From Fidelibacterota bacterium (GTDB lineage: Bacteria > Fidelibacterota > Marinisomatia > Marinisomatales > UBA1611): a DNA stretch of 45,432 nucleotides. The stretch spans positions 2,945 through 48,376 of the forward strand of contig JAPYRR010000001.1 of NCBI GenBank assembly GCA_029936885.1, given 5' to 3'. The translations under genes and the position numbers were made by a program. Positions 1 to 45,432 of this stretch are shown piece by piece. Numbering within the stretch: position 1 is the stretch's first letter; every line of letters begins with the position of its first letter. Below the pieces are notes generated by a model that worked only from the letters and a program-made list of their open reading frames with translations, had not been told where the DNA came from and made no database searches.

Positions 1-597
1 ACTTGATGATGATATTTCAACTTGATCAAACATATGGATCACAGCCATCAGATCATCACCGGCGTGATGTTCTGGATCAGATGTTACATGACCTTTCGCT
101 ATTTCCACGGCAGCAGTTTGAATTTCATTAAAATGAAATGCATTGGCAATTCCTTGAAATAACCCGATACCATTATCACTCACAATGATATGTACATCCG
201 TATGGGAAATATATATTTTATAATTGACTTGAGTGGCAGACGCATGATCATGAATATTGTAAAAAAGAGCACCGAGAGAGAATTCACACAACTCCCGGAC
301 ATTTTGGGGAAGTGACTTTAAATGTGGAAATATTTGCGTATTTAATATGGATTTGGGGTCAAACCCTTCAGTGATATCAATGGAATTGGAATAATTGACT
401 CGGGGTTTTAATTCATAAAACCTATCTCTCGTTTTTCCGTACACTACAACTTGGTCATCTCTAATGAGTTTATTCATATGCTTCAGTATCGCTTGTCGAG
501 ACAATCCAAATTTTCGAATTGTTGCTTTAATAATATCCTTTTGATGTCGAGTGAGATTCTCGAGAATAAATTGTTTTATTGGGTCAGGTTTATGCAC
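1..597 (-). CDS. Winged-helix plus HATPase-fold protein, 3' part outside window
   Basis: The minus-strand frame is open from a TAG just upstream of position 624 to the window edge, giving 199 residues from a GTG at 597; TTG at 624 is an alternative start, and neither has a clear Shine-Dalgarno. Residues 5-60 read like a winged helix (recognition helix LSRQAILKHMNKLIRDD followed by a YGKTRDRFYEL wing). Residues 107-145 look like a GHKL ATPase: an N-box-like FYNIHDHAS with N114, and a DNGIG motif at 141-145. Near residues 178-195, HHAGDD...MFDQVEISS sits where HTH-HATPase-DUF4325 (STAS-like) proteins carry an HSGEG...FD segment. That family is my best match; the DUF4325 part would lie off the edge. 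The G2-like motif is degenerate, so ATP binding is uncertain. It is probably a small regulator, divergent from the NusG-like gene. Confidence 0.62.
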   Translation of the reverse strand, partial: MHKPDPIKQFILENLTRHQKDIIKATIRKFGLSRQAILKHMNKLIRDDQVVVYGKTRDRFYELKPRVNYSNSIDITEGFDPKSILNTQIFPHLKSLPQNVRELCEFSLGALFYNIHDHASATQVNYKIYISHTDVHIIVSDNGIGLFQGIANAFHFNEIQTAAVEIAKGHVTSDPEHHAGDDLMAVIHMFDQVEISSSS

Positions 598-806
598 GGA
601 TGAATAATCATAGTTTATTGTCAACTAAATCACATAGGATTATAAACCAAATTAAATAAATTATCAACCCGAACTTCCACTTATTTCTAAGGGAAGAAAG
701 GCCCTGTTTGAACACCACAACTGGGATAAATATTACACCATGAAATATGGGTGCACAATATGAAAGATATTATTTTTATTGGTTCATATAGATTTTAATA
801 TTCCCT

Positions 807-1313
807 ATGGAAACTGAGCATGATATGAATAAATGGATAGCAGTTTATACCAAACCTCGTCATGAGAGAACGGCTAAAAGTGAACTTGAGACCAAGGGAT
901 TCGAAGTATTTTTACCCTTACTCAAAGAAAGACGAAAATGGAGTGACCGGAAAAAATGGGTCGAATTCCCCCTATTCAAATCTTATATTTTTGTTCGAAC
1001 AGAAACTAAAAATGCCCTTTTTGTTCTTCAAACGCCTGGTGTAGTTACGGTGGTAAAATTTGGCGGCGAAGTGGCCATTGTTCAGGATAAAAGTATTCAA
1101 GCCATAAAATTGATGATTGAAGGTGGATATAGACCAATTGCTACAGATTATTTTGTAAAAGGAGATCCGGTTCAAGTTAAGGAGGGTCCGTTAAAAGGTT
1201 TGGTTGGTGAAGTGACTCGAATTGATGGCCATGACCGATTATTAATCCGTGTTGACGCAATCCAGCATTCTGTTTCCGTTCATATTGATCGGGCATTTTT
1301 AAAGTCGATATAA
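807..1313 (+). CDS. NusG-like specialised antiterminator (UpxY/RfaH-type)
   Basis: 168 residues, the usual length of NusG paralogues. The NGN domain spans about residues 8-105, opening with WIAVYTKPRHERTAKSELE and containing FEVFLPLLKERRKWSDRKKW and FPLFKSYIFVR, which is the UpxY/RfaH signature. A KOW domain follows at about 115-160 (KGDPVQVKEGPLKGLVGEV). Such proteins bind elongating RNA polymerase and suppress pausing or termination in particular operons, often surface-polysaccharide ones. Start 807 is used, but ATG 828, directly before the conserved WIAVY, is equally plausible. The next gene begins 4 bp downstream, so the two are almost certainly co-transcribed. No glycan genes are visible nearby, so its target is unknown. 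It is not the housekeeping NusG, which normally neighbours secE and rplK. Confidence 0.87.
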   Translation: METEHDMNKWIAVYTKPRHERTAKSELETKGFEVFLPLLKERRKWSDRKKWVEFPLFKSYIFVRTETKNALFVLQTPGVVTVVKFGGEVAIVQDKSIQAIKLMIEGGYRPIATDYFVKGDPVQVKEGPLKGLVGEVTRIDGHDRLLIRVDAIQHSVSVHIDRAFLKSI

Positions 1314-1317
1314 TGCC

Positions 1318-2445
1318 ATGACACCCGATTACAGAGTTGTCATCATCGGGGCTGGTGTTGTTGGTCTTGCTGTGGCACGAGCCTTGGCAGAAATAAAGAT
1401 CGAGTCTGTTCTCATTATTGAATCTGAACCCAATTTTGGCCGAGGTATATCCGGCAGGTCCAGTGAGGTCATCCATTCTGGCATCTATTATCCCGAAAAT
1501 TCATTCAAATCAAAATTCTGTATCCGAGGCAGGAATCTATTATACGATTATTGCGAGAACAACACTATTGATCACCAGCGAATAGGGAAGATCATTATTG
1601 CTAGTGAATCCCAGGAAAATGCACTCAAGGATCTGTACCAATTGGGAATCTCAAAGGGGATGGATGATTTAAGGCTACTCACCGCAAAAGAAATAAAAGA
1701 CCTTGAGCCATTTATTAAGGGGGTCCAGGGATTACTTGTCCCATCAACCGGAATTGTTGATTCTCATCAATTGATGAGTCAATTTCATCAAAGATCTGTC
1801 AATTCAAATCACGATTATTTATTTAAATCCAGGGTTAGGCATTGTGAATCTGTTCCAGGCGGATATCGATTAATGATCCAATCACCCTCTGAAGATTTAG
1901 AATCTGTAACAAGTGCGTGGGTGATTAATGCAGCAGGTTTAAACAGTGATCATATTTCAAATTTGATTATTTCCAAAAAGTTGACACCCGAAATCCTGTT
2001 CTCAAAAGGAAACTATTTTTCTCTTTCCAATCAATGGAAAAATCGTTTTTCTCACCTAGTTTATCCACTTCCTGATGTTAAACATGGTTCGTTGGGCATC
2101 CATCTAAGTTTCGACCAAACAGGATCTGTTAAGTTGGGGCCTGATGCCCATTTTCTCGAATCAAATGTTGAAGATTATTCTATTGATGAATCGCTATTAT
2201 CCACTTTTTATGAGGCAGCTTCCGCCTACATCGTTGGATTGGAGAAAAATGATCTATCACCCGATTTTACGGGGATTCGTCCCAACTTAAGATCAAAAAG
2301 CCCGGGGTTTGACGATTTTTATATTTCTCACGAAAAAGACAAAGGATTCCCTGGTTGGATAAACTTGATTGGGATAGAGTCGCCTGGATTAACTGCAGCC
2401 ATAGCCATTGGTGAAGAGGTAGCAGGATGGGTTTCAGAAGTTTAA
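1318..2445 (+). CDS. FAD-dependent oxidoreductase, L-2-hydroxyglutarate oxidase-like
   Basis: 375 residues of the DAO/LhgO family. The N-terminal Rossmann FAD-binding motif VVIIGAGVVGLAVARALAE (about residues 7-25) is followed by SGRSSEVIHSGIYYP, matching the N-S-x-V-I-H-S-G-x-Y-Y segment of L-2-hydroxyglutarate oxidases. The C-terminal GIRPNLRSK and NLIGIESPGLTAAIAIGEEVA segments complete the flavin site. Characterised relatives oxidise L-2-hydroxyglutarate to 2-oxoglutarate and pass electrons to the membrane quinone pool. Substrate cannot be fixed from sequence; glycerol-3-phosphate or another 2-hydroxyacid is possible. It follows the NusG-like gene after 4 bp. A housekeeping flavoprotein paired with an antiterminator is odd. 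Confidence 0.8.
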   Translation: MTPDYRVVIIGAGVVGLAVARALAEIKIESVLIIESEPNFGRGISGRSSEVIHSGIYYPENSFKSKFCIRGRNLLYDYCENNTIDHQRIGKIIIASESQENALKDLYQLGISKGMDDLRLLTAKEIKDLEPFIKGVQGLLVPSTGIVDSHQLMSQFHQRSVNSNHDYLFKSRVRHCESVPGGYRLMIQSPSEDLESVTSAWVINAAGLNSDHISNLIISKKLTPEILFSKGNYFSLSNQWKNRFSHLVYPLPDVKHGSLGIHLSFDQTGSVKLGPDAHFLESNVEDYSIDESLLSTFYEAASAYIVGLEKNDLSPDFTGIRPNLRSKSPGFDDFYISHEKDKGFPGWINLIGIESPGLTAAIAIGEEVAGWVSEV

Positions 2446-2487
2446 TAATTGGAATAAAATCAATGAAGACGCATTAATGATCATTTG

Positions 2488-2515
2488 AAACATTAAATTA
2501 CACCCCAAACATTAA
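2488..2515. repeat. 9-bp direct repeats upstream of the Ni-SOD gene
   Basis: AAACATTAA occurs at 2488-2496 and again at 2507-2515, 19 bp apart, ending 12 bp before the Ni-SOD start; a short palindrome, CATTAATG, lies just upstream. Two helical turns between copies would suit a dimeric regulator such as a nickel- or oxidative-stress-responsive repressor. In sequence this AT-rich such repeats also arise by chance, so the regulatory reading is speculative. Confidence 0.25.
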
Positions 2516-2527
2516 CAGGATAAAAAA

Positions 2528-3019
2528 ATGAAACTCATTTATCAAAAACTATTTATCCCCTTTATATTACTTCAGGGGTTATTATTTGCACATTGTCAGG
2601 TTCCGTGCGGCATTTATAATGATGCAGCACGAATTGTTCAGCTTCAAGAAGATTTTGCCACCATTCAAAAAGCCATGAATAAGATTAAGAATTTATCGCT
2701 TAAAAAAGATGCCACTTCGATGAATCAAATGACACGATGGATCATGACAAAAGAAGATCATGCATCTAAAATTCAAGAGGTGGTTTCAGACTATTTTCTG
2801 ACCCAACGAATCAAGGAAAAACCAAAGGGTCCCGATTATGTATTGTATGTAAACCAAACAACTATTTTGCATCAAATTCTTGTGGCGGCCATGAAATGCA
2901 AACAAACTGTGGATCCTGGTAAGGTAAAACATGGATTAAAATTGATAGATTCTTTTATTAATCTTTATTTTGATGCACATGGGAAGGACCATATACAAAA
3001 ATTGAGTGGTTCAAATTAA
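2528..3019 (+). CDS. sodN: Exported nickel-containing superoxide dismutase
   Basis: 163 residues. Residues 1-21 form a signal peptide (basic start, hydrophobic core, ending LLFA). Directly after it comes HCQVPCGIY (22-30), the nickel hook of Ni-SOD: His1, Cys2, Pro5, Cys6, Gly7 and Tyr9 of the mature enzyme map to H22, C23, P26, C27, G28 and Y30. The segment around MTKEDHASKIQEVVSDYF matches the family's conserved helical-bundle region. The enzyme disproportionates superoxide to O2 and H2O2 using nickel bound by the free N-terminal amine, His1, Cys2 and Cys6. Cytoplasmic Ni-SODs need a dedicated protease (SodX) to expose His1; here signal peptidase cleavage after A21 would do so, placing the enzyme in the periplasm. 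No sodX-like gene is adjacent. A bidirectional terminator follows. Confidence 0.88.
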   Translation: MKLIYQKLFIPFILLQGLLFAHCQVPCGIYNDAARIVQLQEDFATIQKAMNKIKNLSLKKDATSMNQMTRWIMTKEDHASKIQEVVSDYFLTQRIKEKPKGPDYVLYVNQTTILHQILVAAMKCKQTVDPGKVKHGLKLIDSFINLYFDAHGKDHIQKLSGSN

Positions 3020-3024
3020 ATGGC

Positions 3025-3065
3025 ACGATCTTCAAGATCGTTCCACATCAATCAGGATGATTGAT
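3025..3065. repeat. Two consecutive perfect palindromes after sodN
   Basis: ACGATCTT/AAGATCGT (3025-3041, one central base) is followed by ATCAATCA/TGATTGAT (3047-3065, three-base loop). Both are perfect 8-bp inverted repeats and lie between the sodN stop and the terminator. They could be RNA hairpins that protect the sodN 3' end or protein-binding sites. Neither has a T-tract, so neither is itself a terminator. Confidence 0.6.
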
Positions 3066-3074
3066 GCACTTTGT

Positions 3075-3110
3075 AAAAAGCCCACCGATCTATTGGCAGA
3101 GGGCTTTTTT
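3075..3110. terminator. Bidirectional rho-independent terminator
   Basis: AAAAAGCCC (3075-3083) pairs with GGGCTTTTTT (3101-3110) across a 17-base loop. It has a T-run in the plus direction and the complement of an A-run in the minus direction. It can end both sodN (+) and the lapA-lapB-SPOR-tRNA-Sec transcript (-), which converge here. Confidence 0.75.
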
Positions 3111-3116
3111 AAATTA

Positions 3117-3184
3117 GGGAACGTGTGAGAATCCCTGCCGAACGGCAGGCAGGGAACCCACTTTTGCGGGAACGTGTGAGAATC
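3117..3184. repeat. 17-bp duplication of the tRNA-Sec 3' end with palindromic insert
   Basis: GGGAACGTGTGAGAATC is present at 3168-3184, as the complement of the T-arm/acceptor end of the tRNA-Sec gene, and again at 3117-3133. The 34 bases between the copies contain the palindrome CCTGCCG/CGGCAGG plus a further CAGG. Duplicated tRNA 3' ends usually mark integrase attachment sites; a 34-bp palindromic insert could also be a REP/MITE-like element. Confidence 0.7.
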
Positions 3185-3259
3185 GAACTCACCGGACCTG
3201 GATTACAGGTCCCAACGGCTTTGAAGGCCGCGGAGAGCACCAGCCACTCAAGCATTCCC
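3167..3259 (-). tRNA. selC: tRNA-Sec (anticodon UCA)
   Basis: The minus strand folds as a selenocysteine tRNA. The 5' acceptor GGGAATG pairs with CGTTCCC, with one T-G wobble. The anticodon stem GCGGC/GCCGT encloses loop CTTCAAA, giving anticodon TCA with U33 present. A long variable arm (GGACCTG...CAGGTCC) follows, then the T-arm GTGAG-TTCGATT-CTCAC. The discriminator is G (3167) and CCA is not encoded. At 93 nt, with a TCA anticodon and a long extra arm, this matches bacterial tRNA-Sec, which is charged with Ser, converted by SelA and delivered by SelB to UGA codons. It begins 34 bp after the SPOR gene and may be processed from that transcript. selA, selB and selD are not in the window. Confidence 0.93.
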
Positions 3260-3293
3260 AATATTTAATTCAAGAACGAATCAGTTTATCTAA

Positions 3294-4076
3294 TTACTTC
3301 TTTTGATCTTTTGGACGATAAAGGGATCGATAATCGATCCCTAATTTCTTTTTAACCATTGCCCCAACTTTTTCTGCTTCTTTTTGGGATTTAAACCTAA
3401 CAATCCGAACTGCATGAAGCGTTCTACCGTTTGTTTTTACAGGAACGATTTCCACATCAAACCCAATTTGGGATACTTGTAATTTTAGTCGACGGGCGTT
3501 TTCGTTTTTTCCAAATGCGCCAATTTGCACCACATAGGGTTTTGGCTCCAATCGCTGTGGCTTTAAAGACAGGGCATCATTCAAATTATTGGGGGTAGGA
3601 ATTCCTTTTCCCTTAACATTTAAGGACGGGAACATATTTTGATAAACGCCAACATAATAACGGATTGAATCTTCTGCCCCAATTGCTTGAAAGGAATTTA
3701 CCATTAAATCAATCACACGTTGTACATCCGGATAACGAGGGTATCTTCGTGGAATTTGACTCAATTGTCTACCTGCTTGAGAATACAATCCTCGAGCATA
3801 AAAATATTCACCAATTTTTACAGCCGCATCCGGGGCGTAAGCTGATTCAGGATATCTATCGATCAAACTACTATATAATTCAAGGGATCTCATCCCATCT
3901 GTTTCTAATAATGCTTGGAGATACAAAACGCCAGGATCGTTTGGGTATTTGGAAATGAGTTCTGGTAATTGCTCCCGGACACCTTCAGTTTGGCCTTCAT
4001 GAAGTAGGGATAAATATAGATCTATATTTTGGCTAAATAGAAAAATCGGGAAGAGTAGCCAAATTACTTTACCCAT
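3294..4076 (-). CDS. TPR-repeat protein with C-terminal SPOR domain
   Basis: 260 residues. A short N-terminal signal sequence (MGKVIWLLFPIFLFSQ) suggests export. Residues 20-150 hold TPR-like repeats (LPELISKYPNDPGVLYLQALLE, YSSLIDRYPESAYAPDAAVKIGEYFYARGLYSQAG) of the YbgF/BamD style. A SPOR domain covers about 183-255, starting PYVVQIGAFGKNENARRLKLQV. SPOR domains bind peptidoglycan stripped of stem peptides, typically at the division septum. The start overlaps the end of the lapB-like gene by 8 bp, so translation is probably coupled. The role is likely septal wall or envelope assembly; the exact partner is unknown. Confidence 0.8.
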   Translation of the reverse strand: MGKVIWLLFPIFLFSQNIDLYLSLLHEGQTEGVREQLPELISKYPNDPGVLYLQALLETDGMRSLELYSSLIDRYPESAYAPDAAVKIGEYFYARGLYSQAGRQLSQIPRRYPRYPDVQRVIDLMVNSFQAIGAEDSIRYYVGVYQNMFPSLNVKGKGIPTPNNLNDALSLKPQRLEPKPYVVQIGAFGKNENARRLKLQVSQIGFDVEIVPVKTNGRTLHAVRIVRFKSQKEAEKVGAMVKKKLGIDYRSLYRPKDQKK

Positions 4077-5121
4077 TTTTTGAAGAAGATAATTTTTCCA
4101 GCATCATATCAACTTGGTGAGATAATTCCACAGGGGTTGATGTGGTTAAGGACAGTTTAAGTTTCATGAGGTCACCTCTCACATCTTCGCTCTTTAATTG
4201 AGTGGAATCTTCTACCAAAGATAATGCAGCACCACCTTCACCCTTTTCTTCTAATACATTGGCCAATCGGATCACCGCTTCAAAGTTGGATTCGTCTAAT
4301 TCTAAAATCCGACGATAAAAATTTTCGACCTCACTGTACCGACCCAAATCAAAAAGTGCAGATTCAATTTTCCCAAATACCATTGGTGCATTTTCAATAT
4401 CCTTCATGGCAAATAATTCCCAATTCTCAGCAGCTTTAACCAAATCCCGAGATTGTTCATATACATCACCCAAATAACGATAGGACAATCCGAATTCAGG
4501 AGAAGATTTAGTTGCTTTTTCGAAAAAAGATTTTGCCTCATCCGTTAATCCATTTTTGAGTTTTTCCAACCCCTTATAAACCTGGAATCGAGCAATTTCA
4601 GTAGAACTTTGTTTCCCAGTTATTTTTTGAATTTGTTTTGTCCAGTCTGCCGCTTCGTCCCAATTTTCTACTTTTTCTGCAAGAGATAATAAAAAGCCCA
4701 AAGCCCACAGATTCCTTTTTTCCAAACCCAATACTTGATTTGCTTCACGTCTTGCCTTTTGTAATTGATTCAGCTTTTCATAATCCAATGCTAACGATTG
4801 ATGAATCTCAACTTTTAAATCGGTTCCAAGACCGGGCCTAACTGTGAGTGATTGGTGAATCTTTGCTGCCTGTTCGGGGTTATCATCCCTAAGAATATTA
4901 CCCAATTGAAGATAAGCACGAATATGATCGGAGTCCTGTTTTACAACATCCTTTAATAAACGGATTGCTTTCCGTTTATCCGCTTTAACCATGGCATTAA
5001 GAGCCTCCGTAAAAAGGGTGTCTGTTTTAGGGGGATGGGAAGTTTTATACGAATAGAAGTAAAACAGTAGCCCGACACTTGCAATGAGTGCGAGGGCGAT
5101 ATAAAAATAGGTGGGATTCAA
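4069..5121 (-). CDS. LapB/YciM-like TPR protein lacking the rubredoxin domain
   Basis: 350 residues. One N-terminal membrane helix (about residues 5-25) is followed by tandem TPR units from about 40 to 330 (for example DHIRAYLQLGNILRDDNPEQAAKIH and APMVFGKIESALFDLGRYSEVENFY). This is the LapB layout: in E. coli LapB is anchored by one helix and steers FtsH-mediated LpxC turnover, balancing LPS synthesis. The C-terminal rubredoxin-type zinc domain of LapB is missing, and I find no cysteine in the protein. The identification rests on layout plus the adjacent LapA-domain gene, 2 bp upstream. A generic membrane TPR scaffold is the alternative. Confidence 0.66.
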   Translation of the reverse strand: MNPTYFYIALALIASVGLLFYFYSYKTSHPPKTDTLFTEALNAMVKADKRKAIRLLKDVVKQDSDHIRAYLQLGNILRDDNPEQAAKIHQSLTVRPGLGTDLKVEIHQSLALDYEKLNQLQKARREANQVLGLEKRNLWALGFLLSLAEKVENWDEAADWTKQIQKITGKQSSTEIARFQVYKGLEKLKNGLTDEAKSFFEKATKSSPEFGLSYRYLGDVYEQSRDLVKAAENWELFAMKDIENAPMVFGKIESALFDLGRYSEVENFYRRILELDESNFEAVIRLANVLEEKGEGGAALSLVEDSTQLKSEDVRGDLMKLKLSLTTSTPVELSHQVDMMLEKLSSSKNG

Positions 5122-5123
5122 AA

Positions 5124-5450
5124 TTAATATTCTCCGCCCTCTGTATCATAAATACCTTCATCAATAGCAACATTCCGAAGATCATTTAATTCATCTGAGA
5201 GTTTCCGATTTTTATTTTGCAGACTTCTCACCTCTGACTTCGCAGATAGAACTGAAAAAACTGCTGATACATAACCACATAAAATTCCGATAGTCAAAGC
5301 GCTTAATATGATCATAGATACAGATGCATTCTCAAATTCCTGAAAAAGGAGGTTCACATAAACTTTAGAATTTTCCCCAGCATTTTGAGTTAAAAAATAG
5401 ACCAAGCCCAAGATAAGAATCATGGACGCAAATATTTTAGCAAGTTTCAT
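5124..5450 (-). CDS. lapA: LapA-domain membrane protein
   Basis: 108 residues with two membrane helices (about 5-22 and 43-66) and a C-terminal coiled coil (SAKSEVRSLQNKNRKLSDELNDL). The pattern of short helix, FLTQNAGENSKVYVNLLFQ linker and a second Gly-containing helix matches the LapA (DUF1049) domain. In E. coli lapA and lapB form an operon controlling LPS assembly; the same order is seen here. The start overlaps the miaB stop by one base and the lapB-like gene begins 2 bp after its stop. Confidence 0.75.
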   Translation of the reverse strand: MKLAKIFASMILILGLVYFLTQNAGENSKVYVNLLFQEFENASVSMIILSALTIGILCGYVSAVFSVLSAKSEVRSLQNKNRKLSDELNDLRNVAIDEGIYDTEGGEY

Positions 5451-6772
5451 CAGGCAGCCTCTGCTTGTTTTACCAATTCGCCATGGAGCGAAATGCCGGT
5501 AGCTTTTGTGATTTGTAGTTGAACCATAGACTGAATTTGCACATCTTCTTTATCAAATATTACCCATTTATTTGAATCTGTTCTTCCTGCCCATTGTGCG
5601 GATGATCTTTTAGATTCCTTCTCCACAAGAACTGTTTGAATGGAACCCACTAATTCAGAATTTCTTTCTAAAGTGTGCTTTTTTTGAAGTTCAATAACCC
5701 TCACCAATCGATCTTGTTTTACATTTTCATCTACTTGATCGTCATATTCAGATGCTTTGGTACCTCGCCTGGGTGAATATTTAAAATTAAAGGCAGAGTC
5801 AAATTTCAATATTTCCATTACTTCTAAAGTATCCTGGAATTCAGCCTCTGTTTCCCCTGGGAAACCCACGATAATATCTGTAGACAACCCCACATTGGGT
5901 AAATAGTCTCGGATTCTAAGTGCAAGATTTACAAAATGGTCTCTGGTATAGGTTCGGTTCATTCGTTTTAGAATTCTATCATTACCAGCCTGTAGTGGTA
6001 AATGAACGTAATTGCAGATCGTATCATGTTTAGCCATTGTTTTCAAGAGTTCATCAGTCATATCTTGAGGATGAGGTGATGTATAACGAATTCGTTTCAA
6101 TCCAGGCACTTGAGCCACGTCATCGAGCAGGTGATGGAAATCCATTTGATCATGGGAATATGAATTAACATTCTGCCCCAAAAGCGTTATTTCAGAGAAA
6201 CCATCCTGAACGGCTTGGGTCGCTTCAGCAATTATGCTATCTACCGATCTGCTTCGTTCTCTTCCTCGGGTGAATGGGACAATACAAAATGTGCAAAACT
6301 TATCACAACCGCGCATGATAGAAATCCAAGCATTCACACCTTCATTTCGGCTCGGGAAAAGATCATCATACACTTCAAATCGAGAAAGAGTTGTATCAAC
6401 AAGACTTTTCGAATCTTCTGTTTTTCTACGAAGTAATTCAGGAAGTCTGCGATAAGAATCTGGTCCAAGAATGATATCAACAAAAGGGCGATTTTCCAGG
6501 AGGTCATGCTTTAAACTTTGGGCCATACATCCTAAAACACCGATGATAGTTTCCGGTTTTTCTTTTTTGATAAGGTCGTATCGACCTAATTGAGAATGAA
6601 CTTTTTCTTCAGCATGTTCTCGAATGGCACACGTATTTACAAAAATGGCATCTGCCTTATCAAGTTGGGATGCCTTGGTATACCCTTCTTTTTGTAAAAG
6701 TGATTCAACCAATTCAGAATCGGCAACATTCATTTGGCAACCGTAAGTCTCTATGAAATACGTCTTATTCAT
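5450..6772 (-). CDS. miaB: tRNA-2-methylthio-N6-dimethylallyladenosine synthase MiaB
   Basis: 440 residues, the full family length. The N-terminal MTTase domain supplies three cluster cysteines, C12 (YGCQMN), C48 (VNTCAIREHA) and C82 (LGCMAQ). The radical-SAM motif C156-x3-C160-x2-C163 (CDKFCTFCIVPFTRGRE) binds the second 4Fe-4S cluster. A TRAM domain closes the protein (about 372-435). MiaB adds a methylthio group to i6A37 in tRNAs reading UNN codons. The FCIVPFTRGRERSR segment favours MiaB over RimO or MtaB. It lies in a minus-strand operon, 18 bp after the M23 peptidase gene and overlapping lapA by one base. Confidence 0.95.
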   Translation of the reverse strand: MNKTYFIETYGCQMNVADSELVESLLQKEGYTKASQLDKADAIFVNTCAIREHAEEKVHSQLGRYDLIKKEKPETIIGVLGCMAQSLKHDLLENRPFVDIILGPDSYRRLPELLRRKTEDSKSLVDTTLSRFEVYDDLFPSRNEGVNAWISIMRGCDKFCTFCIVPFTRGRERSRSVDSIIAEATQAVQDGFSEITLLGQNVNSYSHDQMDFHHLLDDVAQVPGLKRIRYTSPHPQDMTDELLKTMAKHDTICNYVHLPLQAGNDRILKRMNRTYTRDHFVNLALRIRDYLPNVGLSTDIIVGFPGETEAEFQDTLEVMEILKFDSAFNFKYSPRRGTKASEYDDQVDENVKQDRLVRVIELQKKHTLERNSELVGSIQTVLVEKESKRSSAQWAGRTDSNKWVIFDKEDVQIQSMVQLQITKATGISLHGELVKQAEAA

Positions 6773-6790
6773 AAAAGGGGAAGCGGGAAT

Positions 6791-7720
6791 TTATTTTGAA
6801 GCGCTGGTAAAAAAATAATCCAGCGGATTTTGTGGTGTGCCATAATAGTGAATTTCATAATGAAGATGGGGTGCTGTAGATCTACCCGTATTTCCGGATA
6901 GGCCGATTATATCTCCTCGATTCACTTTTTGGCCATACTTTACGTAAAGTTTCGACATATGTGCTAAAATAGTGGTATAACCAAACCCATGATCTAGCTT
7001 GATATGGTTCCCAAAACCACCCACGTAATAGGCACGCTTTACCTTTCCATCTGCAGGGGCATATATGGGCGCTCCGGTTGAAACAGTAATATCTTGTCCC
7101 TGATGAAACCGTCTCACGCCATCAATGGGATCATTTCGATACCCAAAACTGGAATTCATGTATCCACCATTTACGGGACGGATTGATGGAATATGTGTTA
7201 TCCGTTGAATATCGTCACGCACCTTATCATAAATTGATGCATAACTGGATAATTCAAAATTCACTTCTCGAGATAATCTTTCCACATCCATCTCCAAAAC
7301 AGACAACTCACGATTGACTGCGGGTGCAAGATTATCGTTAAAAATTTCTGATTCTAGAGATCGACCCCCGATACCCAACTTTCGAATATCTTTGTCAATT
7401 TCTGGCATGCCAGCATAGGTCCGAACAGCTTTATCTTTTTCCTCTATCTTTTCCATTTGAGCATCAATTTGGCTTAATCGCTCTTTAAGGATGTCCAGAT
7501 TTGATGTGACATTTTTATAGTTAGATTTGAATTCGTCCAATCTTTTTTCATAGAGGTATTTGCTAAGGAAATCAGCACTTAAAAACAGAAATGCGCCAAG
7601 AACAACAGTTGTGACGCTCATGAGAGAAATTGCCTGCATTCGACTAAAATGCCACTGCCGAACACTGGTTTCAGTTTCTCTTTGAATAATATAGTTTTTC
7701 TTTGAAAACGGGTGTTTCAT
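6791..7720 (-). CDS. M23-family peptidoglycan endopeptidase, membrane anchored
   Basis: 309 residues. One transmembrane helix (about 30-52) is followed by a coiled coil (about 60-170: FKSNYKNVTSNLDILKERL and IDAQMEKIEEKDKAV). A LytM/M23 domain spans about 185-305. Zinc-site motifs are intact: HQGQDI (H-x3-D) and HLHYEIH (H-x-H). It is therefore probably an active endopeptidase cutting peptide cross-links in the periplasm, not a degenerate EnvC/NlpD-type activator. The fold resembles MepM- and cell-shape-type M23 proteins with N-terminal coiled coils. It starts 62 bp after the coiled-coil gene and ends 18 bp before miaB. Confidence 0.9.
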   Translation of the reverse strand: MKHPFSKKNYIIQRETETSVRQWHFSRMQAISLMSVTTVVLGAFLFLSADFLSKYLYEKRLDEFKSNYKNVTSNLDILKERLSQIDAQMEKIEEKDKAVRTYAGMPEIDKDIRKLGIGGRSLESEIFNDNLAPAVNRELSVLEMDVERLSREVNFELSSYASIYDKVRDDIQRITHIPSIRPVNGGYMNSSFGYRNDPIDGVRRFHQGQDITVSTGAPIYAPADGKVKRAYYVGGFGNHIKLDHGFGYTTILAHMSKLYVKYGQKVNRGDIIGLSGNTGRSTAPHLHYEIHYYGTPQNPLDYFFTSASK

Positions 7721-7782
7721 AAGAGATTATAGCCCGAAGGATTTAAATATTTTACGATGATTAAGTGTCATTTAAAACTGAT

Positions 7783-8241
7783 TTATTCTGATACGTTTTT
7801 CTGGTTATTATCATCTGATTCCAAAGAATCGGTGTCTTCTTCTCCCGATTGGTTATTTTCCATTGTATTGGATGTTTCTGCGTCCACGATTTCATGGTCT
7901 TCAATCCCATACTCTTGCTTAATTTTTTCAATCTCATTTTGTTTTTGATCTATTTCAGAATTGATTTCGTCCACACGATTTACTATTTCAAAAAAATCTG
8001 TATTGCCTGAGAAAGTAGCCATATGGTCTTCTTTTGTGTGAGTATAGGCCAATTGACCTAATTCTTCATATTTAAAACCCATACTTCTTTGGAGTTGATG
8101 TATTTCAAATTTTATTTTTGAAATCCGAGTCATTTCTTCTGTCTTGGCCATGGCTTTTCGGCTCATTTCTTCGGCTTTTTCAACAGCAGAGCTACTCCAC
8201 TCTTTCATATTTTCTTTAAGGTCGTCCCAAAGTTTTGACAT
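7783..8241 (-). CDS. Hypothetical coiled-coil protein
   Basis: 152 residues, not recognised. It is highly charged and helical. An amphipathic N-terminus (SKLWDDLKENMKEWSSSAVEKAEEMSRKAM) leads into SKIKFEIHQLQRSMGFKYEELGQLAY, then a heptad-rich stretch (FEIVNRVDEINSEIDQKQNE) and an acidic Ser/Asn-rich tail after residue 120. No signal peptide or membrane helix is seen. The layout resembles small zinc-ribbon or YtxH-like accessory proteins but has no cysteines. It lies between serA and the M23 peptidase, whose coiled coil it might contact; that is conjecture. Confidence 0.6.
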   Translation of the reverse strand: MSKLWDDLKENMKEWSSSAVEKAEEMSRKAMAKTEEMTRISKIKFEIHQLQRSMGFKYEELGQLAYTHTKEDHMATFSGNTDFFEIVNRVDEINSEIDQKQNEIEKIKQEYGIEDHEIVDAETSNTMENNQSGEEDTDSLESDDNNQKNVSE

Positions 8242-8312
8242 TTTTTATCCTAAAAATTGAATTTGATGTATTTTTTTAGACGCGGAATTTACAAAATTAT
8301 CTATCAGGTCTA

Positions 8313-9899
8313 TTAGATTAGTTCATTTACTCGAATCTGTTTAACAGATTGAATTTCTTCAATTCCAGATAACTGTTGAAGGTCCTGATCGGATAACGGG
8401 TTATCCACACGAATCACTGCAAATGCATTACCATTTTCGCCGGATCGATTGAGTAAATAAGCAGCAATATTGATATTTAAATTCCCCAACAAGGTTCCAA
8501 CATTCCCAATAACACCTGGTACATCCTTGTTTTCAACCAATAACATTGTTCCGATTGGGGTTACTTCCATTTCCCGGCCTAGGATATTCACCAATCGAGG
8601 ATGAGCATCATCAAATACACTTCCATCAATTTGGTGGACAGTTCCATCAATGGAAACCTTCGTAGAAATCAAATTCACATAACTTGATTCTGCGGAAGAG
8701 TGATGAACATCTACAATTACTCCTAATTCTTTGGCAATCGTCTCTGCATTTATATAGTTAATTCGTTCCGGGACACGTGTTTGCAATAACCCTTTTAAGC
8801 ATGCTAGGGCAACGGGTTTTGTTTCATCAATGGTTCCATGACATTCAATGGAAACATGGTTGATGGGTCCCGTGGCAATTTGCGACTGAAGATTCCCCAA
8901 AAGATCTGCTAACTCGAGAAAGGGTTGAATTTCCTTAAGTTTCGCCATATTTGAAATGGGCATATTCAATGCATTATTCATTTTTCCAGTCAATAAATAA
9001 TCTCGAACTTGTTCACAAACTGCTCGGCTAACCCCCTCCTTAGCTTCTTTAGTGGAAGCACCCAAATGTGGAGATAAAACAATATTTTGAATCCCAACTA
9101 ACGGGTGCGTCCCATCGATGGGTTCGGAAGTGAACACATCAATTGCAGCTCCTGCAATGTTGCCATCTTTTACTGCTTTTGCTAAATCTTCTTCATTAAT
9201 AATCCCACCCCGGGCAACATTAATAATTCGGGAAGTTGGTTTCATTGAACAAAGACGATTATAATTGAATAAATCTCTCGTTTTATCATTCAATGGGACA
9301 TGAAGCGTAATATAATCTGCTGATTGGGTCAAGGTGTCCAGATCAACAATCACTATTTCATCTTTATTAAACATATCCTGATTTACGAAAGGATCATATC
9401 CGATCAGACTCATACCAAATGCTTTGCATCGATCCATGACCTCTCTACCAATTTTGCCTAACCCCACTATACCCAGAGTTTTATTTCGAAGTTCGGATCC
9501 CACAAGTTCATTACGATTCCATTCACCTTTTTCCAAACTGCTGTGTCCCCGATGGATATTCCTTGAAAGGGTCAACATTAATGCAATTGTATGTTCAGCT
9601 GCAGAAATTGTATTCACATCCGGCGTATTCATTATTACAACTCCTTTTCGAGTCGCTGCTGGGAAGTCAATATTATCTACACCAACACCTGCCCGACCTA
9701 TGACTTGTAATTGAGTAGATGTTGCTATCATTTCAGCTGAAATTTTTGTACCACTTCGAATTATCCATCCATGGACATCTTTCGCTGCTTCCTGTTTTTC
9801 TTCCGGGGTAGAGTTCGGTAAATAAACCACCTCCAAACCTGCATCTTTTAAGAGAGCTAAACCGGCATCTGTGATTGGATCAGAAACAAGGATCTTCAT
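8313..9899 (-). CDS. serA: D-3-phosphoglycerate dehydrogenase (long form)
   Basis: 528 residues, the three-domain long form. The substrate and NAD domains (1-315) contain the dinucleotide motif LGIVGLGKIGREV and the catalytic set R (NVARGGIINEEDL), E (FTSEP) and H (SPHLGAST). An intervening ASB domain runs about 320-450. The C-terminal ACT domain (from MLLVENKDVPGVIGNVGTLL) is the usual site of serine feedback. It oxidises 3-phosphoglycerate to 3-phosphohydroxypyruvate in serine synthesis. The start is 19 bp after the aconitase stop, so the two are probably co-transcribed. Confidence 0.96.
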   Translation of the reverse strand: MKILVSDPITDAGLALLKDAGLEVVYLPNSTPEEKQEAAKDVHGWIIRSGTKISAEMIATSTQLQVIGRAGVGVDNIDFPAATRKGVVIMNTPDVNTISAAEHTIALMLTLSRNIHRGHSSLEKGEWNRNELVGSELRNKTLGIVGLGKIGREVMDRCKAFGMSLIGYDPFVNQDMFNKDEIVIVDLDTLTQSADYITLHVPLNDKTRDLFNYNRLCSMKPTSRIINVARGGIINEEDLAKAVKDGNIAGAAIDVFTSEPIDGTHPLVGIQNIVLSPHLGASTKEAKEGVSRAVCEQVRDYLLTGKMNNALNMPISNMAKLKEIQPFLELADLLGNLQSQIATGPINHVSIECHGTIDETKPVALACLKGLLQTRVPERINYINAETIAKELGVIVDVHHSSAESSYVNLISTKVSIDGTVHQIDGSVFDDAHPRLVNILGREMEVTPIGTMLLVENKDVPGVIGNVGTLLGNLNINIAAYLLNRSGENGNAFAVIRVDNPLSDQDLQQLSGIEEIQSVKQIRVNELI

Positions 9900-9918
9900 A
9901 GGATTTATTATAATTTAA

Positions 9919-12180
9919 TTAGGAGTATTGAGATCGAATTAGGTTTAGAGCAGACCCTGCTTTAAACCACTCGATTTGAGAATTATTATAGGAATGGTTA
10001 CAGGAAATTTCATCAACAGTACCATCCTCATGCGTAATCTTTAATTTTAAAAGTTGACCGGGTGAAAAATGATCCAGATTTGTAAAGTCGAATGTATCAT
10101 TTTCTTGAATATTTTCGTAATCATTTTTATCTGCGAAGGTTAAAGCGAGCATTCCCTGCTTTTTCAGGTTGGTTTCATGGATACGTGCAAAAGATCGAAC
10201 CAATACCACCCGCACACCTAAATGACGGGGTTCCATGGCGGCATGTTCTCGAGATGATCCTTCGCCATAGTTTTCATCGCCGATGACAATAGTCGGAATT
10301 CCATTAGACTTATACTCCCGTTGAGTTGTAGGTACCGAACCATATTCACCTGTCAATTGATTTTTGACTGAATTGGTTTTCCCATTAAAAATATTAACAG
10401 CACCCGTGAGCATATTTTCTGAAATATTGTCCAAATGTCCACGGAATTTTAACCACGGGCCGGCCATTGAAATATGATCCGTCGTACATTTACCTTGGGC
10501 TTTTATCAGGAGTTTCATCTCGGTAATATTTTGTTCATCCCAAGGTGAGAAGGGTGTTAATACTTCTAGCCGTTGAGAATCGGGATTAATCACAACATCA
10601 ATCGATGAGCCATCTTCAACTGGAGCTTGGTAGCCAAGATCTTCCACTTCAAACCCTTTACTGGGAAGATCAATTCCTGTTGGAGGATCTAAACGAACGG
10701 TTTCACCATTTTCAGTCATTAAAGTATCTTTCAAAGGATTAAAGGTTAAATCACCTGAAATTGCAAGAGCTGTAACCAATTCCGGTGATGCAACAAATGC
10801 ATGTGTATTCGGATTCCCGTCTGCTCTTTTTGCAAAGTTTCTATTAAAAGAATGAACGATTGTATTCTTTTCTTCTTTGTCTGCACCCGCCCGTGCCCAT
10901 TGTCCAATACAAGGTCCACACGCATTGGCAAATACGTCTGCACCCAATTGTTCAAAAATATCTATAAAACCATCTCGTTCAATCGTATAACGAACCAACT
11001 CAGATCCAGGTGTAATGGTAAATTTTGCCTTGGTTTTTAATCCTTTATCCACAGCTTGTTTTGCAATGGATGCAGCTCGTGAAATATCTTCATAAGAAGA
11101 ATTTGTACAGGAACCAATTAAACCAACTTCAATATTGATTGGCCAATCATTCGCTGCAGCTTCATCAGCCATTTTTGATACAGGCGTTGCTCTATCCGGT
11201 GTAAATGGGCCATTTAAATAAGGTTCCAATGTTGAAAGGTTAATTTCAATCACTTGATCATAATAGCGTTCTGGATCTTCAATGACTTCAGGGTCAGGTC
11301 TTAAATAATCTTTAACACTATCAGCAAGATCTACGACATCTTCTCGACCCGTTGCACGGAGATATTTCCCCATATTATTATCGTATCCGAATAAGGAAGT
11401 GGTGGCCCCAATTTCTGCACCCATGTTACAAATAGTTCCTTTCCCAGTGCATGATAATTTATCTGCTCCAGGTCCAATATATTCTACAATTGCGTCTGTT
11501 CCACCCTTCACCGTTAAAATTCCAGCGACTTTAAGAATCACATCTTTGGCGGATACCCACCCATTCAATTCACCGGTAAGCTTTACACCGATTAATTTAG
11601 GAAATTTGAGCTCCCATGGCATACCGGCCATCACATCAACTGCATCAGCACCTCCTACACCGATAGCAACCATTCCCAATCCACCAGCATTCACAGTGTG
11701 ACTGTCAGTTCCAATCATCATTCCACCGGGAAATGCATAATTTTCTAAGACAACTTGGTGGATAATTCCTGCACCCGGTTTCCAAAAATCAAGACCATAT
11801 TTATTAGATACAGATTCCAAAAAATCATACACTTCTCCATTTGTATCCTTTGCTTGGGCCAGATCAATTCTAGCACTTTCTTTTGCTTGTATCAAATGAT
11901 CACAATGGACAGTCGATGGGACTGCAACTTTATCTTTTCCTGCCATCATAAATTGGAGCAATGCCATTTGGGCAGTCGCATCTTGCATGGCTACTCTATC
12001 CGGTGAGAAATCCACATAGGATTCTCCCCGGGAAAATGGTTCGTTTGGGATAGCATCAAATAGATGAGAATATAATATTTTCTCCGACAGGGTTAAGGGT
12101 CGTTTCAATACAATTCTTGCAGCATCAATTCTCTTTGCCATCCGGGCGTAAACACCCTTTATCATATTCAAGTCAAACAT
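9919..12180 (-). CDS. acn: Aconitate hydratase, mitochondrial type
   Basis: 753 residues, collinear with mitochondrial-type aconitase, starting [18 protein letters not shown]. The 4Fe-4S ligands are C358 (GSCTNSS) and C421/C424 (CGPC). Substrate-site segments include [12 protein letters not shown] and the swivel-domain [15 protein letters not shown]. It isomerises citrate to isocitrate in the TCA cycle. The type is common in Bacteroidota-like lineages and differs from proteobacterial AcnA/AcnB. It heads the minus-strand operon and diverges from porU. Confidence 0.96.
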
Positions 12181-12321
12181 GAATGAATTTTCTCCATTTA
12201 AGAGATTTAGGTTTTAAGGAACAAAAATGGTTATTTCCGTTATAAATCAAGATTTGAATTTACTTGAGATACCCCATACTTTCCAATGCAGTTGATAACC
12301 TTAATCTGTAATTTTCCGCCC

Positions 12322-15300
12322 ATGATTTTGCGCACCACCGTTCTTCTTGCATTGTTTAGCTTTTTACAAGGATCCGTTGTAAAGGAAATCCTAAAAGAAA
12401 CGGCCAGAGAATTTGTAATTAAAATCACAATCCATGCAGAAGTGGAAGCGGACGTATTTCCAACATCACTTTTAATTGGCCTACCGTCATCCGAAATTCC
12501 AGTTACATCGATCCAATTTTTAAATAAATCCACCCTCCCTTTTCAATCCAAGCAATCCATTGAACCTGATTTTGAATGGATTAATCAACAAACCTTGCAA
12601 AATCTCCATACGGGATCAATTCGTATTTCTCCTCTAGCAAATGAATCAGAATATTTTAAAACCATTATCGCAACATTTCAGTTTTCTGAAAGGATGTCTT
12701 CATTTAGAGATCCAACTCATGTAGAATCTATTTTCTTAAAAAGAAGAGTTGTTAATTGGGATTCTGCTAAAAAGTGGATCATAAAAGAAAGGAGGCAAGC
12801 AAGAAAAACTGAATCGTTTCCTGAAGGAAAATGGATTCAATTTTTTCTAAATGAAGATGGAATGACGTCTATTAATTTTGAAGATTTATCTGCCATTTAT
12901 CCAAATTTATCTTCAACCGACCCTCGATCATATTCTTTATTTATGAGTGAGGAATATGGTCGATCCCGAACCCAATTTACAAACCAGGACATTCCAGAAA
13001 ATCTTGTGGAAATCAGTATTAAAGTTGAAGGTGAGGAAGATGGGTCATTTGATCCAGATGATAAAATTATTTTTTATGGTAGAGGTCCATCAGGATTTAA
13101 TATATCAGGTTCTGAAATCGATTGGCACCAGAATGTATATTTTATTTCAAATTCCTGTTGGCTTCTCATTCCGAATGATACTTCCAAGCGAGGAAACCGA
13201 ATTGAACTAAGCGAACCCCCTTCCTCTATTTCCATCACCTTGGATTATGGGATATTATCCTATCGTTTTGAATCTGACCTCATCAATCTAGAAGCATCTG
13301 GAACTCAATGGGTTGGTAGCCCAATCTTGGCTGGAGGGTCACAAACGATTCTCACCAATTTATCAAATCCTAAACCGGGTGTTGAAGCCACTATTACAAC
13401 CCGTCTTTTAGGTTATTCCTTATCTGATTCTGAACCGGCACGCCATATTATTTCTCTTTTTCATAATAGTACTTCCGGCGATCAAATTGGGAATACCTTG
13501 AATTGGTTGGGGTCTGGTTCACGGACCCTTCATGATGAATCGCCAAGTTTGACTTTAAATGATGGGTCAAATACATTTTTTATCCGGAACACATCAACTG
13601 ACGGAAACTCCTCACCGTATTTGGATTATTTTGAGCTACATTATGGTAGGGTTCTACAATTTTCTGATTCATATGAATTCACATCTCCCATTTCTAATCA
13701 GGATATTCGATTCTTTATTTCCGGGACTCAATCTACCCATGAAATGGTTTGGGATATATCTGACATTTCTAATCCAACCCAAATTGCCATCTCAACCACT
13801 GGGACAATGGATGTTTCAGTCCCAGCCAATACACTTTCCAGATTCATTTTATTTGATGCAGACGATTTGAGTTCTGTTTCTGATCTTACTTTAATAGAGA
13901 ATCAAGAATTCAATTCAATTCGGCAAACAGGAATTCAATCTAACTACATTATTGTAGGCCCAGAACAATTTCGGGATGAGTCCGCAGATTTAATTGAATT
14001 AAGGGCGCCATCTATTTACGCAGCACTAGAAACGATTTATACTGAATTTTCAGCAGGGAATAAAGATCCAATGGCTATTCGAAGTTTTATTCAATGGACT
14101 CAAGAAAAATGGGAATCACCTCAACCTACAATTTTATTATTGCTGGGAGATGGAGGTTATGATTACAGAAATATTACAGGGAATTCATCTATTGTTGTAC
14201 CCACAATCCAAGTTCAGGGAAGTCGAACCTACGCCACAGATGATTGGTTTGCCACATTATCGGGAAATATACCTGAAATTGCTTTGGGAAGATTCCCTGC
14301 TCGGAATGAAAATGAAGTTACAGATTTTGTTGAAAAGGTTATTGGGTTGGAGTCAAATCCAGAATTTGGACCCTGGAGACAACGCGTCACTTTGGTTGCA
14401 GATGATGGTGCTCGGCCGGAACCAGAGAGTGGATCCATTGAAACAGGGAAATCTCATACCCGGAATTCCGAAACGCTAGCTGCACTTGTTCCTGCTTCCT
14501 TCATGGTTGATAAAATATATATGTTGGAATACCCTGAAGTCAGTGATGCATCTAAATACGGCGTGTTAAAGCCGGATGCAACTCAAGCCGTATTTGATAA
14601 TTTAAATAAGGGGACTGCAATTTTTTCTTACATCGGGCATGGGTCATCTTATTCTCTGGCCCAAGAAAAACTACTTTATTTAGATCGGGGTGATATTAAT
14701 CAAATCAATACTGGATATCGTATGCCGTTATGGATTGTGGGAACTTGTTCATTTGGTCATTTCGACGATCCATTATCAGAATCCTTTTCAGAGGAATTAA
14801 TTCGTGACCCTATGAATGCTGCATCTATGATTATTTCCACAACCCGAAAAATTACAATTTCTGGAAATGAAAGATATACGAGAGAGATTTTCGAAGCTTT
14901 ATTCGAAGATGGCCATGCAAGTGACTTACCTATTGGTGTGATTCTTCAATCCATAAAAGATGGTTCATCTGAGGGTCAATATTTCCATTTATTTGGTGAT
15001 CCTGCAATGAAACTTCCCATGCCTAAACATTCTGCAACAATTTCGGATATAAACCCAGACACATTAGAAACACTGGGTATAGCAAATTTCACCGGAACTC
15101 AATCAACATTTTCAGAAGATGGGACGGGATATATAACACTCATGGATGCTCAACGAAATGTAACCCGTGAGTATCAAATTTATTCGGATACATATTCATT
15201 ATCATATACGCTTCCCGGTGCAACACTTTTTCGGGGTCAATTCACATTTGATGGTCATGAATTTTCTGGTGATATACGAATTCCACAGGATATTTCATAT

Positions 15301-16038
15301 TCTAATGATCCAGCTCGTTTGATGGTGTATGTCCACGGAGAAATTGATGAAGCAATTGGCGTATTGGATAATATTCAATTAATTGGCGGTCAGGGCACAA
15401 CAGACGCGTTTGGCCCACACATTACCTTTGAAACAAAGTCTGGCCGGATTCTTGAAACAGGTGACCATTATAACGAAACTGAAAATCTCTTGATTCGGAT
15501 ATCTGATCCCTTGGGAATCAATTTAACAAATGAGACTGGGCACGAAATATTATTAACTGATTTAGATTCGGATGTGGATAAAACCATCACAGATGATTTT
15601 TATTATGATCCCAATAGTATTCAAACGGGTAAAATTGAAATTCAAACTTCCAATGGTGGTGAGATTAATATTCTGGTTAAGGCTTGGGATAATGCCAATA
15701 ATCCTTCGGAAAAACAAATTCATTTATCAAGAACAGCAGATTCAAAATTAAAAATCCACAACGCTTATAATTTTCCAAATCCGTTCTCACTTTCAACTCA
15801 ATTTGCTTTTGAAGTCACCAATAATGCAGATGTTCAATTGGATGTTTTTACTTTGGGAGGAAAAAGGATTCGATCTTTCGAGAAAAGTGAATTAGATCCA
15901 GGATATCATACCATTGATTGGGATGGCGTAGATGCTTATGGAAGCCAAATAGCCAATGGAGTTTATTTGTATCGTATTAAGGCAGTTGGAGAGCAATCAT
16001 CCCAAACCTATATTGGTCGATGTGCAAAATATAGATAG
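12322..16038 (+). CDS. porU: Type IX secretion sortase PorU (gingipain-fold, with own CTD)
   Basis: 1238 residues from ATG 12322. An in-frame ATG at 12286 exists, but 12322 begins a clean signal peptide (MILRTTVLLALFSFLQG). An N-terminal beta region leads to a peptidase C25 domain at about 530-880 (LLLLGDGGYDYRN; catalytic His in YIGHGSSY at about residue 773; catalytic Cys in VGTCSFGHFDDP at about 809). The C-terminus is a T9SS sorting domain: NFPNPF, then a FlgD-like DWDGVDAYGSQIANGVYLYRIKA. PorU removes the CTD from T9SS cargo at the outer membrane and attaches cargo to lipopolysaccharide. Other por genes are not in the window. maf follows after 9 bp. Confidence 0.88.
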   Translation: MILRTTVLLALFSFLQGSVVKEILKETAREFVIKITIHAEVEADVFPTSLLIGLPSSEIPVTSIQFLNKSTLPFQSKQSIEPDFEWINQQTLQNLHTGSIRISPLANESEYFKTIIATFQFSERMSSFRDPTHVESIFLKRRVVNWDSAKKWIIKERRQARKTESFPEGKWIQFFLNEDGMTSINFEDLSAIYPNLSSTDPRSYSLFMSEEYGRSRTQFTNQDIPENLVEISIKVEGEEDGSFDPDDKIIFYGRGPSGFNISGSEIDWHQNVYFISNSCWLLIPNDTSKRGNRIELSEPPSSISITLDYGILSYRFESDLINLEASGTQWVGSPILAGGSQTILTNLSNPKPGVEATITTRLLGYSLSDSEPARHIISLFHNSTSGDQIGNTLNWLGSGSRTLHDESPSLTLNDGSNTFFIRNTSTDGNSSPYLDYFELHYGRVLQFSDSYEFTSPISNQDIRFFISGTQSTHEMVWDISDISNPTQIAISTTGTMDVSVPANTLSRFILFDADDLSSVSDLTLIENQEFNSIRQTGIQSNYIIVGPEQFRDESADLIELRAPSIYAALETIYTEFSAGNKDPMAIRSFIQWTQEKWESPQPTILLLLGDGGYDYRNITGNSSIVVPTIQVQGSRTYATDDWFATLSGNIPEIALGRFPARNENEVTDFVEKVIGLESNPEFGPWRQRVTLVADDGARPEPESGSIETGKSHTRNSETLAALVPASFMVDKIYMLEYPEVSDASKYGVLKPDATQAVFDNLNKGTAIFSYIGHGSSYSLAQEKLLYLDRGDINQINTGYRMPLWIVGTCSFGHFDDPLSESFSEELIRDPMNAASMIISTTRKITISGNERYTREIFEALFEDGHASDLPIGVILQSIKDGSSEGQYFHLFGDPAMKLPMPKHSATISDINPDTLETLGIANFTGTQSTFSEDGTGYITLMDAQRNVTREYQIYSDTYSLSYTLPGATLFRGQFTFDGHEFSGDIRIPQDISYSNDPARLMVYVHGEIDEAIGVLDNIQLIGGQGTTDAFGPHITFETKSGRILETGDHYNETENLLIRISDPLGINLTNETGHEILLTDLDSDVDKTITDDFYYDPNSIQTGKIEIQTSNGGEINILVKAWDNANNPSEKQIHLSRTADSKLKIHNAYNFPNPFSLSTQFAFEVTNNADVQLDVFTLGGKRIRSFEKSELDPGYHTIDWDGVDAYGSQIANGVYLYRIKAVGEQSSQTYIGRCAKYR

Positions 16039-16047
16039 ACGACATTT

Positions 16048-16635
16048 ATGACTATTCCATCATTTATTCTAGCATCCGGATCACCTCGGCGTAAACAATT
16101 ACTTAAACAAATCGGTCTTGATTTTTCTATTATTCCCAGTAATGTTGATGAAGATTTTTCAATTGATCTTCCCCCAGAGGCTTTCACCGAACATTGGGCT
16201 AGAGAGAAAGCTAAAACAGTAGCATCGGATCATCCCGATTCCTTAATAGTTGGCGCAGATACCGTTGTAGTATTTGATGGTAAAATTCTTGGAAAACCCA
16301 AAGATAAAAAGGATAGTTTTTCTATGCTTCAATCTTTATCGGGGCATACCCATGAGGTGATTACTGGTGTGTCTTTTTTCAGCCTAGATCACAATATCGA
16401 TATAACATTTAATGAACGAACATTTGTTTCATTTATTGCTTTAAGTGATATTGATATCAATAATTATATTAAGACTTATAATCCATTAGATAAAGCAGGT
16501 AGTTATGGAATACAAGATGGTTTTTCTGTTTATATTCATCGTATAAATGGGTGTTATTATAATGTGATGGGCCTACCATTATCCTCCTTTTATACTCGTT
16601 TAAAATTGATAGCTCCCCTTGTCCAAATTTCATGA
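16048..16635 (+). CDS. maf: Maf-family nucleoside triphosphate pyrophosphatase
   Basis: 195 residues, the usual Maf length. The signature LASGSPRRKQLLKQIGL at the N-terminus and VGADTVVVFDGKILGKPKD in the centre are intact, with SYGIQDGFSVYIHRINGCYYNVMGLP near the C-terminus. Maf enzymes hydrolyse non-canonical or modified NTPs to NMP and PPi. The QDGFSVYIHRINGCYYNVMGLP pattern suits the dTTP/UTP subtype (YhdE). It overlaps arfB by 4 bp. Confidence 0.92.
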   Translation: MTIPSFILASGSPRRKQLLKQIGLDFSIIPSNVDEDFSIDLPPEAFTEHWAREKAKTVASDHPDSLIVGADTVVVFDGKILGKPKDKKDSFSMLQSLSGHTHEVITGVSFFSLDHNIDITFNERTFVSFIALSDIDINNYIKTYNPLDKAGSYGIQDGFSVYIHRINGCYYNVMGLPLSSFYTRLKLIAPLVQIS

Positions 16636-17051
16636 TTAACATTACGGATACAATTGCAATTGATGAGTCGAAAATATCGTTTAAAGCCATACGTTCATCA
16701 GGCCCAGGTGGTCAACATGTTAACAAAGTGTCTACTGCAATTGTTTTACAATATTATGTAAATACTCAATATTATCCGGAATGGTTTCTGAATCAATTAA
16801 GAAAAAATGCTGGATCTAAATATTCTAAAGAAAATATCATCACGATAAAGTCTCAAACTAACAGGTCACAAGCTCGGAATAAGGATGAAAGTTTAAAGCG
16901 CTTGGTTCAATTGTTTAAATTATCTTCTGTACGTCCAAAATACCGAGTGAAAACAACTCCCAAAAAAAGTGCCATTGCAAAACGGTTATCCTTTAAAAGA
17001 AAAAAAAGTGAAAAAAAGACCTTAAGGAAACCTCCTTCTTTGGATGATTAA
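16632..17051 (+). CDS. arfB: Alternative ribosome-rescue hydrolase ArfB (YaeJ-like)
   Basis: 139 residues. A GGQ motif lies in IRSSGPGGQHVNKVSTA (about residues 16-32), within a short release-factor-3 fold. A lysine/arginine-rich C-terminal tail (KRLSFKRKKSEKKTLRKPP) follows. In ArfB the tail enters the empty mRNA channel of stalled ribosomes while GGQ hydrolyses the peptidyl-tRNA. It is too short and lacks codon-recognition domains to be RF1 or RF2. The ATGA overlap with maf implies coupled translation. Confidence 0.92.
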   Translation: MINITDTIAIDESKISFKAIRSSGPGGQHVNKVSTAIVLQYYVNTQYYPEWFLNQLRKNAGSKYSKENIITIKSQTNRSQARNKDESLKRLVQLFKLSSVRPKYRVKTTPKKSAIAKRLSFKRKKSEKKTLRKPPSLDD

Positions 17052-17104
17052 CCTTTTTATGCACAAAACCATATCTGTAATATCACGGAAGACACAAAGG
17101 ACTT

Positions 17105-17932
17105 ATGGCACAATTTTATAAAGAATTAAAGGAATTGCGGGAATCTCAGGAAATCTCTCTGGAAGAGATCCAAGACAGAACTAAAATAAACTTCAAATAT
17201 TTAGAAGCGATTGAGCAGGGTGATTTCAAAATATTACCTGTTCCTTACCTAAGGCTTTTTCTTCGAGCATATGCTGAAGAAATTGGCGGAGATTCTAAGC
17301 GTGCATTGGAGCAAATGGATTCATTCTTGGGCACAACCAGAGTTAAAATCCAGACGAATCAAATTTCTAAAGATGAGCCATCAGATGATTCTCCAAATTC
17401 TGGACTGGATAAGGGAGTATTTTCTGAATCAAATCAAAAGCTACGTCAGGACCTTATTAAAGGTGGCGTTCTTCTCATTGTCTTTATTTTTGCCATTCTA
17501 ATTTTTCGAAAGATCTTTGATGAAGAAAGTGCAGCTATGGTTACAGGCACAGGTCCGGTAATACAGCAACGCGTTTCACCTTTATCAGAATCAGATTTGA
17601 TTAAAAATTATATTGAATTGCAATCGAGTGAAGAACTTTTATCAGTTACCCCTCCTTATTTTGTAAAACTGATTACTAGAGATCAAACTGCATTTTCATT
17701 CACAAATGAAACATCAATTCCTGAAAACAAAGTTCTCCAGGCTAATTATGAATATGACCTTGGGGCATTTGTTGATCCATCAAAACTTCTGTTTTCTTCT
17801 ACAAATGGCCTGACTATTTTTATTAATGGGACTGAAATCCAGGGTATAACAAATTATAATTACCCAATCCAACTTACCATTAAACCGAACCCTCCGTCCC
17901 TTGTAGTCCAGCGGTATAAACCGCTACAGTAA
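17105..17932 (+). CDS. rodZ: RodZ-like cytoskeletal protein
   Basis: 275 residues. An N-terminal HTH_25 domain (about 3-70: LKELRESQEISLEEIQDRTKI, YLEAIEQGDFKILP) is followed by a Ser/Asp-rich linker. One transmembrane helix (about 120-137, GGVLLIVFIFAILIF) precedes a C-terminal DUF4115-type beta domain (about 190-270). In RodZ the cytoplasmic HTH binds MreB and links it to the elongasome. Start ATG 17105 has AAAGGA upstream. Its place just before the dcw cluster fits a cell-shape role. A generic Xre-family membrane regulator is the alternative. Confidence 0.83.
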   Translation: MAQFYKELKELRESQEISLEEIQDRTKINFKYLEAIEQGDFKILPVPYLRLFLRAYAEEIGGDSKRALEQMDSFLGTTRVKIQTNQISKDEPSDDSPNSGLDKGVFSESNQKLRQDLIKGGVLLIVFIFAILIFRKIFDEESAAMVTGTGPVIQQRVSPLSESDLIKNYIELQSSEELLSVTPPYFVKLITRDQTAFSFTNETSIPENKVLQANYEYDLGAFVDPSKLLFSSTNGLTIFINGTEIQGITNYNYPIQLTIKPNPPSLVVQRYKPLQ

Positions 17933-17967
17933 GTTTACATATAAATAACCCACTTTTCTCCACTTAG

Positions 17968-17998
17968 GATACCCTCGTCGGGATATCTTTATCTTTTA
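17968..17998 (+). terminator. Possible weak terminator after rodZ
   Basis: GATACCC (17968-17974) can pair with GGG-TATC (17980-17987, one bulged A) around a TCGTC loop, followed by a T-rich stretch. It lies between the rodZ stop and the mraZ promoter. The bulge and short stem make termination uncertain. Confidence 0.4.
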
Positions 17999-18019
17999 TA
18001 AAAATAATCTGATTAATTA

Positions 18020-18048
18020 TTGACATTTTTCCCACGATTAGGTAAAAT
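18020..18048 (+). promoter_or_regulatory. Near-consensus sigma-70 promoter for the dcw operon
   Basis: TTGACA (18020-18025) and TAAAAT (18043-18048) are separated by exactly 17 bp. They lie 36 bp upstream of the mraZ ATG. The -35 hexamer is perfect and the -10 has five of six consensus bases. A CCCAC, the complement of the operator core, sits within the spacer. Confidence 0.75.
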
Positions 18049-18049
18049 T

Positions 18050-18066
18050 GTGGGTAGTAGTGGGTA
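18050..18066 (+). promoter_or_regulatory. Putative MraZ operator (TGGGT repeats)
   Basis: GTGGGTA occurs at 18050-18056 and 18060-18066, so TGGGT recurs with a 10-bp period. MraZ of E. coli binds tandem TGGGN repeats spaced by 5 bp upstream of its own operon. The repeats lie over the expected transcription start of the promoter at 18020-18048, so autorepression by MraZ is expected. No clear third repeat follows. Confidence 0.72.
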
Positions 18067-18083
18067 ATATTCCCTTTTAAATC

Positions 18084-18548
18084 ATGACCTTGACAAACAA
18101 TACATTCACTGGCGAATATGCATATTCCTTAGATTCTAAGGGACGTATCAATATTCCTGCCAAATTTCGGCAATCCCTGTCCGACGATAATGAAGGAACA
18201 TTCGTTATTGCCCGAGGCATGGATTCTTGTATTTGGGTTTATCCACTTATTCAATGGAAAGAGATCGAGAGCAATCTCCGTAATCTTTCTTCACTCTCTA
18301 AAATTAATAGGACATTCGTGCGAAATACTGCACGATATGCTTCCCCTTCCACATACGATAAACAGGGACGGATCATATTGACTCCGTCCCTGATTGATTA
18401 TGCGGGATTGGATAAAGAAGTATTAATCGTTGGGATGGTTAATAAAATTGAAATTTGGGATCCGGCTACTTTAGCAGAAACGGACCAACAAAATATGGAA
18501 ATTGATCCAGCAGCTTATGATGAATTGGCTAAACAAATTATTCTCTAA
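18084..18548 (+). CDS. mraZ: Transcriptional regulator MraZ
   Basis: 154 residues with two SpoVT-AbrB-like repeats, each holding a D-x-x-R motif: YSLDSKGRINIPAKFR (about 16-30) and TYDKQGRIILTPSLIDYAGL (about 91-110). MraZ is a ring-shaped DNA-binding protein that represses its own division and cell-wall operon. It is the first gene of the cluster. Its TAA overlaps the rsmH ATG by one base. No strong Shine-Dalgarno is visible before the start. Confidence 0.95.
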   Translation: MTLTNNTFTGEYAYSLDSKGRINIPAKFRQSLSDDNEGTFVIARGMDSCIWVYPLIQWKEIESNLRNLSSLSKINRTFVRNTARYASPSTYDKQGRIILTPSLIDYAGLDKEVLIVGMVNKIEIWDPATLAETDQQNMEIDPAAYDELAKQIIL

Positions 18549-19444
18549 TGACAGAGAGACGGCACACGGGGACGAAAATTCACGTTCCGGTTATGCCGAA
18601 GGAGGTATTATCCTCCCTAGCCATTTCTACCGGCGGAATTTATCTAGACGGAACCGTTGGAATGGGAGGGCACGCCACGCTTATCCTAAAACAATTGTCA
18701 CCCAAAGGACATTTGATCGGAATTGACCGGGATGCAGAGGCACTTAACGAATGTGAAAAACGTCTCTCTAATTTTCCTACCCCTATCTCTCTTTTCCACG
18801 ACTCCTACCATAACATTAATACCATCCTTGATGGCTTGGGGATTGAAACTGTGAATGGTATTCTTTTAGACCTTGGGCTTTCTTCTCTTCAATTGGATTC
18901 TGCTGAAAGAGGATTCTCTTATACTGTGGATTCAGATTTGGATATGCGATTTGATTCTTCCCAAGATCAAAAAGCATCTGATATCATAAATCATCTTCCT
19001 GTAATGGAATTAGCTGATATTATTTACCAATACGGAGAAGAAAGGCGTTCAAGAAGAATTGCAAGGTCAATTGAAAAAATGCGTCCACTTAAATCTGTAT
19101 TTGATTTAATTGAAGCTATTCGAAGAAGTACTCCACCAAACCATCGAGACAGATCCTTAGCCCGAGTTTTTCAAGCAATTAGAATCAAAGTTAATGGTGA
19201 ATTAGACAAATTGGAGAGTCTCCTATCTTCATTCGTAGAAAGATTATCCATTGGAGGACGAATTAGCATTATCAGTTTTCACTCTCTTGAGGATAGAATT
19301 GTAAAACATAATTTTAAAAGGTTGGCGAAGGCTGGTTCTTTATCAATTTTGACAAAAAAACCATTGATTGCCACCGAAGAAGAAATGTCACTTAACCGTC
19401 GTTCAAGGAGTGCAAAACTCCGAACAGCAGAAAGGATTGCATAA
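18548..19444 (+). CDS. rsmH: 16S rRNA m4C1402 methyltransferase RsmH
   Basis: 298 residues. The N-terminal HVPVMPKEVL segment and the SAM-binding motif YLDGTVGMGGHA begin the Rossmann fold. LLDLGLSSLQLDSAERGFSY and the C-terminal SFHSLEDRIVKHNFK and RRSRSAKLRTAERI are RsmH signatures. It N4-methylates C1402 in the 16S rRNA decoding centre. It overlaps mraZ and ftsL by one base each. Confidence 0.96.
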   Translation: MTERRHTGTKIHVPVMPKEVLSSLAISTGGIYLDGTVGMGGHATLILKQLSPKGHLIGIDRDAEALNECEKRLSNFPTPISLFHDSYHNINTILDGLGIETVNGILLDLGLSSLQLDSAERGFSYTVDSDLDMRFDSSQDQKASDIINHLPVMELADIIYQYGEERRSRRIARSIEKMRPLKSVFDLIEAIRRSTPPNHRDRSLARVFQAIRIKVNGELDKLESLLSSFVERLSIGGRISIISFHSLEDRIVKHNFKRLAKAGSLSILTKKPLIATEEEMSLNRRSRSAKLRTAERIA

Positions 19445-19767
19445 TGGCAAGAAAAAGAATGTCTAAACGAACCCGAGATATAATTCAGAGTTTTGTTTTT
19501 TTCATTTCTACGATTGGGGTTATATCTTGTCTCATTATTTACTTATGGGTGTATACTGAAATTGATGAAACAATTTTGGCAATTGAAATTCAAAAATCTA
19601 CTGCAAGTGAGTTACAAAATGAGAATAATGAACTCCAAAGTAAAATAGAATCATTAAGCCGTCCAGATGTGATTGCCAAAAAGGCACGTGAAGAATTGAA
19701 TATGGTATTTACTCAACCTGAAACACTTCAGATAACAATTAATTATGATTTAGCTGGCACCCTATGA
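19444..19767 (+). CDS. ftsL: Cell-division protein FtsL-like
   Basis: 107 residues. A basic N-terminus precedes one membrane helix (about 15-38) and a periplasmic coiled coil (about 45-75: IEIQKSTASELQNENNELQSKIESL). The tail SRPDVIAKKAREELNMVF is typical of the FtsL/DivIC septum-former fold. FtsL recruits and activates FtsWI with FtsQ and FtsB. Identity rests on topology and position between rsmH and ftsI, because FtsL sequences diverge strongly. Confidence 0.86.
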   Translation: MARKRMSKRTRDIIQSFVFFISTIGVISCLIIYLWVYTEIDETILAIEIQKSTASELQNENNELQSKIESLSRPDVIAKKAREELNMVFTQPETLQITINYDLAGTL

Positions 19768-21755
19768 CCAAATCATATTTGAAATATAGAACACGCATTA
19801 CAGTTCTTGCCGGGATAACAATTCTAGCATGGTCTGGTCTTTGTATTCGTCTATTTCAAATACAGGTTTTAAATAGTGATAAGTATGAGGCAGTCGTATT
19901 AAAACAATCACAGAAAAAACAAAATTTACCCGCGACACGGGGGAATATTTATGATCGAGATAATCGTCCTCTTACTCGAAATATTATCCATTACACACTT
20001 TCAGTAAACCCATCAAAAGTAACGGATAAAGATGGTCTTGCCAAAGTCATCAGTGAAAGAACAGGACAGTCCGAAGAATATTATTTAAAAAAACTAAATT
20101 CCAAAGCAAGGTTTGAATACTTGGAAAGAAACCTTCAACGGGAAACGTTAGGATCTCTGGAGACCACTGTTTTTGAAGGATTAAATATTGAGCGGAAATA
20201 TCGAAGATATTATCCCCACAATCAAATTGCAGCACAAATACTTGGGTTTACCAATGTGGATGATGAAGGCATTTCTGGCATAGAAAAAGATTTTAATACA
20301 TATTTAACAGGTGAAGCGGGCTGGGTTTACAAAACCAAAGGCTGGAAGGGGAAAATACAATATAAAAGCGGAATGCCTTTCCAGGCGCCAATTAATGGGT
20401 ACAATGTTCAATTAACACTGGATCTCGAGTACCAATCTATTTTGGAAGAAGAATTATTACGTCGACAAACAGAAACAAAAGCTGTCTCTGCCACGGGGAT
20501 AATAATGAATCCGCAAACGGGCGAAATTCTGGCAATGGCTTCAACACCAGGATTTGATAACAATAAATTTTCCAATTCATCTCCAGAGCAACATCGAATT
20601 CGATCTATTACCGATCAATTTGAACCCGGTTCAACTTATAAAATTGTGCCTGCTCTTGCAGCTATTTCTAATAATAAAATTGGGCTCACAGAAGAGTTTA
20701 ATTGTGAAAATGGAGAATATAAATATTTTAATATTATGATTAGAGATCATGAGAAGCATGGTATGCTTACTCTCCCCCAAATTATGCACTTTTCAAGCAA
20801 TATTGGTGTGGTAAAATTTATGAAGCAAGTTGGAGCGAAAGGGTTATACAACCAAAGTCGTGCATTTGGATTTGGGTCAGCAACGGGAATTAGTATCGCT
20901 GGTGAAGCTGTTGGAAAATTAAATCCTGTTAAAAATTGGAGTGCGGTTTCTTTGGGCCAAATATCTATGGGTCACGAAGTGGGCGTAACGGCAATTCAAT
21001 TGGCCACGGCATATTGCGCCATCGCAAATGGCGGATACCTTGTAACTCCGCGAATCGTTCGACAAATTATCGATCATAACCAAGATGTTGTTTATGCTGA
21101 AGAACCCGCAATTATCCGGAAGATTTCGGACGAAAATTCCATGAAAAATATGCGTGAAATTTTAAGAGGTGTGGTTGTAAATGGCACTGGACATAAGGCA
21201 GAAATTGCCGGATGGGATGTGGCAGGCAAAACGGGGACTGCACAAAAATGGAAAAATGGAAAATATTCAAACGATAAATTTATTTCCAATTTTGTAGGCT
21301 TTTTCCCTTATGAAAATCCACAACTTTTGGCATTCATTATGCTAGATGAACCCCGAAAACCCAATCACTGGGGATCTGAAGGTGCTGCTGTTGCTTTTAG
21401 GCGAATCATCAAACGAATTATTAATATGGATGATGAAATCATTCCTCCAGTACGAGAACAAAAAAGGGTTGAATATGTTAATAGTTTAATAAAAGATGAT
21501 ATTATCATCCAACGGAATGGACCTCTTGCAGCTCAAGTATCAACGCTTCCAATTGCTTTATCAACCGTGGCGAATTTTTCAAACAAAGTACCTATGCCCG
21601 AAGTACGAGGATTTAGCATGAGAAAAGCCATGACAGTCCTACGTCAAGCTGGACTAAAAATTCAGATTCAAGGGAGCGGTAAAGTTATTTGGCAGAGTCC
21701 AAAACCGGGATCAATTTTGAACAAAGGTAGCACATGTATCGTTGGACTAAAATGA
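19764..21755 (+). CDS. ftsI: Septal transpeptidase FtsI (PBP3-like) with one PASTA domain
   Basis: 663 residues. An N-terminal membrane helix (about 12-32) is followed by the PBP dimer domain from [17 protein letters not shown]. The transpeptidase domain carries S290-T-Y-K293 (nucleophile Ser290), S344-S-N346 and K489-T-G-T. One PASTA domain lies at about 610-663 ([20 protein letters not shown]). It cross-links septal peptidoglycan with FtsW. PASTA-bearing PBPs occur in Gram-positives, Bacteroidota and related phyla but not in E. coli FtsI. The first ATG overlaps ftsL by 4 bp. Confidence 0.95.
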
Positions 21756-23200
21756 CGAAATCTCTACAGTCTATCGCTAAATCTCTCGTACCACCAACTC
21801 AAGCTATTCCTGATGTTTCTGTATCAGGAATCAAATTGAATTCTTCGCAAGTTATTAAAGGTGATTTATTTATTGCTATGTCCGGGTCAATTGTAGATGG
21901 CCACGATTTTATCCAAGATGCAATTGATGCTGGAGCGGCTGCTATTATTTCAAATGGAAGAGATGTTGGTAAATTATCTGTTCCGCAAATTAAAGTTGTA
22001 AATCCGAGACGGGCTGCATCCATTATTGCTGCAGAATTCTATGGTCACCCTTCTCATGACTTGATCGTCATTGGTATTACAGGGACAAACGGAAAAACAA
22101 CTACTTCTGCCCTTATTCAATCCATTTTAAATGAAGCAGGTGAAAAAAGTGCACAATTAGGAACATTGGGATTAATCGCAGAAGGATTTCCGCAAAAATC
22201 ATCACTCACAACACCCGATGCAATTTCATTACAAAAAACTTTTTCAAACTTGAGGGATGCGGAGTTCTCACATGTAGTCATGGAAGTTTCTTCCCATGCT
22301 CTAGATCAATACAGGGTTGCAGATATTGAATTTAATGTAGCCCTGTTTACAAATTTAACGCCTGAACATTTGGATTATCATGTTACGCTTGAATCCTACT
22401 ATCAAGCTAAAGCTAAACTTTTTAGGATGCTTCCCTTAGAGTCTACCGCAATCGTAAATGGGTCTGATCCTAATGGTAAAAGGATGGCTCTGGAAACAAA
22501 TGCGCCTTCTTTAGTTTTTTCACATGATATTGAATCTTCCATTCACTTTTCAAATTTAAAATTATCCATAACAGGAATTATAGGAACAATTTCTGCAGGG
22601 CATTTTAATTATGAAATTAAATCAAAACTAATTGGGGAATTCAATAGCGAGAATATTTTAGCTGCAGTGTCTTGCGCCCACGCTCTTGGAATTGATAAAG
22701 AACATATAGAGCTAGGAATATTGAACTGTTCATCAGTTACAGGGCGAATGGAATCATTTGAATTATCTTCCGGTGGAACTGCCATCATCGATTATGCACA
22801 TACCCCTGATGCCTATGATAAGGTACTCGGTACCTTAAAAGAATTAATAGACGAAACTTCAAATATTTACGTTGTCTTTGGGGCAGGTGGAGATAGAGAT
22901 TCTACAAAACGTCCAACAATGGCACAAATGGCTGAATTATATTCTACGCACTGCTTTATTACGCCGGATAATCCTCGAACAGAAAACCCTGATCTAATTT
23001 CTGAAGAAATAATTACGGGATTTTCAAAACAAGATTTCACAGTTTATTCTGATCGTGGCGATGGATTAAAAGAAGCTTTAAGTCGAGCAAAAAAGAATGA
23101 TATCGTTCTTGTTTTGGGGAAGGGGCGTGAAGATTATCAGGATATTCTCGGTAAAAGAGAATTCTATTCTGACTTAGAAATCATTCGGGACTATCAATGA
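21752..23200 (+). CDS. murE: UDP-MurNAc-tripeptide synthetase MurE (meso-DAP type)
   Basis: 482 residues from ATG 21752. An upstream in-frame ATG at 21734 would overlap ftsI by 22 bp; 21752 gives the ATGA junction seen throughout the operon. The ATP loop GTNGKTTT has K115. [19 protein letters not shown] and the carbamylated-Lys region are present. The substrate motif D406-N-P-R409 is the form that selects meso-diaminopimelate over lysine. It adds meso-DAP to UDP-MurNAc-L-Ala-D-Glu in the cytoplasm. Confidence 0.95.
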
Positions 23201-24537
23201 GAATAGCCCTAAAAAATCCAGAAGGATTCAAGATGGCCTTTGAAAAAGTTACAGGCCAAAAATTGCATCATCCAGTTTTGGGTATTTCAACAGATAGCCG
23301 GGAAGTACAGAATGGTGACCTCTATATCGCCTTGGTAGGTGAACGAGTTGATGGCCATAAATTTTTAGATTCTGTTGAAGAATCGAATGCATCTTGTGCA
23401 TTGGTTTCAGATGTAAATCATCAATTAGATCTTCAGCAAGTGGCGGTTCAGAATCCTCAGGAAACAATTGGAAAGATTGCAAATGCATGGCGGAAGCAAT
23501 TTGATATACCTGTGATTGGAGTTACCGGATCCAATGGAAAAACATCCACAAAAGATTTACTCGTACATGTATTGGAAAGCAGTTACAGTGTGCACGCAAC
23601 GCAGGGGAATTTCAATACCACCATTGGGTTACCCCTTACTTTATTACGATTGGATGATGAGCATACAATTTCCATCATAGAAATGGGTGCCAGTTCACCA
23701 GGTGAAATTGGAGACCTTTGTAAAATCAGTGAACCAACTCACGGATTAATAACGAACATTGCCCCCGCTCATCTTGAGGGTTTTGGATCTATAGATACTA
23801 TTGCCCATGAAAAGGGTTCTTTATTCCGGGCACTTGAAAATGGAATATCATTTGTAAATCAAGCTGATGAACGCGTTGTCGGAATTGATGTTTTAGGTGA
23901 AAAAGTAACTTTTGGGCTTACGCCAGATTGTGATTTCCCTGCTGATATACACCAAGAAGATGATGGGTCACTTACTCTCACTTTAGATTCTCATGAAATT
24001 CCGACTGGAAGCCAAAATCTTTCCTTTATTAAGAATAGTATTGCTGTAACAGCAATGGCAGTTACTTTAGGTGTGGAATGGGAAAAGGTTATTGAGCGAA
24101 TTCAATCCTTCTCCCCCCCACCAGGAAGGTGTCAAGTAAAACAATTTGATGATATCACAGTAATTGATGATACCTATAATGCGAACTTAATCTCGTCTCT
24201 CGCAGCTTTAGATTATTTAAAAGCATTTGCAGGAAATGGAAGACGAATTTTTGTATTTGGAGATATGTTTGAGCTTGGAGCAACATCCCATGAACAGCAT
24301 AGAAAAGTTGGGAATAAATGTACTGAGTTAGGATTAGATATTGTCTTCACATTAGGTGATAACACACTTCATACAGATTCTGTAATTAATAGTGGAATTA
24401 CTCATCAGCATTTTGAAACGCATCATGCTATAATAGATTCTCTTAAGAATATTATTCATCCAGGTGATAAAATTTTATTTAAAGGTTCTCGAGGTATGAC
24501 AATGGAAAAGGTAATACACGGGGTTTTTAAAATCTGA
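23197..24537 (+). CDS. murF: UDP-MurNAc-tripeptide-D-Ala-D-Ala ligase MurF
   Basis: 446 residues. The N-terminal Mur ligase domain has [17 protein letters not shown], followed by the ATP loop [25 protein letters not shown] and [13 protein letters not shown]. The C-terminal domain carries [15 protein letters not shown], a MurF hallmark, and FGDMFELG. It adds D-Ala-D-Ala to complete the pentapeptide precursor. It overlaps murE by 4 bp and mraY by 1 bp. Confidence 0.95.
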
Positions 24538-25640
24538 TGTTTTATTATTTCCTCACACCTTTAAAAAATTCTTTTTCAGCATTCAATTTATTTGAATATA
24601 TCACATTTAGAGCTGCATCGGCTGCAATCATGGCATTGATTATAAGCTTCATAATCGGACCCTGGTTTATCCGCATACTACATAAAAACCAGATAGGTGA
24701 AGAAATTCGCCCAACAGGACCTGAATCTCATATGAAGAAAAGAGGCACGCCTACTATGGGAGGCGTTATCATTTTAATAGCTGTATTGCTCCCAACCCTC
24801 CTCTTTGCAGATTTGACTAGCCCCTTAATCCAAATCATTATTGTCGCTACTATTTGGATGGGGATTTTTGGATTTATCGATGATTATTTAAAAGTAATCA
24901 AGAAAATGGAAAAGGGTCTTATTGCTCGTTATAAAATGACCGGCCAAATTGCTTTAGGTACCCTTGTAAGTCTTTGGATTTTCCAGACACCCGAATTTGC
25001 TGAATTCAGTACAAAAACAACCGTTCCATTTTTAAAAAATGTTGAAATTGATTTAGGTATGCTTTATCCATTAATGGTGATCCTCGTTATTACAGGGACA
25101 TCCAATGCAGTTAATCTGACTGATGGTTTAGATGGGTTAGCAGCAGGGTTATTAGCAATCAGTTTTACAGTTTTTGCAGCAATTGCATATATTTCTGATC
25201 GAGTAGATTTTTCAGATTATCTGAATATAATTTATTTGCCTGGCGCCGGAGAATTGACCATTTTTTCTGCAGCAATGGCTGGGGCTTGTATTGGGTATCT
25301 TTGGTTTAATTCACCACCTGCTGAAGTATTTATGGGCGATACGGGTTCTCTTGCTACAGGTGCGGCTTTGGGGACTCTTTCTGTGTTACTAAAAAAGGAA
25401 TTGCTTCTTTTTATTATTGGTGGTGTTTTTGTTTGGGAAGCTATCTCTGTTATGATTCAAATTTCATATTTCCGTTGGACTCGTTATAAAACCGGTGACG
25501 GAAAACGATTTTTCAAAATGGCCCCGATTCATCATCATTTTGAATTATCAGGTTGGCCGGAATCAAAGGTTGTAGTTCGGTTTTGGATCATCGGATTACT
25601 CTTAGCTCTTTTTTCATTGACAACTTTCAAAATCCGATGA
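24537..25640 (+). CDS. mraY: Phospho-MurNAc-pentapeptide transferase MraY
   Basis: 367 residues with about ten membrane helices. Family motifs are intact: HMKKRGTPTMGG, the Asp pair in FGFIDDYLKV, NLTDGLDGLAAG, FMGDTGSLATG and MAPIHHHFELSGWPE. It transfers phospho-MurNAc-pentapeptide to undecaprenyl phosphate, forming lipid I at the inner face of the membrane. It overlaps murF by one base and murD by four. Confidence 0.97.
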   Translation: MFYYFLTPLKNSFSAFNLFEYITFRAASAAIMALIISFIIGPWFIRILHKNQIGEEIRPTGPESHMKKRGTPTMGGVIILIAVLLPTLLFADLTSPLIQIIIVATIWMGIFGFIDDYLKVIKKMEKGLIARYKMTGQIALGTLVSLWIFQTPEFAEFSTKTTVPFLKNVEIDLGMLYPLMVILVITGTSNAVNLTDGLDGLAAGLLAISFTVFAAIAYISDRVDFSDYLNIIYLPGAGELTIFSAAMAGACIGYLWFNSPPAEVFMGDTGSLATGAALGTLSVLLKKELLLFIIGGVFVWEAISVMIQISYFRWTRYKTGDGKRFFKMAPIHHHFELSGWPESKVVVRFWIIGLLLALFSLTTFKIR

Positions 25641-27019
25641 TTGATATTTCTAACAGAAACTCCATTAATATTCGTGATAAAAAAGTCACCATAATCGGTC
25701 TTGGATTGAGCGGGGTATCTGCTGCAAAATTAGCAAACTATCTTGGAGCGCGGGTGTTTGCAAGTGATCCATCCAGCAAATTTCACATCAGTGATGCAGC
25801 ATTAAATCTATTACATCATCATATTTCTTGTGAGACTGGGATTCAATCTGATAAAATATATGATACAGATCTTTGGATTATATCTCCAGGTATTCCCGCA
25901 GATGCACCTATTATCCAAAAAGCGAAACAATTAGGTATACCTATTGTAGGCGAAATTGAGTTTGCCAGTTGGTATTGCGATGCACCTATCATCGCCGTTA
26001 CAGGGTCAAATGGAAAAACAACTTCGGTCCATATTTTATCAGAAATGTGTCAATCAGATTCAATCGATTCCTTGATGGCTGGTAATGTTGGGATTCCATT
26101 TTCTGAGCGTGTTTTGAAAGATCTTAAACACCCAAATCCTAAGAGAACTTTCATATTAGAAATATCCAGTTTTCAAATGGAATTTGTAAAACACTTTTGT
26201 CCAAAAATTGCATTATATACAAATGTATCTCCAGATCATTTAGATCGTCATGGTTCAATGGATAATTATTTAAAAATGAAATTGAATATGGTCAAGAATA
26301 TGACACCTTCTGACCATATTGTTTTCAATTTAGATGATCCGAAAATAAAATTAGCTATTGAGGGACACTGTGCCCAATTAGTTCCCTTCAGTCTCTTAAA
26401 TCAGGGGATGACTTTTTCAATGAATTCTAACCAAATAACTACATTAACTGGTAATTCGTTGATAGATGTAAATGAAATCGCACTTCCTGGAAAACATAAT
26501 TTATCAAACATGTTGGGTGCTGCGACCGTATCCCATTTGATGGGAATTCCTAATGAACATATTTCTCATTTAATGAGGACATTTACAGGTGTAGAACACC
26601 GATTAGAAAATGTAAATATAATCAAGGGCGTCACATATATAAATGATTCAAAAGCAACGAACCTTGAGTCAGTTATTGTTGCTATGGAAAGTTTTAAAAA
26701 TCCTATTGTTTTGATCTTAGGCGGACGAAACAAAGGTGCAGATTTTCGACTACTCCTTCCACATATCAAGTCAAGTCATGTAAGAAATATTATTTCTTAT
26801 GGAGAAGTCAGTGAGCATATCTTAACTGCTTTCGGGGATGCGGTAAGATCGGTAAATGTTACAGATCTTAACTCCGCAGTAAAGATTGCTCAATCTCTGG
26901 CCGTTCCTGGAGACATTGTATTATTGTCTCCGGGTTGCGCCAGTTTTGACCAATTTGCCAATTTTGAAGAACGTGGACTATACTTCAAATCATTGGTGAA
27001 GGATATGGAAATAGCATGA
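25637..27019 (+). CDS. murD: UDP-MurNAc-L-Ala-D-Glu ligase MurD
   Basis: 460 residues from ATG 25637, which makes an ATGA overlap with mraY; the open frame extends 84 bp further into mraY without homology. An N-terminal dinucleotide-like motif VTIIGLGLSGVSAAKLA precedes the ATP loop [39 protein letters not shown] and LILGGRNKG. It adds D-glutamate to UDP-MurNAc-L-Ala. It overlaps ftsW by 4 bp. Confidence 0.94.
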   Translation: MIDISNRNSINIRDKKVTIIGLGLSGVSAAKLANYLGARVFASDPSSKFHISDAALNLLHHHISCETGIQSDKIYDTDLWIISPGIPADAPIIQKAKQLGIPIVGEIEFASWYCDAPIIAVTGSNGKTTSVHILSEMCQSDSIDSLMAGNVGIPFSERVLKDLKHPNPKRTFILEISSFQMEFVKHFCPKIALYTNVSPDHLDRHGSMDNYLKMKLNMVKNMTPSDHIVFNLDDPKIKLAIEGHCAQLVPFSLLNQGMTFSMNSNQITTLTGNSLIDVNEIALPGKHNLSNMLGAATVSHLMGIPNEHISHLMRTFTGVEHRLENVNIIKGVTYINDSKATNLESVIVAMESFKNPIVLILGGRNKGADFRLLLPHIKSSHVRNIISYGEVSEHILTAFGDAVRSVNVTDLNSAVKIAQSLAVPGDIVLLSPGCASFDQFANFEERGLYFKSLVKDMEIA

Positions 27020-28170
27020 TTGATATGCTTATCCAAAAATACGATCGGAACCTTCTTATTTATCTTGGGATTCTTGCTGTGATGGGAACGGTTATGCTTT
27101 ACAGTGCAAGTTGGTATGAATCTTTTTCCACTTCAAATGGCCGTACCGAAATGCTGTTTTTACAAGGGCACTTAAAACGGATGTTAGTGGGTGTTTTTGC
27201 TCTTTTTGGTTTTTTAACTTTTGACTATAGGCGTCTCAAGGAATTTGCGCCCTATTTGATCATCGGCTCAATTTTTCTTCTCATCATTACAAAAGGGTAT
27301 TATTTAGTAAATGGCCTCGGGTGGAGTAAACCTGCAAGATGGTTATTTTTGGGTTCAGTTTCTATTCAAACATCGGACATCGCAAGAATGGCTGTTATCA
27401 TTTACATGGCTTATTATGTAGATAAAAAACGAGACCAACTTAAAGATTTTCAAATGGGTTTTTTACCTGCAATTGGTGTATTAACTATCATAATGGGACT
27501 CATTGTGATTCAACCCGATTACAGTACTGCACTTATGATTGGTACTATTGGGGTCCTAATTCTTTTTATAGGCGGTGCGCGGGTCTCGCAACTTTCTCTG
27601 GCAGGTGCCGGAGCGCTATTGGTTGGAATTCCTGTTCTTCTTTCTCGGGAATACAGACGAAAACGTATTTTATCTTTTTTTGGTATCGGCGATGATCCCG
27701 ATGTTGGGTATCAAGCTGGTCAGTCGCTTATCAGCCTGGGTAATGGCGGCATTTTTGGCGTAGGATTGGGAAATAGCATTGAAAAAAATCATTTTCTACC
27801 TACGCCGCATACAGACTTCATTTTTGCAATTATAGGTGAAGAATTGGGCTTCGTATTAGGAACGGTGCCTGTACTCACCCTATTCCTTTTAATTTTCTTT
27901 CGTGGATTAAAAGTTGCGAAAGAATGTACAGATCCGTTTGGTGTATTCCTTGCTGTAGGTATCTCCTTCAATGTGATTTTATATGCATTCGTCAATGCTG
28001 CGGTTGTGACTGGTATTTTTCCTGTCACGGGGTTACCGATGCCAATGGTGAGTTATGGCGGATCGGGAATGGTTATTAATATGGCCATGATTGGAATTTT
28101 GTTAAACATTTCTCAAGCAAGAAGATCTGTAGGCGATAACCAAGGCTGGAGCCCTGCTCAAAGTGGCTGA
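27016..28170 (+). CDS. ftsW: Septal peptidoglycan glycosyltransferase FtsW (SEDS family)
   Basis: 384 residues with about ten membrane helices. SEDS motifs include SVSIQTSDIARMAVIIYMAYY, IVIQPDYSTALM, AGQSLISLGNGGIFGVGLGNS, FLPTPHTDFIFAIIGEELGF and MPMVSYGGSGMV. It polymerises lipid II into glycan strands with the FtsI transpeptidase. Its position between murD and murG favours FtsW over RodA. It overlaps murG by 8 bp. Confidence 0.95.
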   Translation: MIDMLIQKYDRNLLIYLGILAVMGTVMLYSASWYESFSTSNGRTEMLFLQGHLKRMLVGVFALFGFLTFDYRRLKEFAPYLIIGSIFLLIITKGYYLVNGLGWSKPARWLFLGSVSIQTSDIARMAVIIYMAYYVDKKRDQLKDFQMGFLPAIGVLTIIMGLIVIQPDYSTALMIGTIGVLILFIGGARVSQLSLAGAGALLVGIPVLLSREYRRKRILSFFGIGDDPDVGYQAGQSLISLGNGGIFGVGLGNSIEKNHFLPTPHTDFIFAIIGEELGFVLGTVPVLTLFLLIFFRGLKVAKECTDPFGVFLAVGISFNVILYAFVNAAVVTGIFPVTGLPMPMVSYGGSGMVINMAMIGILLNISQARRSVGDNQGWSPAQSG

Positions 28171-29263
28171 ACGAAAAATTTTGATTGCGGGTGGTGGAAC
28201 TGGCGGGCATCTATTTCCCGCACTTGCCATCGGTGAAGAAATTCATCGCCGTGAGCCCAATGCAAAGATTCATTATGTTGGGTCAAGTTTTGGGTTAGAA
28301 GCTCGTGTTTTTCCGGTAAAAGATGTATGGCATACCCTTCTTCCAATTCGAGGATTCCAACGTGGTTTAAGTTTACAAAGTCTCGGAAGAAATTTTCTTC
28401 TTCCACCTCGAATTATTCGATCTATGATAAAAATGCGTTCATTATTATCTGACTTTCTGCCAGAAGTGGTTGTCGGAACTGGTGGATATGCTTCTGCGCT
28501 CCCACTATATATGGCATCTAGAAAAAGTGAACCATTACCCATTATTCTTCAAGAACAAAATTCTTACCCAGGTGTGACTACTCGGTGGTTTTCAGAAAAA
28601 GCAAAAACCATTTGTATTGCTTTTAAAGAAGCAAATAATTATTTGGAAAGTGAAACAATTCTAACTGGGAATCCTGTTCGACAAGGGATTGAAAAAGGCC
28701 TACGGGAAAATGCGAAAAAAGAATTCAATCTTAATCCTGACGAATTAACGATTTTCCTTTTTGGTGGTAGTCAGGGATCAGCGTATCTAAATAAAATGAT
28801 GACCCGAGTTGTAAATAATATTGCTAGTGCAGGTTTACAGGTACTTTGGCAAACTGGAGATTTAGAATATCAAAAGTATAAACATCATGAATCTCAACAT
28901 ATTCGAGTTTTACCTTTTATTCATAATATGGCTGATGCATATGCTCTATCGGATTTAATTATTTGTAGGAGTGGAGCACTTACTCTTGCTGAAATTACAG
29001 TTTGTGGTAAACCAAGTATTTTAGTCCCTTTCCCTGCAGCTGCTGCTGACCATCAATCAAAAAATGCCCAGGCATTAGTGAATGCAGGAGCTTCAAGAAT
29101 TCTATTTGAAAAATCATTGAATTCTCAAGACTTTTTCCATTCTATTATGAATTTAATACACAATATAACTGAACTCAGCAAAATGAGTATAGCATCTAAA
29201 AAGCTAGGGCGACCTAATGCAACTCGTGAAATAGTAAATCGAATTTTTGAGGCCACCGCATGA
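28163..29263 (+). CDS. murG: UDP-GlcNAc:lipid I N-acetylglucosaminyltransferase MurG
   Basis: 366 residues with a GTG start at 28163 inside the ftsW end, immediately before the conserved ILIAGGGTGGHLFPALAIGEEI. Further motifs are GTGGYAS, LQEQNSYPGVTTRW, LFGGSQGSAYLNK and the donor-binding CRSGALTLAEITVCGKPSILVP. It adds GlcNAc to lipid I to make lipid II at the cytoplasmic face. It overlaps murC by 4 bp. Confidence 0.95.
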   Translation: MAERKILIAGGGTGGHLFPALAIGEEIHRREPNAKIHYVGSSFGLEARVFPVKDVWHTLLPIRGFQRGLSLQSLGRNFLLPPRIIRSMIKMRSLLSDFLPEVVVGTGGYASALPLYMASRKSEPLPIILQEQNSYPGVTTRWFSEKAKTICIAFKEANNYLESETILTGNPVRQGIEKGLRENAKKEFNLNPDELTIFLFGGSQGSAYLNKMMTRVVNNIASAGLQVLWQTGDLEYQKYKHHESQHIRVLPFIHNMADAYALSDLIICRSGALTLAEITVCGKPSILVPFPAAAADHQSKNAQALVNAGASRILFEKSLNSQDFFHSIMNLIHNITELSKMSIASKKLGRPNATREIVNRIFEATA

Positions 29264-30657
29264 CATTTCGGAAAATTAACAAAGTTTATTTTGTTGGAAT
29301 CGGTGGAATTGGAATGAGTGGTATAGCAGAGTTACTTCTTAATCTAGGTTTTCAAGTCTCTGGGTCAGATATGAATGAGAACGATAACGTAATTAGACTA
29401 AAGAAGTTAGGGATTGATGTTAAGATTGGTCATGATCCTGAAAATTTATCGAATGCAGATGTATTAGTTTATTCTAGTGCTGTCCCTCTAGAAAATCCTG
29501 AAATAATTAAAGCTCGTCAGAAAGGAATCCCAGTTATTCGTCGCGCTGAAATGTTAGGAGAACTTATTTCTGTCAAAGAAACTAGTATTGCTGTTGGCGG
29601 GACCCATGGTAAAACAACCACTTCTTCTATGATAGGTGCTGTTTTAGCTTATGCAAAAAAAGATCCTACCCTTGTAGTGGGGGGACTTGTTCACAATTTA
29701 GATACCAATTCTAAATTAGGTTCAGGAGATATAATTGTTGTAGAAGCGGATGAATTTGATCGAAGTTTTCTCGCCCTGAAACCTACAATTGGGATTGTAA
29801 CAAATATTGAATTAGAACACACAGATTGCTATGAAGATTTACAAGATCTACAAAATGCTTTTTTGCAATTTTGTCAATCTGTCCCATTTTACGGCGAAGT
29901 CATTTTATGCGCTGATTCTCCTGGTGTTCAGGAAATATTACCAAAAATTGAAAGGCCCATGACTACCTACGGACGGTCGAGGGATGCGGCTTATCGTGCG
30001 GAAAACCTACGATTTATAGAGAATTACTCCACATACTCTGTTTTTCGCGCGGAGGAAAACCTAGGGGAGATTCACCTAAATGTTCCTGGTGAGCATAATG
30101 TATTGAACTCTCTAGCTGCCGTTGTATTGGGTATAGAATTGGGCCTTTCATTCGAGACTATCCAATCGGGAATTGCAAGTTATCAAGGTGTACGGCGCCG
30201 TTTTGAAATAAAGGGTATTTTTAATAATGTCTTGCTTGTTGATGATTATGCCCATCATCCAACTGAAGTTGAAGCAACATTAAAAGCCGCAAAAGCAGGT
30301 TGGGATAGACGAATCATTGCCGTATTTCAGCCTCATTTATATACACGAACACAGGAATTTTTTAGAGAATTCGCTCAAGTTCTTCAATTAGCTGACGAAG
30401 TAATCATTACTGATATTTATCCGGCACGAGAGAAACCAATTCCGGGAGTCACAGCATACCTCATATACGATGAATGTTTTAATAAAATAAATGAGAGGTG
30501 CCATTTTATTCCAGATCTCGATGATCTTGAGGATTTTCTTGATACGATCGTTAAGGATAATGATTTAGTTATCACTTTAGGCGCAGGAAGTATTTGGCGT
30601 TATAATGAATCTTATGCAGCCCATTTAGAGGCTCTATCAAAGGAAGTAGCAGGTTGA
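29260..30657 (+). CDS. murC: UDP-MurNAc-L-alanine ligase MurC
   Basis: 465 residues. The N-terminal YFVGIGGIGMSGIAELLLNLG motif is typical of MurC/Mpl. The ATP loop is VGGTHGKTTTSSMIG, followed by EADEFDRSFL, TNIELEHTDCYEDL, the loop PGEHNVLNSLAA and VDDYAHHPTEVEATL. It starts the stem peptide by adding L-Ala to UDP-MurNAc. The full pathway order of neighbours and the length favour MurC over the recycling ligase Mpl. Confidence 0.95.
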   Translation: MTFRKINKVYFVGIGGIGMSGIAELLLNLGFQVSGSDMNENDNVIRLKKLGIDVKIGHDPENLSNADVLVYSSAVPLENPEIIKARQKGIPVIRRAEMLGELISVKETSIAVGGTHGKTTTSSMIGAVLAYAKKDPTLVVGGLVHNLDTNSKLGSGDIIVVEADEFDRSFLALKPTIGIVTNIELEHTDCYEDLQDLQNAFLQFCQSVPFYGEVILCADSPGVQEILPKIERPMTTYGRSRDAAYRAENLRFIENYSTYSVFRAEENLGEIHLNVPGEHNVLNSLAAVVLGIELGLSFETIQSGIASYQGVRRRFEIKGIFNNVLLVDDYAHHPTEVEATLKAAKAGWDRRIIAVFQPHLYTRTQEFFREFAQVLQLADEVIITDIYPAREKPIPGVTAYLIYDECFNKINERCHFIPDLDDLEDFLDTIVKDNDLVITLGAGSIWRYNESYAAHLEALSKEVAG

Positions 30658-31568
30658 TAAATATGATAGAATTGAGATCAATTGTTAAAGGGACTCTTTT
30701 AGAGGACGAACCCATGGCACGTCATACATCCTATGGAATTGGTGGGCCAGTTTCAGCTTTTATTACACCTAAAGATAGAAATGATTTGGCGAGAATATTA
30801 ATGTTTGCTAATCAAAACGAAATAGAGACTCATTTTATTGGATCAGGATCCAATTTACTTGTTTCAGATTCGGGGATTAATGGAATTGTCCTCACACCTG
30901 CAAAAGCATTAACTCAACTAGAATTTAATGGTAGTCACGTAATTGCTGAATCCGGTGTGATGCTCGGACGATTGGTTAAAGAATGTATTAAAAGAAATTT
31001 AACTGGTGTAGAAAGCCTAATCGGAGTTCCAGGAACATTGGGAGGAGCTTTGGTCATGAATGCAGGTGCTTTTGGTGGTGAAATTTCCAATTATCTAAAA
31101 TCAGTTGACATGATGAATATGAAAGGAATTATCAGTACCTATTCTCCTAAAGATATTGATTTTTCTTACCGTTTCTCTTCTATCAAATCAGATGAATTTG
31201 TTCTACAGGCCCAATTTGAATTAATAGAGGAAAACCCCGACATTATTCAGGAAAAACGAATGAAAGCAAGCAAAGGTCGTAAAACGAATCAACCACTTCG
31301 ATTCCGATCTGCCGGAAGCGTCTTCAAAAATCCTGATGAATACGCGGCTGGTTATTTGATTGATCAAGCAGGATTAAAAGGAACCAAAATTGGGGATGCA
31401 GAAATTTCCCATCATCATGCAAACTTTTTTGTGAACCATGGAAAAGCAAATGCATCCGATATTGCGCAATTAATTCGAATGGCTCGGAAAAGCGTTTTTG
31501 AGAAATTCGGAATCAAACTTGAACTTGAAGTGAAAACAATTGGATTTGATCCAAGGGAATTAGAATAA
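30654..31568 (+). CDS. murB: UDP-N-acetylenolpyruvoylglucosamine reductase MurB
   Basis: 304 residues from TTG 30654 (TTGA overlap with murC); ATG 30663 is the alternative. FAD-binding segments are HTSYGIGGPVSAFI, FIGSGSNLLVSDSGINGIVL and GVPGTLGGALVMNAGAFGGEI. The proton-donor Ser lies in FRSAGSVFKNP and a C-terminal Glu in LELEVKTIGFD. It reduces enolpyruvyl-UDP-GlcNAc to UDP-MurNAc. The length and the lack of the extra C-terminal domain indicate type II MurB. Confidence 0.94.
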   Translation: MINMIELRSIVKGTLLEDEPMARHTSYGIGGPVSAFITPKDRNDLARILMFANQNEIETHFIGSGSNLLVSDSGINGIVLTPAKALTQLEFNGSHVIAESGVMLGRLVKECIKRNLTGVESLIGVPGTLGGALVMNAGAFGGEISNYLKSVDMMNMKGIISTYSPKDIDFSYRFSSIKSDEFVLQAQFELIEENPDIIQEKRMKASKGRKTNQPLRFRSAGSVFKNPDEYAAGYLIDQAGLKGTKIGDAEISHHHANFFVNHGKANASDIAQLIRMARKSVFEKFGIKLELEVKTIGFDPRELE

Positions 31569-31569
31569 T

Positions 31570-32337
31570 ATGGCACTAAAGAAAAACAAATTCCTCGTAT
31601 GGAAAAAAATCACTTTTTCGATTATTTCATTATCAATTGTATTCGCTGTGATAGGGTCTGCATTTTGGTGGAGTGAATTCCAAAATACGCTCACCATTCA
31701 AAAAGTAATTTTCTCTGATACAGCAGTTTTAGATAAGAAGAATTATGAATTATGCCTAGGAAATATTATTGGTATACATCCTGATGAAATTAGTTTAAGT
31801 GCTATTAGTAATCTTATAGAAGAACACCCCTATGTTAAGGCTGCAAGGGTTTCCAATCATTTTCCCGGCGTGGTTAAAATTGAGATAATGGAAAGAGAGC
31901 CTATAGCTTTGCTACAAGCTTCGCCAATGATTATGCTAGATGATGAAGGAGTTGTATTGCCAGATTTAGATAATTTTGCCGATTTTAATTTACCCACTTT
32001 ATCAAATTTCAATTCTGATCCTGACCTCTACCCGCTGGGTAAAAAGGCTTTATCTGTAAAGGTAAAAGAAAGCATAGTTTGGCTTGCTCGCCTTCAAAAG
32101 GACTATGAATCTTTATACAATAATTTATCTGAAATGAAAATGACATCTGTAAATGAAATGGAATTGATTCTGACGGACGAACCCACTCACATCTTTTTAG
32201 GTAACGATGATATCTGGTCTCGAATTGAAATTCTTAGAAATTTTGAACAAAGATTGATTCCAAAAAAAATATCGGATTATAGCTATTTAGATATGAGATA
32301 TAAAAATCAAATCATCGTAAAAGGAAGAAGGTCATGA
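31570..32337 (+). CDS. ftsQ: Cell-division protein FtsQ (POTRA domain)
   Basis: 255 residues. A basic cytoplasmic tail and one membrane helix (about 14-33) precede a POTRA domain (about 40-108) ending HPYVKAARVSNHFPGVVKIEIMEREPIALLQ, which is typical of FtsQ/DivIB. The beta domain continues to about 250, with YLDMRYKNQIIVKG near the end. FtsQ scaffolds FtsL and FtsB in the divisome. It begins one base after the murB stop and overlaps ftsA by four. Confidence 0.92.
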   Translation: MALKKNKFLVWKKITFSIISLSIVFAVIGSAFWWSEFQNTLTIQKVIFSDTAVLDKKNYELCLGNIIGIHPDEISLSAISNLIEEHPYVKAARVSNHFPGVVKIEIMEREPIALLQASPMIMLDDEGVVLPDLDNFADFNLPTLSNFNSDPDLYPLGKKALSVKVKESIVWLARLQKDYESLYNNLSEMKMTSVNEMELILTDEPTHIFLGNDDIWSRIEILRNFEQRLIPKKISDYSYLDMRYKNQIIVKGRRS

Positions 32338-33611
32338 GTCCAATCAGAAACGGACATGATCGGCAAATCACGGTTGGAATAGATATTGGATCTAGCAACA
32401 TTACATGTGCTATAGGTGAAATGATTTCCACTACAAAACGTGTCCGTCTTTTGGGTATTGCTACGGTTCCCAGTTCAGGAATTCGTCGCGGTTCAATTAC
32501 AAATCGAGACGAATTAATTGATAGATTGGAAAATGTTTTGATGGAAGTTGAATTAATGGCTGATATAAAGGTAACAAAAACGATTCTTTCAATCACAGGC
32601 GAACATATCCGATCCCTAAATACCCAAGCTGCAATTGCACTAAATCGATCAAATGGGAATCCGGGTGGAATAATGGAACGTGCAATCAATGAAGGTGATA
32701 TTTCACAAGTATTAGATCTTGCTCAAGCAGTTTCCCTCCCTGTTGATCGTGATATTCTCCACACACTTCCCCAAGAATATTTAGTTGACACACTTGAAGA
32801 AATAAAAAATCCAATCGGTATGATAGGTAGACGATTAGAAGGTCGTGTTCATTTAGTTACAGCAGCAACAACTGCGATGAATAATCTTGTGAATTGTGTA
32901 GAAGAGTTAGGGATTACAGTTGATGGATTAGTATTTCAACCCCTAGCAGCGGCGATGGCAACGTTACAAGAAGATGAAATGGAGCTTGGAGTAACTCTCA
33001 TGGAAATTGGCGCATCAACAACAAACATTGCTGTATACCATGGAAGCGCAATTCGCCACTCAGGTGTTATACCCATTGGTGCATCTAGCATCACACATGA
33101 TATAGCCATCATGTTGCAAATTGGTATAGAAGAAGCAGAAAATATTAAAATTAAGTATGCGTCGGCCAGTGCTTCAATGTCATCTCCCAAATTAGATATT
33201 GAGCTCCCTTCCTCTTCAGGACAACTGGAACGAGTCATTCCTGAGCAGGAAGTTTCTCGATATGTGGAAGCACGGATGCAAGAAATATTCCAAATGGTCA
33301 TTCGGGAAATTTCCCGAGCAGATATTAAAGATCCACTTACTTACGGGATCGTTATGACAGGTGGAGGCGCAAAAATGCGAAATATTGTTCACCTAGCCGA
33401 AAAAACTTTAGGTGTAAAAGTACGCCAAGGTTATCCTCTCAAAATCGATGGTGGAGAAGATTTTGCAGATGGGCCAGGGTACGTCACTGCAATGGGGCTT
33501 TTACTATGGCCACTTTACGCTATGGATCATATTCATATGCAACGTTCCGGCAGTGGAGGTTTTAAAGATTTTTTTAATAGAATTCGACATACCATCGAAG
33601 ACTTGTTTTAA
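32334..33611 (+). CDS. ftsA: Cell-division protein FtsA
   Basis: 425 residues of the actin-like superfamily. The phosphate-1 motif GIDIGSSNITCAIGE is near the N-terminus, LMEIGASTTNIAVYH is phosphate 2 and VMTGGGAKMRNIVHLAEKTL is the adenosine motif. The inserted SHS2-like 1C domain lies at about 90-170. A C-terminal amphipathic segment (GGFKDFFNRIRHTIEDLF) would attach it to the membrane. FtsA tethers FtsZ and activates septal synthesis. Confidence 0.96.
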   Translation: MSPIRNGHDRQITVGIDIGSSNITCAIGEMISTTKRVRLLGIATVPSSGIRRGSITNRDELIDRLENVLMEVELMADIKVTKTILSITGEHIRSLNTQAAIALNRSNGNPGGIMERAINEGDISQVLDLAQAVSLPVDRDILHTLPQEYLVDTLEEIKNPIGMIGRRLEGRVHLVTAATTAMNNLVNCVEELGITVDGLVFQPLAAAMATLQEDEMELGVTLMEIGASTTNIAVYHGSAIRHSGVIPIGASSITHDIAIMLQIGIEEAENIKIKYASASASMSSPKLDIELPSSSGQLERVIPEQEVSRYVEARMQEIFQMVIREISRADIKDPLTYGIVMTGGGAKMRNIVHLAEKTLGVKVRQGYPLKIDGGEDFADGPGYVTAMGLLLWPLYAMDHIHMQRSGSGGFKDFFNRIRHTIEDLF

Positions 33612-33625
33612 CCAAACCAGAAAAT

Positions 33626-33632
33626 AAGGAGA
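33626..33632 (+). promoter_or_regulatory. Strong Shine-Dalgarno before ftsZ
   Basis: AAGGAGA lies 6 bp before the ftsZ ATG, in the only clearly non-overlapping junction within the cluster (27 bp). It should give ftsZ independent, high translation while upstream genes depend on coupling. Confidence 0.8.
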
Positions 33633-33638
33633 TACATC

Positions 33639-34847
33639 ATGCTGTTCGAGTTTGATAGTCTATCTGAACAAAAAGCGAATCTAAAAGTTGTGGGTATCGG
33701 AGGCGCAGGCGGTAATGCTGTGACGCGAATGATCACATCTGGAATGCAAGGCGTTGATTTCATCGCCATCAATACAGATGCTCAAGACCTTGACAACAAT
33801 CCTTCAGAACATAAAATCCAAGTTGGCAAAAATTTGACCAAAGGGCTTGGCGCAGGAGCAAATTCCAGTGTAGGGCGAGAAGCAGTGGAAAGTGACCGTG
33901 AGGCAATCATTGCTCTCCTAGATGGAGCTGATATGGCATTCATTACAGCCGGAATGGGTGGCGGCACTGGGACTGGAGCTGCACCTGTGGTGGCTCAAAT
34001 TTCACGTGAATTGGGAATTTTAACTGTAGGGATCATAACTCTGCCTTTCACTTTTGAAGGTCCAAAAAGGATGAACCGGGCTTTAGAAGGAATGGCGGAA
34101 ATGAAAAAAACATGCGATACCCTCATTTCCATCCCAAATCAAAAACTCATGTCGATTGTTGATAAATCAACAACGCTCCCTGAAGCATTTCAAATGGCGG
34201 ATACGATTCTTCATCAAGCGGCAAAAGGCATTTCTGATTTGATCAATGTCCAAGGTGTGATCAACCTTGATTTTGCTGATGTGGAAACAATCATGAAAAA
34301 TATGGGTGATGCCATAATGGGTACTGGAGTTGCTTCTGGAGAAGAACGAGCTGTTTTAGCTGCACAACAAGCGATTTCTAGCCCGTTGTTGGATGACGCA
34401 TCGATCAAAGGAGCACAAGGTGTATTAGTTAATATTACCGGCGGTCCGAATCTCACATTGATGGAAGCTAATGAGGCAACAACAATTATCTTTGAAGAAG
34501 CTGGCCCATCAGCCAATATCATTTTTGGTGCCGTAATCGATCCTGATTTGAAAGATGAAATTCGCGTAACAGTCATTGCAACTGGATTTAACATTCCAAA
34601 AATTGTTGCAACAATTCAAAACACTGAAACAATGGAATCTCATCAATCTTCATCACCTTCAACACGTGAATTACAAGAGCAGGTTAATAAACCTCTCCAT
34701 GTCCAAAAGGAACCATCTGTTGAAGAACCCAAAATAGAACCCATATTACAAAGACCTGTATTGACTTTTGATGATACACAAGATTCACCTGTAATCTATG
34801 GACAGGATCTTCAAATACCCGCTTTCATTAGAAGGCAGCATGATTAA
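33639..34847 (+). CDS. ftsZ: Cell-division GTPase FtsZ
   Basis: 402 residues. The nucleotide-binding segment VVGIGGAGGNAVTRM is near the N-terminus and the tubulin signature GGGTGTG is at 107-113. The T7 loop NLDFADVETIM supplies the catalytic Asp. A variable linker (about 325-385) leads to the conserved C-terminal peptide IPAFIRRQ, which contacts FtsA. It forms the Z-ring. It is the last gene of the cluster and is followed by a strong hairpin. Confidence 0.98.
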   Translation: MLFEFDSLSEQKANLKVVGIGGAGGNAVTRMITSGMQGVDFIAINTDAQDLDNNPSEHKIQVGKNLTKGLGAGANSSVGREAVESDREAIIALLDGADMAFITAGMGGGTGTGAAPVVAQISRELGILTVGIITLPFTFEGPKRMNRALEGMAEMKKTCDTLISIPNQKLMSIVDKSTTLPEAFQMADTILHQAAKGISDLINVQGVINLDFADVETIMKNMGDAIMGTGVASGEERAVLAAQQAISSPLLDDASIKGAQGVLVNITGGPNLTLMEANEATTIIFEEAGPSANIIFGAVIDPDLKDEIRVTVIATGFNIPKIVATIQNTETMESHQSSSPSTRELQEQVNKPLHVQKEPSVEEPKIEPILQRPVLTFDDTQDSPVIYGQDLQIPAFIRRQHD

Positions 34848-34878
34848 AACTGGTTGACTATTAGACTGAAATAAAAAA

Positions 34879-34906
34879 AAAGCCCTCCAGATTACTGGAG
34901 GGCTTT
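34879..34906. terminator. Bidirectional terminator between ftsZ and rpmB
   Basis: A perfect 12-bp stem, AAAGCCCTCCAG/CTGGAGGGCTTT, closes a 4-base ATTA loop. The A-run before it (34873-34881) gives a long U-tract for minus-strand rpmB transcripts. In the plus direction only three T follow, so it is weaker for ftsZ. Confidence 0.85.
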
Positions 34907-34937
34907 ACCCAACAAAGGATGATACAATAAGGGGAAT

Positions 34938-35174
34938 TTAAACTTTTATCCCCTTAGCTCTCAATTCATTCACAACTCTACGAATACCTTTTTTATCAAT
35001 AATCCGCATCCCACGGGTAGACAATCGTAAAGTCACATATCGCTTCTCATCTGGAAGCCAAAACTTTTTCTTTTGTAAATTAATATTGAACCGTCGTCTG
35101 CTCGTATTATGGGCATGACTAACATTATTCCCAAACATGGGTTTTTTACCGGTTACATCACATACTCTGCTCAT
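34938..35174 (-). CDS. rpmB: 50S ribosomal protein L28
   Basis: 78 residues, full length for L28. It opens with [28 protein letters not shown], the family signature, followed by [16 protein letters not shown]. It is a structural protein of the large subunit near the exit tunnel. It has no zinc-binding Cys pairs, only one Cys, so it is the zinc-free form. It is convergent with ftsZ and ends at their shared terminator. Confidence 0.96.
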
Positions 35175-35310
35175 AGTTAATCTCTTTTCAATTATTAGTA
35201 TTCGGTTCGAATAAAGCCACGGAATTTATATGTCTATCTCTATCCTACAAAATGAAAAGTGTTTAATTTTTATCTATATTTTACACATATCAATAATTAT
35301 CGAATTGACT

Positions 35311-36972
35311 CTATTCAAATAAATAATCTTTCCCACCAACCACAGTTCTCAAAACTTTTGATTCTAATATTTCTTCTGGTGATACGTCAAGAATATTCAC
35401 AGAGTGGACCACAAAATCAGCATGTTTCCCGGCGACGATGGATCCGGTTGTTTTTTCCCAGAATGCAGCATAAGCATTGTTGATGGTATAAGATCGTAGT
35501 GCATCTTCCACTTTAATTTTTTCTTTCGGATACCATCCGTTTTGGTTTTTCCCATCTCGAGTATGTCGTGTAACTGCTGCATAAATACCAGTAAGCGGAT
35601 TAAAGGGTGCTACGGTCCAGTCAGAACCAAAAGTCAGATTTGCACCACTTTCGATCAAAGTTTTAAATACATAGGTTCGGGACAGGCGGTCATGTTCGAT
35701 GCGTTTATGTGCCCAGGAACCGTCATCGTATATATGATAGGGCTGCATGGATGGAATAATATTTTCTGCAGCAAAACGGAGTACGGCAGACGGTGAAAGA
35801 TGCTGGGCGTGCTCAATCCGGCACCTCCTGTCCTTTTGACCCAATTCGTTTTTTATAGATGCAAACTCATCCAAGATCCAGTCATTCGCCCGGTCGCCAA
35901 TAGCATGGACCGCATGCTGAATATTGGCCTTGTCTGTTTCCCGCAAAATATGTTTGAATTCTGTTGTATCACGAAGCGTGATGATACCCACAGTTGCCAT
36001 ATTTTCCTTCTCAGATGAAAAAGGGTCTGCTAAATATGGTTTATGCATCCAGGCTGTGCGGGAGCCCAAGGAGCCATCCATCATACCTTTAATTCCATCC
36101 CACCGCAGCCATTCATCTCCGGGACCATTGTCTTGCACATTTCGAATAATTTTCTCCCAATTCGTGTACCAGGGATAAATCTTGATCCGGAGTTTCAGAA
36201 GTCCCTTTTTATGATTTCGTTTATATGTTTCCAGAGATTTCCAGGAGCCCATGTCATGAATCTGTGTAATACCCAGGGAAAGAGCGAAATCCATGGCCGC
36301 ATCCAAGGCCTGATCCATTTCTTCTATTGTATTCTCTGGGATAACATTATTGACTAGAGCCATAGCTTCATCTTTTAATATTCCCGTGGCCCCCCCCCTG
36401 CTACCTTTTAATATAATTCCACCAACAGGATCTGGAGTATCTGTGTTAATCCCTGCCAATTCCAGAGCTTTGCTGTTCGCCAAAGCCATATGACCATCAA
36501 GGCGTCCAAGGAATACGGGTCTGTCCGGCACAACATCGTCAATCCAGGATTTATCAGGATAATTTCCACCCCAGAGTTCGTGGTCCCAATCACCACCTTG
36601 CATCCAGGCACCTGCTGGGAGAGTTTCAGAATGGACAATAATCCGGTTCTGGAATTCCGCTTTATTTTTCACCTCACGTAGATTAACACTAGAAAGCTGG
36701 AACCCGCCACTCATGAAGTGTACATGATTATCGATCAATCCGGGCGTAACAAATCGACCCATTAAATTTATCTTTTCAGTTTTCTCAGTTGCCAATGCCA
36801 AAATTTCTTTGTCATCCCCAACAAAAAGAATTTGTCCATTTTCTATGGCAAGAGCCGTTGCTGAAGGTTTCGATAAATCTCCTGTCCAGATTACACCATT
36901 GTAATATACTTTTTCAACTTTTGGTGCTGAGCAGGCGTAAATCAATAAAAGTAGCGGAATAATTTTTTTCAT
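35311..36972 (-). CDS. YtcJ-type amidohydrolase lipoprotein
   Basis: 553 residues. A lipoprotein-type signal (MKKIIPLLLLIYAC, lipobox IYAC) suggests membrane anchoring outside the cytoplasm. The rest is amidohydrolase-3 family: VYYNGVIWTGD, the metal-binding pair in GLIDNHVHFMSGG, EDEAMALVNNVIPE-like helices, and C-terminal HAIGDRAND, IEHAQHL and TFGSDWTVAPFNPL. Metal-binding residues look intact. Family members hydrolyse amides or related bonds and substrates are mostly unknown. It lies 136 bp upstream of rpmB and diverges from the dus gene. I assign no specific substrate. Confidence 0.88.
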   Translation of the reverse strand: MKKIIPLLLLIYACSAPKVEKVYYNGVIWTGDLSKPSATALAIENGQILFVGDDKEILALATEKTEKINLMGRFVTPGLIDNHVHFMSGGFQLSSVNLREVKNKAEFQNRIIVHSETLPAGAWMQGGDWDHELWGGNYPDKSWIDDVVPDRPVFLGRLDGHMALANSKALELAGINTDTPDPVGGIILKGSRGGATGILKDEAMALVNNVIPENTIEEMDQALDAAMDFALSLGITQIHDMGSWKSLETYKRNHKKGLLKLRIKIYPWYTNWEKIIRNVQDNGPGDEWLRWDGIKGMMDGSLGSRTAWMHKPYLADPFSSEKENMATVGIITLRDTTEFKHILRETDKANIQHAVHAIGDRANDWILDEFASIKNELGQKDRRCRIEHAQHLSPSAVLRFAAENIIPSMQPYHIYDDGSWAHKRIEHDRLSRTYVFKTLIESGANLTFGSDWTVAPFNPLTGIYAAVTRHTRDGKNQNGWYPKEKIKVEDALRSYTINNAYAAFWEKTTGSIVAGKHADFVVHSVNILDVSPEEILESKVLRTVVGGKDYLFE

Positions 36973-37081
36973 AAGTTTTTTATAGTTGGTTAGATTTGAT
37001 TTTTATGTGACTACAAATCTCCTAAAATCAATTTGAAAACTCAATAGTCAACGATACAATTTACTATCTAATTTAAGTATT

Positions 37082-38074
37082 ATGAAAATCGGTAATATCC
37101 ACATTGAGACACCCATTCTACTAGCTCCCATGGCTGGTGTAACAGATTATCCTTTTCGAATACTTTGTAAAGAAATGGGTGCTGGTATCGTTTATTCCGA
37201 ATTTGTGTCCGCAGATGGTATTATTCGAGAGAATACCAAAACATTGAGCCTTATCCGATTTGAAGATGCGGAACGACCTATAGGAATCCAAATTTTCGGC
37301 AGTGATGCCGAAACCATGAGCCAAGCGGCACGATATGTTGTGGATACTTTCCATCCGGATATTCTGGATATTAATTATGGATGTCCTGTTCCAAAAGTAA
37401 CCAATAAAGGTGGCGGATCCGCAGCACTTCAGGATCTTTGTTTGATGGATGATATAACCGCTGCGGTTGTGGAATCAATTCCTGAAATTCCCGTAACTGT
37501 TAAAATGCGAATGGGTTGGAATCTGGAAAAAATTGTCATTCCTGAAGTGGGAGAACGTTTAGAGAAAATCGGAGTTAAAGCTATTGCGCTCCACCCGCGA
37601 ACTACGAAACAGCGCTATACAGGCAAAGCCGATTGGCATTATATCAAACTCTTAAAAGAATCCTGTTCTATTCCAGTGATTGGAAATGGTGACGTTTGTA
37701 CCAGTGATGATATTATGCGTATGTTTGACGAAACGGGCTGCGATGCAGTGATGGTCGGGCGGGCAGCTCATGGAAATCCATGGTTTTTTCGAGATGCAAA
37801 AGCACGATTGAATGGTGAACCATATCCACCATCACCTTCACTTATCGATATTGCGAATATGTGCAGCAGACATTTCGATCTTTTATTGGAAAATCGCGGT
37901 GAACGAATCGGCACAAATTTGATGCGAAAACATTTCTCCAATTATATAAAAGGATTTCCTGGTGCTTCTGCATTTCGTCAAAAATTAGTAACAGCGCCCG
38001 GATTACCCGAAATGCGGTCAGCATTAAGTGAATTTATTGAGGTAGCACAAAAGGTTAAGTTCGAATTGGGTTGA
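37082..38074 (+). CDS. dusB: tRNA-dihydrouridine synthase (DusB-like)
   Basis: 330 residues. The FMN-binding TIM barrel opens with ETPILLAPMAGVTDYPFR. The catalytic Cys lies in DINYGCPVPKVTNKGGGSAAL, and KMRMGW, ALHPRTTKQRYTGKADW, GNGDV and VMVGRAAHGNPWFF complete the active site. It reduces specific uridines in the tRNA D-loop with NADPH. The RTTKQRYTGKADW and APMAGVTDYPFR pattern is DusB-like. It diverges from the amidohydrolase gene. Confidence 0.93.
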   Translation: MKIGNIHIETPILLAPMAGVTDYPFRILCKEMGAGIVYSEFVSADGIIRENTKTLSLIRFEDAERPIGIQIFGSDAETMSQAARYVVDTFHPDILDINYGCPVPKVTNKGGGSAALQDLCLMDDITAAVVESIPEIPVTVKMRMGWNLEKIVIPEVGERLEKIGVKAIALHPRTTKQRYTGKADWHYIKLLKESCSIPVIGNGDVCTSDDIMRMFDETGCDAVMVGRAAHGNPWFFRDAKARLNGEPYPPSPSLIDIANMCSRHFDLLLENRGERIGTNLMRKHFSNYIKGFPGASAFRQKLVTAPGLPEMRSALSEFIEVAQKVKFELG

Positions 38075-38135
38075 CAATTTTGTCCTTTCATATTTCACTT
38101 TTGTTATGGCGAATGTGGCGATTTCATAAAATGAC

Positions 38136-38164
38136 GGAGATTGCTTTGTTTTAGCCGCAATAAC
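38136..38164. repeat. Possible degenerate intergenic repeat
   Basis: GGAGATTGCT...GCCGCAATAAC resembles a decayed copy of the short repeat common between bacterial genes (GAGATTGCTTCGTC...CGCAATGAC). It lies in the 221-bp gap between dusB and the aldehyde dehydrogenase gene. A lysine-rich minus-strand frame across it (38024-38233) looks spurious. The resemblance is by eye. Confidence 0.3.
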
Positions 38165-38295
38165 TATTTTCTTTTTCACATTTCGATTTTCCTCTTTCAA
38201 TTTTCTATTCAACTCTCTCCCTTGTCTCACCATTATCTCACCGGTAATTTTCCCAGCTTTTTGAAACCCATTTTTATTAAATTGAGAATCAACTA

Positions 38296-39918
38296 ATGTC
38301 CCAAATTACCAAAGCAGTAAACGAACCAATTTTACCCTTCGCGGCTGGCTCACCGGAACGAGCAAGCTTGCAAGCCAAATATGATGAAATGGCATCCCAA
38401 ATAATCGACATCCCCCTAATCATTGGTGGACAAGAAATTAGAACAGGAGATACCAAAAATTGCATTATGCCCCACGATCACAAACATATCTTAGCTAAGT
38501 ATCATAATGCAGGAGAAGCAGAAGCAAGCATGGCCATTGATGCTGCAATGGAAGCATGGAAAACATGGTCTGTAACTTCACTTGAAGAACGAACCGCCAT
38601 CTTTAGAAAAGCAGCGGAATTACTTCAAGGTCATTGGCGGGACACCATCAATGCTGCAACCATGCTAAACCAAAGTAAAAATGCATTTCAAGCTGAAGTT
38701 GATGCAGCTTGCGAACTCATTGACTTTTTTAATTTTAATGCGCAATACGCAGAAGAGATCACGGCTAAACAACCGCTGATTTCTCCCGAGGGAATGCACA
38801 ATCACCTAGAATATCGTCCTTTAGAAGGATTCGTGTTTGCCATTACACCTTTTAATTTTACGTCCATAGCGGCGAACCTCCCTTCTGCACCAGCATTGAT
38901 GGGAAATGTGGCTTTGTGGAAACCAGCGTCTAGCGCAGTTCTCCCCTGTTATTATTTAATGAAAATGTTGGAAGAAGCTGGCTTGCCAGCAGGTGTGATT
39001 AATTTTATTCCCGGTTCCGGTGGAAAAGTGGGAAATCCTGTTTTATCCAATCCGAATTTGGCCGGCGTTCATTTTACCGGTTCAACTGCCACTTTTCATC
39101 ATATTTGGAAAACGATTGGCTCCAATATTGATCAGTATAAAACATATCCAAGAATTGTGGGTGAAACCGGTGGCAAAGATTTTTGTCTCGCACATGAATC
39201 TGTAAATCCGGATGAATTGGCAACAGCTATGATCCGCGGCGCTTTCGAGTACCAAGGTCAAAAATGTTCTGCCATGTCCCGGGCCTATATTCCCACTACA
39301 ATTTGGGAAGATGTAAAAGAAAAATATGTAGCAGAATTGGAAACAGTCAAAGTCGGCTCACCGCGTGATTTCTCCAATTTTGTGAATGCGGTCATTGATA
39401 AAGCAGCCTTCGATTCCATCACATCTTATATTGATTATGCCAAAGAATCTGATGATGCCGAAATCATTTCTGGCGGAACTTATGATGATTCAAAAGGATA
39501 CTTTATTCAGCCTACAACTATATTGACCACCGATCCAAACTTCAAAACTATGGAAGAAGAAATTTTCGGACCTGTCTTAACTGTCTATTTATATGACCCA
39601 AGTAAATGGAGTGATACTATAGACTTAGTTGACTCTACTTCACCCTATGCTTTAACTGGTTGTATTATGGGAAAAGATAAAGATGCCATGAAAGAAGCTA
39701 AAGATCGCCTCATGCATGCTGCTGGGAATTTCTACATTAATGATAAACCCACTGGTGCGGTGGTTGGGCAACAACCTTTTGGCGGCAGTCGAGCTTCCGG
39801 AACCAATGATAAAGCAGGGTCTGACTTAAATCTCATGCGTTGGATTTCCGTAAGAACGGTAAAAGAGACTTTTGACACACCCACGGATTATCGCTATCCT
39901 TTTTTACAGGTAGATTAA
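38296..39918 (+). CDS. pruA: L-glutamate gamma-semialdehyde (P5C) dehydrogenase
   Basis: 540 residues, ALDH4A-type. The N-terminal NEPILPFAAGSPER...LIIGGQEI is characteristic of this monofunctional form. The NAD-binding VHFTGSTATFHHIWKTIG and GETGGKDF segments and the catalytic C324 (GQKCSAMSRAY) are intact, with EEIFGPVLTVY near the C-terminus. It oxidises glutamate semialdehyde to glutamate, the last step of proline and ornithine/arginine breakdown. A proline dehydrogenase gene is not nearby. The carbamate kinase gene begins directly at its stop codon. Confidence 0.92.
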   Translation: MSQITKAVNEPILPFAAGSPERASLQAKYDEMASQIIDIPLIIGGQEIRTGDTKNCIMPHDHKHILAKYHNAGEAEASMAIDAAMEAWKTWSVTSLEERTAIFRKAAELLQGHWRDTINAATMLNQSKNAFQAEVDAACELIDFFNFNAQYAEEITAKQPLISPEGMHNHLEYRPLEGFVFAITPFNFTSIAANLPSAPALMGNVALWKPASSAVLPCYYLMKMLEEAGLPAGVINFIPGSGGKVGNPVLSNPNLAGVHFTGSTATFHHIWKTIGSNIDQYKTYPRIVGETGGKDFCLAHESVNPDELATAMIRGAFEYQGQKCSAMSRAYIPTTIWEDVKEKYVAELETVKVGSPRDFSNFVNAVIDKAAFDSITSYIDYAKESDDAEIISGGTYDDSKGYFIQPTTILTTDPNFKTMEEEIFGPVLTVYLYDPSKWSDTIDLVDSTSPYALTGCIMGKDKDAMKEAKDRLMHAAGNFYINDKPTGAVVGQQPFGGSRASGTNDKAGSDLNLMRWISVRTVKETFDTPTDYRYPFLQVD

Positions 39919-40869
39919 TTGAGTACTCGAACAGCCATGATTGCCATGGGCGGAAATTCTCTTTCTCCCAAAGGTGAAGCCGGAACCATTTCCCAACAGT
40001 TTTCCCATACGCGGGAAACATTGGAAGGCATTGGCCATTTTATTGAACGAGGTTACAATCTTTGTATCAATCATGGTAATGGTCCCCAAGTAGGAAATGA
40101 ACTCCTTCGTATGGATCTGACCCATGATAAAGTGCATCCCCTTCCACTTGGCGTTTGTGTGGCAGGAACCCAAGGATCCATCGGCTATATGATTCAGCAA
40201 TCCTTGCAAAATAAATTAAGAGATATGGACGTGGATCGGGAAGTGGTCACACTCGTAACACAAGTGATTGTGGATAAAAATGACCCATCCATCAAAAACC
40301 CTAGTAAATATGTAGGGGCGCGATATTCGGAAGGTGAAGCAAAATCATACGCAGAAAAATTTGGATGGAGTATTAAAGAGCAGGAACCAGGACAATGGCG
40401 CCGCGTAGTGCCATCTCCTATGCCGGAATACATAATGCACGGCAATTCAATTAAAGCATTGGTTGATCGGGGAACGATAGTTATCGCATCCGGTGGTGGT
40501 GGAATTCCCGTTTATAATAATTCCCATGGTCATCTCGAAGGACTTGACGCTGTAATTGACAAGGACTATTCCGCAGCAAAACTGGGGCGGATTCTCCATG
40601 CAGAAGAGTTATGGATTATCACCGATGTAGATAATGTGTACCTTAATTATGGAAAAGAAAATCAAGAATCAATTCGATCCATATCCGCATCAGACGCAGA
40701 AAATTTATACAATGAAGGTGAATTTCAAAAAGGGAGTATTGGTCCGAAGATTAGGTCTGCTATCCATTTTTTGAAATACCACGGTGAAAAAGTTATCATA
40801 ACATCTATCCCTTGCATTCAAGCTGCTTTAAATGGCAAAGCAGGGACAGAAATAAGGAATGAAAAATGA
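39919..40869 (+). CDS. arcC: Carbamate kinase
   Basis: 316 residues with a TTG start abutting the previous TAA. Family motifs are TAMIAMGGNSLSPKGEAG, INHGNGPQVGNELLR, VVASGGGGIPV-like IASGGGGIPVYNN, VIDKDYSAAKLG and GSIGPKIRSAIHFL. It interconverts carbamoyl phosphate plus ADP with carbamate plus ATP, usually giving ATP from arginine or purine breakdown. Arginine deiminase and ornithine transcarbamylase are not in the window. It overlaps sucC by 4 bp, so expression is tied to the TCA step. Confidence 0.94.
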   Translation: MSTRTAMIAMGGNSLSPKGEAGTISQQFSHTRETLEGIGHFIERGYNLCINHGNGPQVGNELLRMDLTHDKVHPLPLGVCVAGTQGSIGYMIQQSLQNKLRDMDVDREVVTLVTQVIVDKNDPSIKNPSKYVGARYSEGEAKSYAEKFGWSIKEQEPGQWRRVVPSPMPEYIMHGNSIKALVDRGTIVIASGGGGIPVYNNSHGHLEGLDAVIDKDYSAAKLGRILHAEELWIITDVDNVYLNYGKENQESIRSISASDAENLYNEGEFQKGSIGPKIRSAIHFLKYHGEKVIITSIPCIQAALNGKAGTEIRNEK

Positions 40870-42044
40870 AAATACATGAATACCAGGGCAAGAAACTTTT
40901 TGCTGATTTCGGTATGCCCGTGCAGGATGGCTATGTTTTTGAAAAACTGGAAGATGCCGAATCCACGATTAAAAAAGTCCAGGCAGACTTCAATACGGAA
41001 GATGTGGTTGTAAAAGCACAGATCCATGCCGGCGGTCGCGGAAAAGGTGGCGGTGTGAAATATTCACCCAATTTTGATAAAGCATTGGAAAATGCTAAAA
41101 ATATTTTAGGAATGAATCTAAAAACACACCAAACGGGTGAAGGGGGTCAGCTCGTCCGGAAAGTATATGTGACGGAAGCATACGACATTGCAGAAGAATA
41201 TTATGCAGCCATTACCTTAGACCGTAGTAAAGGGATGGATGTTTTCATGGTTTCATCTGAAGGCGGTGTGGAGATTGAAAAAGTTGCAGCAGAAACGCCA
41301 GAAAAAATCGCAAAAGTCTGGATTGATCCACTCTTGGGCATGAAATCATTTCAAGCCAGAAAACTGGCTTATGCTTTGGGACTCAAGGGCGATGCATTTA
41401 AAGCTGCTATGAAAATATTGATGCAAATGTATCACGCATATCAAAGTATTGATGCCACCATTGTGGAAGTGAATCCGCTGATTCTTACCACCGATGGACG
41501 TGTTATTGTTTTGGATGCAAAAGTGAATTTGGACGATAATGCCCTTTTCCGCCATAAAGATATTGCTGCCATGCGCGATTTGAATGAAGAAGATCCCAAC
41601 GAAGTTGAAGCAGGAAAATTCAACCTGAATTATATTAAACTGGATGGCAATGTTGGGTGTATGGTGAATGGTGCTGGTCTAGCCATGGCCACCATGGACA
41701 TTATCAAACTTGCGGGCGGCGAACCGGCAAATTTTTTGGATGTGGGTGGTACCGCTTCTGCAGAAACAGTGAAAAACGGCTTTCGCATTATATTATCGGA
41801 CGAAAACGTAAAAGCCGTTTTGATCAATATTTTTGGCGGAATTGTCCGTTGCGATCGTGTGGCAAATGGCGTGGTGCAAGCTGTAACAGAATTGGGATTG
41901 AAAGTGCCGGTTGTGGTGCGTCTGGAAGGGACCAATGCCAAGGAAGCACAAGAAATATTGGCGAAGTCCGGTGTGGATATTATTCCGGCGGTTGGAATGA
42001 AAGATGCTGCTCAAAAAGTTGTGAATGCTGCATTAGGCAATTAG
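40866..42044 (+). CDS. sucC: Succinyl-CoA synthetase beta subunit
   Basis: 392 residues. An ATP-grasp domain (about 1-240) opens [19 protein letters not shown] and contains [18 protein letters not shown] and [20 protein letters not shown]. The CoA-ligase domain includes [27 protein letters not shown] and [10 protein letters not shown]. With SucD it makes NTP from succinyl-CoA in the TCA cycle. ADP versus GDP preference cannot be read confidently. sucD follows after 10 bp. Confidence 0.96.
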
Positions 42045-42054
42045 GAGATTTGAA

Positions 42055-42936
42055 ATGTCAATATTAGTTAATAAAGATTCAAGAATTGTTGTTCAGGGAA
42101 TTACGGGCTCAGAGGGTCAATTCCATGCGGAACAAATGCTGGACTACGGAACAAACATTGTCGCGGGAGTTACACCGGGAAAAGGTGGAATTAAAACGCT
42201 GGATGACCGTGTTCCTGTTTTCAACTCAGTTGAAGAAGCGGTGGAACAAACCGGCGCAAATACGTCCATTATTTTTGTTCCCCCACCCTTCGCAGCGGAA
42301 GCGGTAATAGAAGCCAGTTTTGCAGGCATTAAGGTTGTGGTTTGTATTACAGAAGGTGTTCCTGTCCATGATATGCTGAAAGTGAAAAAAGTGGTGGACC
42401 AAAATGGGACTCGCTTGGTTGGACCAAACTGCCCGGGAATTATTACGGTGGATGAATGTAAACTGGGCATCATGCCGGGTTTCATCTGCAAAAAAGGGAA
42501 TATTGGCGTGATCTCAAAATCCGGAACACTCACCTACGAAGCCATTGACCAATTGGTGAATGTTGGCTTGGGACAAACCACAGCCATCGGCATTGGCGGA
42601 GATCCGATTATCGGTACCACCATGAAAGATTGTATCGAATTGTTTGAAGCAGATCCAGAGACAAAGGGTATTGTTGTTATTGGTGAAATCGGCGGACAAA
42701 TGGAAATTGAAGCTGCACGCTGGGCGAAAGACAACGTGTCTAAACCCATGGTTGGATTCATTGCAGGACAAACGGCGCCTCCCGGCCGACGGATGGGACA
42801 TGCAGGTGCTATTGTTTCCGGTGGTGACGATACGGCGGAAGCGAAAATGAGAATTTTAGGGGAATGCGGGATTGCGGTTGCTGAATCTGTTGCGGATATT
42901 GGTAATCTCATGAAAGCAGCCATGGAGAAATCTTAG
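42055..42936 (+). CDS. sucD: Succinyl-CoA synthetase alpha subunit
   Basis: 293 residues, preceded by the Shine-Dalgarno AGGAGA at 42043-42048. The CoA-binding Rossmann domain has [12 protein letters not shown] and GGVTPGKGG-like [13 protein letters not shown]. The ligase domain has [27 protein letters not shown] and the phosphohistidine loop [17 protein letters not shown]. It carries the transient phosphate during succinyl-CoA cleavage. An 82-bp gap with a short inverted repeat separates it from ndk. Confidence 0.96.
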
Positions 42937-42956
42937 CCACCAAGATCGCGAAGATT

Positions 42957-42984
42957 CACCAAGTTGTGTGAGTGGGTCTTGGTG
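42957..42984. repeat. Inverted repeat between sucD and ndk
   Basis: CACCAAG (42957-42963) is inverted as CTTGGTG (42978-42984) around 14 bases. The surrounding CCACCAAGATCGCGAAG...CCCTTTGCGGC text looks like the short non-coding repeats often found between bacterial genes. There is no T-tract, so it is not a clear terminator. Confidence 0.4.
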
Positions 42985-43018
42985 CCCTTTGCGGCAAATT
43001 AAATAGGAATAAAAAAAA

Positions 43019-43444
43019 ATGACAAACAGAACATTTGCAATCATTAAACCAGATGCAATTAAAAATGGAACCACTGGAAAGGTCTATGACCGAATCCTTC
43101 AAGCAGATTTCAAAATACTATCTGCAAAACTTATGAGAATGACTTTAGCACAAGCTGAAGGGTTTTATGATGTTCATAGAGACCGGCCCTTTTTCGGCGA
43201 GCTAACCACATTTATGTCGTCTGGTGCATGCATGGTTTTGGCTTTAGAAAAAGAAAATGCAGTCGCTGCATGGCGGGAAACCATCGGTGCAACTAATCCC
43301 GAAGATGCGGCTGAAGGTACAATTCGTAAAGATTTTGCCACCAATTTAGGCGAAAATGCAGTTCATGGTTCAGATAGTGACGAAAATGCCGAAAAAGAAA
43401 TTGCCTTTTTCTTCCCAGAGAGTGAACTTTTAGGCAATCAATGA
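43019..43444 (+). CDS. ndk: Nucleoside diphosphate kinase
   Basis: 141 residues, typical length. It opens NRTFAIIKPDAIKNG and contains the active-site stretch NAVHGSDSDENAEKEIAFFF with phospho-acceptor His116. It equilibrates phosphate among nucleoside di- and triphosphates. Placement after sucCD is sensible because succinyl-CoA synthetase may yield GTP. A SPOR lipoprotein gene follows after 7 bp. Confidence 0.96.
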   Translation: MTNRTFAIIKPDAIKNGTTGKVYDRILQADFKILSAKLMRMTLAQAEGFYDVHRDRPFFGELTTFMSSGACMVLALEKENAVAAWRETIGATNPEDAAEGTIRKDFATNLGENAVHGSDSDENAEKEIAFFFPESELLGNQ

Positions 43445-43451
43445 TCCTCTT

Positions 43452-44288
43452 ATGCAAAAAATCCAGTCCTTACTAGTTTTACTTCTGCTTTTCGCCTGTG
43501 TTGGAGAGGGTATAGAGGGCTATGTGGGCGAATCCATTTCAATCACAGCAAACAATCCTGAAGAGGGAAAAGATGTAGATTTCAGTTGGGTTTTAACGGA
43601 GCAGCCCGATGGTTCGCTCATAAACTCTAAAGATTTGAAAACATCTCGAGATGGCCAAAAAATGTTATTTGAACCTGACTACCCTGGCCAATATTTAGTT
43701 GAAGTGATTGTTTCTCAATACTCTGATGAAATTTCTAACCAATTATTTGCATTTTCAATAGTGGATCCAGAGAGTAAAAAAGAACCTAAAATTGAGCCAG
43801 TTGATGATTCACCAGATGAAGGATGGCTAAATGAAAACATTGATGAACATGTAAATATTGCTCAAAAATCAGAATTAAAAGAAGATATTGTTAAAATAAA
43901 TGATAGTGAAGTTGAGATAGAAAACGCTGTAAATGAGATTGGAATTGACTCAATTACACATCCTATTGTCAAAACGCCACCACAGATTGTTAAGGCAATC
44001 GTTGATATTCCAATTAATGAAGAATTGGTTCAAGATAAAACGGACCGGTACACGATTCAAATCACTTCAAAAAAGATTTTAAGAGACGCGAATAAGTTTG
44101 CACAAAATTTGATTCATAAAGGCTTTGACGCCTATATTCAAAAAGCAAACTTTCGATCAGATGAAATCTGGTATCGTGTCCGTGTAGGAAGTTATAATAA
44201 TTATAGTTCAGCCAAAGCTGCAGCTGATGCCCTTTCAGATGCATTGGGCATGGCAACTTGGGTTGATTTTGTAAGAATAGAACAGTAG
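43452..44288 (+). CDS. SPOR-domain lipoprotein with Ig/PKD-like N-terminus
   Basis: 278 residues. A lipoprotein signal (MQKIQSLLVLLLLFAC, Cys16) begins the protein. Residues about 20-105 form a beta-rich PKD/Ig-like domain (GESISITANNPEEGKDVDFSW ... YPGQYLVEVIVS). An acidic linker (about 110-190) leads to a SPOR domain at about 198-276 (DRYTIQITSKKILRDANKFAQ, EIWYRVRVGSYNNYSSAKAAADAL). SPOR binds denuded septal peptidoglycan, so it probably bridges membrane and division-site wall, as in DamX/DedD/RlpA-type proteins. It is a second SPOR protein in the window and unrelated in layout to the first. Confidence 0.8.
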   Translation: MQKIQSLLVLLLLFACVGEGIEGYVGESISITANNPEEGKDVDFSWVLTEQPDGSLINSKDLKTSRDGQKMLFEPDYPGQYLVEVIVSQYSDEISNQLFAFSIVDPESKKEPKIEPVDDSPDEGWLNENIDEHVNIAQKSELKEDIVKINDSEVEIENAVNEIGIDSITHPIVKTPPQIVKAIVDIPINEELVQDKTDRYTIQITSKKILRDANKFAQNLIHKGFDAYIQKANFRSDEIWYRVRVGSYNNYSSAKAAADALSDALGMATWVDFVRIEQ

Positions 44289-44308
44289 TTCAAAAAGGAG
44301 AAAATACT

Positions 44309-45432
44309 ATGGGCCCCATGGACCTTTATTTTGATGTAAGAGATATTTTTCGTTCACCTCGACTCGCATTAAGCGGAAAAAAGATTTGGATCTTTATGGT
44401 CGGGAATTTAGCTGGGTTTATCCTGTATTGGATATTTACCTATCTTTCTTTAGCACTGTCTGGCGTATCTTTAGGAGATGCACTTAGTCAACATGGGCTG
44501 TACCCATGTCTTTATGGGACTGAAGCTGAATGGTATGCTTGGGTTGTATATTTTATTGGATTAGAAGCATGGATTATATCAATATATCTTGCTAGTACTG
44601 CGGTAAGTCGTGTTACGTTAAAACAGTTAAAGGGGAATGATTTCTTCTCAGCTGGCGATGCATGGGCTTATGTGCAAAAACACTGGCATCCAATTGTATT
44701 TGCACCTATTTCAATTGTATTAATTATTGTATTTTTTATTTTCTTTTCTGGGATATTTGCATTCATGGGTAAAATTCCCTATCTCGGCGAATTCCTATTT
44801 GCAATACCCTACCTGTTCTATTTCTTTGGGGCAGTTTTTACGATATATACAATTTTTGTTCTTCTTGTATCTCTTCATTACACCCCGGCTATTGTAGGAG
44901 CTTATGAAGAAGACACCATGGGTACGGTGTTTCAATCTTACTCTATAACTTGGTCACAACCATGGCGAGTTATTGCCTATCATATTGTTCTCATTCCATT
45001 AGTAAAGATTGGTGTTCTTATTTTTAGCTGGTTCTGGAGCGCTGGATATGGTTTAATCAATTATGTTTTTGGATGTGAATGGTTTATGGGAGCAAAACTT
45101 TCTGGAATGGTTAACTATGCTACAAGTCTAGTTTATCCAAGTTGGCTATGTAATAGTGGAAGTTGTTTCTCTTTGTGCATCCCTGATTGTATTACTCGTT
45201 GCCTTCCACAGATAACGTGTAGTCTTCCCCCTGCAAGTGGATCACTATCTGGGACAGAAACTTTTGCTGGGATTATTCTCGCCATTTTCCTTTTTCTGAT
45301 TGGACTCTCAATTCTGTCTTATGGCTTATCTATTATTTCAGTGGGCGAAACATTAATGTTTATCATTTTTAAAAAGAAATCAGATGATGATGATCTACTT
45401 CAAAGAAAAGATGAAGATGAATTAGAAGAGGA
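44309..45432 (+). CDS. Unrecognised polytopic membrane protein, cysteine-rich, 3' end outside window
   Basis: 374 complete codons from ATG 44309, preceded by the strong Shine-Dalgarno AAAAGGAG at 44293-44300; the frame is still open at the edge. About six membrane helices are visible (roughly residues 26-50, 78-100, 132-158, 165-195, 228-258, 320-355). Between the last two lies a segment with six cysteines, C281, C286, C290, C294, C298 and C304, a C-x4-C-x3-C-x3-C-x3-C-x5-C pattern, possibly a disulfide-bonded or metal-binding loop. After the last helix comes a strongly acidic cytoplasmic-type tail (DDDDLLQRKDEDELEE). I do not recognise a family; DUF4013-like or stress-type permease folds are possible but unsupported. 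Confidence 0.72.
   Translation, partial: MGPMDLYFDVRDIFRSPRLALSGKKIWIFMVGNLAGFILYWIFTYLSLALSGVSLGDALSQHGLYPCLYGTEAEWYAWVVYFIGLEAWIISIYLASTAVSRVTLKQLKGNDFFSAGDAWAYVQKHWHPIVFAPISIVLIIVFFIFFSGIFAFMGKIPYLGEFLFAIPYLFYFFGAVFTIYTIFVLLVSLHYTPAIVGAYEEDTMGTVFQSYSITWSQPWRVIAYHIVLIPLVKIGVLIFSWFWSAGYGLINYVFGCEWFMGAKLSGMVNYATSLVYPSWLCNSGSCFSLCIPDCITRCLPQITCSLPPASGSLSGTETFAGIILAIFLFLIGLSILSYGLSIISVGETLMFIIFKKKSDDDDLLQRKDEDELEE

Follow-up and report, generated by a model that had tools for sequence, protein, structure and literature searches.

We analysed a 45,432-nucleotide stretch of the draft genome of a Fidelibacterota bacterium (hereafter the window), which contains a sodN-like gene whose product is quite probably a periplasmic (extracytoplasmic) nickel superoxide dismutase (Ni-SOD) that is exported through Sec, matured by signal peptidase I without SodX, and loaded with nickel outside the cytoplasm (Table 1). 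The gene belongs to a large clade of signal-peptide Ni-SODs that has been little described, and it is an ordinary member of it. A first-pass annotation of the window had read the sequence correctly and had proposed a mechanism that we found to be largely right, but the arrangement extends beyond this gene and genome, as 74 genes of the phylum share its layout.

Table 1. Coordinates of the sodN-like gene and its parts in the window.
Feature	Position	Strand	Details and basis
sodN-like gene, putative exported Ni-SOD precursor	2528..3019	+	163 aa, stop codon in span; PF09055 and predicted fold
Sec-type signal peptide, residues 1-21 (MKLIYQKLFIPFILLQGLLFA)	2528..2590	+	charged start, hydrophobic core, A at -1
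Predicted signal peptidase I cleavage site, A21/H22	2588..2593	+	(-3,-1) rule across 137 distinct leaders; codons A21 = 2588-2590, H22 = 2591-2593
Nickel hook HCQVPCGIY, mature residues 1-9	2591..2617	+	conservation in 65 mature homologues
Mature Ni-SOD domain, 142 aa, predicted helical bundle	2591..3016	+	AlphaFold2 and Foldseek

The open reading frame (ORF) starts with ATG, and 7 nt before it stands AGGA, which resembles a ribosome-binding site. Its product begins with MKLIYQKLFIPFILLQGLLFA followed directly by HCQVPCGIY and, read further past the leader, continues as HCQVPCGIYNDAARIVQ. It matches the Pfam family Sod_Ni (PF09055) at 110.1 bits (E = 1.5e-31; cut-off 25) and scores 49.4 bits against the sodN equivalog TIGR02753, which is under the cut-off of 90. 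The host draft genome is 1.71 Mb in size, in 125 contigs, and is 87% complete.

Leaders were assigned to the Sec/signal peptidase I (SPI) route using heuristic features and comparison with homologues. The host leader has the features that this heuristic looks for (a positive start, a hydrophobic core, a small residue at -1, and agreement with the (-3,-1) rule): two positive charges are followed by a hydrophobic core (best 9-residue Kyte-Doolittle mean of 2.38), and the residues before the hook include A at -1 and, at -3, L, which the rule allows although it is not the most frequent choice in well-studied bacteria. Applied as a small residue at -1 and a small or aliphatic residue at -3, the rule fits 99% of 137 distinct homologous leaders at the hook boundary and 9-37% at positions -2 to -13, and 135 of the 137 have A, G, or S at -1. 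The host layout, with the hook directly after A21, recurs in all 74 signal-peptide homologues of the phylum (73 with A, G, or S at -1). We rejected a twin-arginine (Tat) substrate reading, as no twin-arginine motif was found among the 137 leaders, and a lipoprotein (Sec/SPII) reading, because the residue ahead of C23 is His and not the G, A, or S of a lipobox. The first-pass annotation had placed the hook directly after a signal peptide ending at A21, which was confirmed by the ORF reading and the layout of the homologues. It had also placed the cut before H22, giving His as mature residue 1, and the conserved small residue at -1 and the position of the leader across homologues make this the most likely site.

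To place the gene among its relatives, we drew on 245 genomes of Neomarinimicrobiota (the host's phylum), 84 of which had a Sod_Ni match, and read the DNA of nearly all 84 for leaders. Two kinds of sodN were distinguished, in a comparison that is unbiased and covers this one phylum. Seventy-four genes encode a Sec-type leader ending directly before HC and 11 encode a short leader. The signal-peptide leaders have a best 9-residue hydropathy of 2.3-3.9, with A (58), G (11), S (4), or P (1) at -1 and L, V, A, I, or T at -3. The short leaders are 8-20 residues long, hydrophilic (hydropathy below 0.7), and end in A, and their hook context differs (HCDGPCGIYDP or similar). Both kinds are present in three genomes (G022, G023, and G116) and are therefore separate genes rather than variants of a single one. 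In an unrooted tree of 148 mature sequences, built by a quick method, a single branch parts the two kinds, with SH-aLRT support of 98. A Neomarinimicrobiota contig of 5,899 bases (JABHAX010000125.1) and a same-genus genome (G126) encode an identical leader, NFLKILLLFSLLNGILFA, running directly into HCQVPCGIYNDA. Another genome of the host's genus has a weak partial Sod_Ni match with an internal stop codon (G125:C6:20674-20853), which may be a decayed sodN or a chance match.

The two kinds are also separated by SodX. A full-length SodX-like ORF follows 10 of the 11 short-leader sodN genes, the eleventh being located at a contig end, and most of these ORFs carry a GxSMxP-type serine motif as in signal peptidases, to which SodX is related. 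The genomes with full-length SodX are precisely the 10 that have a short-leader sodN on an untruncated contig, and SodX is always adjacent to that gene; no SodX was found beside the 74 signal-peptide genes, and none in the phylum genomes with the signal-peptide kind only, many of which are more than 90% complete. Weak matches to TIGR02754 (E <= 0.001) in 156 phylum genomes were rejected as SodX because they are mostly partial. Apart from the 10 true SodX proteins almost all of them are partial, and nearly all are to signal peptidase I ORFs of about 300 aa. A SodX-matured SodN has a short hydrophilic leader and an adjacent sodX, whereas the host gene has a Sec-type leader and a TIGR02754 search of the host draft genome found no SodX. 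This absence is weak on its own, because the draft is 87% complete and also has no detectable signal peptidase I; the latter is present in three of the four other genomes of the host genus, and we take its absence from the host as an assembly gap. With such gaps in the draft, the absence of SodX is convincing only through the phylum-wide comparison, and it is this comparison that supports the first-pass view that SodX may not be needed. In several short-leader loci (L002, L003, L005, L006, and L008) sodX is followed by the gene for a conserved membrane protein approximately 117 residues long, and these loci look like a sodN-sodX-membrane protein operon; a peroxiredoxin-like ORF adjoins sodN in several of them.

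A scan of 84,980 species genomes across phyla, seeded with the signal-peptide kind, yielded at least 573 confirmed relatives, of which the best 80 were examined; seeded in this way, the scan shows breadth and not the proportion among all Ni-SODs. Judged by title, these 80 represent about a dozen phyla, including Planctomycetota, Verrucomicrobiota, Thermodesulfobacteriota, Calditrichota, Bacteroidota, Latescibacterota, Zixiibacteriota, Gemmatimonadota, Aquificota, and Neomarinimicrobiota. The signal peptide abuts the hook in 79 of the 80 (including L154, which has a GTG start), so that a signal peptide abutting H-C is the rule in the clade, within the phylum and across phyla. The sole exception is a planctomycete locus (L125, 1982-2437), where about 19 residues separate the hook from a plausible signal peptide. 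No SodX-like ORF was found near the best 80 relatives in flanks of up to 4 kb a side. One contig labelled SAR202 (Chloroflexota; L114, RQOS01000010.1) is probably mis-binned, as its Ni-SOD is on a near-zero branch with that of a Neomarinimicrobiota genome (G038).

The assignment as a superoxide dismutase draws on the hook and the predicted fold. The host protein has the complete hook H-C-x-x-P-C-G-x-Y, and across 65 mature homologues H1, C2, P5, C6, and G7 are invariant and Y9 is found in 62. An AlphaFold2 model of the monomer is a helical bundle with a mean pLDDT of 94.0 (the first ten residues average 56), and its 16 top Foldseek hits against the PDB are Ni-SOD chains without exception, 3g50, 1t6u, and 1q0d among them (probability 1.00, E from 4e-3, TM of approximately 0.65 by query and 0.77 by target). 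A phmmer search gave no match to solved Ni-SODs, and a profile of the signal-peptide kind matched PDB Ni-SODs weakly (E = 6.7e-4) and in the hook region only, compared with 3e-30 for the short-leader kind. Judging from the alignment, the second-shell residues Glu17 and Arg47 of the Streptomyces Ni-SOD are apparently not kept in the signal-peptide clade, which has an invariant set of its own (E20, T24, R49, W50, K54, Y68, Q72, and Q105, with H57 in 64 of 65; mature numbering). With this apparent loss the rate, the details, or even the reaction of the clade enzyme could differ from those of the Streptomyces Ni-SOD.

We surveyed the other superoxide-removing enzymes of the phylum. Of four kinds (Ni-SOD, Fe/Mn-SOD, CuZn-SOD, and superoxide reductase), the exported Ni-SOD is the only one detected in the host genome. 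No convincing Fe/Mn-SOD and no CuZn-SOD were found in the host's family, and no superoxide reductase was found in the host's relatives that were searched. Across the 245 phylum genomes, CuZn-SOD is present in 34 and exported Ni-SOD in 74, and none has both, against 10.3 expected (hypergeometric P = 1.6e-6, a figure that kinship inflates). Counted by genus, the two kinds stand at 25 against 18 with none shared (P = 7e-4), and by family one is shared against 2.9 expected (P = 0.10). Fe/Mn-SOD overlaps with the exported Ni-SOD at chance level (28 against 26.0 expected). The one CuZn-SOD of the phylum that was read has a signal peptide. The mutual exclusion fits a shared periplasmic role and is good support for it, though not conclusive because kinship confounds the genome-level figure; together with the Sec-type leader, it supports the periplasmic placement proposed in the first-pass annotation.

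The cytoplasmic nickel importers NicO, CbiM, and HupE are nearly absent from the phylum, in genomes with either kind of Ni-SOD, and they are therefore uninformative on the site of nickel insertion. No general conserved neighbour of exported sodN was found, and the second most common apparent neighbour was discarded because it is merely the antisense shadow ORF of sodN. In five Neomarinimicrobiota loci (L033, L035, L042, L052, and L061), two Bacteroidales loci (L117 and L124), and L059, a TonB-dependent receptor with a CarboxypepD_reg domain (Pfam-checked in L033, L059, and L117) is located just upstream of, or close to, exported sodN; this is possibly linked to metal uptake and possibly due to chance. 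In the f12 group a PAP2 phosphatase lies directly 3' of sodN. In the window, a selenocysteine tRNA gene (3166-3259, minus strand; ARAGORN anticodon tca; Rfam RF01852, 67.2 bits) is located about 147 bp downstream of sodN.

Other readings of these data have to be weighed. The distance of the clade from solved Ni-SODs, the score under the sodN equivalog cut-off, and the existence of secreted N-terminal-His metal binders, described in a signal-strapping study (PMC12537917), would all suit an exported nickel-binding protein that is not a SOD and whose hook serves to capture or buffer periplasmic nickel (or copper). We consider this unlikely, as the full hook including Tyr9 is kept in 62 of 65 homologues, the predicted fold is that of a Ni-SOD, and a mere nickel buffer would not explain the exclusion of CuZn-SOD.

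Two further readings concern the leader. It might be an uncleaved signal anchor, or be cut elsewhere and then trimmed by another periplasmic peptidase, which would imply a membrane-bound enzyme or a two-step maturation; the planctomycete locus L125 demonstrates that leader and hook can lie further apart. This appears very improbable, because an anchor needs neither the small residue at -1 found in nearly all leaders nor a (-3,-1) rule that falls almost always at the hook boundary. Furthermore, a free N-terminal amine is a nickel ligand in Ni-SOD structures, and the buried amine of an anchored protein could not serve as one. Alternatively, the leader could be no more than a long pro-peptide of a cytoplasmic Ni-SOD matured by an unlinked SodX, whose gene could be missing from the incomplete host draft. 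This reading is disfavoured and we give it hardly any weight, given that SodX is confined to the short-leader genomes and always adjacent to sodN there, that the more complete signal-peptide-only genomes are also without it, and that SodX-type leaders are hydrophilic.

For the exported, SodX-free Ni-SOD that we prefer, we infer cleavage between A21 and H22, the export route, nickel loading outside the cytoplasm, and SOD activity. The precursor would leave the cytoplasm unfolded through Sec; since Sec exports unfolded chains, the protein should fold and bind nickel only after export. The general signal peptidase I, which cleaves behind a small residue at -1, would cut after A21, making His22 residue 1 with a free amine and so replacing the SodX step. 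Outside the cytoplasm the hook would then take up nickel, and the enzyme would remove superoxide in the periplasm, which is the job of CuZn-SOD in other members of the phylum. The conservation of leader and hook and the separation from SodX-type sodN support, at the level of sequence, the first-pass proposal that secretion itself may mature the enzyme.

SodX processing of SodN is the standard in Streptomyces (PMC3919588), and Ni-SOD has been described as cytoplasmic, with strains lacking sodX perhaps unable to use it (PMC8346466). The signal-peptide clade shares with the SodN/SodX system of Streptomyces coelicolor and marine cyanobacteria (TIGR02753/TIGR02754) the Pfam family, the hook, the predicted fold, and the need to expose His1, and SodX-type leaders also end in Ala. 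It differs in having a Sec signal peptide in place of a short hydrophilic leader, no SodX, a presumed extracytoplasmic location, Q or E at hook position 3 where the other has D, and, for the host protein, a score under the sodN equivalog cut-off. Signal-peptide Ni-SODs are already in print, in passing: in the available part of the 2025 signal-strapping study, the signal peptide of a planctomycete Ni-SOD (Roseiconus lacunae WP_230780104.1), a secretion signal followed directly by His as in our clade, served as search bait and retrieved many Ni-SODs (PMC12537917). In that part of the study the protein is a bait only, and its SodX, maturation, location, distribution, and SOD repertoire are not analysed. 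Ubiquitin-NiSOD fusions of marine algae represent another N-terminal arrangement (PMC6332867), similar in that an upstream module is fused to Ni-SOD and SodX is not mentioned, but eukaryotic, with ubiquitin in place of the signal peptide and no export route. Periplasmic CuZn-SOD (SodC) shares the presumed job and compartment and does not occur together with the exported Ni-SOD in any of the 245 phylum genomes, yet it has an unrelated fold, uses another metal, and belongs to another family. We found no account of a SodX-free exported Ni-SOD clade in the open literature.

The interest of these results lies in the clade as a whole rather than in the host gene. We lean towards the view that exported, SodX-free Ni-SODs are a major overlooked class of periplasmic SOD in about a dozen phyla, in which signal peptidase I does the work of a dedicated protease, nickel insertion takes place outside the cytoplasm, and the enzyme stands in for periplasmic CuZn-SOD. 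If this is true, a lack of sodX would not mean the lack of a working Ni-SOD, contrary to what has been assumed for some cyanobacteria. The clade would represent a SodX-free route to a free His1 that moves Ni-SOD to the periplasm, an oxidising compartment in which an enzyme with two cysteine ligands would have to acquire its nickel. It would also provide heterotrophic marine and sediment bacteria with a periplasmic SOD independent of both copper and iron.
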